Source of the DNA: Bacteroidales bacterium
GTDB lineage: Bacteria > Bacteroidota > Bacteroidia > Bacteroidales > UBA932
NCBI GenBank assembly: GCA_017415715.1
Contig: JAFQFD010000027.1
Span: 1 to 64,000, forward strand
Length of the DNA: 64,000 nt
Reading direction: 5' to 3'
The notes under the pieces are model-generated. The model was given only the letters and a program-made list of their open reading frames with translations, was not told the origin of the DNA and ran no database searches. A program made the position numbers and the translations under genes. Below are positions 1 through 64,000 of this stretch, one piece after another; position 1 is the stretch's first letter, and each line of letters opens with the position of its first letter.

Positions 1-303
1 AAGGTAGGTATGATCAAGCCTTACCAGAAGTTCGAGGCTTCTATCTACGTACTTAAGAAGGATGAGGGTGGTCGTCATACTCCATTCCACAACCACTACC
101 GTCCACAGTTCTTCATCCGTACACTCGATATCACTGGTGAGATCTCACTTCCAGAGGGTGTAGAGATGGTAATGCCTGGTGACAACGTAGCTATCACTGT
201 AGATCTCATCTACCCAGTAGCTATCAACGAGGGTCTTCAGTTCGCAATCCGTGAGGGTGGTAGAACAGTAGGTGCCGGTCAGGTAACTAAGCTCATCGAC
301 TAA
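1..303 (+). CDS. tuf: Elongation factor Tu, C-terminal part (5' end outside the window)
   Basis: This is the last 100 codons of EF-Tu, the GTPase that delivers aminoacyl-tRNA to the ribosome. The frame is open from base 1 and reads [18 protein letters not shown], then the beta-barrel signature [11 protein letters not shown] and YRPQFFIRT, ending [10 protein letters not shown]. These belong to domain 3; the GTP-binding domain lies upstream of the window. The first in-frame ATG (position 10) is internal and is not the start. tuf is followed by tRNA-Trp, secE and nusG, the usual bacterial order, with a terminator-like hairpin directly after it. Confidence 0.97.
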
Positions 304-322
304 TTACAGTCAACAATATCAG

Positions 323-356
323 GTGGGTGTCCTGAACAAGGCTCACCCACTTTTTT
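323..356 (+). terminator. Hairpin plus T-run between tuf and tRNA-Trp
   Basis: GTGGGTG (323-329) pairs with CACCCAC (344-350) and is followed by six T residues (351-356), the form of a rho-independent terminator for tuf. The tRNA starts at the very next base (357), so either the terminator is partial or the tRNA and secE have their own promoter. Confidence 0.6.
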
Positions 357-427
357 AGGGGAATAGTATAAGGGTAGTACAGCGGTCTCCAAAACCGTTA
401 GTCTGGGTTCGAATCCTGGTTCCCCTG
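357..427 (+). tRNA. tRNA-Trp (CCA anticodon)
   Basis: The acceptor arms AGGGGAA (357-363) and TTCCCCT (420-426) pair fully, with discriminator G427. The anticodon stem GCGGT/ACCGT encloses a 7-base loop with anticodon CCA at 389-391, which reads UGG (Trp). A GGTTCGAATCC T-arm is present. The 3' CCA is not encoded. Its place between tuf and secE is common in bacteria. Confidence 0.95.
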
Positions 428-513
428 CAAGAAAATATCAAAGGTTACGATTTGGTAATGTTTAACAGACAATGCAATCCGCTTCCAACCTGCATTGTCC
501 ATTAAATGTAAAG

Positions 514-702
514 ATGAGAAAATTTATCAACTATCTTAAAGAGTCTTATGCTGAGCTGACCAAGAAAGTGTCTTGGCCTTCTTGGGACAAGTTGCAGAAC
601 TCTGCCGTCGTTGTGATGGTGGCTTCTGTGATTCTTGCCCTCTTGATCCTTGCAATCGACTTCTGCATCAAGCACGTGATGACTTTCATCTACACACTCT
701 AA
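514..702 (+). CDS. secE: Preprotein translocase subunit SecE
   Basis: A 62-residue protein starting MRKFINYLKESYAELTKKVSWPS, the short single-membrane-span form of SecE. The amphipathic segment with the conserved KVSWPSW motif (about residues 17-23) is followed by one hydrophobic span (about 31-52). SecE clamps SecY in the SecYEG channel of the inner membrane. An upstream in-frame ATG at 472 would add 14 residues without family support, so I chose 514. nusG follows after 13 bases, the standard secE-nusG pair. Confidence 0.92.
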   Translation: MRKFINYLKESYAELTKKVSWPSWDKLQNSAVVVMVASVILALLILAIDFCIKHVMTFIYTL

Positions 703-715
703 AATATACCGTATT

Positions 716-1279
716 ATGAGCGAGAGCAATAAGAAATGGTATGTGCTGAGAGCAGCAGGTGGCAAAGAGAGAAAAGCAAAAGAATATCTCGAGAAAGAGA
801 TCGAAAGACGTGGCCTCCAGGATCTGGTTTCCCAGGTTCTTGTTCCAACTGAAACAGTTTACAAAATCCGCAACGGACAGCGTGTCGCTTCAGAGCGTGT
901 GCTTTACCCAAGTTATGTTCTGATTGAAGCAGAACTGACAGGTGATCTTCAGCATCTGATCCGTACTGATGTCCCTCACATCTCAGGCTTCCTTACAGAA
1001 GGCCGTGGTCAGCAGGGAGAGAGAGTACCGGTAGCTATCCGTGACGAAGAGGCAAGGAGAATCCTTGGCGAGCAGGATGAAAACACAGTGGCTGAGGCAG
1101 AGACAGAGTTCAACTACAACGTAGGAGACGCTGTCAAGATCACAGACGGTCCTTTCGCAGATTTCGCGGGCACGGTAGAAGAGATTGTAGAGGACAGAAG
1201 CAAGCTCAAAGTCATGGTCATGATTTTCGGCAGAAAGACACTTTTGGAACTCAACTTTACACAAGTAACTAAAGAATAA
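716..1279 (+). CDS. nusG: Transcription termination/antitermination protein NusG
   Basis: A 187-residue protein. It has an N-terminal NGN domain (WYVLRAAGGKERKAKEYL, about residues 8-25, then the core with VLYPSYVLIEAEL) and a C-terminal KOW domain (GDAVKITDGPFADFAGTVEEI, about 130-152). NusG binds the RNA polymerase clamp, increases processivity and couples to Rho or ribosomal S10. Family length is about 180 residues, so it is complete. It lies between secE and rplK and is probably co-transcribed with them. Confidence 0.97.
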   Translation: MSESNKKWYVLRAAGGKERKAKEYLEKEIERRGLQDLVSQVLVPTETVYKIRNGQRVASERVLYPSYVLIEAELTGDLQHLIRTDVPHISGFLTEGRGQQGERVPVAIRDEEARRILGEQDENTVAEAETEFNYNVGDAVKITDGPFADFAGTVEEIVEDRSKLKVMVMIFGRKTLLELNFTQVTKE

Positions 1280-1288
1280 CATTCAATT

Positions 1289-1729
1289 ATGGCAAAAGAA
1301 GTAGCTGGATTCATTAAACTCCAGATTAAAGGTGGCGCAGCAAATCCATCACCTCCAGTAGGACCGGCCCTCGGTTCGAAGGGACTTAACATCATGGATT
1401 TCTGCAAGCAGTTCAATGCCCGTACGCAGGAAAGCGCAGGCAAGGTATTGCCAGTAGTGATCACTGTTTACAGCGACAAGTCTTTCTCATTCGAGGTAAA
1501 GCAGCCGCCTGTAGCAGTTCAGCTCAAGGAAGCTGCAAAGATCTCTACAGGATCTGCTGAGCCAAACAGAAAGAAGGTCGGTACAGTGACCTGGGATCAG
1601 GTCAAGGCTATTGCAGAGAGCAAGATGCCGGACATGAACTGCTTCACTCTCAAGTCAGCGATGACAATGGTGGCAGGTACCGCAAGAAGCATGGGTATCA
1701 AAGTAGAAGGAGAATTTCCTGAACTCTAA
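1289..1729 (+). CDS. rplK: 50S ribosomal protein L11
   Basis: A 146-residue protein with the L11 signatures [23 protein letters not shown] (proline-rich N-terminal domain) and the C-terminal rRNA-binding domain ending [12 protein letters not shown]11 forms the GTPase-associated region of the large subunit with 23S rRNA and the L10-L12 stalk. Length is normal for the family. It sits 9 bases after nusG and 14 before rplA, inside the rplKAJL-rpoBC gene string. Confidence 0.98.
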
Positions 1730-1743
1730 AATTCACAAGTAAA

Positions 1744-2436
1744 ATGGGTAAACTTACAAAGAATCAGAAGGCTGTTATCGCTAAGTACGATGCAGCTAAG
1801 GAATATAAGCTTGCTGAGGCTTGTGAACTCGTTAAGGAGATCACTTACACTAAATTTGATGCTTCAGTTGAGCTTCACGTAAACCTCGGCGTTGACCCTC
1901 GTAAGGCAAACCAGATGGTACGTGGTGTCGTAACTCTTCCTCACGGAACAGGTAAGGTGACTCGCGTCCTCGTACTTTGTACTCCAGACAAGGAGGCAGA
2001 GGCAAAAGAGGCTGGTGCTGACTATGTAGGTCTCGACGAGTTCATCGAGAAGATCAAGGGTGGATGGACTGACGTTGACGTCATCATCTGTACACCATCA
2101 GTAATGGCTAAGGTCGGCGTTATCGGACGTATCCTCGGACCAAGAGGTCTCATGCCAAACCCTAAGACCGGTACAGTGACTATGGAAGTAGGAAAGGCTG
2201 TAAAGGAAGTAAAGGCTGGTAAGATCGACTTCAAGGTTGACAAGACTGGTATCGTTCACGCTGCTATCGGAAAGGTATCTTTCACAGGTACTCAGATCTA
2301 TGAGAACGCTAAGGAGCTCCTTTCTGCTATCATCAAGCTTAAGCCACAGACTCTCAAGGGAACTTATATGAAGGCTGTATCTGTATGCTCTACAATGAGC
2401 CCAGGTATCAGTGTAGATGTTAAATCAGTAGACTAA
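1744..2436 (+). CDS. rplA: 50S ribosomal protein L1
   Basis: A 230-residue complete L1 with the hallmark segment [19 protein letters not shown] (about residues 130-148) and [19 protein letters not shown]1 forms the mobile stalk at the ribosomal E site and in many bacteria represses its own operon by binding mRNA. The gap to rplK is only 14 bases and I see no L1-type leader there; a regulatory site, if any, would lie further upstream. Confidence 0.98.
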
Positions 2437-2452
2437 AAGTGCTAGAAACGTT

Positions 2453-2965
2453 ATGAGAAAAGAAGAAAAACTCGATATTATCAACGCGATTTCAGCACAG
2501 TTGGAAGAGACTCCAAACTTCTACATCACTGACATCGCAGGCCTCAACGCTGGCAAGACTCACGAACTCCGCAAGGCTTGCTTCGAGGCAGGTGTAAAGC
2601 TCGTAGTAGCAAAGAACACCCTCATCACCAAGGTTCTCGAGGCTTCTGAGAACGAGGAGATGAAGAAGCTCACAGAGGTGCTTGCAGGTCCGACTGCAAT
2701 CATGTTCACCGTAGCTCCTAACGCTCCTGCAAAGGTAATCAAGAAGTTCAACGAGAACGGAAACGAGAAGCCTGTACTTAAGGGCGCATATGTTCAGGAT
2801 TGGCCGGCATTCATTGGTGCTGATCAGCTTAATAACCTCTTCGCTATCAAGTCACGTGAGGAAATGATCGCCGACATCGTTGGTCTCCTCCTCTCACCAA
2901 TCCGCAACGTAATGTCAGCTCTCGAGCACAAGGACGACGACAAGGCTGAGGCTTCAGCAGAATAA
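2453..2965 (+). CDS. rplJ: 50S ribosomal protein L10
   Basis: A 170-residue L10 starting MRKEEKLDIINAISAQLEETPNFYITDIAGLNAG. The N-terminal RNA-binding domain and the C-terminal helix that binds L7/L12 dimers (about residues 138-165) are both present; the acidic tail ends KDDDKAEASAE. L10 anchors the L12 stalk to 23S rRNA. Only 16 bases separate it from rplA, which leaves no room for the long L10 leader known from other phyla. Confidence 0.96.
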   Translation: MRKEEKLDIINAISAQLEETPNFYITDIAGLNAGKTHELRKACFEAGVKLVVAKNTLITKVLEASENEEMKKLTEVLAGPTAIMFTVAPNAPAKVIKKFNENGNEKPVLKGAYVQDWPAFIGADQLNNLFAIKSREEMIADIVGLLLSPIRNVMSALEHKDDDKAEASAE

Positions 2966-3004
2966 TCAAACAAGTAAACAAAAACAATTTAAATAAATAC
3001 AATT

Positions 3005-3373
3005 ATGGCAGACATTAAAGCACTCGCAGAAGAGTTGGTAAACCTTACTGTGAAAGATGTACAGGAGCTCGCAAACATCCTCAAGGAGGAGTACGGTATT
3101 GAGCCAGCAGCTGCAGCAGTAGTAGCTGTAGCAGGACCAGCAGCAGCAGCTGAGGCTGAGCAGACTGAGTTCGACGTTATCCTCGTTTCTCCAGGCGCAG
3201 CTAAGCTCGGCGTAGTTAAGGCTGTTAAGGAGGCAACTGGTCTCGGACTTAAGGAGTCTAAGGAGATCGTTGACAAGGCTCCGGTAGCTGTTAAGGAGAA
3301 AGTTTCTAAGGCAGAGGCTGAAGCTCTTAAGGCTGCCCTCGAGGAGGCAGGTGCTGAAGTTGAGGTTAAATAA
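3005..3373 (+). CDS. rplL: 50S ribosomal protein L7/L12
   Basis: A 122-residue L7/L12 with an N-terminal dimerisation helix pair, an Ala-rich hinge (about residues 35-52) and the C-terminal factor-binding domain [21 protein letters not shown] and [15 protein letters not shown]. It recruits translational GTPases. The gene is 39 bases from rplJ, with an A/T-rich, SD-poor upstream region typical of Bacteroidota. A stable hairpin with a T-run separates it from rpoB. Confidence 0.98.
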
Positions 3374-3407
3374 CTTCATAACCTTCCCCTAAAGGGAAAA
3401 AATCTCA

Positions 3408-3440
3408 GGTTTAGGGCCAAATTCGGCTCTAAACCTTTTT
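3408..3440 (+). terminator. Attenuator-like hairpin between rplL and rpoB
   Basis: GGTTTAGGGCC (3408-3418) pairs with GGCTCTAAACC (3425-3435) over 11 pairs including one G-T, with a 6-base loop and five T residues (3436-3440). It lies in the 104-bp rplL-rpoB gap, where E. coli has a partial terminator that sets the ribosomal protein to RNA polymerase ratio. By position it is most likely a partial terminator here as well. Confidence 0.75.
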
Positions 3441-3477
3441 GTCGTAATAAAGTTTTTCTCTATATAAAGGCAGAAAG

Positions 3478-6400
3478 ATGTCAAAAAAGACTAACAAACA
3501 GCGAGTTTCATTCGCATCATCAAAAATTCTCCTTGAGTACCCGGACCTTCTCGAGGTGCAGCTGAAGTCCTTCCAGGATTTCTTCCAGCTCGATACTACG
3601 CCGGAGAACAGGCGTAATGAGGGTCTGTATCAGGTGTTCCAGGAGATATTCCCAATCGAAGACACAAGGAACAACTACAAGCTCGAGTTCATCGACTATT
3701 TCATTGACCCTCCGCAGTATTCGATTGATGAGTGTCTTGAGAGAGGACTGACATATAACGTTCCTCTGAAGGCAAAACTTCGCCTTTCGTGCAGTGATTC
3801 AGAGCACGAGGACTTCGATACGACAGTCCAGGATGTATATCTGGGTAACATCCCATACATGACCCCAGGCGGTACATTCGTAATCAACGGATCAGAAAGA
3901 ATCATCGTTTCGCAGCTCCACAGGTCACCAGGTGTGTTCTTCGGACAGAGCCTCCATGCAAACGGAACAAAGCTCTATTCAGCCAGGATCATTCCGTTCA
4001 AGGGCTCATGGATCGAGTTTGCAACTGACATCAACAATGTCATGTATGCATACATCGACCGTAAGAAGAAGCTTCCGGTAACAACCCTTCTCAGGGCGAT
4101 CGGATTCAATGGTGACAAGGATATCATCGACATTTTCGGTCTCGCTGACGAGATCGAGGCTACACCTGAGAACCTCAAGGCAAACGAGGGCAGAAAGCTT
4201 GCAGCAAAGGTTCTCAAGACTTGGATCGAGGACTTCGTGGACGAGGACACAGGAGAGGTCATCCCTGTGGAGAGAACCAAGCCTATCGTAGAGCGTGGTG
4301 AGATCCTGAATGAAGAGACTATCGAGAAACTCTCAGATACAGATGTCAAGACAATTCTTCTCCAGAAGGATGAGGCTAACGTAAACGAGTACGCCATCAT
4401 CTACAACACTCTGCAGAAGGACCCGACAAACACAGAGATGGAAGCTGTCAACTACATCTACAAACAGCTGCGTAATTCAGAACCACCTGATGAAGCGACT
4501 GCAAGAGATGTCATCGACAAGCTCTTCTTCTCGGAAAAGAGATATGACCTCGGCGACGTAGGACGTTACAGACTCAACAAGAAGCTGAACCTTACCATCG
4601 ACGAGAACACAAGAGTGCTCACAAACACTGATATGATCGAGATCATCAAGTATCTCATCCAGCTGATCAACTCAAAGGCCGTTGTCGACGATATCGACCA
4701 CTTGAGCAACAGACGTATCAGGACCGTAGGTGAGCAGCTCGCAAACCAGTTCAGCGTAGGTCTTTCACGTATGGCCCGCACTATCCGTGAGAGAATGAAC
4801 GTACGCGACAGCGAGCAGTTCGCTCCGACCGATCTGATCAACGCGAAGACCCTGTCTTCTGTGATCAACTCGTTCTTCGGCACCAGCCAGCTGTCTCAGT
4901 TCATGGACCAGACCAACCCGCTGTCTGAAATGACTCACAAGCGTCGTCTTTCAGCCCTCGGTCCAGGAGGTCTCTCAAGAGACCGTGCCGGCTTCGAGGT
5001 TCGAGACGTACACTATACTCACTACGGACGTCTCTGTCCTATCGAGACTCCGGAGGGACCGAACATCGGTCTTATCTCATCTCTTTGCGTTTATGCAAGA
5101 ATCAATGACCTCGGTTTCATCGAGACTCCATACCGTAAGGTAGCAGGCGGAAAGGTAGACCTCAGCTCACAGGGCTGGACTTACATGAGCGCCGAGGAGG
5201 AAGAGAACCAGATGGTATCTCTTGCCAAGGTGAAGATGGACAAGGACGGCAACATCCTTGAGGACAGAATCCAGTGCCGTTTCGGTGCTGACTTCCCTGT
5301 CGTTACCAAGGAGGAGGTGAACTATATGGACGTTGCTCCTAACCAGATCGCTTCAGTTGCTGCTTCACTCATTCCGTTCCTCGAGCATGATGACGCCCAC
5401 CGTGCATTGATGGGTGCCAACATGATGCGTCAGGCAGTTCCGCTCCTCAACCCAGAGTCTCCTATCGTAGGTACCGGTCTTGAGGAGAGAGTATGTCTCG
5501 ACTCAAGAACCCAGGTAAGAGCAGAGAGAAGGGGAGAGGTCGTGTATGTTGACGCTAAGGAGATCCATGTAAAGTATGAGCGCACAGAGGATGAGAGGTT
5601 CGTAAGCTTCTCACCAGACGTGACAGTATACCAGCTTCCTATTTATAGAAGGACTAACCAGAGCACCACAATCCTCCTCAAGCCTATCGTCCGCAAGGGC
5701 GACATCGTTGAGCCAGGTCAGATCATGACCGAGGGTTATGCAACTCAGAACGGAGAACTCGCACTCGGTAGGAACCTCAAGGTGGCATTCATGCCTTGGA
5801 AGGGTTACAACTATGAGGACGCGATCGTTATCTCTGAGCGCATGATCCGCTGGGATATCCTCACTTCGGTTCACGTTGATGAGTATATCACTGAGGTTCG
5901 CGACACCAAGCGCGGTATGGAGGAGCTCACTTCGGATATTCCGAATGTAAGCGAGGACGCGACAAAGGACCTCGACGAGAACGGTATCATCCGCGTCGGA
6001 GCCCACATCGAGCCAGGTGACATCATGATCGGTAAGATCACTCCTAAGGGTGAGAGCGATCCGTCACCGGAGGAGAAGCTCCTCAGGGCCATCTTCGGCG
6101 ACAAGGCAGGTGATGTCAAGGATGCGTCACTCAAGGCTACTCCTTCACTCAGCGGTACCGTGATCAAGACTGCTCTCTACTCTAAGGTTGCCAAGGAAAG
6201 CGGCCGCAAGGGCGTGAAGGGTGATCAGAAGGCGAAGGTCGAGAAGGCCGAGCAGGAGTATCAGGCAAAGATCGAGGCCCTCAAGGCAAGATTCCTCGAG
6301 AAGCTTGCTGTCCTTGTCAAGGGCAAGAAGAGCGCTGGCATCAGCGACCTTTACGGCGTCGAGCTCATTGCCAAGGGCAAGGACATCACTATGGCTGACC

Positions 6401-7299
6401 TTGAAATGATCAGCTATGAGAATGTCAACTCAAGCAAGTGGACAACTGACAAGAATACAAACCTCCTTATCAGGGAACTCATCAACAACTACTGCATCGC
6501 CAAGAAGGAAGAGGCGGCAAGGAACAAGAGGATCCAGGATAAGATCAAGGTCGGCGACGAGCTTCCTAACGGCGTAATGCAGCTCGCTAAGGTATATGTA
6601 GCTAAGAAGAGGAAGATCAGAGTCGGTGACAAGATGGCAGGTCGCCACGGTAACAAGGGTATTGTTGCCAAGGTTGTAAGGGACGAGGATATGCCATTCC
6701 TCGCAGACGGTACTCCTGTGGATATCGTTCTCAACCCTCTCGGTGTGCCTTCTCGTATGAACCTCGGTCAGATCTACGAGACCGTACTCGGATGGGCTGG
6801 AGCAGAGCTTGGTGTCAAGTTCAGCACTCCTATCTTCGACGGTGCTTCGCTTGAGGATATCTGCAGATACACTGATGAGGCAGGCCTTCCAAGATACGGT
6901 AAGACATATCTCCGTGACGGAGGTACAGGTGACTGGTTCGACCAGCCTGCAACAGTCGGCGTCATCTATATGATCAAGCTCGGTCACATGGTTGATGACA
7001 AGATGCATGCACGTTCTATCGGTCCTTACTCTCTCATCACTCAGCAGCCTCTCGGAGGTAAGGCGCAGTTCGGAGGACAGCGTTTCGGAGAGATGGAGGT
7101 TTGGGCACTCGAGGCATTCGGTGCATCTAACATTCTCCAGGAGATCCTGACTGTGAAGTCAGATGACGTTACAGGAAGATCCAAAGCATATGAGGCGATC
7201 GTCAAGGGAGACCTCATGCCTACACCAGGCATCCCTGAGTCTCTCAACGTATTGCTCCACGAGCTTAGAGGTCTCGGACTTAAGGTGACTTTGGACTAA
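3478..7299 (+). CDS. rpoB: DNA-directed RNA polymerase subunit beta
   Basis: A 1273-residue complete beta subunit. Visible landmarks are the fork-loop/rifampicin region [43 protein letters not shown] (about residues 466-508), [17 protein letters not shown] just after it, the GRHGNKGIV active-site segment, and the C-terminal [16 protein letters not shown]. The rifampicin-contact residues look wild type (D, H, R and S present in the usual places). It forms the catalytic core with RpoC, whose gene starts 26 bases downstream. Confidence 0.99.
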
Positions 7300-7325
7300 T
7301 TAGTGACAATTGAAATTTTAGAAAT

Positions 7326-11570
<4,245 letters not shown>

Positions 11571-11590
11571 AAGATAATAAAATATTCAAG

Positions 11591-11622
11591 AAGAGGTGGA
11601 TGTCATAAATCCACCTCTTTTT
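11591..11622 (+). terminator. Rho-independent terminator after rpoC
   Basis: A perfect 11-bp stem, AAGAGGTGGAT (11591-11601) with ATCCACCTCTT (11609-11619), has a 7-base loop and ends in a T-run (11618-11622). It lies 20 bases after the rpoC stop. Confidence 0.9.
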
Positions 11623-11690
11623 GTTATAAATAATTGTTTTTGTTGGGACTATTATATAAATTTGAGGATTAATATATACTGACGCGAACA

Positions 11691-13025
11691 ATGAAACTTA
11701 CAGACATCATCAAAGTCCTTTTCCTGTCTCTTGCAATGGCTATTTCCGCATCTTGTGAGACAGCAGAGCCTGTGACTCCCGAGCAGGAGCATCAGCAGGT
11801 GACGATAACACTTGATGTTGATAAACTTAACCTCGAGTCTGCATCCATCCGTGTGAGGCATGACGGCACTGCCGACCTCCTTTGGGTATATCTTCTTACC
11901 GATGACCTGGATTCTGACCCTGCCGCTCTCATCGCTGACAAGCTCGCCAGAGAGCTCGAGCTTACGGGAGAAATCGTGGTCTTTACCGGGCAGAACAAGA
12001 GCATTATGGTGTCGGATCTTGCTCCAAAGGCTTATTACAGGTTCATATGTCAGGTGGTAGATCCTGTCACAGGAGGCACTACAGGTGAACCGGCGGCAAT
12101 CCAGTTCAGGACGAGACGAGACCCGTCAGTTTTCGAAATCAATGACAACTGGAGTGTCAACAGAGGAGAGCGCTCAATCAATTATGTTGATAAGATGGAG
12201 TATGATAACTTCATCTGCAAGAGCTCAGATGAAGAGACTTATGTCCTGCTCCCTATCAAGGTGAGTGATTTCAAGTATTACTACAATAATGAGATAAGGG
12301 CCCTTTTCGAAGACTTCCATGCCAGCTACAGCCTTTCTGAAGGCGACAGCAAGTGGAAGGATATCGTGAAGTCCGGCGACCAGACTCTGCAGGAGCAGAG
12401 GCTGCGCTCAGGAGAATGGGTTGTGTTCATGGTCGGAATCGATGTTGACGGTGAACTTTCGGGACTCTATCAGAGGCTTGACATGACGATAGAGCAGGAG
12501 GTGCCGACCGAGGAATATCAAAGGTGGCTTGGTGATTGGGAGGTTGCAGACAAGGATGGCGTAAAGCTTTTTGATATTACCATTATCCCAAGTGAGAACA
12601 ATATGTGGTATTACATGGGAGGATGGGAGAGCGACAATATCTATGCGTTCGATACATACGATCCTATGCTCATGCCGGAGCTCTTCTTTGACAAGGAGTC
12701 GGGAAAGCTTGGATTTGTTTCGGAGTATGTAAATACAATGATAACCGAGTCGGACAACATCGACTTCTATTTCTCTGGAACTTTCGTGGGCTATGGTACC
12801 ACCTATGTACTCGGCAATGAGATGTTGAACTATATGATGGCGGATGCCGTATTTACGGAAACAGTCAGCTACTCTCAGGCAAGGATAGAGTCAAGAAACT
12901 TCATTACAAACGGCGTGGAGTTCCCTATCCAGTCAATATGCTACATATATTATAACGGCGGAAGTCCGGGCGCTATCAGCCTCGCCCCTCCTACTTTGCC
13001 GCTTACTATGACCAAGAAGCAGTAA
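11691..13025 (+). CDS. Predicted exported lipoprotein, unknown function
   Basis: A 444-residue protein with a lipoprotein signal peptide ending SASC (lipidated Cys22) and acidic residues after it, which fits surface or outer-membrane lipoproteins of Bacteroidota. Residues about 35-148 resemble a fibronectin-III-like beta-sandwich (ending YYRFICQVVDP...AAIQFRT). The rest is rich in Trp, Tyr and Asp and may be a second beta domain (WLGDWEVADKDG...). I do not recognise the family. It stands alone between the rpoC terminator and the purA convergent terminator, so it is monocistronic. Confidence 0.75.
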   Translation: MKLTDIIKVLFLSLAMAISASCETAEPVTPEQEHQQVTITLDVDKLNLESASIRVRHDGTADLLWVYLLTDDLDSDPAALIADKLARELELTGEIVVFTGQNKSIMVSDLAPKAYYRFICQVVDPVTGGTTGEPAAIQFRTRRDPSVFEINDNWSVNRGERSINYVDKMEYDNFICKSSDEETYVLLPIKVSDFKYYYNNEIRALFEDFHASYSLSEGDSKWKDIVKSGDQTLQEQRLRSGEWVVFMVGIDVDGELSGLYQRLDMTIEQEVPTEEYQRWLGDWEVADKDGVKLFDITIIPSENNMWYYMGGWESDNIYAFDTYDPMLMPELFFDKESGKLGFVSEYVNTMITESDNIDFYFSGTFVGYGTTYVLGNEMLNYMMADAVFTETVSYSQARIESRNFITNGVEFPIQSICYIYYNGGSPGAISLAPPTLPLTMTKKQ

Positions 13026-13050
13026 TTGATTATAACGCGATACCACAAAT

Positions 13051-13075
13051 AAAAGGCTCCCTGAGGAGCCTTTTT
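13051..13075. terminator. Bidirectional terminator between the lipoprotein gene and purA
   Basis: AAAAGGCTCC (13051-13060) and GGAGCC followed by TTTTT (13065-13075) form a hairpin with a CTGA loop. The flanks are A-rich on the left and T-rich on the right, so it can serve the plus-strand lipoprotein gene and the minus-strand purA. Confidence 0.85.
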
Positions 13076-13080
13076 ATTTG

Positions 13081-14343
13081 TTATCGCATTATTGTCGCTT
13101 CGCGGTCAGGACCGACAGATATGATCTTGATCGGAACTCCGAGATATTGTTCCATGAATGCTATATAGTTGCGGAACTCCTGTGGTAATTCCGCTTCAGT
13201 GCGGCAGTGTGTGAGGTCTGTGTGCCATCCCTTGAACTCTGTGTATACAGGCTGGATGTCTGCGAAAGTGTCGAACGGCCACTGGTCTGACGGCTTGCCG
13301 TCTACGATGTATGACGTGCAGACCTTGATGGTCTCGAATGTGTCCAGACAGTCTGACTTCATCATGATGAGGTCGGTTACACCGCTGATCATCACTGCAT
13401 ACTTGAGGGCTACGAGGTCGAGCCAGCCGCAGCGGCGAGGGCGTCCGGTAACGGCGCCGAACTCGTGTCCGATGCGACGGATCTCCTCTCCTGTCTCGTC
13501 AAAGAGCTCGGTAGGGAACGGACCGCTGCCGACTCTTGTGCAGTATGCCTTGAATATGCCGTATACGTGTCCTATCTGGTGAGGGTTCACTCCGAGTCCC
13601 ACACATGCGCCGGCGCATGAAGTGGTTGACGAAGTTACGAACGGATATGAACCATAGTCAATGTCAAGCATCGAACCCTGTGCTCCCTCTGCGAGAATCT
13701 CCTTGGTCTTGAGGAGTTCATTCACATAGTATTCGCAATCTACAAGTTCGAACTTCTTGAGGAAGTCTACAGCCTTCATGAATTCTGCGTCCTCTGCGTG
13801 AGGATCGCACTCGAAGCCCATCTGCTTGAGGAGGGTGATGTGACGGTTCTGGAGCTTTGCATATCTCTCGGCAAAGTCAGGTGCGAGGATGTCACCAACG
13901 CGAAGGCCATGACGGCTGATTTTGTCGGTGTATGTCGGTCCGATGCCCTTGAGGGTCGATCCGATCTTTCCTTTACCCATGGCAGCCTCGTTTGCTGCAT
14001 CAAGAAGCCTGTGAGTGGGAAGGATCAGGTGAGCTTTCTTGGCGATTACAATGCGCTCTGTAACCGGAATGCCGGTCTTTTCAGAAATGTTCTCGCATTC
14101 GCCCTTGAATGTTATAGGGTCGAGCACCACGCCGTTTCCTACGATATTCTTAGCGTCTTCTCTGAAGATTCCTGACGGAATGGACCTGAGCACGAAGCTC
14201 TTTCCGTCGAAATGAAGTGAGTGTCCTGCGTTAGGACCGCCCTGGAAGCGTGCTACTACAGGGTAGTTGTTTGCAAGCACATCTACGATCTTGCCTTTTC
14301 CTTCGTCGCCCCACTGGAGGCCAAGTACAACGTCAAGTTTCAT
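13081..14343 (-). CDS. purA: Adenylosuccinate synthetase
   Basis: A 420-residue complete PurA, which makes adenylosuccinate from IMP, aspartate and GTP in AMP synthesis. The N-terminal P-loop-like motif QWGDEGKGK is at residues 10-18, followed by FQGGPNAGHS, the IMP-binding loop region GIGPTYTDK, and the GTP/aspartate-side motifs GRPRRCGWLD and the C-terminal VGPDREATI. It starts 30 bases downstream of ssb on the same strand and ends at a bidirectional terminator. Confidence 0.98.
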   Translation of the reverse strand: MKLDVVLGLQWGDEGKGKIVDVLANNYPVVARFQGGPNAGHSLHFDGKSFVLRSIPSGIFREDAKNIVGNGVVLDPITFKGECENISEKTGIPVTERIVIAKKAHLILPTHRLLDAANEAAMGKGKIGSTLKGIGPTYTDKISRHGLRVGDILAPDFAERYAKLQNRHITLLKQMGFECDPHAEDAEFMKAVDFLKKFELVDCEYYVNELLKTKEILAEGAQGSMLDIDYGSYPFVTSSTTSCAGACVGLGVNPHQIGHVYGIFKAYCTRVGSGPFPTELFDETGEEIRRIGHEFGAVTGRPRRCGWLDLVALKYAVMISGVTDLIMMKSDCLDTFETIKVCTSYIVDGKPSDQWPFDTFADIQPVYTEFKGWHTDLTHCRTEAELPQEFRNYIAFMEQYLGVPIKIISVGPDREATIMR

Positions 14344-14373
14344 TTTATTGTATTGCTATGTTTCGGTTATCTT

Positions 14374-14871
14374 TTAAAATGGAAGGTCGTCGCCCGGATC
14401 CTCTTCTATAGGCTTTACCTGAGGCTGCGCAGCAGGCTGGACCTGCTGAACCGGCTGCTGCTGTGGCGCAGGCTGCTGGTATCCACCCTGTGGCTGGCCA
14501 GGTGTCTGATATCCGCCCTGAGGGTTCTGTCCGTCCGGTCTTCTGCCGAGAAGTTGGAGAGTGTCTGCGACAATCTCGGTCACATATCTCTTGTTGCCGG
14601 TCTGATCGTCCCATGACCTTGTGCGGATGCGACCTTCTATATATACCTGCGTGCCCTTCTTGACATACTTCTCGACAACATCCGCTGTGTTTCTCCACAC
14701 TACGATGTTGTGCCACTCGGTGTGCTCCTGCAGGTTGCCGTTTCTGTCACGATATCTCTCTGTGGTTGCAAGTCTGAATGTCGCAACCTTCGCTCCGTTG
14801 TTTACATCGCCAGTGTAGCGGATCTCAGGATCCTGTCCTACGTTGCCGATGAGTATTGCCTTGTTTATCAT
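14374..14871 (-). CDS. ssb: Single-stranded DNA-binding protein
   Basis: A 165-residue SSB. The OB-fold (residues 1 to about 108) begins MINKAILIGNVGQDPEIRYT and contains the WHNIVVW strand. A Gln/Pro/Gly-rich disordered linker follows (QGGYQTPGQPQGG type repeats, about 113-153), then the acidic tip DDLPF that recruits replication and repair proteins. It is the only ssb in the window and heads a two-gene unit with purA. Confidence 0.96.
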   Translation of the reverse strand: MINKAILIGNVGQDPEIRYTGDVNNGAKVATFRLATTERYRDRNGNLQEHTEWHNIVVWRNTADVVEKYVKKGTQVYIEGRIRTRSWDDQTGNKRYVTEIVADTLQLLGRRPDGQNPQGGYQTPGQPQGGYQQPAPQQQPVQQVQPAAQPQVKPIEEDPGDDLPF

Positions 14872-14943
14872 ATATTTTGTGTTTGTTTTATTTCAGTCCC
14901 AAAAACTTTGCAAGTTAGTCATAAAATCTAAAATAATCAGCAC

Positions 14944-15792
14944 TTATTTCGATTTTATAACCTCCTTCATAGAACTTTCGTCAGGAGTCTCTCCGGTGAA
15001 TATTTCATATCCTGTCACGGCTTGAAGCAGGAGCCATACCTGGCCTTCTGTATATGTTGCATCAGGATTTGCATGAAGCATCTTCTGTATCAGCTCATTG
15101 TCGAATGACGGATTGCGATAATTGGCTTCAAGTATATGTTTTGGCCTGCCAGCCGCGAAATCTTCGTATGTGAGAGTGTCCAGTTCCGGAATCCTCACAG
15201 GAAGGTTGTAGATCACGATGTCAGCCTTCCTGAACTCCTCTCGGAAGCAGCTCAGCGGTTTTATCTCATCACTATATATGGTCCTGTTGAGAACGACAGT
15301 CTCCATCCCCAATGCTCTTGCTGCCGCTGCCGCCGCTTTACCCGCCCCTCCAATGCCGACTATAAGGACATGTCTCATCTGGTGTTGTTGCAGGTTTAGA
15401 AAGCGTGCTACCCCCCTGGCCGCAGGGGGAAGGAGCGCCCCGAAGGGGGCGACAGGGGTTCTTTCTAAACCTGCAACAACACCATATAGCCATTCACGGA
15501 CTCCGAGATAGTCGGAGTTGTGGGCTTTGACGCCTTCCGGAGTCTTGATCAGCAGATTAGTTGCCCCGACAAGGCTGCATTCCTCCGAGATGATGTCTGC
15601 CTTCTTGAGCGCCAGTTCCTTGAACGGAGCGGTCACATTGATTCCGTCATATTCATTCAGGAATATCTTATACGCCTCTTCGAAATCCGGCGTTTCAATC
15701 AGTTCGTACGGATATCTGCCGGCATACCCCGCCTTGAAAAGGGCAGGGGAAAGCGAATGCGCTATGGGATGTCCGATCAGACCGAATTTCAT
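14944..15792 (-). CDS. aroE: Shikimate dehydrogenase carrying an in-frame palindromic insertion
   Basis: A 282-residue AroE, the NADPH-dependent reductase of 3-dehydroshikimate. The shikimate site is intact (GHPIAHSLSP near the start, NVTAPFKE with the catalytic Lys, AHNSDYLG), as is the nucleotide-binding loop GIGGAGKAA. Residues about 103-138, between the two domains, are encoded by a 105-bp palindrome (15380-15484) and read GVVAGLERTP...RGVARFLNLQQHQ. That stretch is Pro/Ala/Arg-rich and has no counterpart in the family, whose usual length is about 250-270. The frame stays open, so the enzyme may be functional with a surface loop. The start overlaps the upstream methyltransferase stop by 4 bases. 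Confidence 0.93.
   Translation of the reverse strand: MKFGLIGHPIAHSLSPALFKAGYAGRYPYELIETPDFEEAYKIFLNEYDGINVTAPFKELALKKADIISEECSLVGATNLLIKTPEGVKAHNSDYLGVREWLYGVVAGLERTPVAPFGALLPPAARGVARFLNLQQHQMRHVLIVGIGGAGKAAAAAARALGMETVVLNRTIYSDEIKPLSCFREEFRKADIVIYNLPVRIPELDTLTYEDFAAGRPKHILEANYRNPSFDNELIQKMLHANPDATYTEGQVWLLLQAVTGYEIFTGETPDESSMKEVIKSK
15380..15484 (+). repeat. Palindromic element, copy A (inside aroE)
   Basis: A perfect 24-bp inverted repeat (15380-15403 with 15461-15484) encloses a 57-base core. The core starts CGTGCTACC and contains two hairpins: CCCCCTG-GCCG-CAGGGGG and CGCCCC-GAAG-GGGGCG. The core layout is shared with the copies at 21774, 22101 and 41800, but the arm sequence is unique to this copy. 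It lies in the coding region of aroE and is read without a stop. Confidence 0.9.
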
Positions 15793-16607
15793 GAGTTCCT
15801 TTGTCTTACTGCTTCAAACATGAGGATGGCTGCTGATACTGAGACATTCAGCGAGTCCAGCCTTCCGAGCATAGGTATCTTGATGTGGGCGTCAGCGGCC
15901 TTTCTCCATACATTTGTGAGTCCTGTCGCCTCTGTGCCCATGACAATGGCGGTTCCGCCTTTCATGTCAGTCTCATAATACCACTCGGAATCCTGCAGCT
16001 GGGCTGTATATATCTTTATGCCATTGTTCTTGAGCCATGCAATTGCCTCCTCTGAGGTCGCTGTCGCTACGGGAACGGTGAATATGGCTCCTATGCTCGA
16101 GCGGATGAGATTCGGATTGTACATGTCCGTCAGCGGGTCGCAGACGATGACGGCGTCAACGCCAGACGCGTCTGCGCTTCTGAGAACAGCTCCCAGATTG
16201 CCTGGCTTCTCTACGGATTCCAGCACGACAACGAGAGGATTCTTCTTCAGTTTCAGGCTGTCAAGAGTCATCTCCTTGCAATGCATCTCTGCAATCACGC
16301 CTTCCGTCCCGCCGCGATATGCCACCTTGTCATAAAGGTGCTGCGGTATCTCTATGATCTGGCACATCATGCCGCAGAAATTCTCTTCCACTGCTCCCAG
16401 GATGCTGTCAAACTCCTTCTCAGTGATGATATCGCGGCATATGAAGAAGGTATGCGGCTCATAGCCCGCCTCCACACAATGAATGATCTCTCGTCTTCCT
16501 TCCACGACAAAAAGCCCTTTCTTCCTTCTCTCCTTCGACTTTTCCTGAAGAGTCAGCAGCTCCTTTATCTTGGCATTCTGCGCTGATGTAATATTCTCGG
16601 TTCTCAT
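15789..16607 (-). CDS. TrmH/SpoU-family RNA 2'-O-methyltransferase
   Basis: A 272-residue protein of the SPOUT superfamily. An N-terminal substrate-binding domain (SAQNAKIKELLTLQEKSKERRKKGLFVVEGRRE, residues 8 to about 40) precedes the knotted methyltransferase domain with LESVEKPGNLGAVLRSADASG, IVMGTEATGL and LNVSVSAAILMFEA, the three SpoU motifs. It probably methylates a ribose in rRNA or tRNA; the exact site cannot be read from sequence. It overlaps aroE by 4 bases. A TATATTTG promoter element ends only 4 bases before the ATG. Confidence 0.92.
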   Translation of the reverse strand: MRTENITSAQNAKIKELLTLQEKSKERRKKGLFVVEGRREIIHCVEAGYEPHTFFICRDIITEKEFDSILGAVEENFCGMMCQIIEIPQHLYDKVAYRGGTEGVIAEMHCKEMTLDSLKLKKNPLVVVLESVEKPGNLGAVLRSADASGVDAVIVCDPLTDMYNPNLIRSSIGAIFTVPVATATSEEAIAWLKNNGIKIYTAQLQDSEWYYETDMKGGTAIVMGTEATGLTNVWRKAADAHIKIPMLGRLDSLNVSVSAAILMFEAVRQRNS

Positions 16608-16611
16608 AGTA

Positions 16612-16619
16612 CAAATATA
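16612..16619 (-). promoter_or_regulatory. Bacteroides-type -7 element, methyltransferase-aroE
   Basis: On the minus strand TATATTTG matches TAnnTTTG exactly and is followed by only TACT before the ATG of the methyltransferase (16607). Transcription would start at or next to the start codon, giving a leaderless or near-leaderless mRNA. No clear -33 TTTG was found. Confidence 0.5.
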
Positions 16620-16625
16620 ACTAAT

Positions 16626-17132
16626 TTATTCATACCAGGTCTTGTATAGGAGGTAGTGTTCGGCGTTTGCGTTGGCTTTTGCCCGGATGGTTTCCGAGCC
16701 GTCCTTGATCTTGCGGGCAGGAATGCCAGCCCATATGCCCGGCTCAAGCTTCTGGTTGGCCGGGACTACGGCTCCGGCCGCGATAATGGTTCCATCTGGA
16801 ATGATGGTGTTATCCATGACAATGGCTCCCATGCCTATGATGACGTCATTGCCTATGATGCAACCATGGACGTTGGCTCCATGCCCGATCGAGACGTCAT
16901 TGCCTATGATGCATTCCGACTGCTGATAGGTCGCATGCAGCACGGCATTGTCCTGAATGTTCACCCTGTCGCCGATGCGTATCGCTCCGACGTCTCCGCG
17001 CAGCACAGCGCCATACCACACGCTGCAGTCATCTCCGATCTCCACCGTTCCGATAATCGTCGCCGTCTCCGCCAGAAACGCGCGCTCTCCAATGACGGGC
17101 CTGTCGCTCTTGAGTTCCTTTATTATTGCCAT
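16626..17132 (-). CDS. Gamma-carbonic-anhydrase-like hexapeptide-repeat protein
   Basis: A 168-residue left-handed beta-helix protein built from hexapeptide repeats (TATIIGTVEIGDDCSVWYGAVLRGDVGAIRIGDRVNIQDNAVLH and onwards). The conserved metal-binding histidines of the gamma-CA family appear as VLHAT and SIGHGANVHGC. It is related to YrdA/PaaY proteins; it may be a zinc enzyme (carbonic anhydrase or thioesterase) but activity cannot be inferred. It lies just after the following small exported protein gene on the same strand, with a 3-base gap. Confidence 0.9.
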   Translation of the reverse strand: MAIIKELKSDRPVIGERAFLAETATIIGTVEIGDDCSVWYGAVLRGDVGAIRIGDRVNIQDNAVLHATYQQSECIIGNDVSIGHGANVHGCIIGNDVIIGMGAIVMDNTIIPDGTIIAAGAVVPANQKLEPGIWAGIPARKIKDGSETIRAKANANAEHYLLYKTWYE

Positions 17133-17135
17133 GTC

Positions 17136-17762
17136 CTATAATCTAATTCCTATTCCCGCCATGCCGAAGGTGTTGGCGGCGGATATGTTCACCTCGGCCA
17201 GACCGTAGACCCTGCCTTTGCCGAATTTGATGCCGACAGGGGCGATGTAAGGCATCGGGAACGGGAACGCGAATGCTGTGCCTATTCCTAATGCAGAGTA
17301 CATGCTGAAGCTTTCTCTTACGATCCATTTGAAGCGGACATCTGCCGAGATCGAGCCCCAGACCATGGTGCTTCTGTCGGCCAGAGAAGGCTCTGCATTC
17401 TTATCATATTCCTTCTTGCTTCCGGTTGAAGGGATTTCCGGATATTGAAGGACATCATATATGGTGAGATGTATGTTTCCCAGGGCGGAAACCTCCCATC
17501 GCTTTCCCCATGAGAATGTGTATCCGACATTCAGTCCCGGCTGATAATGTTCCTTTATGGTCTGTCCGTTCCTGGATGCTTCGATCTGCCTGTCCAGCCA
17601 AGGATATTCAGCAAGAAATACAAGGCTTGGATAGCCAGTGGTGATCTCTATGGCGTGCTGATAAGGATATTGGCGCTTGACCTTCGTCGTGTCCTGAGAT
17701 GTCTCACGGGCATTAAGGCCGGCGCAGATCAGCAGTGCAGCAATGATGAAAGTTCTTTTCAT
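17136..17762 (-). CDS. Small exported beta-barrel-like protein, unknown function
   Basis: A 208-residue protein with a Sec signal peptide (MKRTFIIAALLICAGLNA, cleavage near ARE). The mature part has alternating aromatic/hydrophobic strands (TTGYPSLVFLAEYPWL, YTFSWGKRWEVSALGNIHL, SADVRFKWIVRESF, YGLAEVNISAANTFGMAGIGIRL), which suggests a small outer-membrane barrel of about eight strands. I do not recognise the family. It is probably co-transcribed with the hexapeptide protein, 3 bases downstream. Confidence 0.75.
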   Translation of the reverse strand: MKRTFIIAALLICAGLNARETSQDTTKVKRQYPYQHAIEITTGYPSLVFLAEYPWLDRQIEASRNGQTIKEHYQPGLNVGYTFSWGKRWEVSALGNIHLTIYDVLQYPEIPSTGSKKEYDKNAEPSLADRSTMVWGSISADVRFKWIVRESFSMYSALGIGTAFAFPFPMPYIAPVGIKFGKGRVYGLAEVNISAANTFGMAGIGIRL

Positions 17763-17806
17763 GGCGCGCTATTTAAGTGTTGACTTTCCAAAGATAACAC
17801 TTAAAA

Positions 17807-17889
17807 GCACAAAATCGGTCAGTTTTGTGTTTTAGACCAGTGAAAATGACATTAAAAGCACAAAAACGACCGTTTTTGTGCTTTTAATG
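17807..17889. repeat. AT-rich double palindrome at the 3' end of lysS
   Basis: Two palindromes lie side by side. The second is perfect: 19-bp arms (17850-17868 and 17871-17889) built on AAAAGCACAAAAACG and its complement around a 2-base centre. The first, about 17807-17834, is a degenerate version (AAAGCACAAAA paired with TTTTGTGTTTT). Together they match, in inverted orientation, the pair at 21261-21348. Being 26 bases past the lysS stop they may act as a transcript-end structure. Confidence 0.8.
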
Positions 17890-17914
17890 TTGCTGCAGCT
17901 AGCAGTGAAATATC

Positions 17915-19429
17915 CTACTGATTCTTTGGCCTCATCTGAGGGAAGAAGAGAACATCCTGGATGGTAGGGGAATTGGTCATGAACATGGTCAGACGGTCGA
18001 TTCCCATTCCAAGGCCTGATGTAGGAGGCATTCCGTACTCGAGTGCGCGTACGAAGTCCATGTCGATGAACATAGCCTCGTCGTCTCCCTTGTCCTTCAG
18101 CTTGAGTTGGTCCTGGAAGCGCTCGTACTGGTCGATCGGGTCGTTCAGCTCGCTGTATGCGTTCGCAAGCTCCTTTCCGCATACGAAGAGCTCGAAACGC
18201 TCTGTGAGGTCAGGATTTGTGCGGTGGCGCTTTGTGAGCGGCGACATCTCCACAGGATAGTCTGTGATGAATGTAGGCTGCACGAGATGCTTCTCGCAGT
18301 ATTCTCCGAAGATTGCGTCTATGAGCTTGCCCTTTCCGAATGAAGGGTCAGTCTCCACATGGAGTTTCTTGCAGGTCTCGCGGAGCTCGTCCTCAGACAT
18401 GCCTGCGACATCAACTCCTGCATATTCCTTGATGGCCTCGAGGATAGGGAGGCGGCGGAACGGCGGCTTGAAGTCAACCTGGTTCTCGCCGATAGTAACC
18501 TCTGTCTTGCCGTGGAGCTTGAGAGCGATCTTCTCAAGGAGCTTCTCTACGAACTCCATCATCCAGATATAGTCCTTGTAAGCCACATAGATCTCCATGC
18601 AGGTGAACTCCGGGTTGTGGGTCTTGTCCATACCCTCGTTGCGGAAGTCCTTTGCGAACTCATATACTCCATGGTATCCGCCGACAATGAGTCTCTTGAG
18701 GTAGAGCTCGTTGGCGATGCGGAGGTAGAGAGGAATGTCGAGAGCGTTGTGGTGAGTGATGAACGGACGTGCTGTCGCACCGCCAGGGATGCTCTGGAGG
18801 ATAGGAGTCTCCACCTCAAGGCAGCCTGCCTCGTTGAAATACTCACGCATTGTAGCCACGATCTGGCTTCTCTTGATGAATGTATCACGTACCTGAGGGT
18901 TTACGATCAGGTCTACATATCTCTGTCTGTATTTGAGCTCAGGATCAGAGAATGCGTCGAACACCTCGCCGTCCTTCTCTTTCACGATAGGGAGGACGCG
19001 GAGAGACTTGCTGAGGAGTGTCAGCTCCTTGGCATGGATCGAAAGCTGGCCGGTCTTGGTGATGAAGGCGAATCCCTTGATGCCGATGATGTCACCGATG
19101 TCGAGGAGTTTCTTCCATACTGTGTTATACATGGTCTTGTCTTCACCTGGGCAGATCTCGTCGCGGTTGACATAGATCTGGATGCGGCCTGTCTCGTCCT
19201 GCAGTTCGCCGAATGATGCGGCGCCCATGATGCGCCTTGACATGATGCGGCCTGCGATGACTACATCCTGGAAGTTGCCTTTCTCCTCGTCATACTCAGC
19301 CTTCACCTGCGCAGCAGATGTGTTGATTGGGTAGAGTGGTGCCGGATAAGGCTCGATTCCGAGTTCTCTGAGCTTTGCGAGCGATTCTCTTCTGAACAGC
19401 TCCTGCTCGTTGAGGTCCATAATGCTCAT
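17915..19429 (-). CDS. lysS: Lysyl-tRNA synthetase, class II
   Basis: A 504-residue LysRS. An N-terminal anticodon-binding OB-fold (about residues 55-160, [31 protein letters not shown]) precedes the class II catalytic core: motif 1 around [11 protein letters not shown], motif 2 [20 protein letters not shown], motif 3 [16 protein letters not shown]. The length equals that of the classical bacterial enzyme. It is divergent from recJ; a TAAATTTG element on the minus strand (19467-19474) is the likely promoter. Confidence 0.98.
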
Positions 19430-19466
19430 AATTATATCTTTTAAACTGTTTATTCCAAAAATCCCA

Positions 19467-19474
19467 CAAATTTA
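19467..19474 (-). promoter_or_regulatory. Bacteroides-type -7 element for lysS
   Basis: TAAATTTG on the minus strand matches TAnnTTTG; the lysS ATG (19429) is about 37 bases downstream, giving a leader of about 30 bases. No convincing -33 element. Confidence 0.5.
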
Positions 19475-19496
19475 ATATAAATAATAAAAAAATCCA

Positions 19497-19504
19497 TATC
19501 TTTG
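19497..19504 (+). promoter_or_regulatory. Bacteroides-type -7 element for recJ
   Basis: TATCTTTG is an exact TAnnTTTG match and ends 6 bases before the recJ ATG at 19511, so the recJ transcript is predicted to begin almost at the start codon. Confidence 0.5.
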
Positions 19505-19510
19505 TATACT

Positions 19511-21247
19511 ATGGCGGTAGAAAAGATATGGAAATTCAGGGAAACGGCTGATCCTGATAATGTCAGGCAGCTTGCTTCTGAGCTGGGAGTGGATCCGGTG
19601 CTTGCGGAACTTCTGGTCCAGAGGGGAGTTCATACCTTCGAACAGGCCCGCTCATTCTTCCGCCCGAGCCTGGAAAACCTCCACGATCCGTTCCTGATGA
19701 AGGACATGGACAAGGCTGTGGAGAGAGTGCATCAGGCCGTTTCAACAGGAGAGAGGATTCTTGTATACGGAGACTATGACGTTGACGGAACCACAGCGGT
19801 CTCGCTCGTATATTCCTTCCTCCGCCGTCTGACAAAGGCTGTCGATTTCTATATTCCAGAGAGATATGACGAAGGCTATGGCGTCTCATACAAGGGCATC
19901 GACTGGGCGTCCGAAAACCGTTTCGGCCTCATAATCACTCTTGACTGTGGCATCAAGGCCAATGAAAAGGTAGAGTATGCAAGGGAGAAGGGCATAGACA
20001 TGATCATATGTGACCACCATCTTCCTGAGAACGAACTTCCGAAGGCTGTCGCAGTTTTGGATCCGAAGAGGGAAGACTGCCATTATCCTTTCGATGACCT
20101 TTCCGGATGCGGTGTGGGCTTCAAGCTTGTACAGGCATATTCACAGAAGTTCGGCATCGCTTTCGACACACTGATTCCGCTTCTTGACCTTCTCGTAGTC
20201 AGCATAGCGTCTGACCTTGTGTCTGTGACAGACGAGAACAGGGTCCTCGCTCATTTCGGTCTCAAGCAGCTCAATGTCAGCCCTCGCCAGGGACTCATGG
20301 CCATGATCCAGCTTTCGGGCCTTGAGCCTGGCCATCTGACTATTGACGACATCGTCTTCAAGATCGGCCCGCGCATCAATGCGGCCGGCCGTATGGAGAC
20401 AGGCCGCATCGCAGTGGAGCTTCTGACTGCAACTGACGCCAGGACTGCAATCAGGATCGGAACAGAGATCAACGAGCATAATAACGAAAGAAAGAACATA
20501 GACCGCCGCATCACCCAGGAAGCCCTGGAGATGGTGGAGTCGCAGCAGTGTCTTTCATACGGTAAGGCTACGATCGTATATAACCCGCAATGGCATAAGG
20601 GAGTGGTCGGAATCGTCGCCTCAAGACTTGTAGAGGCATATTACAAGCCGACGATCGTCTTCACGAAGTCTCAGGAAGGACTCGTGACAGGATCTGCACG
20701 AAGCGTACATTGCTTCGACCTTTATGGCGCCATAGAAAGCTGCGCTGACCTCCTTGAAAATTTCGGAGGCCATCTTTACGCAGCAGGTCTCACTTTGAAA
20801 GAAGAGAATCTTCCGGAGTTCTGCGAGAGGATAGAGAAGTTCATATCAGAAGCGATCATTCCTGAAATGCAGACACCTGTAGTAGAGATAGATGCAATGC
20901 TGAATTTCTCGCAGATCACGCCGAAATTCCTGCGTATCCTCAAGCAGTTCCAGCCTTTCGGCCCGGGCAACAGCATGCCGATCTTCAGGACTGACAATGT
21001 CTATGACAACGGCAGCATCCGCAAGGTGGGAGCCGAGGGTGGACACCTCAAGCTCGAACTCATCCAGGAGTCGCAGCCATACCACCACATATCGGCAATA
21101 GCCTTCAACATGGCGGACTACTTTGAGAACATCAAGGCCGGCAATCCGGTGGATGTCTGCTATTCAATTGTAGAGAATTATTACAGAGGCACAGCGAACA
21201 CTCAGCTCCGCATCAAAGACATCCGCGAGCGCGACGAGATGATCTGA
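19511..21247 (+). CDS. recJ: Single-stranded-DNA-specific exonuclease RecJ
   Basis: A 578-residue DHH-superfamily 5'-3' exonuclease acting in recombination and repair. Metal-binding motifs are YGDYDVDGTTA (about residues 87-97), ITLDCGIK, and ICDHHLPENELPKAVAVLDPKR (about 160-182). The DHHA1 region has the KGVVGIVASRL and GGHLYAAGLTL motifs, and a C-terminal OB-like domain follows. A TTG at 19502 extends the frame by 3 codons, but it lies inside the promoter element, so the ATG at 19511 is preferred. It is divergent from lysS. Confidence 0.96.
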   Translation: MAVEKIWKFRETADPDNVRQLASELGVDPVLAELLVQRGVHTFEQARSFFRPSLENLHDPFLMKDMDKAVERVHQAVSTGERILVYGDYDVDGTTAVSLVYSFLRRLTKAVDFYIPERYDEGYGVSYKGIDWASENRFGLIITLDCGIKANEKVEYAREKGIDMIICDHHLPENELPKAVAVLDPKREDCHYPFDDLSGCGVGFKLVQAYSQKFGIAFDTLIPLLDLLVVSIASDLVSVTDENRVLAHFGLKQLNVSPRQGLMAMIQLSGLEPGHLTIDDIVFKIGPRINAAGRMETGRIAVELLTATDARTAIRIGTEINEHNNERKNIDRRITQEALEMVESQQCLSYGKATIVYNPQWHKGVVGIVASRLVEAYYKPTIVFTKSQEGLVTGSARSVHCFDLYGAIESCADLLENFGGHLYAAGLTLKEENLPEFCERIEKFISEAIIPEMQTPVVEIDAMLNFSQITPKFLRILKQFQPFGPGNSMPIFRTDNVYDNGSIRKVGAEGGHLKLELIQESQPYHHISAIAFNMADYFENIKAGNPVDVCYSIVENYYRGTANTQLRIKDIRERDEMI

Positions 21248-21260
21248 CCAACATGTTTAA

Positions 21261-21348
21261 AGTAAAAGCACAAAAACCCACGTTTTTGTGCTTTTAACTT
21301 AGTTTTCCCCGGTCCAAAACACAAATAAGCCCCTTTTTGTGCTTTTAA
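21261..21348. repeat. AT-rich double palindrome at the 3' end of recJ
   Basis: TAAAAGCACAAAAAC (about 21263-21277) pairs with GTTTTTGTGCTTTTA (about 21282-21296). A second, degenerate palindrome follows (AAAACACAAA near 21316 with TTTTTGTGCTTTT near 21334). Order and spacing are the reverse complement of the unit at 17807-17889. The rest of the gap up to aroK (21349-21444) has only short GCTTCGC/GCGAAGC repeats. Confidence 0.75.
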
Positions 21349-21444
21349 ATCCCGAAGCCTATGGTACTGCTCTGAGAAGCGCTTCGCTACTTGAATTCTT
21401 TGTCTATCGCTGTTTGGGGAACGGCGAAGCGGATAAGAACCTCT

Positions 21445-22089
21445 TCAGGAGAGCTTCGCTGTGATGGAGATGATATCTGAAGCTATGGCTTCGATTGATC
21501 TGCCGTCCGTGTCGACCGTGACGTGGGAGGTCTTTTCATATGTGGCTGCGCGCTGGTCCATCAGCGTCTCGATGCGGGTCCGGAGGTCCGCATCTGCGAG
21601 CATCGGCCTTCCGGCTGCCTCTCCGGCAAGATGCTCAACAAGAGTATCAACGGAAGCCCTGAGATAGACACACAAAGTCTTCTCCCTGACCATCAGAGCA
21701 CAAGCCTCAGTCATCACAGCCCCACCTCCCAATGCTAAAACGATGTCATTGTTGGTGTGTCTTTCTGATTCAGGGTGGCATGGAGAGGGTTTGGAAACCG
21801 TGCTACCCCTCTGGCCGCAGAGGGAGGGGCCCATCGCGATTCGCGATGGGAGGGATTGTTTCCAAACCCTCTCCATGCCACCATCTTTCAAAACTGCCTT
21901 CAACGCTTCCAGTTCCATCTGTCGGAACGCCGCTTCTCCTTCTGTGGCGAAGATTTCCGGGATGCTTCTTCCCTCGCGTTCTGCAATCACATCATCAAGG
22001 TCAATAAAAGAGCAGCAGAGCAGCTCCGAAAGTCGCCTTCCGACACTGCTCTTGCCACATCCCATAAATCCAGTCAATGATATGATCAT
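21445..22089 (-). CDS. aroK: Shikimate kinase carrying an in-frame palindromic insertion
   Basis: A 214-residue AroK, which phosphorylates shikimate with ATP. The Walker A loop GFMGCGKSS is at residues 7-15, the shikimate-binding aspartate region FIDLDDVIAEREG follows, and LALGGGAVMT gives the glycine triad. The family is about 170-180 residues. The excess is explained by residues about 70-106, encoded by a palindrome at 21774-21882 and reading GGMERVW...SKPSPCHP, placed just before the NDIVLALGGG strand. The frame is maintained. The position is close to the shikimate-binding region, so activity could be affected. Confidence 0.92.
   Translation of the reverse strand: MIISLTGFMGCGKSSVGRRLSELLCCSFIDLDDVIAEREGRSIPEIFATEGEAAFRQMELEALKAVLKDGGMERVWKQSLPSRIAMGPSLCGQRGSTVSKPSPCHPESERHTNNDIVLALGGGAVMTEACALMVREKTLCVYLRASVDTLVEHLAGEAAGRPMLADADLRTRIETLMDQRAATYEKTSHVTVDTDGRSIEAIASDIISITAKLS
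21774..21882 (+). repeat. Palindromic element, copy B (inside aroK)
   Basis: A perfect 25-bp inverted repeat (21774-21798 with 21858-21882) encloses a 59-base core that starts CGTGCTACCCC like copy A. Hairpin 1 is CCCTCTG-GCCG-CAGAGGG. Hairpin 2 is CCCATCGC...GCGATGGG. The core carries the blocks GGGAGGGGCCC and GGGAGGGATT also seen in copies C and D. The arm sequence is unrelated to the other copies. Confidence 0.9.
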
Positions 22090-22100
22090 AGTTTACTTCT

Positions 22101-22209
22101 TTATTATGATGATGTTTTAAAAACCGTGGCCGCCCATGGCCTCGTGAATGGGAGGGGCCCGCCGCAAAGCGGTGGGAGGGATTAAGTTTTTAAAACATTA
22201 TCATAATAA
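22101..22209 (+). repeat. Palindromic element, copy C (between parC and aroK)
   Basis: 24-base arms (22101-22124 and 22186-22209) pair with one G-T and are very AT-rich, unlike the arms of copies A and B. The 61-base core starts CGTGGCCGC. Hairpin 1 is CCCAT...ATGGG and hairpin 2 is CCCGCCGC-AAA-GCGGTGGG, followed by GGGAGGGATT. It fills nearly the whole 128-bp gap between parC and aroK. Confidence 0.88.
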
Positions 22210-22217
22210 TATATTAA

Positions 22218-24932
22218 TTAGAACAGAGTTAATTGTGGATCATCCGGGAGATCGATGTCGATCGGATCCTCGACACCGGTATTGTCAATTTCCCCGGCCT
22301 GATTCTCCGCCTCACTCTCCTCCGGCACAACATCATCCTCCGGCTTATGCAGCGGCTCCACAAACTTCACCGCCTTCACATCCATCGCACTCACCTTCTT
22401 TCCCTTCGCCTGGATACCCTTCTTTGCAATGTACTCCTCCGCATCCACAAGCTCCGGCTCCCTGTGCTCGTGCTTTCCTCCGAAAGTGATCTCGAACTGA
22501 GGATGCTTGTCGTCGCTGAGCTCCACGAGATATGAGCCCTTCGCCTCTGAAATGAAGCTTACGGCAGTGTTGTCGCTCACCTCGAACGAGAATCTCTTCA
22601 CATAGAACGATGCAACCGCCTTGTCATAATAAAGCGCTGTGTATGTCTTGTTTACATCCAGCTTCTCGATCTTGAGGAGATCGCCCTGGTATCTGTTGCT
22701 GAGGTCGAACGATGTAGTGTAATATGTACCGTCGCGGAAGATCGCAAGAATATGGTCGCCAGTGTTGAACTGACCAAGATGCAGACCTCTTCCGTCCTCG
22801 TTGAGTCTCTGGATGTCCTCGTCAAACCAGATGTCCTTGCCGCCGATGGTCGATATGCCCTTCGACTTGAGCTGGATCTTCTGGATCGCATTCTTCGACA
22901 CGAGGTTGCCTCGCGAAGCGCGTCCCTTGATCAGAAGCTGTGAGAAGTCATACTCGTCGATGAGCTTCTTGAGCTTGGCCCTCTGCCTGTAATATATCTT
23001 GACAGTCTCGGCCTCACCGTTATGGTTCACGGTGAACCAGAGGATCTGAGATCCAGGTGTGCCCTGAGTGATGTCATACTCCTTGTCGCGTGTCACACTT
23101 GTGATCGCAAACCTCTTCGCATAGCTGACAGATGACTTTCCGTCGCGATAGATGACATTATAGATGGTTCTCTGGTCGTTTCTGTCGAAGATGCCCACAT
23201 AGAGGATGTCCTTTCCGAAGAACGCCTTCTCGCTCACCTTTGTCACCACGTACTTGCCGTCCTTGTGGATGACGATGATCTCAGAAAGGTCAGAACACTC
23301 GCAGATGAACTCTGCATTGTCCTCCTTCTTGAGCGCGATACCAACGAAGCCTTCTGCCTTGTTTGCATAGAGCTTGGCATTGTTGCTTACCACCTTTGTA
23401 ACAGCGATAGACTCGAATCCTGTGAGCTCTGTGAGCCTTGGATATGCCTTGCCATACTTCTTCTTGAGTCCCTTGAAGTAATTGATGGTGTATTCTGTAA
23501 GGTGGTCCAGATGGTTCTGCACCTCGTCCATCTCGTCCTCGATGCTGCGGAGCTTCTCGTCCACAGCCTTTGTGTCGAACTTCGAGATCTTCCTCACAGG
23601 CTTCTCCACGAGCTTGTCGATGTCCTCGGAAGTGATAGGCCTCTTGAGAAGCCCCTGGTATTTCATCATCTCGTCGAACACCTCCTGCAGCTGTGCCTCC
23701 CATGTCTTGGCGTCACCCTCAAGGATCTTATATACCTTGTTCTCGAAGAATATCTTCTCGAGAGAGCTGTAGTGCCAGTCGTTCTCGAGTTCGTCGAGAC
23801 GGATCTGAAGCTCCTGACCGAGCAGGCTCTTTGTGTGGTCTGTGCTATATTTGAGGATATCCTCTACAGAGAGGAACTGCGGCTTGTGATCCACGATCAC
23901 GCAGGCATTCGGAGAGATCGACACCTCGCAGTCTGTGAAAGCGTAGAGTGCGTCGATGGTCTTGTCCGGCGACACATCATTCGGAAGATGTATCACGATC
24001 TTGGCTGTCGAAGTTGTGAGATCGTCGATCTTCTTGATCTTGATCTTTCCCTTCTCCTTGGCCTTGAGAATGGACTCGATGATGATATGAGTCGTCTTTC
24101 CGAATGGTATCTCGTTGATTGACAGTGTGTTCTTGTCAACTTTCTCGATCTTTGCACGCACCTTTACCACTCCGCCTCGCTGGCCCTTCATATATTTAGA
24201 GCAGTCGGCGTAGCCACCGGTAGGGAAGTCTGGGTACAGCTCGAAAGGCTTGCCCTGCAGATGGGCTACGGCTGCGTCGATGATCTCATTGAAGTTATGA
24301 GGAAGAATCTTTGATGCAAGACCTACGGCAATACCTTCCGCACCCTGTGCAAGCAGCAGAGGGAACTTGATAGGCAGCTCGATAGGCTCCTGGTTTCTTC
24401 CGTCATATGAAGTCATCCAGTTGGTGGTCTTAGGGTTGAACACAACCTCCTTGGCGAACTTGGTGAGGCGCGCCTCGATGTATCGTGGCGCCGCATTGGA
24501 GTCGCCGGTCAGGATGTTACCCCAGTTACCCTGGCAGTCGATGAGATAGTTCTTCTGTCCCAGCTGCACGAGAGCTCCAAGGATGGACTGGTCTCCGTGT
24601 GGGTGGTACTGCATCGCCTGTCCGACGATGTTCGCCACCTTTGTATAACGGCCGTCGTCAATCCTCCACATGGCGTGGAGCACACGCCTCTGCACAGGCT
24701 TCATTCCGTCAACGATGTGCGGAACGGCCCTATACAGGATGACATAAGACGAGTAGTCCAGGAACCAGTCCTTGAACATACCCGACAGCTTGAATTTACG
24801 GCTGTTCTCTCCAAGCAGCTTGTCGAACTTGCCCGGAGCCATCTCTACCACCGCCTCGTCCTCTGTCTCGTTCTGACCATCTTCAGGAAGCTCTACATCC
24901 TCGATCGGAAGGTCCTTGTCCTCAATGCTCAT
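22218..24932 (-). CDS. parC: DNA topoisomerase IV subunit A (gyrase A family)
   Basis: A 904-residue type IIA topoisomerase A subunit. After an acidic N-terminal extension (residues 1 to about 35) comes the winged-helix/tower domain, with the DNA-cleaving tyrosine at residue 151 in AAPRYIEARL and the quinolone-region helix YHPHGDQSILGALVQL (about 109-124). The C-terminal beta-pinwheel has degenerate blades and lacks a clear GyrA box (QRRGGKG), so I call it ParC rather than GyrA. The C-terminal tail is acidic and disordered (EEENQAGEIDNTGVED type). It is followed by era upstream on the same strand. Confidence 0.9.
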   Translation of the reverse strand: MSIEDKDLPIEDVELPEDGQNETEDEAVVEMAPGKFDKLLGENSRKFKLSGMFKDWFLDYSSYVILYRAVPHIVDGMKPVQRRVLHAMWRIDDGRYTKVANIVGQAMQYHPHGDQSILGALVQLGQKNYLIDCQGNWGNILTGDSNAAPRYIEARLTKFAKEVVFNPKTTNWMTSYDGRNQEPIELPIKFPLLLAQGAEGIAVGLASKILPHNFNEIIDAAVAHLQGKPFELYPDFPTGGYADCSKYMKGQRGGVVKVRAKIEKVDKNTLSINEIPFGKTTHIIIESILKAKEKGKIKIKKIDDLTTSTAKIVIHLPNDVSPDKTIDALYAFTDCEVSISPNACVIVDHKPQFLSVEDILKYSTDHTKSLLGQELQIRLDELENDWHYSSLEKIFFENKVYKILEGDAKTWEAQLQEVFDEMMKYQGLLKRPITSEDIDKLVEKPVRKISKFDTKAVDEKLRSIEDEMDEVQNHLDHLTEYTINYFKGLKKKYGKAYPRLTELTGFESIAVTKVVSNNAKLYANKAEGFVGIALKKEDNAEFICECSDLSEIIVIHKDGKYVVTKVSEKAFFGKDILYVGIFDRNDQRTIYNVIYRDGKSSVSYAKRFAITSVTRDKEYDITQGTPGSQILWFTVNHNGEAETVKIYYRQRAKLKKLIDEYDFSQLLIKGRASRGNLVSKNAIQKIQLKSKGISTIGGKDIWFDEDIQRLNEDGRGLHLGQFNTGDHILAIFRDGTYYTTSFDLSNRYQGDLLKIEKLDVNKTYTALYYDKAVASFYVKRFSFEVSDNTAVSFISEAKGSYLVELSDDKHPQFEITFGGKHEHREPELVDAEEYIAKKGIQAKGKKVSAMDVKAVKFVEPLHKPEDDVVPEESEAENQAGEIDNTGVEDPIDIDLPDDPQLTLF

Positions 24933-24947
24933 ATCTGTTTACAGCTT

Positions 24948-25844
24948 TTAATATTCGTAACCGAACTTTCTAAGTTCCTTCTTGCTTTCCCTCCAGTCAG
25001 GATCCACCTTGACATAGAGGCTGAGGAAGACCTTCTTCTGGAAGAAGTCTTCCATGTCGATACGCGCCTGGGTACCGACCTTCTTGAGTGACTGTCCGCC
25101 CTTGCCTATGATGATGCCCTTCTGGGTGTCGCGCATCACATAGATCACGGCGCTGATGTCATATCTCTCCGCGCCTTCCTTGAACTCTTCCACAACCACC
25201 TCGCAGCTGTATGGAATCTCCTCCTTGTAGTTGAGGAAGATCTTTTCGCGTACGATCTCGGATGCGAAGAAGCGGAGGTTCTTGTCTGTGAACACGTCCT
25301 TGTCATACCATGCCGGTGCGACAGGCAGGTTCTCCACGATTGCGTCGAAGATGTTCTCAAGATTGAACTTCTCCTGCGCAGATGCAGGGAAGATGATCGC
25401 CTTGGGAAGCTGTTCCTTCCACCATGCCATGAGCTCGAGCACCTGATCCTGCGAGCTGATGTCGATCTTGTTGATCACAAGAATGACTGGGCAGTCGATC
25501 TTCTGGAGCTTTGCGATGTATTCCTCGTTCTTGTCGCCCTTCTCCACGGTGTCAGTCACATAGAGAATGATGTCGGCGTCACCTATCGCGGTGTCCACGA
25601 AGTTCATCATGCTCTGCTGCAGTCTGTAGTTAGGCTTGAGGATGCCCGGAGTGTCGGAGTATACGATCTGATAGTCGTCTCCGTTCACGATGCCCATGAT
25701 CCTGTGCCTTGTGGTCTGGGCCTTTGCCGTAACGATGGAAAGCTTCTCTCCTACGAGGGCATTCATAAGCGTGGATTTGCCAACATTCGGGTTACCGATG
25801 ATGTTGACAAATCCGGCGCGATGTCTTTTGGTCTGTTCTCCCAT
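24948..25844 (-). CDS. era: Ribosome-assembly GTPase Era
   Basis: A 298-residue Era, a GTPase needed for 30S maturation through binding of the 16S rRNA 3' end. The P-loop GNPNVGKST is at residues 17-25, then DTPGI (G3) and NKID (G4), and a C-terminal KH domain with GKGGQSLKKVG. A GTG codon two triplets upstream (25850) extends the frame, but the ATG at 25844 fits the family better. It lies 9 bases after the pseudouridine synthase gene and 15 before parC. Confidence 0.97.
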   Translation of the reverse strand: MGEQTKRHRAGFVNIIGNPNVGKSTLMNALVGEKLSIVTAKAQTTRHRIMGIVNGDDYQIVYSDTPGILKPNYRLQQSMMNFVDTAIGDADIILYVTDTVEKGDKNEEYIAKLQKIDCPVILVINKIDISSQDQVLELMAWWKEQLPKAIIFPASAQEKFNLENIFDAIVENLPVAPAWYDKDVFTDKNLRFFASEIVREKIFLNYKEEIPYSCEVVVEEFKEGAERYDISAVIYVMRDTQKGIIIGKGGQSLKKVGTQARIDMEDFFQKKVFLSLYVKVDPDWRESKKELRKFGYEY

Positions 25845-25853
25845 TATCACCTA

Positions 25854-27158
25854 TTATAAGTATGCACCCATCCTGAGAAGGTTGATCTCGCCCTCGGAGA
25901 GGAATCTCCATTCGCCTCTCTTGAGACCCTTCTTGGTAAGACCTGCGAAGTATACTCTGTCGAGCGCCTTCACCTCGTATCCGAGGGATTCGAAGATCCT
26001 TCTTACGATGCGGTTCTTTCCCGAGTGGATCTCGATGCCGAGCTTGCGGTGGTCGTCCTCCTCGATGTACTCGAGTTCGTCAGCGGCGATGACGCCGTCT
26101 GAAAGCTCTACTCCTGCGAGGATCTTCTCGAAGTCCTCCTGCTTGAGCTTGCTGTCGAGCGATACCTGATATATCTTCTTCTTGTCGTATGACGGATGTG
26201 TGAGCTTCTCTGCGATTTCACCGTCGTTTGTGAACATGAGCACACCTGTGGTGTTCTTGTCAAGACGACCTACAGGGAACACTCTTGTAGGGCATCCCTT
26301 GAGGAGGTCCATGACGGTCTTGTCTGCGTGAGGATCGCTTGCAGTGGTGACAAATCCCTTAGGCTTGTTCATCACGATGTATACCTTTGCCTCGCCCTTG
26401 AGTCTCTCGCCGTTGAACCTTACGTCGTCAGTAGCTATGTTGATCTTGGTTCCGAGCTCAGTGACTACCTCTCCGTTGACAGTAACCACTCCGGCAAGGA
26501 TGAAGTTGTCGGCCTCTCTTCTAGAGCATACGCCAGAGTTGGCGATGAACTTGTTGAGACGGACCACCTCCTTGATAGGAGCCATTACCATATCGTTGTC
26601 TGAATGTACGTCAGAGTCTACCTGAGGCCTTCTGCTGATCATCTTTCCGATGCCGCTCTCATCTTCGTTGCGGAAGTAGTTGAAGTCCTTTCTTGCGCCA
26701 GGTCTTCTTGCTCCGTTGCCTCTTCTTTCTGTCCTGTCACCATAAGGACGTCTCTCTGAACGCTCTCCGTAAGGGCGTCTCTCCGAACGCTCGCCGTATG
26801 GTCTTCTCTCGGTGCGGTCACCGTATGAACGTCTTTCGCCGCGCTCAGTGCGCTCGCCATAAGGCCTTCTTTCTGCGCGCTCACCATGAGGTCTTCTCTC
26901 TGAACGCTCGCCATATGGACGTCTCTCCGGACGCTCTCCTCCGTATGTCCTTCTTTCAGGACGGTCTCCGTAGGTGCGTCTCTCCGGACGGTCACCACCA
27001 TAAGTCCTTCTTTCAGTGCGGTCTCCTGATGCGCTTCTTTCTCCGATGCGCGGTCTTCTCGGACGATCGCCTGACGGTCTTCTGTCTGAATCTCTTCTTG
27101 TGCCATAATCTCTACGGCCATCTCTGCGGCCATTGCCGCCTCTTCTGTTGTCTTCCAT
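25854..27158 (-). CDS. rRNA pseudouridine synthase (RluB/RsuA family) with a long Arg-rich N-terminal tail
   Basis: 434 residues from the chosen start. The C-terminal half is a standard RsuA/RluB-type enzyme: an S4 domain (VRLNKFIANSGVCSRREADNFI) and the catalytic segment GRLDKNTTGVLMFTNDG with its aspartate, followed by KIYQV and GKNRIVRRIFESLGYEV. It converts a uridine in rRNA to pseudouridine. The N-terminal ~165 residues are a low-complexity array of ERRPYGERS-type octapeptides, probably a disordered RNA-binding tail. In-frame ATGs exist at 27209 and 27179; I prefer 27158 (MEDNRRGG), which is preceded by an A-rich run. Confidence 0.88.
   Translation of the reverse strand: MEDNRRGGNGRRDGRRDYGTRRDSDRRPSGDRPRRPRIGERSASGDRTERRTYGGDRPERRTYGDRPERRTYGGERPERRPYGERSERRPHGERAERRPYGERTERGERRSYGDRTERRPYGERSERRPYGERSERRPYGDRTERRGNGARRPGARKDFNYFRNEDESGIGKMISRRPQVDSDVHSDNDMVMAPIKEVVRLNKFIANSGVCSRREADNFILAGVVTVNGEVVTELGTKINIATDDVRFNGERLKGEAKVYIVMNKPKGFVTTASDPHADKTVMDLLKGCPTRVFPVGRLDKNTTGVLMFTNDGEIAEKLTHPSYDKKKIYQVSLDSKLKQEDFEKILAGVELSDGVIAADELEYIEEDDHRKLGIEIHSGKNRIVRRIFESLGYEVKALDRVYFAGLTKKGLKRGEWRFLSEGEINLLRMGAYL
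26725..27075 (-). repeat. Degenerate 24-bp coding repeats (ERRxYGER array)
   Basis: About a dozen imperfect tandem units of eight codons encode (E/D)R-x-E-R-R-x-(Y/H)-G in the N-terminal tail of the pseudouridine synthase. The units vary in codon use, so the array is old or under protein-level selection rather than a fresh expansion. Confidence 0.8.
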
Positions 27159-27239
27159 TTTTATTTCGCCTCTCGGCATTTTTAAAGTGTTAATATATTC
27201 CTGGCTCACGCCAGCTTATCTGTATCCGGTCAAACCGGC

Positions 27240-28025
27240 TTATCTCAATCTGAATATGTATGTAATTGTGCCTTCCTGCAGGGCCGGCGCATTGGCGTCC
27301 ATATTGAAATTGGCGCCCATCGCCGCCTTGTATGCCGCCTGCCAAAGTGACTTGTCAGTGGCTGTGGTTCCTTCTACTCCGGCCTGGGCCTTGGTCACGG
27401 TTCCGTACTGGTCCACCCATATCTTTACAACAACCTTACCTGAAGCCTGCACTCCGTATGATGGTCTAGGAAGAGTTCCGTTGACGCTTCTGCCCACGAG
27501 TCTTGCGTTCGGCTCACCGGCAGTCTCTCCGGTCTTGGTGTTGCCCGAAGCGTGTCCTGCCTTGAGCGCTTCGCTCGGCTCTCGCGAAGTCTGCGGAGCG
27601 AGGGTGTCCTTCTGCGTGTTGTTGTCTGCCGCCGAGAACAAGGCTCTCCTGTCTATCGGCTTCTCGCGTACCGGCTCCGGTGTCTCCACATCTCCGAAAT
27701 CATCAACTGTCGACTCCGGCGCCTCGTTTGCCTTGCTGCCCTCGAGCGGCGCCTCCGACTGCTGCACTAGGTTTATAGGCTTTGAAGGGTCCGGCTGCTC
27801 GACCTGAGGTCTCGAGCCGTTCCATGTCTGTCGAGGCTTTTCTATCTCAGGCTCGCTGAAGTCTATGACTATCGGAGTCCTTTCCGGTGGCGGAGGGTCA
27901 AGGTATGTGAAACCTGTGACAAAGAAACAGGCTACCAGGACAATATGCACGGCAACCGTCAGGATGCCGCCTGACACCCTTGACAGTTTCTCCTGCTTTT
28001 CGCGTTCCTGCCTGTACTTTTCCAT
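27240..28025 (-). CDS. tonB: Energy transducer TonB
   Basis: A 261-residue TonB. It has a short cytoplasmic N-terminus, one membrane anchor (about residues 22-42, LTVAVHIVLVACFFVTGFTYL), a Pro/Glu-rich periplasmic linker and the C-terminal TonB domain (SYGVQASGKVVVKIWVDQYGTVTKAQA...YIFRLR). It transmits the ExbB-ExbD proton-motive energy to outer-membrane SusC/TonB-dependent receptors, of which two are encoded in this window. It follows exbB and exbD on the same strand. Confidence 0.93.
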   Translation of the reverse strand: MEKYRQEREKQEKLSRVSGGILTVAVHIVLVACFFVTGFTYLDPPPPERTPIVIDFSEPEIEKPRQTWNGSRPQVEQPDPSKPINLVQQSEAPLEGSKANEAPESTVDDFGDVETPEPVREKPIDRRALFSAADNNTQKDTLAPQTSREPSEALKAGHASGNTKTGETAGEPNARLVGRSVNGTLPRPSYGVQASGKVVVKIWVDQYGTVTKAQAGVEGTTATDKSLWQAAYKAAMGANFNMDANAPALQEGTITYIFRLR

Positions 28026-28029
28026 AATC

Positions 28030-28443
28030 CTATTCCGGCGAAGTCGCCATTATCACCTTGTAGTGGTTTCTCTTTGCTATGTTCATCACCTGCACCACTT
28101 CCTTGATCGGAACCGTCTCGTCTGCATAGATCGAGAAGGTAGGGTCTTCCTCCTGCTGGAGAAGGCCTACGAGCGCATCCTCGACTTCGCTGAAGTCTAT
28201 CGGCTGCTTCTCTCCGTTGATATGGTAGGTGAAGGTCTCTGTATCCTGCCAATGCTTGATCGATACGCTCACAGTCGCCTTTGCCGAAACCTGTCCTGTG
28301 CTCTTTGGGAGCAGGAGCTTGAGGGCGTTCGGGTTCACGAGCGTCGATGTCACAAGGAAGAAGATCAGAAGCAGGAACACGATGTCGGTCATCGACGACA
28401 TCGAGAATCCTGAATCCACCTTTGTTGTTCTCTTGATTGCCAT
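28030..28443 (-). CDS. exbD: Biopolymer transport protein ExbD
   Basis: A 137-residue ExbD/TolR-family protein. The single membrane span (MSSMTDIVFLLLIFFLVTSTLV, about residues 15-36) contains the conserved aspartate of the proton path (Asp20). The periplasmic domain follows (FSIYADETVPIKEVVQVMNIAKRNHYKVIMAT). It forms the energising motor with ExbB. The gene is 4 bases upstream of tonB and 24 bases downstream of exbB. Confidence 0.95.
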   Translation of the reverse strand: MAIKRTTKVDSGFSMSSMTDIVFLLLIFFLVTSTLVNPNALKLLLPKSTGQVSAKATVSVSIKHWQDTETFTYHINGEKQPIDFSEVEDALVGLLQQEEDPTFSIYADETVPIKEVVQVMNIAKRNHYKVIMATSPE

Positions 28444-28467
28444 TTCTTACTCTGTTTTCCCGGTTCC

Positions 28468-29169
28468 TTATTCTCCCGCAGGCTCGTGGAGCATGTCGAT
28501 GAACTCGATTGTCGTGCTCTCCATCTTGAACACGAGGTTCGAGATCTGCGAAGTGAGATAGTTGTATCCGAAGTATGCGATGATACCTACAAAAAGTCCG
28601 CCTACGGTTGTCACCATCGCCTCGTAGATGCCTCCTGAGAGGAGGGAGATGTCGATGTTGTTGCCTGCGGTGGACATTCTGAAGAACGCCTGGATCATAC
28701 CGGTCACGGTGCCGAGGAATCCGATCATCGGAGCACCTCCGGCTATGGTTGCAAGCATTGGAAGACCCTTCTCAAGTCTCGCCACCTCTACATTGCCCAT
28801 GTTCTCGACTGCAGTCTGGATGTCCTGGAGAGGTCTTCCGATCCTCTCGATGCCCTTCTCGACGAGTCTTGCGATAGGTGAATCATATTTCTGGCAGAGG
28901 TCTGTCGCAGTCTTGATCTTGCCGTCATGGATGAGGTCGCGGATGTCCTTCATGAAGTGCTTGTCGATCTGTCCTGCCTTGTGGATCATCCACCACTTGT
29001 TGCCGAAGATGTATATCGCCATCACTGAGAGGATGAGAAGCACGATCATGAGCCATCCGCCCGCTGTCGCGAGGTCGATGAGGCTGAGTGTCTCCTCCTT
29101 GACTACAGGCTCAGCAGCCTGTGAAAGTGCCGTTGTGTCAACGGCTGCCTGCATAATGTTGAAAAGCAT
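28468..29169 (-). CDS. exbB: MotA/TolQ/ExbB proton channel family protein
   Basis: A 233-residue ExbB with three predicted membrane spans (about residues 34-54, 133-155 and 170-195). The signature ATIAGGAPMIGFLGTVTGMIQAFFRM is at about 135-162. With ExbD it converts the proton gradient into motion for TonB. It is the first gene of exbB-exbD-tonB and is preceded by a TATTTTTG element on the minus strand (29195-29202). Confidence 0.95.
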   Translation of the reverse strand: MLFNIMQAAVDTTALSQAAEPVVKEETLSLIDLATAGGWLMIVLLILSVMAIYIFGNKWWMIHKAGQIDKHFMKDIRDLIHDGKIKTATDLCQKYDSPIARLVEKGIERIGRPLQDIQTAVENMGNVEVARLEKGLPMLATIAGGAPMIGFLGTVTGMIQAFFRMSTAGNNIDISLLSGGIYEAMVTTVGGLFVGIIAYFGYNYLTSQISNLVFKMESTTIEFIDMLHEPAGE

Positions 29170-29194
29170 AATTATAGTTGTCTGTTAAATCGTG

Positions 29195-29202
29195 CAAAAA
29201 TA
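29195..29202 (-). promoter_or_regulatory. Bacteroides-type -7 element for exbB-exbD-tonB
   Basis: TATTTTTG on the minus strand fits TAnnTTTG, 25 bases before the exbB ATG. The -33 element is unclear. Confidence 0.45.
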
Positions 29203-29227
29203 GTCAAAAAATCGCGAATAGGGAAAT

Positions 29228-30004
29228 TTATTTGTATGATGCACCGCAGAAAAACAGTGCTTTTCCCGGAACTGATGTCCCTGCGTCGGAACGTGTGCCT
29301 CCGGCGATGAGTTCCGCAATCCACTCCGGCTCCTTTTTCCCCCTTCCGACTTCGATGAGAGAGCCTACGATGGCGCGTACCATGTTGCGCAGAAAGCGGT
29401 TGGCCTTAACTCTGAAGACTATGTAGTCACCGTCCTGGAATTCCGCTCCCATGAGCTCGCAATGAGTCGGCCTGTAAGTGCTCCAGCCTGCCTCCGTAAT
29501 CGTACAGATCGAGGTCGTGTTGTTGCCTCCCGTCTTCTCGAAACAGCTGAAGTCGTGTTCGCCGAGAAGATGTTCGGCCGCCTCGTTCATCTTGTTGATG
29601 TCCAATGGGTAACGCATCCTGTATGAGAATTTCTCGCAGAACGGGTCTTTCCTGAAATGGATGAAATAGCAGTATTCTCTGGAGCGTGCATCGAATCTTG
29701 CATGAAAGTCGTCTCCGACTCTCGAAACTTCGTGGACCGCAATTTCGCGAGGCAGGATGGCATTTAATTTGTAGCAAAGTTGCTCCGCATTCATGCTGAC
29801 TTCGTCAGGAGTCTCGAAGTGGGCGATGTAATTTATCGCATTCACCTCAGTATCAGTGCGTCCGGCTCCGGTTACGGAAACCTGGGTGCCGAGCAGAGTG
29901 GACAGGGCGCTTTCTATTTCGCCCTGAACGGTCTTTGCGTTGTTCTGTATCTGCCATCCGCAGAACGCGCTGCCGTCATATGACAGCCTGATTTTGTGTC
30001 GCAT
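29228..30004 (-). CDS. truA: tRNA pseudouridine(38-40) synthase TruA
   Basis: A 258-residue TruA, which modifies uridines 38-40 in the tRNA anticodon stem. The catalytic aspartate is Asp51 in GAGRTDTEVNA, with LSYDGSAFCGWQIQ at the start and the C-terminal FLRNMVRAIVGSLIEVGRGK. The length is typical. It is divergent from the moxR-bat operon and ends 58 bases before exbB. Confidence 0.97.
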   Translation of the reverse strand: MRHKIRLSYDGSAFCGWQIQNNAKTVQGEIESALSTLLGTQVSVTGAGRTDTEVNAINYIAHFETPDEVSMNAEQLCYKLNAILPREIAVHEVSRVGDDFHARFDARSREYCYFIHFRKDPFCEKFSYRMRYPLDINKMNEAAEHLLGEHDFSCFEKTGGNNTTSICTITEAGWSTYRPTHCELMGAEFQDGDYIVFRVKANRFLRNMVRAIVGSLIEVGRGKKEPEWIAELIAGGTRSDAGTSVPGKALFFCGASYK

Positions 30005-30019
30005 ATTGCAAAAAATGAG

Positions 30020-30027
30020 TAAATTTG
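30020..30027 (+). promoter_or_regulatory. Bacteroides-type promoter for the moxR-bat operon
   Basis: TAAATTTG at 30020-30027 matches TAnnTTTG, and a TTTG at 29994-29997 lies 22 bases upstream as a possible -33 element. The moxR ATG is 36 bases downstream. Confidence 0.5.
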
Positions 30028-30062
30028 TAGTTTAAAGTGCAAAAATATCAAAAATCATATTT

Positions 30063-31055
30063 ATGGAGAGCATAAACATCAAAGAATTGAATGACCGCAT
30101 CCAGAGGGAGAGCTCCTTCGTGGACATCCTGACAATGGAGATGAACAAGGTCATCGTCGGACAGAAGCATCTGGTGGAGAATCTCCTCATCGGCCTTCTC
30201 GCCAACGGACACATCCTTCTCGAGGGAGTTCCGGGCCTGGCGAAGACCCTGGCGATCAACACCCTCTCGCAGGCTGTCGACTCAAAGTTCAGCCGCATAC
30301 AGTTTACTCCGGACCTTCTTCCAGCGGACGTTCTCGGTACTCTGATCTACTCGCAGAAGACTGAGCAGTTCCAGATAAAGAAAGGCCCGGTTTTCGCTAA
30401 TTTCGTCCTGGCCGACGAGATCAACCGTTCGCCTGCAAAGGTGCAGTCGGCGCTTCTCGAGGCCATGCAGGAGCGTCAGGTGACAATCGGCGAGGAGACA
30501 TTCAAGCTTCCGGAGCCGTTCCTGGTGATGGCGACCCAGAACCCGATAGAGCAGGAGGGAACATATCCGCTCCCTGAAGCGCAGCTCGACCGTTTCATGC
30601 TCAAGGTCGTGGTTACTTATCCGAAGAAGGAGGAGGAACGCCAGATCATCCGCATGAACAACAGCGGACAGTTCCCTAAGGCTCAGCCGGTTGTGAATCC
30701 GCAGGATATAGTAAGGGCTCGCGAGGTTGTCAAGGATGTGTACATGGATGAGAAGATCGAGAGGTATATCGTCGACATCGTATATGCGACAAGAACTCCT
30801 CAGGACTATGGTCTGGGAAACATCGCGAACTTCATCTCATACGGAGCTTCGCCACGTGCAAGCATCTCGCTTGCGATGGCTTCCAAGGCATATGCGTTCA
30901 TCAAGAGAAGGGGATATGTCATTCCTGAGGATGTGCGTGCGGTATGCTACGAAGTGCTTCGCCACAGGATCGGCCTTACATATGAGGCTGAGGCAGAGAA
31001 CATGACCACAGACCAGATCATTTCTGAAATCATCAACGCTGTTGAGGTTCCATAA
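30063..31055 (+). CDS. moxR: MoxR-family AAA+ ATPase
   Basis: A 330-residue MoxR ATPase. Walker A GVPGLAKT is at residues 55-62, Walker B LADEINR near 118, the sensor region MATQNPIEQEGTYPLPEAQLDRFMLK near 165-190, and a C-terminal lid domain. MoxR proteins act as chaperones with VWA-domain partners; three VWA/DUF58 genes follow. It is the first gene of the Bat operon, 9 bases from the DUF58 gene. Confidence 0.95.
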   Translation: MESINIKELNDRIQRESSFVDILTMEMNKVIVGQKHLVENLLIGLLANGHILLEGVPGLAKTLAINTLSQAVDSKFSRIQFTPDLLPADVLGTLIYSQKTEQFQIKKGPVFANFVLADEINRSPAKVQSALLEAMQERQVTIGEETFKLPEPFLVMATQNPIEQEGTYPLPEAQLDRFMLKVVVTYPKKEEERQIIRMNNSGQFPKAQPVVNPQDIVRAREVVKDVYMDEKIERYIVDIVYATRTPQDYGLGNIANFISYGASPRASISLAMASKAYAFIKRRGYVIPEDVRAVCYEVLRHRIGLTYEAEAENMTTDQIISEIINAVEVP

Positions 31056-31064
31056 ACCATCATT

Positions 31065-31955
31065 ATGAGCGAAATGAGTGCAAACGACCTTTTGAAGAAG
31101 GTCAGGAAGATAGAGATAAAGACCAGGGCGCTTTCGCACCAGATCTTTGCGGGCGAATACCACTCGGCCTTCAAGGGCCGCGGTATGGCCTTCAGCGAGG
31201 TGCGTGAGTACCAGTACGGAGACGACGTGCGCAACATGGACTGGAATGTCACCGCGCGTCTTCGTTCGCCGTATGTCAAGGTCTTTGAGGAGGAGAGGGA
31301 ACTGACGGTCGTTCTGCTGGTGGATGTCAGCCGCTCAAGACTCTTCGGAACAACAGGCAGCACCAGGAAGGACATCCTGGCGGAGATCGCCGCCGTCCTT
31401 TCGTTCTCGGCGATAATCAACAACGACAAGGTCGGAGCCCTGTTCTTCAGCGACAAGGTGGAGAAGTTCATCCCGCCTAAGAAGGGACGCACGCATCTTC
31501 TCCACATCATCAGGGAGATCATAGAGTTCGAGCCCGCCTCCGACGGCACTGACATATCCGAGGCATTGCGTTATCTGACCAATGCCATCAAGAAGAAATG
31601 CGCGGCATTCCTTCTGTCGGACATGCTGGATGTCGACCAGGACGGCAATCCTCGTTATGAGGACGCCTTGAAGGTCGCCGTAAACCGCCACGACCTCTCG
31701 GTCATAGAGGTTTATGACCCTCGCGAAAGGTCGCTTCCGGATGTGGGTCTTGTGAATATAAAGGATTCAGAGACAGGAGAGTATGCTTGGGTTGACACTT
31801 CAAGCAGAAAGATGAGGACTGCTTATGAGGAGTGGTTCAGAAACGTTGAACAGACCTCTTCGCGTCTGTTCATGAAATACAATGTAGACAAGGTCGCCAT
31901 ATCGCTTGACGAAGATTACGTCAAGGGACTGATGACCTTGTTCAAAAACAGGTAA
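31065..31955 (+). CDS. DUF58 (von Willebrand A-like) protein of the Bat operon
   Basis: A 296-residue DUF58 protein. The DUF58 signature FSEVREYQYGDDVRNMDWNVTAR (about residues 43-65) is followed by a VWA-like fold starting ELTVVLLVDVSRS (about 78-90). It has no signal peptide or membrane span and is probably cytoplasmic, working with MoxR. A second ATG (MSANDLL, 9 bases in) could also be the start. The gene after it begins 5 bases downstream. Confidence 0.92.
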   Translation: MSEMSANDLLKKVRKIEIKTRALSHQIFAGEYHSAFKGRGMAFSEVREYQYGDDVRNMDWNVTARLRSPYVKVFEEERELTVVLLVDVSRSRLFGTTGSTRKDILAEIAAVLSFSAIINNDKVGALFFSDKVEKFIPPKKGRTHLLHIIREIIEFEPASDGTDISEALRYLTNAIKKKCAAFLLSDMLDVDQDGNPRYEDALKVAVNRHDLSVIEVYDPRERSLPDVGLVNIKDSETGEYAWVDTSSRKMRTAYEEWFRNVEQTSSRLFMKYNVDKVAISLDEDYVKGLMTLFKNR

Positions 31956-31960
31956 AGCAT

Positions 31961-33001
31961 ATGCGTAAGGCATTTATATATATCGGCCTGCTGCTCTGCA
32001 GCCTCGCCCTTGACGCTCAGGAAGCGGTCAAGGACACGGCTGCCGTGGAGCCGGCTGACACAACGGTCCGTCCGCAAGGCGGCATAATCGCCATGAAGGG
32101 TGCCTTCCTCGCTCCGAGGGAGCAGAGGGATTCCGTCCTCATCGGCGACCAGCTGCTCTACGGTGTGGAACTGCGTCTTGTTGAGGAAGGCACTCAGTTC
32201 GCCTTCCCGGAGTGGAAGAATGACCCGAGGGGGGGCATCATCGCAGTGTCGCCCTGGCTTGTCGACACCGTTAAGGTGACAAAGCAGAAGAAGGGCATGC
32301 CGAAACTGATGGACATCAGGGCAGGACTCGTGATAACATCGTTTGACGAGGGTCAATACGAGCTTCCGCAGATAATCTTGCAGAGGCAGTCGAAAGAAGG
32401 AGTCGTGGACACTCTTTATTTCGAGCCGATGCGTCTGGAAGTCAAGACGATGCCTGTCGATACGGCGACATTTGTGCCTCATGACATCAAGGGGCAGATC
32501 AGATATCCGGTGACAGCTCGTGAGGTCATTCCATGGGCTGTGGCCGGACAGTGGGCTGTTGTGCTGATAATCCTTGCAGTATGTCTTTATATGATACGCC
32601 GCAGGAAGGAGTCCGGTGAGGTGAAGCGCAAGGAGCCTGCGCATATCGTGGCTCTGCGCGAGCTGGACAAATATCGTGGAAAGGGCATGTGGGTGCCTGA
32701 GAAGCAGAAGGCCTTCTATTCCGGCATCACAGATGCGTTGAGGGAATATATTTCTGAAAGATATGGTATCGGGGCGATGGAGATGACGACTTCCGAGATC
32801 TTTGAGGATATGAAGAAGACTGATGCTCCTGAGGAACTTCTCAGAGAGGTGCGCGAGCTTTTCGAGCGCGCCGATTTCGTGAAGTTCGCCAAGTATGTGG
32901 CCTCCGACGAAGACAATGCCGCGTCTCTCCCGGTTGCTGTGCGCTTTGTCACGCAGACCTATCAGACAGAGATTGAAACAGAAGAAAAGACGGAGGAATA
33001 A
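31961..33001 (+). CDS. Membrane-anchored Bat-operon protein, unnamed
   Basis: A 346-residue protein with a signal peptide (ending LALDAQ), a periplasmic region of about 175 residues, one membrane span (about 193-213, WAVVLIILAVCLYMI) followed by basic residues (RRRKES), and a cytoplasmic tail of about 130 residues. The tail (KQKAFYSGITDALREYISERYGIGAMEMTTSEIFEDM) resembles the C-terminal part of BatD-like proteins. It sits where Bacteroidota usually have an extra membrane protein between DUF58 and batA. The stop overlaps the batA start by one base. Function unknown. Confidence 0.85.
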   Translation: MRKAFIYIGLLLCSLALDAQEAVKDTAAVEPADTTVRPQGGIIAMKGAFLAPREQRDSVLIGDQLLYGVELRLVEEGTQFAFPEWKNDPRGGIIAVSPWLVDTVKVTKQKKGMPKLMDIRAGLVITSFDEGQYELPQIILQRQSKEGVVDTLYFEPMRLEVKTMPVDTATFVPHDIKGQIRYPVTAREVIPWAVAGQWAVVLIILAVCLYMIRRRKESGEVKRKEPAHIVALRELDKYRGKGMWVPEKQKAFYSGITDALREYISERYGIGAMEMTTSEIFEDMKKTDAPEELLREVRELFERADFVKFAKYVASDEDNAASLPVAVRFVTQTYQTEIETEEKTEE

Positions 33002-33987
33002 TGTTTTTTGAATATCCGAAATTGTTATGGCTTCTTGCAGTGCCTGCCCTGCTGGTGCTGCACTACATATATCTGGAAAGGGCCGGACGTCATCCGCACC
33101 TGAGAGTGTCGGTGGCGACACCCTGGATGAAGGGAGGTATGTCATATATGAACATACTCCGTCACATACCTTTCATCCTGAGGACTTTCGCCCTCGTGAT
33201 GATTGTCGTGGCGCTGGCACGTCCGAGATCTTCTGAAGAGCTTTCGAAGGTCGATACGGAAGGAATCGACATTGTCCTTGCAATGGACGTGTCCACCAGT
33301 ATGCTGGCCAGGGACCTGACTCCGGACCGCATCAGCGCATCGAAGGATATTGCGATAGAGTTCATATCACAGCGTCCTTCTGACAGGATGGGCATAGTGG
33401 TCTTTGCCGGCGAGAGCTTTACACAGTGTCCGCTGACCACTGACAGGGCCACCCTGATCAATCTGATGAAGGAAGTCCAGACAGATATAATAGAGGATGG
33501 AACCGCCATTGGAAACGGTCTTGCGACAGCTGTTGCCCGCATGAAGGATTCTGACGCGAAGAGCCGTGTCGTCATACTTCTTACGGACGGTGTGAACAAC
33601 AGTGGCGAGGTCGCTCCGAAGATGGCGGCTGAGATCGCAAAGACCTATGGCATAAGGGTGTACACGATAGGTGTAGGAAAGGAAGGCATGGCTCCGTATC
33701 CTGTGATGACTCCGTGGGGAGTGCAGGTGCAGAATATGAAGGTGGAGATCGACGAGGCTCTCCTCAAGGAGATAGCCGAGTCGACAGGCGGCCGTTATTT
33801 CAGGGCGACCGACAATACGAAACTCGCTGAGATCTACAGCGAGATCAACAAGATGGAGAAGGCCAAGACATCTGTCGAGAGCTTCCCTGTATACAAGGAA
33901 CTCTTTGGTACATATGTCCTTTGGGCATTGCTTGCGCTTATGCTTGAACTTCTTCTTAACTGGTTTGTAATAAGGAGGTTAGTATGA
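33001..33987 (+). CDS. batA: Aerotolerance protein BatA (VWA domain)
   Basis: A 328-residue membrane protein. Two N-terminal spans (about residues 8-22 and 56-76) are followed by a VWA domain with an intact MIDAS motif (AMDVSTSM, about 96-103, plus the distal Thr/Asp residues), and a C-terminal span (about 308-325). The VWA domain is predicted to face the periplasm. Bat proteins were linked to aerotolerance in Bacteroides fragilis. It overlaps batB by 4 bases, consistent with coupled translation. Confidence 0.93.
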   Translation: MFFEYPKLLWLLAVPALLVLHYIYLERAGRHPHLRVSVATPWMKGGMSYMNILRHIPFILRTFALVMIVVALARPRSSEELSKVDTEGIDIVLAMDVSTSMLARDLTPDRISASKDIAIEFISQRPSDRMGIVVFAGESFTQCPLTTDRATLINLMKEVQTDIIEDGTAIGNGLATAVARMKDSDAKSRVVILLTDGVNNSGEVAPKMAAEIAKTYGIRVYTIGVGKEGMAPYPVMTPWGVQVQNMKVEIDEALLKEIAESTGGRYFRATDNTKLAEIYSEINKMEKAKTSVESFPVYKELFGTYVLWALLALMLELLLNWFVIRRLV

Positions 33988-34988
33988 TATTCGCTGAACC
34001 GAAATATTTGATGCTTCTTCTGCTGATCCCTGTGTTCTTCGTGATCCAGGCACTGGTGCTGAAGTTTCGTGCGAAGAGAATAAGACGCTTCGGTGACCAG
34101 GCTCTGGTCGAGAAGCTCATGCCTTCTTATTCGAAGGCAAAGGTATGGCTTCGCCTTTCTTTGTTCGCAATCGCGTTCATGTTCTTTATTCTGGGTATTT
34201 CCCGTCCTCAGATGGGTGCCATCCTGAAGGAACACAAGACTCGCGGTGCGGAAGTGATGGTGGTTCTTGATGTGTCGAACTCCATGCTCGCCCAGGACTA
34301 TTCTCCGAACAGGCTTGAGCGTGCGAAGCTTGCGATCTCAAGAATGGTCGACAAACTTCGCGACGACAGGATAGGACTCATCGTCTTTGCCGGAAATTCG
34401 TTCGTCCAGCTTCCCATCACCACTGATTATGTGTCTGCAAAGATGTTCCTCAGCAGCATCTCGACAGAGTCTGTTCCGATTCAGGGAACAGCGATGGGAG
34501 AAGCGATATCCACTGCACTCAGGAGCTTCAGCGCGCAGAGCGACAAGAGCCGTGCGATAATCGTGATCACAGATGGTGAAAACCATGAGGATGATCCGGT
34601 GGCTGCTGCAAGACAGGCTGCAGAGCTCGGCGTACGCGTGTTTACTATCGGTGTGGGGTCTCCGCAGGGAACCATGATTCCGATGGGTGACGGTCAATAT
34701 CTTGAAGACCGTGAAGGCAATCCTGTCGTGACCAGGCTGGATGAAAAGGTGCTCCAGGAAGTTGCGGAAGCGGGAAAGGGACTTTATGTCCATGCTGGAA
34801 ACAGGGAATTCGGACTCGATCCGGTCATTGAGGAGATCTCAAGGATGGACGACGAGGAATACAACTCGATAGTGTTTGAGGAATATGATGAACTGTATAT
34901 GTATTTCCTTGCAGTGGCATTCTTCTTCCTCGTGCTTGAAATGCTGATCGGAGACCGCAGGTCGAAGCGTCATTTGTTTGTAAGATAA
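33984..34988 (+). CDS. batB: Aerotolerance protein BatB (VWA domain)
   Basis: A 334-residue paralogue of BatA with the same plan: N-terminal membrane spans (about residues 6-24 and 54-74), a VWA domain with MIDAS VLDVSNSM (about 93-100), and a C-terminal span (YMYFLAVAFFFLVLEMLIG). It probably pairs with BatA in a membrane complex. It overlaps batA by 4 bases and batC by 1. Confidence 0.93.
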   Translation: MIFAEPKYLMLLLLIPVFFVIQALVLKFRAKRIRRFGDQALVEKLMPSYSKAKVWLRLSLFAIAFMFFILGISRPQMGAILKEHKTRGAEVMVVLDVSNSMLAQDYSPNRLERAKLAISRMVDKLRDDRIGLIVFAGNSFVQLPITTDYVSAKMFLSSISTESVPIQGTAMGEAISTALRSFSAQSDKSRAIIVITDGENHEDDPVAAARQAAELGVRVFTIGVGSPQGTMIPMGDGQYLEDREGNPVVTRLDEKVLQEVAEAGKGLYVHAGNREFGLDPVIEEISRMDDEEYNSIVFEEYDELYMYFLAVAFFFLVLEMLIGDRRSKRHLFVR

Positions 34989-35758
34989 TGTATATGAGAA
35001 AGATACTGTATGTGATATTGTCTATGTGCCTTATGGCTGTTTCTGTTGCAGACCTGTCTGCGCAGGAGGACAGGCGTGAGGTGCGCAAGGGTAACCGCAG
35101 GTTCAAGGACGGGGCCTTCGGCGAGGCCGGCATAGAATATATGAGGGCATTGCAGAAGGATTCTATGTCCGTTGCAGCGAACTATAACCTTGCCAATGCG
35201 TTATATAGGCAGGAAGACTATGAGAAGGCGAAGGAAGCCCTCGGGCGCATCAAGGATGTGGCTCCGATGACTCCGGATGCAGCCGCTTACTTCTATAATC
35301 TTGGCTCTGTCGCGATCGCTCAGCAGGACTGGCAGACTGCAGTGCAGGCCTTTGCACAGTCTCTCCTGGTAAATCCGGGAGATCTGGACGCAAAGGAGAA
35401 CTACATCTATGCAAAGAAGAAACTGCAGGATCAGCAGCAGAATCAGAACGACCAGGACCAGAACCAGGATCAGAATCAGGACAATCAGAACCAGGATCAG
35501 AATCAGGATCAGAACAACCAGGACCAGAATCAGGATAACCAGGACAATCAGCAGAACGATCAGAACAACGACGATCAGCAAGATAACAAGGATAATAAAG
35601 ACAATCAGCAGTCCCAGGGACAGCAGCCGCAGATAACTCCGCAGGCCGCCCAGCAGATGCTTCAGGCGATACAGGCCAAGGAAAAGGAGACGCAGGACAA
35701 GGTGAACAAGGCAAAGGCTGCCGCCATGAAGTCAAGACAGAGGGAAAAGAACTGGTAA
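34988..35758 (+). CDS. batC: BatC: TPR protein with an Asp/Asn/Gln-rich tail
   Basis: A 256-residue exported protein (signal peptide ending DLSAQ). TPR-like helices cover about residues 35-140 (GEAGIEYMRALQKDSMSVAANYNLANALYRQEDYEKAKEAL, then a second repeat). From about 145 to 215 the chain is a near-pure D/N/Q tract (QNQDQNQD repeats), followed by a charged helical tail. The true start may be the ATG at 34994 (MRKILY). TPRs suggest scaffolding of the BatA/BatB complex in the periplasm. Confidence 0.9.
   Translation: MYMRKILYVILSMCLMAVSVADLSAQEDRREVRKGNRRFKDGAFGEAGIEYMRALQKDSMSVAANYNLANALYRQEDYEKAKEALGRIKDVAPMTPDAAAYFYNLGSVAIAQQDWQTAVQAFAQSLLVNPGDLDAKENYIYAKKKLQDQQQNQNDQDQNQDQNQDNQNQDQNQDQNNQDQNQDNQDNQQNDQNNDDQQDNKDNKDNQQSQGQQPQITPQAAQQMLQAIQAKEKETQDKVNKAKAAAMKSRQREKNW
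35431..35640 (+). repeat. Low-complexity D/N/Q-coding tract in batC
   Basis: Repeated CAGAAY/CAGGAY-type codon pairs encode about 70 residues of Asp, Asn and Gln. The short, nearly identical 6-12 base units make the tract prone to slippage and length change between strains. Confidence 0.8.
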
Positions 35759-35772
35759 CAGGAGAGACGGAT

Positions 35773-38382
35773 ATGAGAAAATTATTTATTTCAGTGTTGT
35801 TGGCTTTGTCTGCAGTGCTTGCACACGCGCAGACAAGCATTCAGGTGCAGACACACAATGTGGTGGCTCTGGACGAGCAGTTCAATGTCACCTTCATCAT
35901 AGAAGGCAGCAAGCCATCCTCATTCAGCTGGGAGCCGGGTGAGGACTTTGTGCTTGTATGGGGACCGCAGCAAGGCAGGTCTACCAGCGTGCAGATAATC
36001 AACGGAAAGAGGACGGAGTCCTCGCAGACTACATATTCATATATACTGAAGCCTGTGAAGGCCGGAAAGTTTACCCTTGCCAAGGCAAGCGCCAAGGTGA
36101 AGGGCGATGAGATCTTCTCTCAGGAACAGACTATAGAAGTCGTGGCGTCCGGCTCGTCGTCTTCGTCAGGCCAGTCCGCTTCTTCCGGACAGAGTCAGTC
36201 TGCGCAGGCAAGGCCATCCCAGCAGGGTGTCATATCTGACAATGACATCTTCATGAATATCAGCCTGAGCAGGACCAATGTAGTTCTGGGAGAACCGATT
36301 ACTGCAACTGTGAAGTTGTATCAGCGTGTCAACATATCGGGCTTCGAGAGCGCTTCGTTTCCGTCTTTCAACGGCTTCTGGAGCCAGGAGATCGAGACTC
36401 CGACCAACATCGAGTTCTCTCGTGAGACCTACAATGGACAGATATACAATGCCGCTACTCTCCGCAAGTTTGTCCTCATCCCTCAGCAGACGGGACAGCT
36501 CAAGATAGATCCGGCAGAGCTCGTCTGCCTTGTGAGTGTCAGGGTGTCTTCCGGAGGAAACAGCATTTTTGACGGTTTCTTCGATGACTACAGGACAGTC
36601 CGCAAGAAGGTTGTGACTAAGCCTATGACCGTCAATGTGTCACCGCTCCCGTCGGGCGCTCCTGCGTCATTCGGAGGCGGAGTGGGAGAGTTCAGCATAT
36701 CTGCCAAAGTGAGCAAGGATTCTCTTCTTACTCATGAGGCGGCGTCCTTGATCGTCACTGTTTCAGGAAAGGGAAATGTATCTCTCCTGGAGACTCCGAA
36801 GGTGTCGTTCCCGCCGGACATGGAGGTATATGACACAAAGGTTGTCAGCAATGTCTCGGCAGGAGGACTTTCCGGCAGCAAGAGGTATGAATATCCGTTC
36901 ATCCCGAGAAGCTATGGCGACTTTGTCATAGAGCCCGTCAAGTATTCATACTATGATGTCAATCAGAAGAAGTATGTGACTCTTGAAACGGCTCCGATAG
37001 AGCTGAAGGTCGGTAAAGGCAAGGAAGTAGATGCATCTTCTCCTGTGGTTGTGCCGGGTGTGAACAGAAAGGACGTCAAGAATCTTGACAGCGATATCAG
37101 ATATATAAACACGAAGGATCCACAACTTGCAGCCAAGGGTGACTTCTTCATCGGCTCGGGACTTTTCTGGGTACTGATGGCGCTGATTACAGTGGCGGCT
37201 GTCGCCTTCTGGCTCATATTCCGCAAGCTTGCGGCAAGAAGGGCCGATGTGGCCGGCACGAGGAACAGAAAGGCCACGAAGATGGCTCTCAAACGTCTCC
37301 AGCTGGCGAATACATTCCTCAAGCAGAATCTTTATACTGCATTCTATGAGGAACTTCACAAGGCTCTTCTCGGATTCATCTCGGACAAGCTCAACATGCC
37401 TGTGGCAGAGCTCTCGCGAGAAAGAATATCTGAAACACTCAAGTCAGAAAATGTCCAGCAGGAGCATATAGACACATTCATCAGCATCCTCGATGCATGC
37501 GAGTTCGCAAGATATTCCCCATCGTCAGGTCACGAGGCGATGGAGGCGCACTATACATCAGCGCTGGATGTCATATCATCTATAGATTCAAGTATGAAAT
37601 CAAGACGTAATGGCGGAAGACAGGCAGTACTTGTGCTGCTTCTGTTGATGGCGCCGTTCGCGGCGCAGGCCGGCAATGATGCCTATGTGGATTCACTCTG
37701 GACATCGGCCAATGATGCATATGCGCAGGGACTGTGGGCAGATGCTGCAGACGGATATGAAATGATATCGGACATGGGGCTGGAGTCGGCTCCTCTGTAT
37801 TGCAACATAGGAAATGCATATTATAAGTATGGAAATCTTCCGAAGGCAATCCTCAACTATGAGAGGGCGTTGAAACTTGATCCTTCTTATGAAGATGCTG
37901 CAGCCAACCTCGAACTGATGAACAGCATGATCCAGGACAGGATAGACCCGGTACCGCCGTTCTTCCTCACGAAGTGGTTCAAGGACATCTCATACCTCAT
38001 GCCTTCAGATGCATGGGCTGTCATTGCGGTTGTCCTCTTTGCTCTGACTCTGGGACTCTTCCTGCTCTTCCTTCTCGCCCCTACGGTCGCAGGAAGGCGT
38101 ACGGGCTTCTTCACCGGCATAGCGACACTCGTGCTCATGGCGTTTGCATTTTCATTCTCAGTATCGCAGAAGAATGAGTATATGAATGCTGACAAGGCCA
38201 TAGTGATGCGTCCGGTGACTTCTGTCAAGAGTTCGCCATCGTCTGAGTCCACCAAGGATCTTTTTGTCCTTCACGAGGGAACGAAAGTGAAAGTGCTTGA
38301 CACTGTCGGATCGTGGAATAACATAGAACTTGCAGACGGCCGCCAAGGCTGGCTTCCTGCGGCAGATCTGGAATTGATATAA
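35773..38382 (+). CDS. batD: BatD-BatE fusion protein
   Basis: 869 residues in one frame. The first part (1 to about 607) is a BatD: signal peptide ending AHA, beta-sandwich domains (FIIEGSKPSSFSWEPGEDF, ...YEYPFIPRSYGDFVIEPVKYSYYD), a membrane span (about 459-478) and a cytoplasmic helical tail. From Met608 (base 37594) the sequence looks like a complete BatE: its own signal-like segment (MKSRRNGGRQAVLVLLLLMAPFAAQA), TPR motifs (about 650-715), two membrane spans and an SH3-like end (KVLDTVGSWNNIELADGRQGWLPAADL). These are usually separate genes. No stop lies between, so this is a fusion, or an internal start at 37594 makes BatE separately. Confidence 0.9.
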   Translation: MRKLFISVLLALSAVLAHAQTSIQVQTHNVVALDEQFNVTFIIEGSKPSSFSWEPGEDFVLVWGPQQGRSTSVQIINGKRTESSQTTYSYILKPVKAGKFTLAKASAKVKGDEIFSQEQTIEVVASGSSSSSGQSASSGQSQSAQARPSQQGVISDNDIFMNISLSRTNVVLGEPITATVKLYQRVNISGFESASFPSFNGFWSQEIETPTNIEFSRETYNGQIYNAATLRKFVLIPQQTGQLKIDPAELVCLVSVRVSSGGNSIFDGFFDDYRTVRKKVVTKPMTVNVSPLPSGAPASFGGGVGEFSISAKVSKDSLLTHEAASLIVTVSGKGNVSLLETPKVSFPPDMEVYDTKVVSNVSAGGLSGSKRYEYPFIPRSYGDFVIEPVKYSYYDVNQKKYVTLETAPIELKVGKGKEVDASSPVVVPGVNRKDVKNLDSDIRYINTKDPQLAAKGDFFIGSGLFWVLMALITVAAVAFWLIFRKLAARRADVAGTRNRKATKMALKRLQLANTFLKQNLYTAFYEELHKALLGFISDKLNMPVAELSRERISETLKSENVQQEHIDTFISILDACEFARYSPSSGHEAMEAHYTSALDVISSIDSSMKSRRNGGRQAVLVLLLLMAPFAAQAGNDAYVDSLWTSANDAYAQGLWADAADGYEMISDMGLESAPLYCNIGNAYYKYGNLPKAILNYERALKLDPSYEDAAANLELMNSMIQDRIDPVPPFFLTKWFKDISYLMPSDAWAVIAVVLFALTLGLFLLFLLAPTVAGRRTGFFTGIATLVLMAFAFSFSVSQKNEYMNADKAIVMRPVTSVKSSPSSESTKDLFVLHEGTKVKVLDTVGSWNNIELADGRQGWLPAADLELI

Positions 38383-41559
<3,177 letters not shown>

Positions 41560-41572
41560 TTCACAACACACG

Positions 41573-41600
41573 AAAGGCTGACCCGCAAAGTCAGCCTTTT
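41573..41600 (+). terminator. Rho-independent terminator after the beta-galactosidase gene
   Basis: AAAGGCTGAC (41573-41582) and GTCAGCCTTT (41590-41599) form a perfect 10-bp stem with a 7-base loop, ending in TTTT. Confidence 0.88.
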
Positions 41601-41799
41601 CTGTGCCATAGCCATCAGGGAAATTTAGTGTATTATATAAGATATTGAATGCTAATGATTTAAGTGATCTGGGATCGGAATTTCTTTCGACCTTGAAATA
41701 TGTAACTGGTTGATTTTCCATGGATTACAAGTTACACCTCAGGCGGATTTCACATACTCATAACGCATGTGCTATAAATATTGTGATGCCTGCTTTTAT
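41601..41799. other. Intergenic stretch without recognised features
   Basis: Between the beta-galactosidase terminator and palindromic copy D I see no convincing gene, promoter or RNA. Short open frames here have no signal peptide, motif or initiation context. Confidence 0.6.
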
Positions 41800-41933
41800 G
41801 TGGTGGCAGAGTAAGTTTGGATGGTGTGGCCGCCCGCGGCCTCATGAGCGGGAGGGGCCCGACGCGAAGCGTTGGGAGGGACGAAGTCGGAACTTGTTCC
41901 GACGAAGCCAAGCCAAACTTACTCAGTCACCAC
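41800..41933 (+). repeat. Palindromic element, copy D (degenerate, between beta-galactosidase and glyA)
   Basis: Arms 41800-41824 and 41908-41933 pair imperfectly (shared core AAGTTTGG / CCAAACTT with flanking mismatches). The core reads TGTGGCCGC with hairpin 1 CCCGC...GCGGG, the block GGGAGGGGCCC, hairpin 2 CCCGACGC-GAA-GCGTTGGG, then GGGAGGGA. An extra hairpin (GTCGGAAC-TT-GTTCCGAC, 41886-41903) precedes the right arm and is absent from the other copies. The arm mismatches suggest this is an older copy. Confidence 0.82.
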
Positions 41934-41948
41934 TTATTGTAAATAAAA

Positions 41949-41974
41949 GAGGCGGCTGATGTTTCAGTCGCCTC
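41949..41974 (-). terminator. Rho-independent terminator of glyA
   Basis: GAGGCGGCTGA (41949-41959) pairs with TCAGTCGCCTC (41964-41974) with one G-T. On the minus strand the stem is followed by TTTTATTT. It lies 21 bases past the glyA stop. Confidence 0.8.
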
Positions 41975-41995
41975 GGGTTGGTATGTCTGTGATTT

Positions 41996-43324
41996 TTAGT
42001 ATCTGTTGAGCGGCATGCCGTTAGTCTTCATGCGAACCTGCTTCTTTACAGCGCTGAGGACTTCCTCGTATGCCTCGCGGCCTTCCTCTGTCTTGCCTGC
42101 GATCAGGTCAAGGTTTGCTGCTGCATTGGTGAGGACCTTGTCGATGAGGTTCACGATGAACTCCATGTCCTTCTCCACGAAACCTCGTGAAGTAATTGCC
42201 GGTGTACCTACGCGTACTCCAGAAGTAAGGAACGGTGAACGTGAATCGAACGGCACCATATTCTTGTTGAGGGTGATGTCTGCCTTGCCGAGCTCCTTCT
42301 CTGCCACCTTTCCTGAAAGCTCAGGGAACTTGGTGCGGAGGTCGATGAGCAGGAGGTGATTGTCTGTGCCGCCTGACACGATCTTGTATCCTCTTGACTT
42401 GAATGCTTCAGCCATTGCTGCCGCATTGTTTATCACCTGCTTCTGGTATTCTTTGAACTCAGGCTGGAGAGCCTCGTAGAATGAAACCGCCTTTGCTGCT
42501 ATACAGTGCTCGAGAGGACCGCCCTGAACACCTGGGAACACGCTTGAATTGAGAATCTGCGACATCTTCTTCACGACGCCCTTTGGAGTCGTGAGTCCCC
42601 AAGGGTTGTCGAAGTCCTTGCCCATGAGAATGATACCTCCACGTGGACCACGGAGAGTCTTATGAGTGGTAGATGTCACGATGTGTGCATATTTTACAGG
42701 GTTGCTGAGAAGACCTGCCGCGATGAGGCCGGCAGTATGTGCCATGTCTACCCAGAAAATTGCTCCTACCTTGTCTGCAATCTCACGCATCCTTGCATAA
42801 TCCCACTCTCTCGAGTATGCAGATGCTCCGCCTATGATGAGCTTCGGCTTGTGCTCCAGAGCCCTGCGCTCCATCTCTTCGTAGTCGATCATGCCCGTAG
42901 TCTCGCTGAGACCATATGATACAGCATTATACAGTATGCCTGACATGTTGACCGGAGAACCATGTGTGAGGTGTCCTCCGTGTGCGAGGTCAAGTCCCAT
43001 GAAAGTCTCGCCCGGCTTGAGGCATGCCATCATGACTGCCATGTTTGCCTGTGCTCCTGAGTGCGGCTGCACATTTGCATACTCTGCCTCGAAAAGCTCT
43101 TTGAGACGGTCGATTGCAAGCTGCTCGATCTGGTCAACAATCTCGCATCCTCCATAATATCTTGCTCCCGGATATCCCTCTGCATATTTGTTTGTGCAGA
43201 TCGAACCGAGGGCTTCAAGCACCTGGTCACTTACATAGTTCTCGGAAGCGATCAGCTCGATGCCTGATGTCTGCCTGTCTTCCTCTTTCTTGATGAGATT
43301 GAAAATTTGTAGATCTTGTTTCAT
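41996..43324 (-). CDS. glyA: Serine hydroxymethyltransferase
   Basis: A 442-residue PLP enzyme that interconverts serine and glycine while charging tetrahydrofolate with a one-carbon unit. Motifs present: [11 protein letters not shown] near the N-terminus, the PLP-lysine segment [15 protein letters not shown], and [11 protein letters not shown] start it at the ATG at 43324 (MKQDLQIF); an upstream ATG at 43348 falls inside the predicted promoter. It is divergent from the neighbouring methyltransferase gene and has its own terminator. Confidence 0.97.
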
Positions 43325-43345
43325 AGGGTTGTGTTTAACATTCTG

Positions 43346-43353
43346 CAAAAATA
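43346..43353 (-). promoter_or_regulatory. Bacteroides-type -7 element for glyA
   Basis: TATTTTTG on the minus strand fits TAnnTTTG and ends 21 bases before the ATG at 43324. This supports that start over the one at 43348. Confidence 0.5.
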
Positions 43354-43382
43354 GGTATTTTTTAGAAATGAAAGAAGTTTTT

Positions 43383-43390
43383 TAACTTTG
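43383..43390 (+). promoter_or_regulatory. Bacteroides-type -7 element for the methyltransferase gene at 43412
   Basis: TAACTTTG is an exact TAnnTTTG match, 21 bases before the ATG. The glyA and methyltransferase promoters lie about 30 bases apart, back to back. Confidence 0.5.
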
Positions 43391-43411
43391 TATTCTGATT
43401 ACATCCGAATA

Positions 43412-43945
43412 ATGATGCAGAACAGAAAACTACTCAATATAGAACTGGGACGAGTGTCGGCGCAGGAGTACAAGGAACTGCCCGAGTCGGGCATCGTCGT
43501 CGTCCTCGACAATGTCCGCAGCGCGCATAATGTGGGCTCTGCCTTCAGGACGGCCGATTCCTTCAAGGCAGACAAAGTCTGGCTTTGCGGAATCTGCGCG
43601 GTCCCGCCTTCGGCAGAGATACACAAATCCGCCCTCGGAGCCGAGGACAGTGTGGCATGGGAGCATGTCGACGACACCATGGAGGCGGTCCGCATGCTGA
43701 AGGAGCAGGGCTATAAGATAGTCAGCATAGAGCAGACCGTAAATTCTGTGATGCTTGACGGGTTCAAGCCCGAGAAAGGGGAGAAATATGCATTGGTGTT
43801 CGGCAACGAGGTCTCCGGCGTCAGACAGGATGTCGTAGACGCTTCGGATTTCTCGCTTGAAGTGCCTCAGTTCGGCACCAAGCATTCGCTGAATGTCTCT
43901 GTGACAGTCGGCGTGATATTATGGCATTTTCGTTTATTCGCATAA
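43412..43945 (+). CDS. TrmH-family RNA methyltransferase (short form)
   Basis: A 177-residue SpoU/TrmH methyltransferase without an extra N-terminal domain. Motif 1 VVVLDNVRSAHNVGSAFRTADSF is at about residues 30-52, motif 2 ALVFGNEVSGV, and motif 3 HSLNVSVTVGVILWHF near the C-terminus. It probably methylates tRNA or rRNA ribose. ATGs at 43412 and 43415 are adjacent; a TTG at 43388 lies in the promoter element and is not the start. galM begins 11 bases later. Confidence 0.92.
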   Translation: MMQNRKLLNIELGRVSAQEYKELPESGIVVVLDNVRSAHNVGSAFRTADSFKADKVWLCGICAVPPSAEIHKSALGAEDSVAWEHVDDTMEAVRMLKEQGYKIVSIEQTVNSVMLDGFKPEKGEKYALVFGNEVSGVRQDVVDASDFSLEVPQFGTKHSLNVSVTVGVILWHFRLFA

Positions 43946-43956
43946 TCAATGACACT

Positions 43957-45078
43957 ATGAAGAAGATATTTTTTATGGCATTATGCCTTGCAGCAGCAGC
44001 TTGCACATCAGTAAAGGAAGTGGAACTCATTCCAACCTCATCTTTTGAGAAGGAGATTGACGGCAAGCAGGTGTCGCTCTACACTCTCGCAGCCGGTGAC
44101 CTCACAATGCAGGTGACAAACTTCGGTGGCAGAGTCGTGGCTCTATGGACTCCGGACAAGGATGGAAACTATGAGGACATAGTCCTGGGTTACAACAACA
44201 TAGAGACATATCTCAACAATCCTGGCGAGCGTTTCCTCGGTGCAGTGGTGGGACCTTACGCAAACCGCATTGCAAACGGAACCTATACGATCGGCGAAGA
44301 GACATATACATTCCCTCAGAACAATAACGGACAGACTCTGCACGGCGGTCTCAAAGGTCTTGACCTTGTCGTATGGGATGTAGAAGATGTGACTGACAGC
44401 ACTCTTGTCCTGTCATATCTCCATGAAGACGGCGCAGAAGGCATGCCGGGCAACCTCAAGATAGTCATGACATACGCCCTCACTTCTGACAATGAGTTCA
44501 AGGTGGACTATGTCGCCGAGACTGACAAGACAACTCATGTGAACATCTCACATCATTCATTCTTCAACCTCAAGGGAGAAGGCAACGGCACAATCAATGA
44601 CCATATATTATATATAAATGCATCTAACACCACTCCTGTGAATGCAGTCCTCATTCCTTCGGGCGAGATTGCCGATGTTACAGGCACTCCGTTCGACTTC
44701 CGTCAGGCAAAGGCCATCGGCCAGGACCTCGAAGTTGAGAATGAGCAGATTGCGAACGGCGGCGGATATGATCACAACTGGATACTTGACCGTCAGACCC
44801 TTGACCAGATGGAGCTTGCGGCGTCTGTATATGAACCTGCATCAGGCAGATTCATGGAAGTATACACTGACCAGCCGGCCCTCCAGTTCTATGGCGGAAA
44901 CTTCTTCGACGGCACGACAGAAGGCAAATACGGCAAGGCGCTCAGATATCGTGAGTCAATAGCATTGGAGACTCAGAAATACCCTGACACACCAAACCAC
45001 AGCAACTTCCCGTCAACACTTCTGAATCCTGGCGAGACATACACGCACAGTTGTGTATACAGGTTCTCAGTAAAATAA
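43957..45078 (+). CDS. galM: Aldose 1-epimerase (mutarotase), lipoprotein form
   Basis: A 373-residue GalM-type mutarotase preceded by a lipoprotein signal (MKKIFFMALCLAAAACTSV, lipidated Cys16). Motifs are NRIANGTY near residue 103, the catalytic histidine in THVNISHHSFFNLKG, and the catalytic glutamate near the C-terminus in NPGETY, with YGKALRYRESIALETQKYPDTPNHSNFP before it. It interconverts alpha and beta anomers of sugars such as galactose, probably in the periplasm. An upstream in-frame ATG (43921) overlaps the previous gene and lacks a signal peptide, so 43957 is preferred. Confidence 0.93.
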   Translation: MKKIFFMALCLAAAACTSVKEVELIPTSSFEKEIDGKQVSLYTLAAGDLTMQVTNFGGRVVALWTPDKDGNYEDIVLGYNNIETYLNNPGERFLGAVVGPYANRIANGTYTIGEETYTFPQNNNGQTLHGGLKGLDLVVWDVEDVTDSTLVLSYLHEDGAEGMPGNLKIVMTYALTSDNEFKVDYVAETDKTTHVNISHHSFFNLKGEGNGTINDHILYINASNTTPVNAVLIPSGEIADVTGTPFDFRQAKAIGQDLEVENEQIANGGGYDHNWILDRQTLDQMELAASVYEPASGRFMEVYTDQPALQFYGGNFFDGTTEGKYGKALRYRESIALETQKYPDTPNHSNFPSTLLNPGETYTHSCVYRFSVK

Positions 45079-45084
45079 CATGAC

Positions 45085-45118
45085 AAAATGTCAGTCTTCC
45101 CCGACTGGCATTTTCTTT
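45085..45118 (+). terminator. Terminator after galM
   Basis: AAAATGTCAGTC (45085-45096) pairs with GACTGGCATTTT (45103-45114) with one G-T, followed by CTTT. Confidence 0.7.
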
Positions 45119-45127
45119 GCCCATTGG

Positions 45128-45197
45128 AGATTACCACGTCCCCTCGTGGCCTCGTAATAATACGTCATTGCGAGGAGCGGTAGCGACGTGGCAATCT
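45128..45197. repeat. Palindromic repeat upstream of groES
   Basis: AGATTACCACGTC (45128-45140) pairs with GACGTGGCAATCT (45185-45197) with one mismatch. Inside lies CCTCGT...GCGAGG around CGTCATTGCGAGGAGC. The interior matches, from memory, a dispersed intergenic palindrome seen in several bacterial groups. It sits 26 bases before the groES ATG, so it would be part of, or just upstream of, the groES leader. Confidence 0.7.
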
Positions 45198-45223
45198 GAA
45201 AACGAAATTTTAATACCATTAAT

Positions 45224-45490
45224 ATGATAAGACCATTAGCAGACAGAGTCGTGATCGAGCCGAAGGCCGCAGAGACTCAGACAGCGTCAGGACTCTTCAT
45301 TCCTGACACAGCAAAGGAAAAACCACAGCAGGGAACAGTCGTAGCGGCCGGCCCTGGCAAGAAGGACGAGCCTATGGAGGTAAAGGTAGGCGACGTAGTG
45401 ATCTACGGCAAATATGCAGGCACTGAAGTCTCAGTGGACGGCAAGGACTACCTCATAATGAAACAGTCAGACATCCTGGCAATACTTTAA
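45224..45490 (+). CDS. groES: Co-chaperonin GroES
   Basis: An 88-residue GroES: start [27 protein letters not shown] (with the mobile loop TASGLFIP), then [21 protein letters not shown] and YGKYAGTEV. It caps the GroEL cavity. It is shorter than E. coli GroES by about 9 residues, which is normal in Bacteroidota. groEL starts 39 bases downstream. I see no CIRCE element upstream; a palindromic repeat occupies that place. Confidence 0.97.
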
Positions 45491-47158
<1,668 letters not shown>

Positions 47159-47186
47159 TCCTTCCTTAATACCTTATATATAAAAT

Positions 47187-47255
47187 GACAGCCGGGCGGT
47201 CCTTCACAGGTGCCGCCCGGCTTCGTCAATATTTATGTAGTTAACCAGAAGGTTC
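47187..47255. repeat. Left copy of the 69-bp inverted repeat flanking the Sus island
   Basis: This 69-base segment is the exact reverse complement of 59147-59215. It contains GCCGGGCGG and CCGCCCGGC, a 9-bp GC-rich hairpin, and the stop codon edge of the minus-strand lipoprotein gene touches it. It can serve as terminator for groEL and for the lipoprotein gene at the same time. The perfect identity over non-coding DNA contrasts with the divergence of the genes inside. Confidence 0.93.
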
Positions 47256-48103
47256 TATTCAGCATTCGGAACAAAGAACTGTGGATAGTATCCGAATGAT
47301 CCCGCTGAAACAGTCCACTTGAAATAGAAGATAAATCCTTGAGTTGCAGGCGATCCTTCATAGAGTTCCTCTGCAGGGATTGCTCCATACCAGCAATACC
47401 AGTCATCTTCAGCATTTGGAGTCACGACAGCCGTTACAAGGCCGTAGTTGCCCATAGCGAGACCGGTCTGGTATGATCCGGCACCCATTGTCAAAGGAGA
47501 CTCGCCACCCTCCCAAGTGAAAGTGAGGTCTTCGGAACTTCCTCCGAGAGGAGCCCATACATCGGAAAGACGATACACCTTCTGAATCTCCGAATATTCA
47601 AGTGTAACCGGCCATCCCTCTCCGGTGAAGAACATATCATAATACATACCCTCCTTATACGGAACATAGTCCTCCTGAAGAACATTCATAGTATAATTAG
47701 GATATGCTTCCTGTGCCGAATAGCTATGATAATACTCTTCAGGAACGCTTAGAGTGAGCATATATGGCTTGAACATCTCGAACTTGTCTGTGATCTTGAC
47801 TACAACGCCGACGCTGTCCACTCCGCTTGCAAACTCTACGGTAGCAGGAACCTCAAAGAGACCTTCATATCCGCAGTCCGCCTTCAACGGAACGCTGAGA
47901 GCAGATGATGCATCATCTCTGATCACTGCTACTTCAAACTCAGTAGCATCAGAAGCCAAAGTCACGGCAGAAAGATTATAATTGCTGAAATAGACATTCG
48001 GTCCATTCACATCCATAGGAGCGCCTGGCTCATACGGTGCAGGCTTCTCGCAACTCGCCAAAGCCACAAGAGCAGCTGCAATGAGTATAATGTTCTTTTT
48101 CAT
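47255..48103 (-). CDS. Sus-island surface lipoprotein 1, unknown function
   Basis: A 282-residue lipoprotein (signal ending ALASC, lipidated Cys18). A beta-sandwich-like domain (NVYFSNYNLSAVTLASDATEFEVAVIRDDASSALSVPLKAD, about residues 35-130) is followed by an aromatic-rich C-terminal domain ending SAGSFGYYPQFFVPNAE. The C-terminal pattern VSAG-x-x-GY-x-x-x-x-x-VP recurs in the lipoprotein at 58278, so the two are related. Third gene of the minus-strand susC-susD operon, 20 bases after susD; likely a surface glycan- or ligand-binding protein (inference). Start ATG 48103 preferred over 48115. Confidence 0.78.
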   Translation of the reverse strand: MKKNIILIAAALVALASCEKPAPYEPGAPMDVNGPNVYFSNYNLSAVTLASDATEFEVAVIRDDASSALSVPLKADCGYEGLFEVPATVEFASGVDSVGVVVKITDKFEMFKPYMLTLSVPEEYYHSYSAQEAYPNYTMNVLQEDYVPYKEGMYYDMFFTGEGWPVTLEYSEIQKVYRLSDVWAPLGGSSEDLTFTWEGGESPLTMGAGSYQTGLAMGNYGLVTAVVTPNAEDDWYCWYGAIPAEELYEGSPATQGFIFYFKWTVSAGSFGYYPQFFVPNAE

Positions 48104-48123
48104 AATTTCCATCATTAATTGAA

Positions 48124-49749
48124 TTAGTCTGTAACACCATCTCTAAGGTCAGCGTTCTGGCCCGGTTCCGGCTGATTTCCAGCAGGGTTGTCTACAATGG
48201 CAAGGTTAGTGTTTGTCTCACTCTTGCAGAAATGCATAAGGAGATGCGGATCATCAGCCTTCAAGTTGAAACGGAATGCTTCAGGCATATTGCTGTTGCT
48301 GTCGTGGAAGCGTACGAAAGGCTTGTTGAGACGCCTTGTGTCCGCATTTGAGAATCCCTCGCCCCAGAGCTCGACGCGGCGCTGGAACCAGATCTCATCA
48401 ACAAGTGTGCGTCCGCCTGCATCTGCAGAATATGAAGGGTCACGATAAGTCTTGACAAAGTCCTCGAGAATCTGCTTTCCTTTAGGTTCGTTTCCGCCCC
48501 TTACATAGCCTTCTGCCTGTATCAGGATCATCTCCTCGACACGCATGAACGGCCAGTCCTCTTCATTTGTCGTGCTGCCATAAGTATACATACCGAACTT
48601 GACATTCGTGAGAGGTTCGAAAGGTTCCTTTACATTCTCTATGAACAGAGCTGCAACGTCATCACCTGTCGCGCCATTCCATGAAACATTCTGAAGAAGT
48701 GGAGAATGGAGGTTCTCATCAACCCACCAACCCTTGCGCACGTCAGTTGCAGGAATCTTATTGTAAAGAAGGTTGTTGATCTTTGAATAAGTTGCAGTTG
48801 CCGGAGCATAACCGTCACCTGAGAACGAACGTACCCATGAACTTGAAGTGGCATATGTAAATACCGAAGCCATATCTATGGTCATGTCATATCCCCAAAG
48901 CCAGTTATGCTCAGTGAGGTCATAAAGGAACGGCTTGGATACTTCTTCGATTGTTGCCGGAGTGTATCCTTCCATAGCCTTTTCTGCATCTGATGCAGCC
49001 TCAGCCCACATACCCATATCAAGATATGCGCGTGCACGTAGACCATAAGCGACCTGCTGGTCGATCTTTGCCTTGTCAGGGCGGACGAATCCTTCAAGTT
49101 TCTCAATCGCATAGGTGAGGTCGTCTACGATGAGGGTGTATACATCTTTCACTGATGCACGAGGATTATTCGTAAAATCAGTCGTAGTCTCAGTAACAAT
49201 AGGAACACAAGGTTCATCCGCTGCAATTTGGTAGTTTCTCTGGAAATAAGGCGCGAGGTTGAGATATGCAAATGCCCTCATAGCCCTTGCCTGGCCGAGT
49301 TTGTAAAGGACTTCGGCCTCTTCAGAATCTGCAGGGAGCGCCTTGATGATATCGTTGGCCGCTGCTATCTGATTGTAAGGCGAAGCATAACGTACATACG
49401 GATTGGCATAGTCCGGATTTCTTGAAGAAAGTTCCATGCAGGTGCTGAACCAGTTATAGTCATTGTTTGCAGTCACCATATCTGCAGCTTCAAGGTCATT
49501 AGAGAATGCCATCATAATGAAGCCGTAGTCATCAGGACGTCCGGATGAGCCGAAAATTGCGAGCGGTTCACCGAGCTTGCTGTACATACCTGAAAACTGA
49601 GCCTCTACGCGAGAAGGAGCGGCATTATTGGTCTCCTGCACCTGAGTTGCAAGGAGAGTACCACCCTGTGGAACCATCTCATCTATATCAGAGCACGCAA
49701 AAAGCGTTGCTCCTGCAAGTGTCATTGCTATATATCTGTTGAGTTTCAT
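48124..49749 (-). CDS. SusD/RagB-family nutrient-binding lipoprotein 1
   Basis: A 541-residue SusD-like protein. Lipoprotein signal MKLNRYIAMTLAGATLFAC with lipidated Cys19. The N-terminal TPR-like region includes RAMRAFAYLNLAPYFQRNYQIAADEPCVPIVTE and NNPRASVKDVYTLIVDDLTYAIEKL. The C-terminal signature RRVELWGEGFSNADTRRLNKP is typical. SusD lids bind the substrate above the SusC barrel. It lies 20 bases after susC on the same strand. The substrate cannot be deduced; no glycoside hydrolase is in the operon. Confidence 0.95.
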   Translation of the reverse strand: MKLNRYIAMTLAGATLFACSDIDEMVPQGGTLLATQVQETNNAAPSRVEAQFSGMYSKLGEPLAIFGSSGRPDDYGFIMMAFSNDLEAADMVTANNDYNWFSTCMELSSRNPDYANPYVRYASPYNQIAAANDIIKALPADSEEAEVLYKLGQARAMRAFAYLNLAPYFQRNYQIAADEPCVPIVTETTTDFTNNPRASVKDVYTLIVDDLTYAIEKLEGFVRPDKAKIDQQVAYGLRARAYLDMGMWAEAASDAEKAMEGYTPATIEEVSKPFLYDLTEHNWLWGYDMTIDMASVFTYATSSSWVRSFSGDGYAPATATYSKINNLLYNKIPATDVRKGWWVDENLHSPLLQNVSWNGATGDDVAALFIENVKEPFEPLTNVKFGMYTYGSTTNEEDWPFMRVEEMILIQAEGYVRGGNEPKGKQILEDFVKTYRDPSYSADAGGRTLVDEIWFQRRVELWGEGFSNADTRRLNKPFVRFHDSNSNMPEAFRFNLKADDPHLLMHFCKSETNTNLAIVDNPAGNQPEPGQNADLRDGVTD

Positions 49750-49769
49750 AGTAAAATCTCCTTTAATGA

Positions 49770-52700
49770 TTAGAATGTAAGAGTAACTCCACCTGTGATG
49801 TTACGCATTGCTGCGTATGCTCCAGTGTTAAGACCTGATCCCGATGTGTAAGAACCGAGACCCATTGAGAAACGTGGGTCGATACCCTTACGTGCTGTTA
49901 CAACACCAAGGTTGTCACCTGTCACATAAACGCGGAGACCTGCGATCTTGATCTTGGACATCCACTTTGAAGGGAAGGTATATCCAAGTGTCACATTGTT
50001 GACACTGAGGAAATTAGAGCTTACGAGGAAGCGGTCTACTGCAGACTGGCCTACACTTGTATCACCGTCAAGACGTGGCACGTCTGTATTTCTATTGTCC
50101 GGTGTCCAAGCCTTGAGTGCATCTGTATGCCAAGCCGAGCCAGCAGATGCCTGAGTGTGCATCAATGACTGGTATGAACCGTCATAATACTTACCTCCGA
50201 GCTGGAACGAGAACTGTGCAGAAAGGTCAAATCCGTAGAATCTCAGTGTAGTACCGAAACCACCATAGAGTTTAGGAAGGACAGAACCGAGATCGTACTG
50301 CTTTGCGTCACCGAACACGTCAGTTGTCACCTTGCTCACATTTCCGTCTGCATCAGTCACATCTGTATAATAAAGAGCCTTTCCTGTGTTCGGATCAACT
50401 CCCGCATACTCCCGCATATAAGCATTATAAAGAGATCCGCCTACTCTATAGATGTAGTTACTGCCCTTGATGCCGTCCTTGGCAACACTCTCATCGAGCG
50501 AAAGGATTGTGTTCTTGTAGTGGCTGAGGTTTACATTCCAGCTCCAGTTCACATTCTTGGTCCTGATGATGTCGCCATCCAACGAAATCTCGACACCGCT
50601 GTTGTTGATCGATCCTACGTTTACAGGGACATAACCTGTAGGATTGCCTGCTGAAAGCGGAACGTCCTTATTGTAAAGGAGGTCTGAAGTCACACGTGAG
50701 AAGTACTCGACAGTACCGTTGAGATATCCGTTGAAGAGTTCGAAGTCAACTCCTACGTTGTAAGAATGCGATGACTCCCAGGTAAGCTCTTCATTACCCT
50801 TGTAGCTGAGAGTAAGTGAGTACTCGCCGGTATCCTCGTTATATGAGTGAGTGTACTGGTCTGAATACGGATAGTATGATCTGAGATTATCATTACCCTG
50901 TACACCGTAGCTTGCCTTGAACTTCAACATGTCCACCCAGTCGGCCCCGCTCATAAAGCCTTCGTTGCTGATGAGCCATGCAACACCGACGCTGCCGAAG
51001 TTACCCCAACGATGATCCTTGTGGAAACGAGACGATGCATCGCGACGGAATGAACCGCTGATGAAGTATCTCTCATCGTAGTTGTACTGTGCTCTCGCGA
51101 GGATACCCTGAGTCATATAATTTGTAGTGCTTGAGTTTGTCTTCTTGCCGTTTGTTCCGTCAGCATTGTTGAGTTCGCCGATGAACGGATCGAAGAGATG
51201 GTCATTCTGACCCGAGAGGCTCTGAATCTTGAGCTTGTACATTTCGAATCCGGCAAGGACATCGAAGTTGTGCTTTGAGCCGCCGAAGTCTGTCTTGTAT
51301 TCAGCAAGATACTGGTTGTTTACTGCAAAGTACCTGTCGTGCGAAACATATGCAAGACCATCAGTTCCTGAAGATGAGCCGAACTGGCTGTAAAGAGCAT
51401 TGTATCTTGTGTTATCATTCATCAGGCCCACATTGGCAGTAAGGCTGAGACCCTTTACAGGTGTGAGAACAACACCCCATTTTCCTGTAAGTACGTCAGC
51501 ATAGTTCTGCTTCATGTTCACTTCATTGTCACGGATTGCGTTACCTACAACGCTTGGACGCTTGAAGTTGGTCTGGTTTGCATCATACACGACCCTTCCG
51601 TTTTCATACATCACATTTCCTTCTGCATCACGTACATACAAAGGATAGATAGGACCCATATTGTTGGTAATGAAGAAAATGTTTCCTGAAGATCCATATC
51701 CTGTATCATATGAAGGTGTCTGCGAATCAGAGTGAGAGTAACTCATGCTTGTAGTGAACTTCATCCACTTCTTTGCCTGGTAGTCAGCATTGATGCGGGC
51801 AGAGTAGCGCTTGTAGCCAGAGTTGTTTACGATACCGCCGTCATTAAGGTATCCGACGCTTCCGTAGTAAGAAAGCCTGTCCTTGGAACCGCTTACAGAC
51901 ACGTTGTATTCGTGGCGGAATGAGTTGTGGAATGCTTCCTTATACCAGTCATCTGGAGTATAATAGTACTCGCCGTCAGAATATCCAAGCTTTGCGTTAG
52001 GGTTGAGCTTGAAGTTTGTTCCGATAAACTTCTCTCCTTCCGGAATCGTATACACCTGATAACCGAGACCTCCGTTCTGCTGATCGAACAGGTTTGCATC
52101 TGCATACGCATACGCATCTGCGCTTGAATAACCGGCATAGAGCATCTGGTTATACATCATCTTATAATGTGTCTCATAGTAGAGGGCAGGATCGCTGATG
52201 ACATCATACTGAGGGATGAGGCGTGAGTTCGAACCCCACTTTGCATCCACCTTGACAACAGCATCGCCACTGGTCGCTCTCTTGGTAGTAATGAGAACCA
52301 CACCATTCGCACCACGGGCACCATAGATTGCACTGGCAGCCGCATCCTTGAGGACGGAGATTGACTCCACGTCGCTAGGATTGATGTCTGATATCGAGCC
52401 ATCGTATGGCATACCATCCACAATATACAGAGGGGTATTGCTTGCAGACATTGAACCGATACCACGAATCACGATGGATGAACCGTTTGATGCAGGGTCA
52501 CCGGAATCAGAAATAACCTGAACACCAGGTGCTGTACCAGCAAGAGCTGTGGTTACGTTTGTTGCGATACGGTTCTCGATGGTTTCTGACTTGACCATCG
52601 TAGCAGAGCCCGTAAATGAACTCTTTGTTGCAGTACCGTATGCTACTACAATTGTTTCGTCCAGGTAGTTCTGGTCTTCTTTCATGACCACCCTTACTGG

Positions 52701-52970
52701 TTCTGCCTGGACAGGAGCAGATGCGGTACTCATTCCGAGGAAGGTCACGATGATTTCCTTCGCGTCGGCAGGGACATTCCTGATACCGAATTCTCCTTTG
52801 TCATTTGTAATGGTGCCGAGTGTTGTTCCGTTTACGAGCACATAAGCTCCAACAACCGGCTGACCATCACTTTCTGATACGACTGTACCCGTAACTGTAA
52901 GGGTCTGAGCCGTAGCGATGCCTATGCTGGCTACCAGCAAGGCAAACATCAACATTAGGGATCTTTTCAT
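49770..52970 (-). CDS. SusC/RagA-family TonB-dependent outer-membrane transporter 1
   Basis: A 1066-residue transporter. Signal peptide ending ATAQ, a carboxypeptidase-regulatory-like domain (about residues 23-108, VTGTVVSESDGQPVVGAYVLVNGTTLGTITNDKGEF), the plug with VVAYGTATKSSFTGSAT and VESISVLKDAAASAIYGARGANGVVLITT, and a C-terminal barrel ending in a phenylalanine. No N-terminal STN domain, so no ECF anti-sigma signalling is expected. It forms a divergent pair with the second susC; the first ~105 residues and the 85-base leader are much more alike than the barrels. Confidence 0.97.
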   Translation of the reverse strand: MKRSLMLMFALLVASIGIATAQTLTVTGTVVSESDGQPVVGAYVLVNGTTLGTITNDKGEFGIRNVPADAKEIIVTFLGMSTASAPVQAEPVRVVMKEDQNYLDETIVVAYGTATKSSFTGSATMVKSETIENRIATNVTTALAGTAPGVQVISDSGDPASNGSSIVIRGIGSMSASNTPLYIVDGMPYDGSISDINPSDVESISVLKDAAASAIYGARGANGVVLITTKRATSGDAVVKVDAKWGSNSRLIPQYDVISDPALYYETHYKMMYNQMLYAGYSSADAYAYADANLFDQQNGGLGYQVYTIPEGEKFIGTNFKLNPNAKLGYSDGEYYYTPDDWYKEAFHNSFRHEYNVSVSGSKDRLSYYGSVGYLNDGGIVNNSGYKRYSARINADYQAKKWMKFTTSMSYSHSDSQTPSYDTGYGSSGNIFFITNNMGPIYPLYVRDAEGNVMYENGRVVYDANQTNFKRPSVVGNAIRDNEVNMKQNYADVLTGKWGVVLTPVKGLSLTANVGLMNDNTRYNALYSQFGSSSGTDGLAYVSHDRYFAVNNQYLAEYKTDFGGSKHNFDVLAGFEMYKLKIQSLSGQNDHLFDPFIGELNNADGTNGKKTNSSTTNYMTQGILARAQYNYDERYFISGSFRRDASSRFHKDHRWGNFGSVGVAWLISNEGFMSGADWVDMLKFKASYGVQGNDNLRSYYPYSDQYTHSYNEDTGEYSLTLSYKGNEELTWESSHSYNVGVDFELFNGYLNGTVEYFSRVTSDLLYNKDVPLSAGNPTGYVPVNVGSINNSGVEISLDGDIIRTKNVNWSWNVNLSHYKNTILSLDESVAKDGIKGSNYIYRVGGSLYNAYMREYAGVDPNTGKALYYTDVTDADGNVSKVTTDVFGDAKQYDLGSVLPKLYGGFGTTLRFYGFDLSAQFSFQLGGKYYDGSYQSLMHTQASAGSAWHTDALKAWTPDNRNTDVPRLDGDTSVGQSAVDRFLVSSNFLSVNNVTLGYTFPSKWMSKIKIAGLRVYVTGDNLGVVTARKGIDPRFSMGLGSYTSGSGLNTGAYAAMRNITGGVTLTF

Positions 52971-53056
52971 AGTGTTGATTTTAGTTGTTAAACATAAATA
53001 TCGATAGTTCTTACACTACACTATCGCATCAGATGTCTTTTTAAAGGAACGTTTAT
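52971..53056 (-). promoter_or_regulatory. Leader/promoter region of susC operon 1
   Basis: Read on the minus strand: AACGTTCC, TTAAAAAGAC, a GATAGT...ACTATC hairpin, TATTTATG (53000-52993), then the start codon. The same blocks in the same order precede susC 2. TATTTATG differs from TAnnTTTG at one base and may be the -7 element. Confidence 0.6.
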
Positions 53057-53308
53057 TAAGACATGTGATTGCAAACTTAACAAATCAAATTTACAATTCC
53101 AAACTTTTGAGAATGTGCGAAATGTCGCATGAAATACATTTTTTGCTATAAAATATTTAAACGTTCGTTTGTTTGTTCGGGTTTTTGTTTCAAATTGCAA
53201 GTCGATCTCCGGTGTTTTTAATTTAATTATAAATTGAAAGTATTTGTATTTTCTTTGTAAATGCCTGTGTTTTTGAGAAATACGGGCACGTGGTGTTGAT
53301 TCGAATCG
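53057..53308. other. AT-rich centre of the divergent susC intergenic region
   Basis: 252 bases between the two mirrored leaders. It holds a further AACGTTCGTTTG block near 53160 and TATTTGTATTTTCTTTG near 53242, but no open frame or RNA that I can support. It may hold binding sites shared by both operons. Confidence 0.5.
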
Positions 53309-53392
53309 TTAAACGTTCCATTAAAACGACAAAAGATAGTGTAGTGTAGCTACTATCAATATTTATGTTTAACTAATTTAAAGATCAACACT
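53309..53392 (+). promoter_or_regulatory. Leader/promoter region of susC operon 2
   Basis: TTAAACGTTCCATTAAAAC (from 53309) is followed by GATAGT (53335-53340) pairing with ACTATC (53352-53357), TATTTATG at 53360-53367 and the ATG at 53393. It mirrors the leader of susC 1 in sequence and spacing. Confidence 0.6.
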
Positions 53393-56300
53393 ATGAAAAA
53401 AAGTTTATTGCTGTTGATGGCCTTGCTCTTTGCGAGTTTAGGTCTTGCGACTGCCCAGACCCTTACGGTGACGGGAACTGTTGTTGCTGAGAAGGATGGT
53501 CAGCCGGTCGCTGGAGCCTATGTGCTTGTTAATGGTACTACTTTAGGTACCATTACCAACGAAAACGGAGAATTCGGCATCAGAAACGTACCGGCCGACG
53601 CGAAGGAAATCATTGTGACCTTCCTCGGTTATAGTACGGCCTCAGCTCCCGTTCAGTCGGCTCCTGTCAGGGTGGTGATGAAGGAAGACACTAACTACCT
53701 TGATGATGCCATTGTCGTGGCTTTCGGCGCTACAACCAAGGAGGCTTTTACAGGATCGGCTACAGTCGTGAAGGCCGATGAACTATCAAAGCGTCAGACA
53801 ACTGATGTCACTAATGCCCTTGTGGGCAAGGTGGCCGGACTCCAGCTTAGGGGAAGCAGTGGCCAGCCCGGATCTTCCAGCGGATCGATCAATATCCGCG
53901 GTATTAGCTCGATGTATGCAGGAACTGAACCTCTTGTTATTGTCGACGGTTCGCCATATACAGCAAGTCTGACAAACATTCCTCAGTCAGACATAGAATC
54001 AGTAACCGTGCTCAAGGATGCGGCTTCAGCTGCCCTCTATGGTGCAAGAGGAGCTGCCGGTGTCATCATCATAACCACAAAGAAAGGAAAGTCCAAGGAC
54101 GCGGTCGTGAATTTCGATATGAAGATGGGTGTGAACTCACGTGCACTGCAGGATTATGATCTGGTTACTGATCCGGGGGAATACTATGAGGCATACTATA
54201 CACAGCTCTACAACAAGTATTACTATGGAGACGGCATGCTTCACGAAGAAGCTGATGCTTTGGCTAATGCGCAGATGCTCTCTGATCTTCAGTATAATGT
54301 ATTCACCTATCCTGAGAACGAGAATCTCATCGTAAACGGAAAACTTAATCCTAATGCGACTCTCGGACGCAAGGTTACTCATAACGGCACGGACTATTGG
54401 ATGACTCCTGACGACTGGACAGACGCTGCTTACAGGAATAGTCTCCGTCAAGAGTACAATCTCAGTCTCAACGGCGGAACAGATCGTTCCAGCTACTATA
54501 TGAGTCTCGGATATCTGAATGAGGACGGTATCGTAGAACATTCTAACTATGAGCGTATATCAGCAAGAGTAAAGGCGGACTATCAGGCGAAGAAATGGCT
54601 GAAGGTCGGTACCAATGTGGGATATGTGCATTCGAAGCAGGACCAGAATTCAAACTGGGGAACATCTGCAAACAGCGCCAATCTGTTTGCCTACACATCT
54701 CAGGTAGGTGCGATCTACCCGATCTATGTAAGGACCGTGGATGCTGACGGTAATGTGTCGATAAAGACTGACGAATACGGCAATCCTGCATATGACTATG
54801 GTGTGGCTGCGACAGGCTATGGAGTGACTAGACCTTACTTGAGCACCGGTAACCCTCTTGGAGCCAACAATTACAATAGCTATAATGTCGGAGGAAACCA
54901 GCTCAATGCCAATGCGTACGCAGACATCCTCTTTACGGATTTCCTTAAGTTGAGTGTTAACAGCACCATCATCTGGGGCAACAGTACGGCCTCTTCATTC
55001 GGAAATATGTTCTACGGATCATCAGCCGCGTCCGGCGGAGAGATTTCTAAGACAACAAGCGAAGGTTTCAGGACGAATAATGTTCAGACTCTGACATATT
55101 TCGATACATTCGGCAATCACAATGTGACAGCAATGCTCGGCCATGAGTATTATAACGCAAAGACCAAATATCTCTATGCCCATGCAAAGGGAATGTTCTC
55201 GCCTGAAATCCAGGAGATCGGAGCAGCCGCCACCAAGGATGACTCGGACTCATATTCTACAGAATACAATGTCGAAGGTTACTTCCTCAGCGCACAGTAT
55301 GACTATGCCAACAGATATTATGCGTCTGTCAGCTTCCGTCGCGATGCAACATCATACTTCGCTCCTGAGAACCGTTGGGGTAATTTCTGGTCTGTAGGAG
55401 CTGCCTGGATCATCTCAAAGGAGAGTTTCATGCAGAATGCAGGATGGGTCGACCAGCTGAAGCTGAAGGCATCCATCGGACAACAGGGTAATGACAACAT
55501 CGGCTCTTACAATTATGTTGACCTCTATAGTCTTTCAAAGGCTACTGATACAAGTATGAGTGCTGCCTTCTACCGCAAAGGTAATCCTAACATAACATGG
55601 GAGACAACAACAAACTTCAACGCAGGCCTCGAGTTCAGCTTGTGGAGAGGCCGTCTTAGCGGTTCATTAGATGTATATAACAAGAAGACATCGGACCTTC
55701 TTTTCTGGACATCAATCCCAGAATCTTCCGGTTCAAGAGGAATGTATGACAACATCGGTGACATCAGAAACTATGGTGTAGAGCTTTCTCTCAACGCGAC
55801 CCTGGTCAGGACAAGACTGGTGGACTGGTCGGTGTTCGGCAATATTTCGCACAACAAGACCAAGATCCTGACTCTCCCGCCATCAAAGATACTTACAGGG
55901 GGATTCTCGGAGAGCGCTAACGGATATGTCACCTATTATTATAGGGAAGGCGGCGAACTCAACAATTACTATGCACCATGCTACGCAGGTGTAGATGATC
56001 TTGGACAGGCTATGTTCTATGTAGACGTCGTTACAACAGATGAGAATGGTAATGAGGTTGTAATCGAAAAAGGCGACAAGACATATGACTTCAACGCCGC
56101 AACGAAATATGAACATGGCAGCATTCTTCCTAAGGCGTTCGGAGGTTTCGGTACCGAACTTCGCGTCGGTGGCTTTGATCTGTCTCTCATGTTCGATTAT
56201 CAGCTTGGAGGAAAGGTATTTGACATGTATTATCAGGGAGTGATAGGAAGTTCGGAGAATGCTCAGGGCGCCGGAATGGCCATCCATAAGGACTGGAAGA

Positions 56301-56617
56301 AAGCCTGGAGTCCGACCAACACTTCAAGCAACCTTCCTCGCTGGCAGTACGGAGACATGTATGGTTCTGCATCAAGTGATCTTTTCCTCACCAGTGCAAG
56401 CTATCTCAACTTCCAGTCGTTCGCTGTAGGATATACGCTTCCTGAAAAACTTTTCAAGAACAAGTGCAAGATGCGTATTTATGCGGCAGGAGAGAATCTC
56501 TGGTTCTGGTCAGCTCGCAAGGGACTTGACCCTCGATATGCATATGAAGGAAATGTAAGCGTGCTCAGCTATTCTCCGGCCAGAACAATTTCAGGCGGTA
56601 TTCAGTTCACATTCTAA
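53393..56617 (+). CDS. SusC/RagA-family TonB-dependent outer-membrane transporter 2
   Basis: A 1074-residue transporter with the same plan as the divergent copy: signal peptide ending ATAQ, regulatory-like domain (about 23-108), plug with VVAFGATTKEAFTGSAT and VESVTVLKDAASAALYGARGAAGV (start written as IESVTV), and a barrel ending IQFTF. It is not an identical duplicate: the barrel loops differ strongly from copy 1, so the two probably import different ligands. susD 2 follows after 12 bases. Confidence 0.97.
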   Translation: MKKSLLLLMALLFASLGLATAQTLTVTGTVVAEKDGQPVAGAYVLVNGTTLGTITNENGEFGIRNVPADAKEIIVTFLGYSTASAPVQSAPVRVVMKEDTNYLDDAIVVAFGATTKEAFTGSATVVKADELSKRQTTDVTNALVGKVAGLQLRGSSGQPGSSSGSINIRGISSMYAGTEPLVIVDGSPYTASLTNIPQSDIESVTVLKDAASAALYGARGAAGVIIITTKKGKSKDAVVNFDMKMGVNSRALQDYDLVTDPGEYYEAYYTQLYNKYYYGDGMLHEEADALANAQMLSDLQYNVFTYPENENLIVNGKLNPNATLGRKVTHNGTDYWMTPDDWTDAAYRNSLRQEYNLSLNGGTDRSSYYMSLGYLNEDGIVEHSNYERISARVKADYQAKKWLKVGTNVGYVHSKQDQNSNWGTSANSANLFAYTSQVGAIYPIYVRTVDADGNVSIKTDEYGNPAYDYGVAATGYGVTRPYLSTGNPLGANNYNSYNVGGNQLNANAYADILFTDFLKLSVNSTIIWGNSTASSFGNMFYGSSAASGGEISKTTSEGFRTNNVQTLTYFDTFGNHNVTAMLGHEYYNAKTKYLYAHAKGMFSPEIQEIGAAATKDDSDSYSTEYNVEGYFLSAQYDYANRYYASVSFRRDATSYFAPENRWGNFWSVGAAWIISKESFMQNAGWVDQLKLKASIGQQGNDNIGSYNYVDLYSLSKATDTSMSAAFYRKGNPNITWETTTNFNAGLEFSLWRGRLSGSLDVYNKKTSDLLFWTSIPESSGSRGMYDNIGDIRNYGVELSLNATLVRTRLVDWSVFGNISHNKTKILTLPPSKILTGGFSESANGYVTYYYREGGELNNYYAPCYAGVDDLGQAMFYVDVVTTDENGNEVVIEKGDKTYDFNAATKYEHGSILPKAFGGFGTELRVGGFDLSLMFDYQLGGKVFDMYYQGVIGSSENAQGAGMAIHKDWKKAWSPTNTSSNLPRWQYGDMYGSASSDLFLTSASYLNFQSFAVGYTLPEKLFKNKCKMRIYAAGENLWFWSARKGLDPRYAYEGNVSVLSYSPARTISGGIQFTF

Positions 56618-56629
56618 AGACAGGTAACA

Positions 56630-58249
56630 ATGAAGACTTTATTTAAAATAATGATAGTAGCCGGGGGCTTGATACTTACCGGCTGCATAAAGGAGACAAT
56701 GCCGCAGCAGAATGTCGCTACATCCGACCAGGTGGCCAATTCTCCGGGAGTGTTCCAGACATTCGTGAACACTTGCACATCATCACTTGTGGGTCAGTTC
56801 ACTTACAGCGGCTCAAATATGTATCCTTGGGATTACGGCTATCCGTCTTTTTTTCTGCAGCGTGATGTAATGGGTCAGGACATCGTCCTTGATGAGCAGG
56901 ATTGGTACACCACCTGGTATGGCGTAGGAACAGGACTCGGTCCGAGATATGCAGTATGCCAGCTTCCTTGGACATACTACTACAAATGGATCAACAACTG
57001 TAATACAGTTCTCAATATGGCCGGAGACAACCCTTCGGAGGATATGGTGCAGGGCGCAGGAATCGCTCTTGCGATGAGAGCCATGTTCTATATGGACCTT
57101 GCAAGAATGTTCCAGTACACTTACAAGGGAAATGAGGATAAGATCACTGTCCCTATCGTAACCGAGAAGACGCTTGACTTCACCAATAACCCTCGCGCCA
57201 CAAACACTGAGATCTGGGCATTCATTCTCGAAGACCTGGACCGTGCTGAGAAATATCTTGCCGAGTATGTCCGCGCGGACATATACACTCCTGATGTAAA
57301 GGTTGTGTATGGACTCAAGGCACGTGCATATCTTACTATGGAAGATTTTCCTAATGCCGAAAAGTATGCAAAGATGGCACAGGAGGGATTCTCACCTCTG
57401 TCAGAAGTCGAATATCTTGATCGTATGACAGCATTCAACACTCCTAACCATGCATGGATATATGGTTTGACATTCAAGTCTGACGATCCGAACATCCTTC
57501 TGAATGACTCAGACTCTAACTGGGGCTCCCAGATGTTCCTTGAAGTCCAGGATGTTCTATATGCAAGCAATTATGGCCAGCCGAAGAGAATCGACGCTCA
57601 TCTGTATTCGACAATTCCTGACACTGACTATAGAAAGAAATGTTATATAGACTTTGCAATCGACAATATGGACTATGAGTCAGCTGTCGAGGCTATCAGC
57701 AAATATTCAGATTACCCGGAAAGAATCATCGCTTCAGCTGGCGCCACAACCAGTGGTGCTGTCGGAGGACTTCAGCTTAAGTTCAGAGCCGGTGGCGGAG
57801 CCGACGGACGTAATGGAAACGCTTTTGCAGCCACATGTGTAGCAGTCCCTTTGATGCGTGTTGAGGAAATGATGCTTATCGAAGCAGAGGCGGCAGGAAT
57901 GCAGGATGAAGGCCGCGGAAAGCAGCTTCTCGAAGCATTTGCAAAGCTTCGCAACCCTCAGTATGCTTATGATGCAACTGTCTCATTCCGTGACAATGTA
58001 TGGTGGCAGCGCCGAGTAGAGCTATGGGGTGAAGGATTTGCCACATTCGACATCAAGCGTCTCAACAAGGGCGTGATTCGCAGCTATGCCGGCACTAATC
58101 ATTACCCTGGAGCGAGATTCAACACTGAGACCGCTCCGTCCTGGACCAATCTGTGTATCGTGGAGACTGAAACTGAATATAACAAGGGAATCCAGGAGAA
58201 TAATCCTACCCCTGTTACTCCGGAAGACTCTCCGGAACATGTATGGTAA
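56630..58249 (+). CDS. SusD/RagB-family nutrient-binding lipoprotein 2
   Basis: A 539-residue SusD-like lipoprotein (signal ending LTGC, lipidated Cys19). N-terminal helical region with ALAMRAMFYMDLARMFQYTYKGNEDKITVPIVTEKT and NNPRATNTEIWAFILEDLDRAEKYL; C-terminal signature RRVELWGEGFATFDIKRLNKG. It lies between susC 2 and a related third lipoprotein. It matches SusD 1 in architecture but with low identity outside the signature segments. Confidence 0.95.
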   Translation: MKTLFKIMIVAGGLILTGCIKETMPQQNVATSDQVANSPGVFQTFVNTCTSSLVGQFTYSGSNMYPWDYGYPSFFLQRDVMGQDIVLDEQDWYTTWYGVGTGLGPRYAVCQLPWTYYYKWINNCNTVLNMAGDNPSEDMVQGAGIALAMRAMFYMDLARMFQYTYKGNEDKITVPIVTEKTLDFTNNPRATNTEIWAFILEDLDRAEKYLAEYVRADIYTPDVKVVYGLKARAYLTMEDFPNAEKYAKMAQEGFSPLSEVEYLDRMTAFNTPNHAWIYGLTFKSDDPNILLNDSDSNWGSQMFLEVQDVLYASNYGQPKRIDAHLYSTIPDTDYRKKCYIDFAIDNMDYESAVEAISKYSDYPERIIASAGATTSGAVGGLQLKFRAGGGADGRNGNAFAATCVAVPLMRVEEMMLIEAEAAGMQDEGRGKQLLEAFAKLRNPQYAYDATVSFRDNVWWQRRVELWGEGFATFDIKRLNKGVIRSYAGTNHYPGARFNTETAPSWTNLCIVETETEYNKGIQENNPTPVTPEDSPEHVW

Positions 58250-58277
58250 TCATTCATAATACTTAATCGACGAAGAT

Positions 58278-59135
58278 ATGAGAAAGTTTATACATATCAT
58301 TCTTGCAGCTGCTGTACTGATGTTTTCGGCTGCGTGTACTGAACAACTTGGTACAGATCCTGGAACGGATCCGGGTCCAAAAGTCACCATATATCAGTAC
58401 TCTCCGGGAGACGGATATAATAGTGACGAGGATGTTGCTTTGCGCTTTGTCACAAACGGCAAAGCAGAGAAACTTTACTATCTGGTAGAGCTTCTCGCCG
58501 ACAAGGAAGCTTTTGTGGCAAATAATGGATCGGTGGCATATGCGGACAAGGTGATTTCAGAGGGTGTGGAGGTCTCTTCAGATGCCTTAACATCATACAG
58601 CGATACTCTCACCGGACTTGCAGGTACATATGCCGTGACCGCTGCTGCCATTGCAGGATCCAAAAAAGAGCTTTCAGAGAGCGTGTTCTATGGACTCTCC
58701 TGGAAAACCCTGTCTACAGGTACATATACATTTTCTGTTCTTTCCTCAATGGGCCTTGAGCCTGCAAAGACAGAGTTTCAGGTGTGTGAGACCGATCCTA
58801 ACCTGTTCAGATTCAAGGATGTGTTCAAACCTGGCTATAGTCTCAAGGTCGTAGCACTGCCTGACTATACAAATACGGATGACTACGGCACATACACCTA
58901 CTGCAGAGTGCCAGTGCAGGATACAGGTTTTACATATGGAGACTATGGTGCCATCGGCGTGCGTGACATCGGTTATTGGCAGGGAGATGCTTCATATGTG
59001 ACCGATGGCGGATATGAGTCCTGCTACTATACTGACGGACCGGAAAAGGGATATCTGTATATCTTCGTACAGTACTATGTATCGGCCGGTAACCTCGGAT
59101 ATAACTATGACAGTTATGTTCCGGATGTAGAATAA
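58278..59135 (+). CDS. Sus-island surface lipoprotein 2, unknown function
   Basis: A 285-residue lipoprotein (MRKFIHIILAAAVLMFSAAC, lipidated Cys20), then a PGTDPGP-type linker. The N-terminal domain is fibronectin-III-like (SPGDGYNSDEDVALRFVTNGKAEKLYYLVELL and further), and the C-terminal domain ends VSAGNLGYNYDSYVPDVE, resembling the end of the lipoprotein at 47255. Third gene of operon 2; probably a cell-surface ligand-binding accessory of the SusCD pair (inference from position). Confidence 0.78.
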   Translation: MRKFIHIILAAAVLMFSAACTEQLGTDPGTDPGPKVTIYQYSPGDGYNSDEDVALRFVTNGKAEKLYYLVELLADKEAFVANNGSVAYADKVISEGVEVSSDALTSYSDTLTGLAGTYAVTAAAIAGSKKELSESVFYGLSWKTLSTGTYTFSVLSSMGLEPAKTEFQVCETDPNLFRFKDVFKPGYSLKVVALPDYTNTDDYGTYTYCRVPVQDTGFTYGDYGAIGVRDIGYWQGDASYVTDGGYESCYYTDGPEKGYLYIFVQYYVSAGNLGYNYDSYVPDVE

Positions 59136-59146
59136 AGTCAGTTCCT

Positions 59147-59215
59147 GAACCTTCTGGTTAACTACATAAATATTGACGAAGCCGGGCGGCACCTGTGAAG
59201 GACCGCCCGGCTGTC
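59147..59215. repeat. Right copy of the 69-bp inverted repeat flanking the Sus island
   Basis: The perfect reverse complement of 47187-47255. On the plus strand the hairpin GCCGGGCGG...CCGCCCGGC is followed by CTGTC and a run of T residues (59216-59223), a strong terminator for the lipoprotein gene ending at 59135. Confidence 0.93.
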
Positions 59216-59233
59216 TTTTTTTTAGTAATGTAG

Positions 59234-59306
59234 TCGAGATGACGTGACTCGAACACGCGACCCCTACGTCCCGAACGTAGTGCGCTACCAACTGCGCTAC
59301 ATCTCG
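59234..59306 (-). tRNA. tRNA-Pro (CGG anticodon)
   Basis: On the minus strand the acceptor CGAGATG (59306-59300) pairs with CATCTCG (59241-59235), with discriminator A. The anticodon stem CTACG/CGTAG encloses TTCGGGA with anticodon CGG, which reads CCG (Pro). The T-arm has TTCGAGT. No CCA is encoded. It lies immediately beyond the right island repeat. Confidence 0.94.
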
Positions 59307-59318
59307 ATTTTTAAGGAA

Positions 59319-59347
59319 AAAGCAGCAGTCGGGAAGACTGCTGCTTT
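59319..59347 (-). terminator. Terminator of rpsT
   Basis: AAAGCAGCAGTC (59319-59330) pairs perfectly with GACTGCTGCTTT (59336-59347). On the minus strand the stem leads into TTTTTCC. It lies between rpsT and tRNA-Pro. Confidence 0.85.
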
Positions 59348-59378
59348 CCAGCTATAAGAAAACCTCTATATATTCTTA

Positions 59379-59633
59379 TTAAGAGAGTTTGTTGATGTAT
59401 ACTGCGATACCGCTCTTAAGGTTTGCTGCCTTGTTCTTGTGGATAACGCCGATCTTTGCGAGCTTGTCGATCATTGCATAGACCTTTGGTGCGTTAGCCT
59501 CTGCTGCGGCCTTGTCTGTAGTTGTACGAATCGCACGGATTGCGTTTCTTGTTGTCTTTGCATAATACTTATTATGCAATCTGCGCCTCTCGCTCTGGCG
59601 ATAGCGCTTGTCTGCTGAAGCGTGGTTTGCCAT
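59379..59633 (-). CDS. rpsT: 30S ribosomal protein S20
   Basis: An 84-residue basic helical protein, [36 protein letters not shown], ending [13 protein letters not shown], the S20 pattern. It binds 16S rRNA. The gene is followed by its own terminator and preceded by tRNA-Glu on the same strand. Confidence 0.97.
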
Positions 59634-59658
59634 TGTTATTCTTTTTTATATTTTTTCG

Positions 59659-59730
59659 TAGTCGGTAGGGGAATCGAACCCCTCTTGCAAGAATGAAAAT
59701 CTTGAGTCCTAACCGATAGACGAACCGACC
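59659..59730 (-). tRNA. tRNA-Glu (TTC anticodon)
   Basis: On the minus strand the acceptor GGTCGGT (59730-59724) pairs with ACCGACT (one G-T at the end), with discriminator A. The anticodon stem CAAGA/TCTTG encloses TTTTCAT with anticodon TTC, reading GAA (Glu). The T-arm is AGGGG-TTCGATT-CCCCT. No CCA is encoded. Confidence 0.94.
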
Positions 59731-59797
59731 AAACTTGCCATTTTTGTTCAAATGGAGTGCAAAGGTAAGAAAAGTTTTTTAACTGACAAAATATTTC

Positions 59798-60823
59798 TTA
59801 TTCTTTCTTGTCATCTTCTTCATTCTTTGCCCACTCGAACGAATAGATGATGGACTCTACCTGTCTGAGATACTGTCTCTTGTCGAATTTCGGAGCATAT
59901 ACAAATCCCTCAAGGCCGATCATGTATTTCCCGTCAGGACTATAGAAGACATGAGCTACGAAAGGACCTCCCATGAAATCGTTGTGAACTTCCCACAAAC
60001 CGCGCATCTCTGCAAACTCGAGACCTTTGTATTTCATGTACTTTACGGTCGGCTTCACATAGTTGCTCATTGTCATGTATGTGTTCTCGAACATGCCAGG
60101 GACATTCTCCATCAGGATCTTCCTGTTTGCCTCAAGCAGGTTTGCAGGAGCCATCATGTCCTCTCCCTCGACTACAGGGTATTTATATATAAGTATGCCC
60201 TGGCTTACATACTCCGGATCATATGACACCCAGATGAAGTCTCCGGTCTTTTTCTTAAGCTTGTAGCCGGAAGGGAAGTGAGGTGAACCTCCTACGAGCT
60301 CTGTCACCACCGGAGCGATGCCTGTCTGCTCGTATTTCTTCGCATTCCTTATCATTCTTGCCCTTTCTGCTTCTTCGAGCATGCCGACGATGGTGCTGTT
60401 GTTCTCCTTCAGGAGCTTTACGGCTGTCTCGCTGTCCGGAGCGTTTACTCTGATGACTGTCTGAGGCGCTGCCCATACGTCATTCCTGTATACGATGCCC
60501 GGTTCGGTCACGTCGTCATTGATGTTGACCACGATGATGTTCCTGTGGATCTGGAACATGTTTGTGAACGCGTTATGGGGCACATTGGCGAGAGTGAACA
60601 TCGGCTCCTTCTGCGGAAGCTGAGGGAAGTCGCATGAAAGACTGTCACGGAGTGTGGTGCCGACTGCACCTTCCCAGTCGTTCTGACCGATGACTACGAT
60701 CACTTCGCCGGCCTTGCCGCTGATGTTCGGAAGGAGGGCCTTCCTTTTCTGCTCTTCGCTGCATGAAGCCAGCGCCAGTACTGCCGCTGCCGCAACTGCG
60801 ATGTAAGTTAAAATGCGTTTCAT
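59798..60823 (-). CDS. DUF4837-family lipoprotein
   Basis: A 341-residue lipoprotein (signal ending LALASC, lipidated Cys21) that matches the DUF4837 family of Bacteroidota: GKAGEVIVVIGQNDWEGAVGTTLRD, PQLPQKEPMFTLANVPHNAFTNMFQIHRNI, and the C-terminal DFMGGPFVAHVFYSPDGKYMIGLEGFVYAPKFDKRQYLRQVESIIYSF. Function unknown. It is 19 bases after rseP on the same strand and probably in one operon with dxr and rseP. Confidence 0.88.
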   Translation of the reverse strand: MKRILTYIAVAAAAVLALASCSEEQKRKALLPNISGKAGEVIVVIGQNDWEGAVGTTLRDSLSCDFPQLPQKEPMFTLANVPHNAFTNMFQIHRNIIVVNINDDVTEPGIVYRNDVWAAPQTVIRVNAPDSETAVKLLKENNSTIVGMLEEAERARMIRNAKKYEQTGIAPVVTELVGGSPHFPSGYKLKKKTGDFIWVSYDPEYVSQGILIYKYPVVEGEDMMAPANLLEANRKILMENVPGMFENTYMTMSNYVKPTVKYMKYKGLEFAEMRGLWEVHNDFMGGPFVAHVFYSPDGKYMIGLEGFVYAPKFDKRQYLRQVESIIYSFEWAKNEEDDKKE

Positions 60824-60842
60824 ATGTCTTGTGTGTTTTGTT

Positions 60843-62183
60843 TTATCTCAATAGTCTTGCAATGTCGTTGCCGAAGGCCAGGAACATGAGGCCGAATACC
60901 AGTATCATACCGATGATCTGCATGATGTAAAGGAACTTGTCGCTCGGCTTGCGACCTGTGATCATCTCATAGATCGTGAATACGATGTGACCTCCGTCAA
61001 GCGCCGGAATAGGCAGGAGGTTCATCACTCCGAGCATGATCGACAGCAAAGCCAGAATGTTCAGGAAACTGTACCAGTCCCATGCCGAAGGGAATACCTG
61101 TCCTATGGCTATGAAACTGCCCACGGACTTGTATGCCTCTGTGCTTGGCGTGAATACCAGTTTCAGGTCCTGGATATATCCTCCTATGGTCTCATATGCC
61201 TTCACGCAGCCTCCTGGGATAGCGCTGAGGAATGAGTATTCCTTTGTCTTGATGTACGGTCTTTCCAGCATCACGCCGATCGTTCCTGCAGTGTCGACCT
61301 GGACATCCATCCTGACGGTGTCAGCGCCTCTGAGGAGGCTTATTTCGGCGGTCTCGCCGGCAAGGTCCATGAGCAGAGGCCTTGCGTCCTGGAGGAACTC
61401 CACATTGACGCCCCCTATGCTGATGACCTTGTCGCCTGCCCTCAGGTCTGAATCCCTGTTGGGTGATGTTTCGGATACTTCGCTTATGACGAAAGGCACG
61501 GCGAGTCCGAACATTCCGGGACTCTGGAGGACATCGCCGATCATGTTCTGGTCTATATATATATTAATGGTATCGTTGTCACGCAGGACGGTCACTCTTT
61601 TGACTCCGTTCCTTGCCAGATCCGCCTGCAGCATTCCGAAGTTCTCAGGCTTTTCGTCATCGAAGAGAAGTATCTGGTCTCCGTTGCGGAATCCCATGTC
61701 ATAGGCCAGCTCGTTCACATAGATGCTGTTGCCTTCGTTGCTGATGTAACTGTCGCCCCATCTGGTAAGGATGCAGGTGTACATCAAAATGGCAAAGATG
61801 AAGTTGAACAGCACGCCTCCGGCCATCACCAGAAGCCTCTGCCATGCCGGCTTGGTGCGGAACTCCCATGGCTGCGGCTCGTTCTGGAGATATTCGGTGT
61901 CCATCGACTCGTCCACCATTCCCGCAATCTTGCAATATCCTCCGAGAGGAAGCCAGCCGATGCCGTATTCTGTCTCCCACTGGGCTGCCTTGGGGCATAT
62001 CTTTGTGAACCATTTCGATTTTGTGCTGAATATCCTCTTGTCGCCGGCATCGAAGAACAAGTAGAACTTGTCCACTCTGATTCCGAATATCTTCGCGAAA
62101 AGGAAGTGTCCGAATTCGTGTACGAGGATGAGTATTGAAAGCGCAAGTATTACCTGCAGTGTCTTGATCAGTACTATTGTCAT
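60843..62183 (-). CDS. rseP: Site-2 membrane metalloprotease RseP
   Basis: A 446-residue intramembrane zinc protease. The metal motif HEFGH is at residues 22-26 in the first membrane span, PDZ-like domains occupy about 125-320 (GDQILLFDDEKPENF and GDKVISIGGVNVE), and the third metal ligand is in NLLPIPALDGGHIVF near 375. It cleaves membrane-bound anti-sigma factors and signal-peptide remnants. Its ATG overlaps the dxr stop by 4 bases (ATGA), consistent with translational coupling. Confidence 0.96.
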   Translation of the reverse strand: MTIVLIKTLQVILALSILILVHEFGHFLFAKIFGIRVDKFYLFFDAGDKRIFSTKSKWFTKICPKAAQWETEYGIGWLPLGGYCKIAGMVDESMDTEYLQNEPQPWEFRTKPAWQRLLVMAGGVLFNFIFAILMYTCILTRWGDSYISNEGNSIYVNELAYDMGFRNGDQILLFDDEKPENFGMLQADLARNGVKRVTVLRDNDTINIYIDQNMIGDVLQSPGMFGLAVPFVISEVSETSPNRDSDLRAGDKVISIGGVNVEFLQDARPLLMDLAGETAEISLLRGADTVRMDVQVDTAGTIGVMLERPYIKTKEYSFLSAIPGGCVKAYETIGGYIQDLKLVFTPSTEAYKSVGSFIAIGQVFPSAWDWYSFLNILALLSIMLGVMNLLPIPALDGGHIVFTIYEMITGRKPSDKFLYIMQIIGMILVFGLMFLAFGNDIARLLR

Positions 62184-63346
62184 TTCTGTATTCTTCTGAT
62201 GATTTCTCCGGCTTTTGCCAAAGTGACCTCATTGGTCTCGAAAATGCAGTCCAGGTCAGGGTCTGCTGCAAAATCTGCACCAGCCATGCATTCCGCAACA
62301 ACATCTGTGATGTCATAGAATCCGATCTTCTCCTGAAGGAACGCCGCGACGGCCGCTTCATTGGCCGCGTTCATTACGCATGCCATGTTTCCGCCTTTGG
62401 CAAGTGACTCATATGCAAGTCCTAGCGCCGGAAACTTCTCCTTGTTAGGGGCGAAGAACGACAGGCTGCCGAGCTCGGCGAAGTTGAGCTTGCGGTTGTC
62501 CAGAGTTAGCCTGTGCGGGAAGCTGAAGGCGAACTGTATGGCTTCGCGCATGTCCGGGTGGCCCATCTGGGCTATGACCGAGCCGTCGGCGTATTCCACC
62601 ATCGAATGTATGATGGATTCGGGATGGATGACCACGTCGATCTTCTCGCCAGGAGTGCCGAACAGCCACCTTGCCTCGATGATCTCAAGTCCCTTGTTCA
62701 TCATTGTCGCTGAGTCTATGGTGATCTTGCTTCCCATGCTCCAGTTCGGATGGTTGAGGGCCTGAGCCCTGGTCGCCTGCGCGATCTGCTCGCGTGTCCA
62801 TGTGCGGAAAGGACCGCCGGAAGCCGTCAGGTGTATCTTTTCGATGTCAGCGCCAGCCGATCCCATAAGACACTGGAATATGGCAGAATGCTCTGAGTCC
62901 ACCGGGAGTATGCGCGAGCGGTGCTGCGCTGCAAGGTTCATGACTATTGAACCCGCCGCTACGAGCGTCTCCTTGTTGGCGAGTGCTATGGTCTTGCCCG
63001 CCTTCACGGCCGCCACTGTCGAGGCGAGGCCGCTGAAGCCGACCATCGATGTAAGCACGATGTCGATGTTGTCTCCTGTCACCAGATCGCAGACCGACTG
63101 CATGCCGGCGAATACCTTTATATAATGAGGCTGCAGGGCGTCTGCAACTTCGCTGTATCTGTCTTCGTTGCAGATGACGACGGCATTGGCGTCGAATTCG
63201 ATCGCCTGCTGTATCAGAAGGTCTGTGCTGTTGTTGGCTGTCAGGAGTTCCACTTCGAAGAGATCCCTGTGCTGCCTGATGACATCAAGGGCCTGTCTTC
63301 CGATGGAACCTGTGGAGCCTAATATCGCTATGCGTCTTTTCTCCAT
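62180..63346 (-). CDS. dxr: 1-deoxy-D-xylulose-5-phosphate reductoisomerase
   Basis: A 388-residue Dxr, the second enzyme of the MEP isoprenoid pathway, using NADPH. N-terminal nucleotide loop AILGSTGSIGRQALDVI; metal/substrate residues in LPVDSEHSAIFQC and TASGGPFRTW; then NHPNWSMGSKITIDSATMMNKGLE and MVEYADGSVIAQMG. Family length is normal. It lies 3 bases after the M23 peptidase gene and overlaps rseP by 4 bases. Confidence 0.98.
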   Translation of the reverse strand: MEKRRIAILGSTGSIGRQALDVIRQHRDLFEVELLTANNSTDLLIQQAIEFDANAVVICNEDRYSEVADALQPHYIKVFAGMQSVCDLVTGDNIDIVLTSMVGFSGLASTVAAVKAGKTIALANKETLVAAGSIVMNLAAQHRSRILPVDSEHSAIFQCLMGSAGADIEKIHLTASGGPFRTWTREQIAQATRAQALNHPNWSMGSKITIDSATMMNKGLEIIEARWLFGTPGEKIDVVIHPESIIHSMVEYADGSVIAQMGHPDMREAIQFAFSFPHRLTLDNRKLNFAELGSLSFFAPNKEKFPALGLAYESLAKGGNMACVMNAANEAAVAAFLQEKIGFYDITDVVAECMAGADFAADPDLDCIFETNEVTLAKAGEIIRRIQK

Positions 63347-63349
63347 TTC

Positions 63350-64000
63350 CTAGAAGCTGATGTATTGGGTAGGGTCGAGGCTTTCGCCGTTGTGCCAGAG
63401 CTCGAAGTGCAGGTGGTCTCCTGTCGAGAGCGTGCCGGTGCTTCCGATAAGCGCTATCGGTGTTCCGGCCTTTACCTTGTCGCCTGTCTTCTTGAGCAGC
63501 TTTTCGTTATGCTTGTATATAGATACGATGTCGTTTCCGTGCTGGATCTGTATGGTATATCCTGTCTCTTCGCTCCAACCGTCATATATTACTGTTCCGT
63601 CAGCTACGGCATTCACGACAGAGCCTTTCGGCGCGGTGATGTCCACGAAAGGATGCACTACAGGGTCATATCCCTGCGAGATGACTCCCTTCAGAGGAGT
63701 GAAGAACAGCATTCCCTCGATAGGGAGCTTGCGGGCGTTTCTGCTCGAGATGTCGAACATCTCCTCCTCCTTCACTTCCTTGCGGAGCAGCGAGTCCTGC
63801 TTCTTCAGGTAGTCCTGGTCTTGTGCCAGCTCGGCAGCCTTCTGGTTTGCCGCAATGAGACTGTCTATGTTTATCGGCTCCTCTCCTTCGACTGCACGGC
63901 GCAGGTTTTCCGAATAAAGCTCCCATCTGAAGATCACGCTCTCCAGCGAGTCCACCTTCATCGCGTTCTGGATCGCGGCGCGCTTTGAGTGTGCGTCAGG
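63350..64000 (-). CDS. M23-family peptidase, 5' end beyond the window
   Basis: The minus-strand frame is open to the window edge (...PDAHSKRAAIQNAMKVDSLES), so the ATG at 63961 is probably internal and the start is outside. A coiled-coil region (LIAANQKAAELAQDQDYLKKQDSLLRKEVKEEE) precedes the LytM domain, which has GVISQGYDPVVHPFVDITAPKGSVVNAVADGTVIY and the HLHFELWHNG end. The first zinc motif reads HPFVDI, lacking a canonical HxGxD glycine, which is common in this Bacteroidota group; the HxH motif is present. It probably acts on peptidoglycan in the periplasm or regulates such an enzyme. Confidence 0.88.
   Translation of the reverse strand, partial: PDAHSKRAAIQNAMKVDSLESVIFRWELYSENLRRAVEGEEPINIDSLIAANQKAAELAQDQDYLKKQDSLLRKEVKEEEMFDISSRNARKLPIEGMLFFTPLKGVISQGYDPVVHPFVDITAPKGSVVNAVADGTVIYDGWSEETGYTIQIQHGNDIVSIYKHNEKLLKKTGDKVKAGTPIALIGSTGTLSTGDHLHFELWHNGESLDPTQYISF

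Follow-up and report, generated by a model that had tools for sequence, protein, structure and literature searches.

Four copies of a hairpin repeat lie in the window, by which we mean the whole stretch of 64,000 nucleotides analysed. The first (15380..15484, +; type A), with arms at 15380-15403 and 15461-15484, is situated inside aroE, the shikimate dehydrogenase gene (14944..15792, -), which stays open through the copy and whose top NCBIfam matches, to shikimate dehydrogenases, fall short of curated cut-offs. The second (21774..21882, +; type A; arms 21774-21798 and 21858-21882) sits inside aroK, the shikimate kinase gene (21445..22089, -). This gene, too, is open through its copy and its profile matches fall below curated cut-offs; most shikimate kinase profiles match it in two stretches, the best of which ends at residue 66-71 or starts at 112-113. 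Residence of these two copies within protein-coding genes is a point absent from an earlier, sequence-only reading of this DNA. The third copy (22101..22209, +; type B; arms 22101-22124 and 22186-22209) is found 11 bp upstream of the start codon of aroK. Its core holds a covarying pseudoknot (22125..22152, +), in which S1 pairs 22125-22131 with 22138-22144 (one T-T mismatch) and S2 pairs 22133-22137 with 22148-22152, and a hairpin, P3 (22158..22176, +), which pairs 22158-22165 with 22169-22176. The fourth copy (41800..41933, +; type C) has an extra helix and arms at about 41800-41820 and 41913-41933.

Read directly, the stem of copy 1 consists of 24 uninterrupted pairs around a spacer of 57 nt, that of copy 2 of 25 pairs around 59 nt, and that of copy 3 of 24 pairs, including one G·T, around 61 nt. 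All three were recovered independently as inverted pairs (I2, I5 and I8). Stems so long and near-perfect at such spacing are not chance, and the three intact copies with 24-25 bp stems and 57-61 nt cores that the sequence-only reading described are borne out. That reading was wrong to regard the blocks GGGAGGGGCCC and GGGAGGGATT as common to all copies: copy 1 has neither. Allowing at most one mismatch, the first block has just three places in the window (21822, 22150 and 41850); since 4 of 100 shuffles gave at least three matches, this block alone is weak evidence. Another block (family D4) is common to copies 1 and 2, which hence make up type A, types B and C being the kinds represented by copies 3 and 4. 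Nor is copy 4 merely the degenerate copy it had been taken for, given its extra helix and arms that are related to other type C arms and recur in other genomic copies.

The family is real and larger than had been reported. A wider scan, as proposed by the sequence-only reading, gave 19 model matches in the window's genome and matched the repeat in 46 of 61 genomes of the rumen-Bacteroidales (Cryptobacteroides-like) genus to which it belongs (E 0.01); outside the genus, a stricter cut-off (1e-5) gave 2 matching genomes among 148 others of the order. The repeat, about 110 bases long, is dispersed in the genomes of this one gut-bacterial group, frequently sitting in frame within housekeeping genes, with a folded centre in common and long paired arms that are mostly site-specific, a combination that is unusual among known bacterial repeats. 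For comparisons of arms and cores we tabulated 91 of 97 model matches, and nine of these 91 rows, with stems below 18 nt (type C and short or decayed copies), were excluded from the arm, core, ORF, consensus and site statistics. One sample of 25 fragments was hand-picked for variety, and one genome scan left 89 of 300 genomes without a score. Searching the window with Rfam 15, only three tRNAs reached the gathering score, sub-threshold matches at the element lying far below theirs; carriage by viruses was discarded after an exact-match search of viral_contigs with one pattern returned 0 matches; and a literature search at the level of titles and listings, with most subscription journals outside its coverage, surfaced no such element in Bacteroidota.

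The core is the constant part. In type B, read on the + strand, it comprises an H-type pseudoknot, which covaries, and then a hairpin. Pairing was found in 99.3% of 275 pseudoknot cells, compared to 88.3% in shuffles and 23-55% in slid controls, and 33 cells carried a double change versus 6.8 in shuffles, which shows compensatory change; two of five pseudoknot measures did not rise above the shuffles, namely pairs with a double change (5 versus 3.8; 115/500) and pair types (9 versus 10.5; 482/500). Among 13 copies of the window's genome, 13 of 17 stem pairs have changed on both sides. Parsed pseudoknots, with 35 of 203 core loci left unparsed, contain 43 G·U versus 21 A·C.

Where do these copies reside? 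Type A copies lie mostly in frame within genes (for example aroE, aroK and lpxB), a mechanical rule placing 27 of their 33 rows across an ORF, and 36 of 49 type B rows are located near a start codon. Frames are open in 91 of 162 type A cases versus 64 of 246 for type B, and the two core types seem to be sorted by translatability. Among the host genes, lpxB, hutI and tilS pass NCBIfam cut-offs, which aroE, aroK and miaA (a partial match) do not reach; we presume the labels rnfC, rnfD and pyrF from the protein sequences. Both orientations of the element occur, even at one and the same site.

The sequence-only reading held that the core is constant and the arms different in every copy. For types A and B this largely stands: in 11 pairs of copies from the same genome, their cores differing by 0-1 nt, arms were above a 5% background in 3 and unrelated in 8. 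Three of the four identical-core pairs have an arm identity of 0.54-0.60, against a mean of 0.645 after shuffling, and the fourth has one of 0.89. Over the 67 distinct copies, the outer positions of the arms hold about 0 bits. The claim needs qualifying for the inner arm, which has a weak, G-rich, strand-asymmetric consensus that decays away from the core (GAGG 20/67, CCTC 1/67), and for type C, the type of copy 4, whose arms are common to copies. Given that asymmetry, we reject plain random target sequence as the whole story of the arms. RNA-level selection was considered on account of an excess of G·U over A·C in the arms (52 versus 20 across 91 rows, orthologues and poorly aligned type C copies among them), which fell to 27 versus 17 (p=0.17) at 67 distinct loci; with significance lost upon dereplication, the excess lends no support to RNA action of the element.

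Many sites are common to species, and much of the family seems, on this comparison, to have been inherited in place. Close species compared at a common site (11 pairs, with flanks 93-99% alike) are identical at 393/400 in arms and 619/635 in cores (summed counts). Across all 59 flank-matched pairs, the lower of which (flank below about 0.78) are doubtful orthologues, arm identity is 0.815 versus 0.906 for cores and 0.850 for flanks, so arms may just be less constrained. Distant species sharing a site have arms alike beyond background in 31 of 57 pairs, or in 13 of 39 once rnfC is left out. In 44 of these 57 pairs the nearest core belongs to another copy within one of the two genomes themselves, a count biased to paralogues, of which there are several to choose from, and one that repeated insertion at favoured sites could also explain. 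Imagine, then, an old but ordinary family, akin to MITEs or Rickettsia palindromic elements (RPE), whose arms were common long ago and diverged by compensatory substitution under selection for a stem, with cores kept by selection or gene conversion and no special arm mechanism. Shared sites, some with related arms, would follow, as would the greater divergence of arms over the 59 pairs, a consensus fading with distance from the core, the one identical-core pair with arms 0.89 alike, and the common arms of type C. However, in the 11 closest pairs arms evolve no faster than the core, so that full arm divergence at identical cores needs strong non-allelic core conversion, and we regard this scenario as somewhat unlikely.

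Aligning loci with and without the element, another check the sequence-only reading had suggested, uncovered empty sites in related species. With flanks 80-96% alike, these lie in G026 (5' of a pyrF-like gene and at the L016 site), G000 (the L224 site), G129 (the copy 3 site) and G136 (rnfC); the L010 site in G026 reads N and is hence uninformative. In all four genomes both arms are missing save a few outermost bases. No instance of movement was seen, and the empty sites could be deletions. The dispersed family of the sequence-only reading, constant in its core and copy-specific in its arms, is supported, as are its spread through the genus and its absence from some sites in related species; the many sites held in common qualify that picture.

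Elsewhere the stem extends into host codons: rnfC in G032, aroE in G007 and hutI in G066. At rnfC, the empty orthologue in G059 already has the outer AGAGGCAGGG of the arm as native sequence, and filled species have an inverted copy of it after the stop codon; rnfC in G032 has its own ATTATTCG codons mirrored in the opposite arm, and a mismatch lies deeper in the stem. Both cases would be expected if the target supplied the arms upon insertion, host sequence serving as one arm and fold-back synthesis writing the other as an inverted copy of it, as would the mostly unrelated arms of near-identical cores. Linker-length counts on empty orthologues conflict on this point: the native aroE linker fits one host arm, whereas lpxB, aroK and miaA better fit two inserted arms. 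Set against target-made arms, too, are the five empty sites with neither arm beyond the outermost bases (deletions aside) and the strand-asymmetric G-rich bias, and we consider such an origin quite unlikely. A structured RNA that acts in cis, as a leader or a processing element, and that many genes have recruited would suit type B copies near start codons and the covarying pseudoknot, but is very improbable given type A copies within unrelated coding regions, occurrence in both orientations, occupied sites that are empty in relatives, and no Rfam family at gathering score.

What might move the element? As the sequence-only reading noted, no transposase lies nearby: searches for Y1 and RT gave no match on the window's contig. 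Of the two enzymes it suggested might track the element, one co-occurs with it. Y1 (PF01797) is matched in 41 of the 46 element-bearing genomes sampled (the other 5 have the element alone, 5 more genomes have Y1 alone and 10 have neither; Fisher p=6e-5, uncorrected for phylogeny), whereas spread driven by RT was rejected, RVT_1 occurring in 17 of 46 carriers versus 3 of 15 non-carriers (p=0.34). RAYT genes that themselves bear the element were likewise rejected, as 0 of 20 fetched Y1 loci carry it (R1 match, E up to 5). Among candidate mobilisers, only a trans-acting Y1 (REP-associated) transposase has any support; mobilisation in trans, as previously asserted, goes further than this co-occurrence. 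Target site duplication showed no clear excess over controls as a general feature (mean repeat score 5.60 versus 5.31, sd 0.16, in swapped controls; 56 distinct elements). Locus L016 has one possible target site duplication.

The account we prefer, tentatively and at somewhat less than an even chance, is that of an RPE-like, non-autonomous small mobile element recognised by its fold, with arms kept complementary by arm-to-arm copying. The core (in type B, the compact H-type pseudoknot plus hairpin on the + strand) would be the recognised, constant part, and the flanking stem would be required only as a paired stem, leaving its sequence free. Copying between arms, by fold-back synthesis or by template switching at replication, would keep them complementary and let them drift as a unit at each site, occasionally growing into flanking host sequence, while selection and exchange between copies within a genome would keep cores alike. 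Type A, with more open frames, would survive in genes, translated as an extra loop, and type B, with fewer, between genes. Arm-to-arm copying is not directly visible; the clearest hint of it comes from hutI, where, between G066 and G000, the arms have changed and the core is inverted. If this account is true, housekeeping genes of a rumen lineage have undergone an RPE-like invasion. A constant folded core set apart from site-specific paired arms also provides a testable case for how bacterial palindromes arise and persist, and bears on the requirements of a fold-recognising mobility enzyme. It is unlikely, in our view, that the hairpin is recognised only by its pseudoknotted core and rewrites its arms at or after insertion by copying sequence from nearby or from the opposite arm, every copy thereby ending up as a private near-perfect palindrome; we know of no REP, RPE or MITE element that spreads in this way.

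In RPE families the arms are common from copy to copy, whereas in the present family the arms of types A and B are mostly unlike one another around a common core (type C does share its arms), the core forms a pseudoknot, and the phylum is another. The likeness lies in residence: RPE are described, in the relevant parts of PMC6649704 and PMC3733652, as palindromes in frame within genes for functional proteins, as type A copies are here. REP/BIME sequences with their RAYT resemble the present family as dispersed hairpins, and most of the element-bearing genomes sampled have Y1 matches, but the stem here is longer and the element is absent beside the 20 Y1 genes examined. MITEs, too, are small, multi-copy and palindromic and lack a transposase of their own; the outer arms of types A and B, without conserved terminal inverted repeats, set our element apart, and its target duplication shows no clear excess over controls. 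CGTC-tagged palindromic repeats, which the portion of PMC3733652 on them places in Bacteroidetes among other phyla and without a dedicated transposase, differ, as characterised there, in being short and in having a CGTC tag and family-specific stems. Finally, the coding palindromes of Nematomorpha mitochondria, as presented in the sections of PMC6649704 devoted to them, are long inverted repeats in genes, with identical arms whose sequence and length vary by species; they differ in being mitochondrial and, from those sections, in apparently having no common core family, and template switching or conversion is put forward by the authors as a possible cause.

Read directly, the stems of the three intact copies in the window (15380-15484, in aroE; 21774-21882, in aroK; 22101-22209, 11 bp before the aroK start) span 24, 25 and 24 bp, with one G·T in the third, and enclose cores of 57, 59 and 61 nt, sizes that the sequence-only reading had already given correctly. 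That reading had also placed three named sequence blocks in every copy, which does not hold for the first, where two of the three are absent. The first two copies have the core blocks of type A (CGTGCTACCCC..TGGCCGCAG) and the third those of type B (GTGGCCGCCC..GGGAGGGGCCC..GGGAGGGAT). The fourth copy (41800-41933) belongs to type C, which has an added helix and arms that are related between copies (..GGGTAAGTTTGG or close variants) and which includes two copies with the same arm as printed in G021, a genome of the same genus (G, C and L denote genomes, contigs and element loci). A long type B variant, its core enlarged by a block of additional helices, was seen at L020/L021 (G000 C2:34972-35109) and L019 (C8:15410). 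The proposed design, a constant core between copy-specific arms, is therefore borne out for the core and, mostly, for the arms of types A and B but not for those of type C: the family is real, its arms are mostly site-specific, and the first reading was partly right.

The two main types differ in where they sit. Among 82 rows with stems of at least 18 nt by our rule, orthologues being counted separately, type A lay in a spanning ORF in 27 of 33, with 3 more near a start and another 3 near a stop, and type B near a start in 36 of 49, with 6 more in a spanning ORF, 4 near a stop and 3 in none. ORFs were assigned by a mechanical rule, and some of the spans, for instance those of L005 and L011, resemble upstream extensions. 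Genes holding type A in the window's own genome are aroE, aroK, lpxB, hutI and tilS; all of these, and miaA in G026, read open across the element, with lpxB, hutI and tilS passing NCBIfam cut-offs and the family matches of aroE, aroK and the partial miaA falling below them. Frames were open in 91/162 cases for type A and 64/246 for type B, an excess that fits selection having sorted the two types. The TilS at L003 (G000) also holds the stretches HCEERSDVAI and VIPDLIGDP, presumably translations of other dispersed palindromic repeats.

In the type B core the stem S1 is centred on GGCC, and CCCGT within a loop is complementary to an ACGGG further downstream, giving a second helix, S2; together S1 and S2 are predicted to form an H-type pseudoknot. 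Across 25 distinct fragments, hand-picked for variety, 99.3% of 275 cells were paired (88.3% in shuffles), 33 cells carried a double change (6.8 in shuffles) and the covariation score was 0.384 (0.148 in shuffles); slid controls were only 23-55% paired. The same fragments showed no excess over shuffles in pairs with a double change (5 versus 3.8) or in pair types (9 versus 10.5). Of 203 loci in a broader set, 168 parse as the pseudoknot and the first variable S2 pair shows four Watson-Crick types, although the parser demanded parts of the motif, so that some of the pair conservation in this set is built in. Only 2 of the 275 hand-picked cells are G·U, which leaves action as single-stranded DNA as open as action as RNA.

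DNA searches of the window's own genome gave 8 matches with copy 1 and 16 with copy 3, counts that include single arms matching their own partners. A covariance model built from 13 copies of this genome found 19 matches there at E up to 0.01, and matches in 46 of 61 sampled genomes of the genus, with a maximum of 37 in one genome. With the cut-off tightened to E up to 1e-5, three of 149 genomes sampled across the order matched (the window's own, one of another genus in the same family and one of another family), and at least one further genome of the genus in that sample had no match. The B-core pattern occurs in at least 80 contigs, those listed being Bacteroidales MAGs, many from ruminant guts, and including Candidatus Cryptobacteroides intestinavium and Candidatus Cacconaster scatequi; it is because of these listed matches that we call the genus Cryptobacteroides-like. 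Contigs end within ~120 bases of an element in G021 (C40, C52, C1), G007 (C31), G210 (C62) and G136 (C21), and copy numbers in fragmented genomes are therefore probably underestimates.

Copies with near-identical cores in one genome mostly carry unrelated arms: where cores were identical or one base apart, arms exceeded the 5% background in 3 of 11 pairs. Among four identical-core pairs, arms were 0.89 alike in one (L242/L244 of G007) and 0.54-0.60 in the other three, with a shuffled mean of 0.645, all of these values being inflated by gapped alignment; across the 124 pairs from one genome whose cores matched at 85% or more, arm identity averaged 0.667. In the 11 pairs that compare one site between close species (flanks 93-99%), arm conservation equals that of the core (393/400 versus 619/635 positions identical), but over all 59 flank-matched pairs arms were less alike than cores (0.815 versus 0.906). 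Nor are arms arbitrary: they show strong strand bias and a weak consensus, reaching 0.70 bit at position 9 outward from the core, ~0.3 at 12 and 15 and ~0 outermost. For same-site pairs from species whose flanks fell below 86%, 31 of 57 had arms above the 5% background, and 18 of these 31 come from the site at rnfC (a name given, like pyrF below, from the protein sequence); subtracting rnfC leaves 13 of 39, and the pairs are not independent. In 44 of these 57 pairs the nearest core was another copy from one of the two genomes compared, a count that favours paralogues because several are available to choose from, and in G007 an extra base is common to 8 of 10 B cores, whatever their location. 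Repeated insertion at favoured sites may be one explanation; we read the family instead as one of old and largely vertical residence, with within-genome likeness of cores and arms that drift as paired units.

Several sites are filled in one genome and empty in another. G000 and G066 carry the element 5' of a pyrF-like gene; in G026 (flanks 92-95%) that position is empty, and both arms and ~10-12 more bases per side are missing. G000 lacks the element that G066 has at L224 (95/92%) and shows TGCTTTGCA in its place; G026 lacks the one that G000 has at L016 (96/85%) and has TCTCCAT once, not twice; and copy 3 is missing from G129 (80/85%). At rnfC the element is filled in eight species, another hairpin lies there in G007, and the site is empty in G123, G059, G136, G056, G039 and further genomes, the copy of G032 being absent from G136 at flanks of 92/90%. 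In these comparisons both arms are gained or lost together with the element, the outermost bases apart, the empty sites being either ancestral or deletion scars. At rnfC (G032), aroE (G007) and hutI (G066) the stem continues into conserved host codons, with an inverted copy on the far side, which would be explained if fold-back copying extended the palindrome into host codons and left an inverted copy opposite. In one lpxB loop, L060 (G103) is a complex insertion with a ~32 bp direct repeat and with host codons, GCCACTATAAGG, copied in inverted orientation, and L061 (G032) is a coreless 14 bp inverted duplication of host sequence with one mismatch and a short loop.

The window's contig has no match to Y1, the REP-associated transposase, or to RT at E up to 0.001. 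Over the 61 genomes, 41 had both Y1 and the element, 5 the element only, 5 Y1 only and 10 neither (p=6e-5), and the subset of 25 genomes with completeness of 90% or more gave 19, 2, 0 and 4 (p=0.001), statistics that ignore kinship of the genomes; RT presence was not associated with the element over the 61 (p=0.34). No element lay within ~1.2-1.6 kb either side of 20 Y1 loci from 13 element-bearing genomes, and several of these loci were flanked by other palindromes.

Other palindromes accompany the family. A pair at 17801-17887 and 21263-21348 (TAAAAGCACAAAAACG..CGTTTTTGTGCTTTTAA, two hairpins each) is mutually 81% complementary. A further type, distinct in its core (ATGCCACCCCC..GGGGGTGCC) and with arms of its own, occurs in G026 in the left flank of L233 (C62) and at L432 (C22); the position that it takes up at L432 carries a B element in G066 and is empty in G000. 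A CGTC-like hairpin, GCCACGTCGTCCTTCGGACTCCTCGCAATGACG, adjoins a degenerate element 5' of aroK at ~8950-9000 of L145 (G066) and, with up to 3 mismatches allowed, has no match within the window.

A literature search with few subscription papers in reach, which included the accessible parts of PMC6649704 and PMC3733652, found no published description of this hairpin family. As far as its accessible text goes, PMC6649704 describes coding palindromes whose arms are kept identical, suggests template switching among the possible causes, and reports that Rickettsia elements lose repeat identity over time. The family described here behaves like the Rickettsia palindromic elements, yet its types A and B lack their shared arms.
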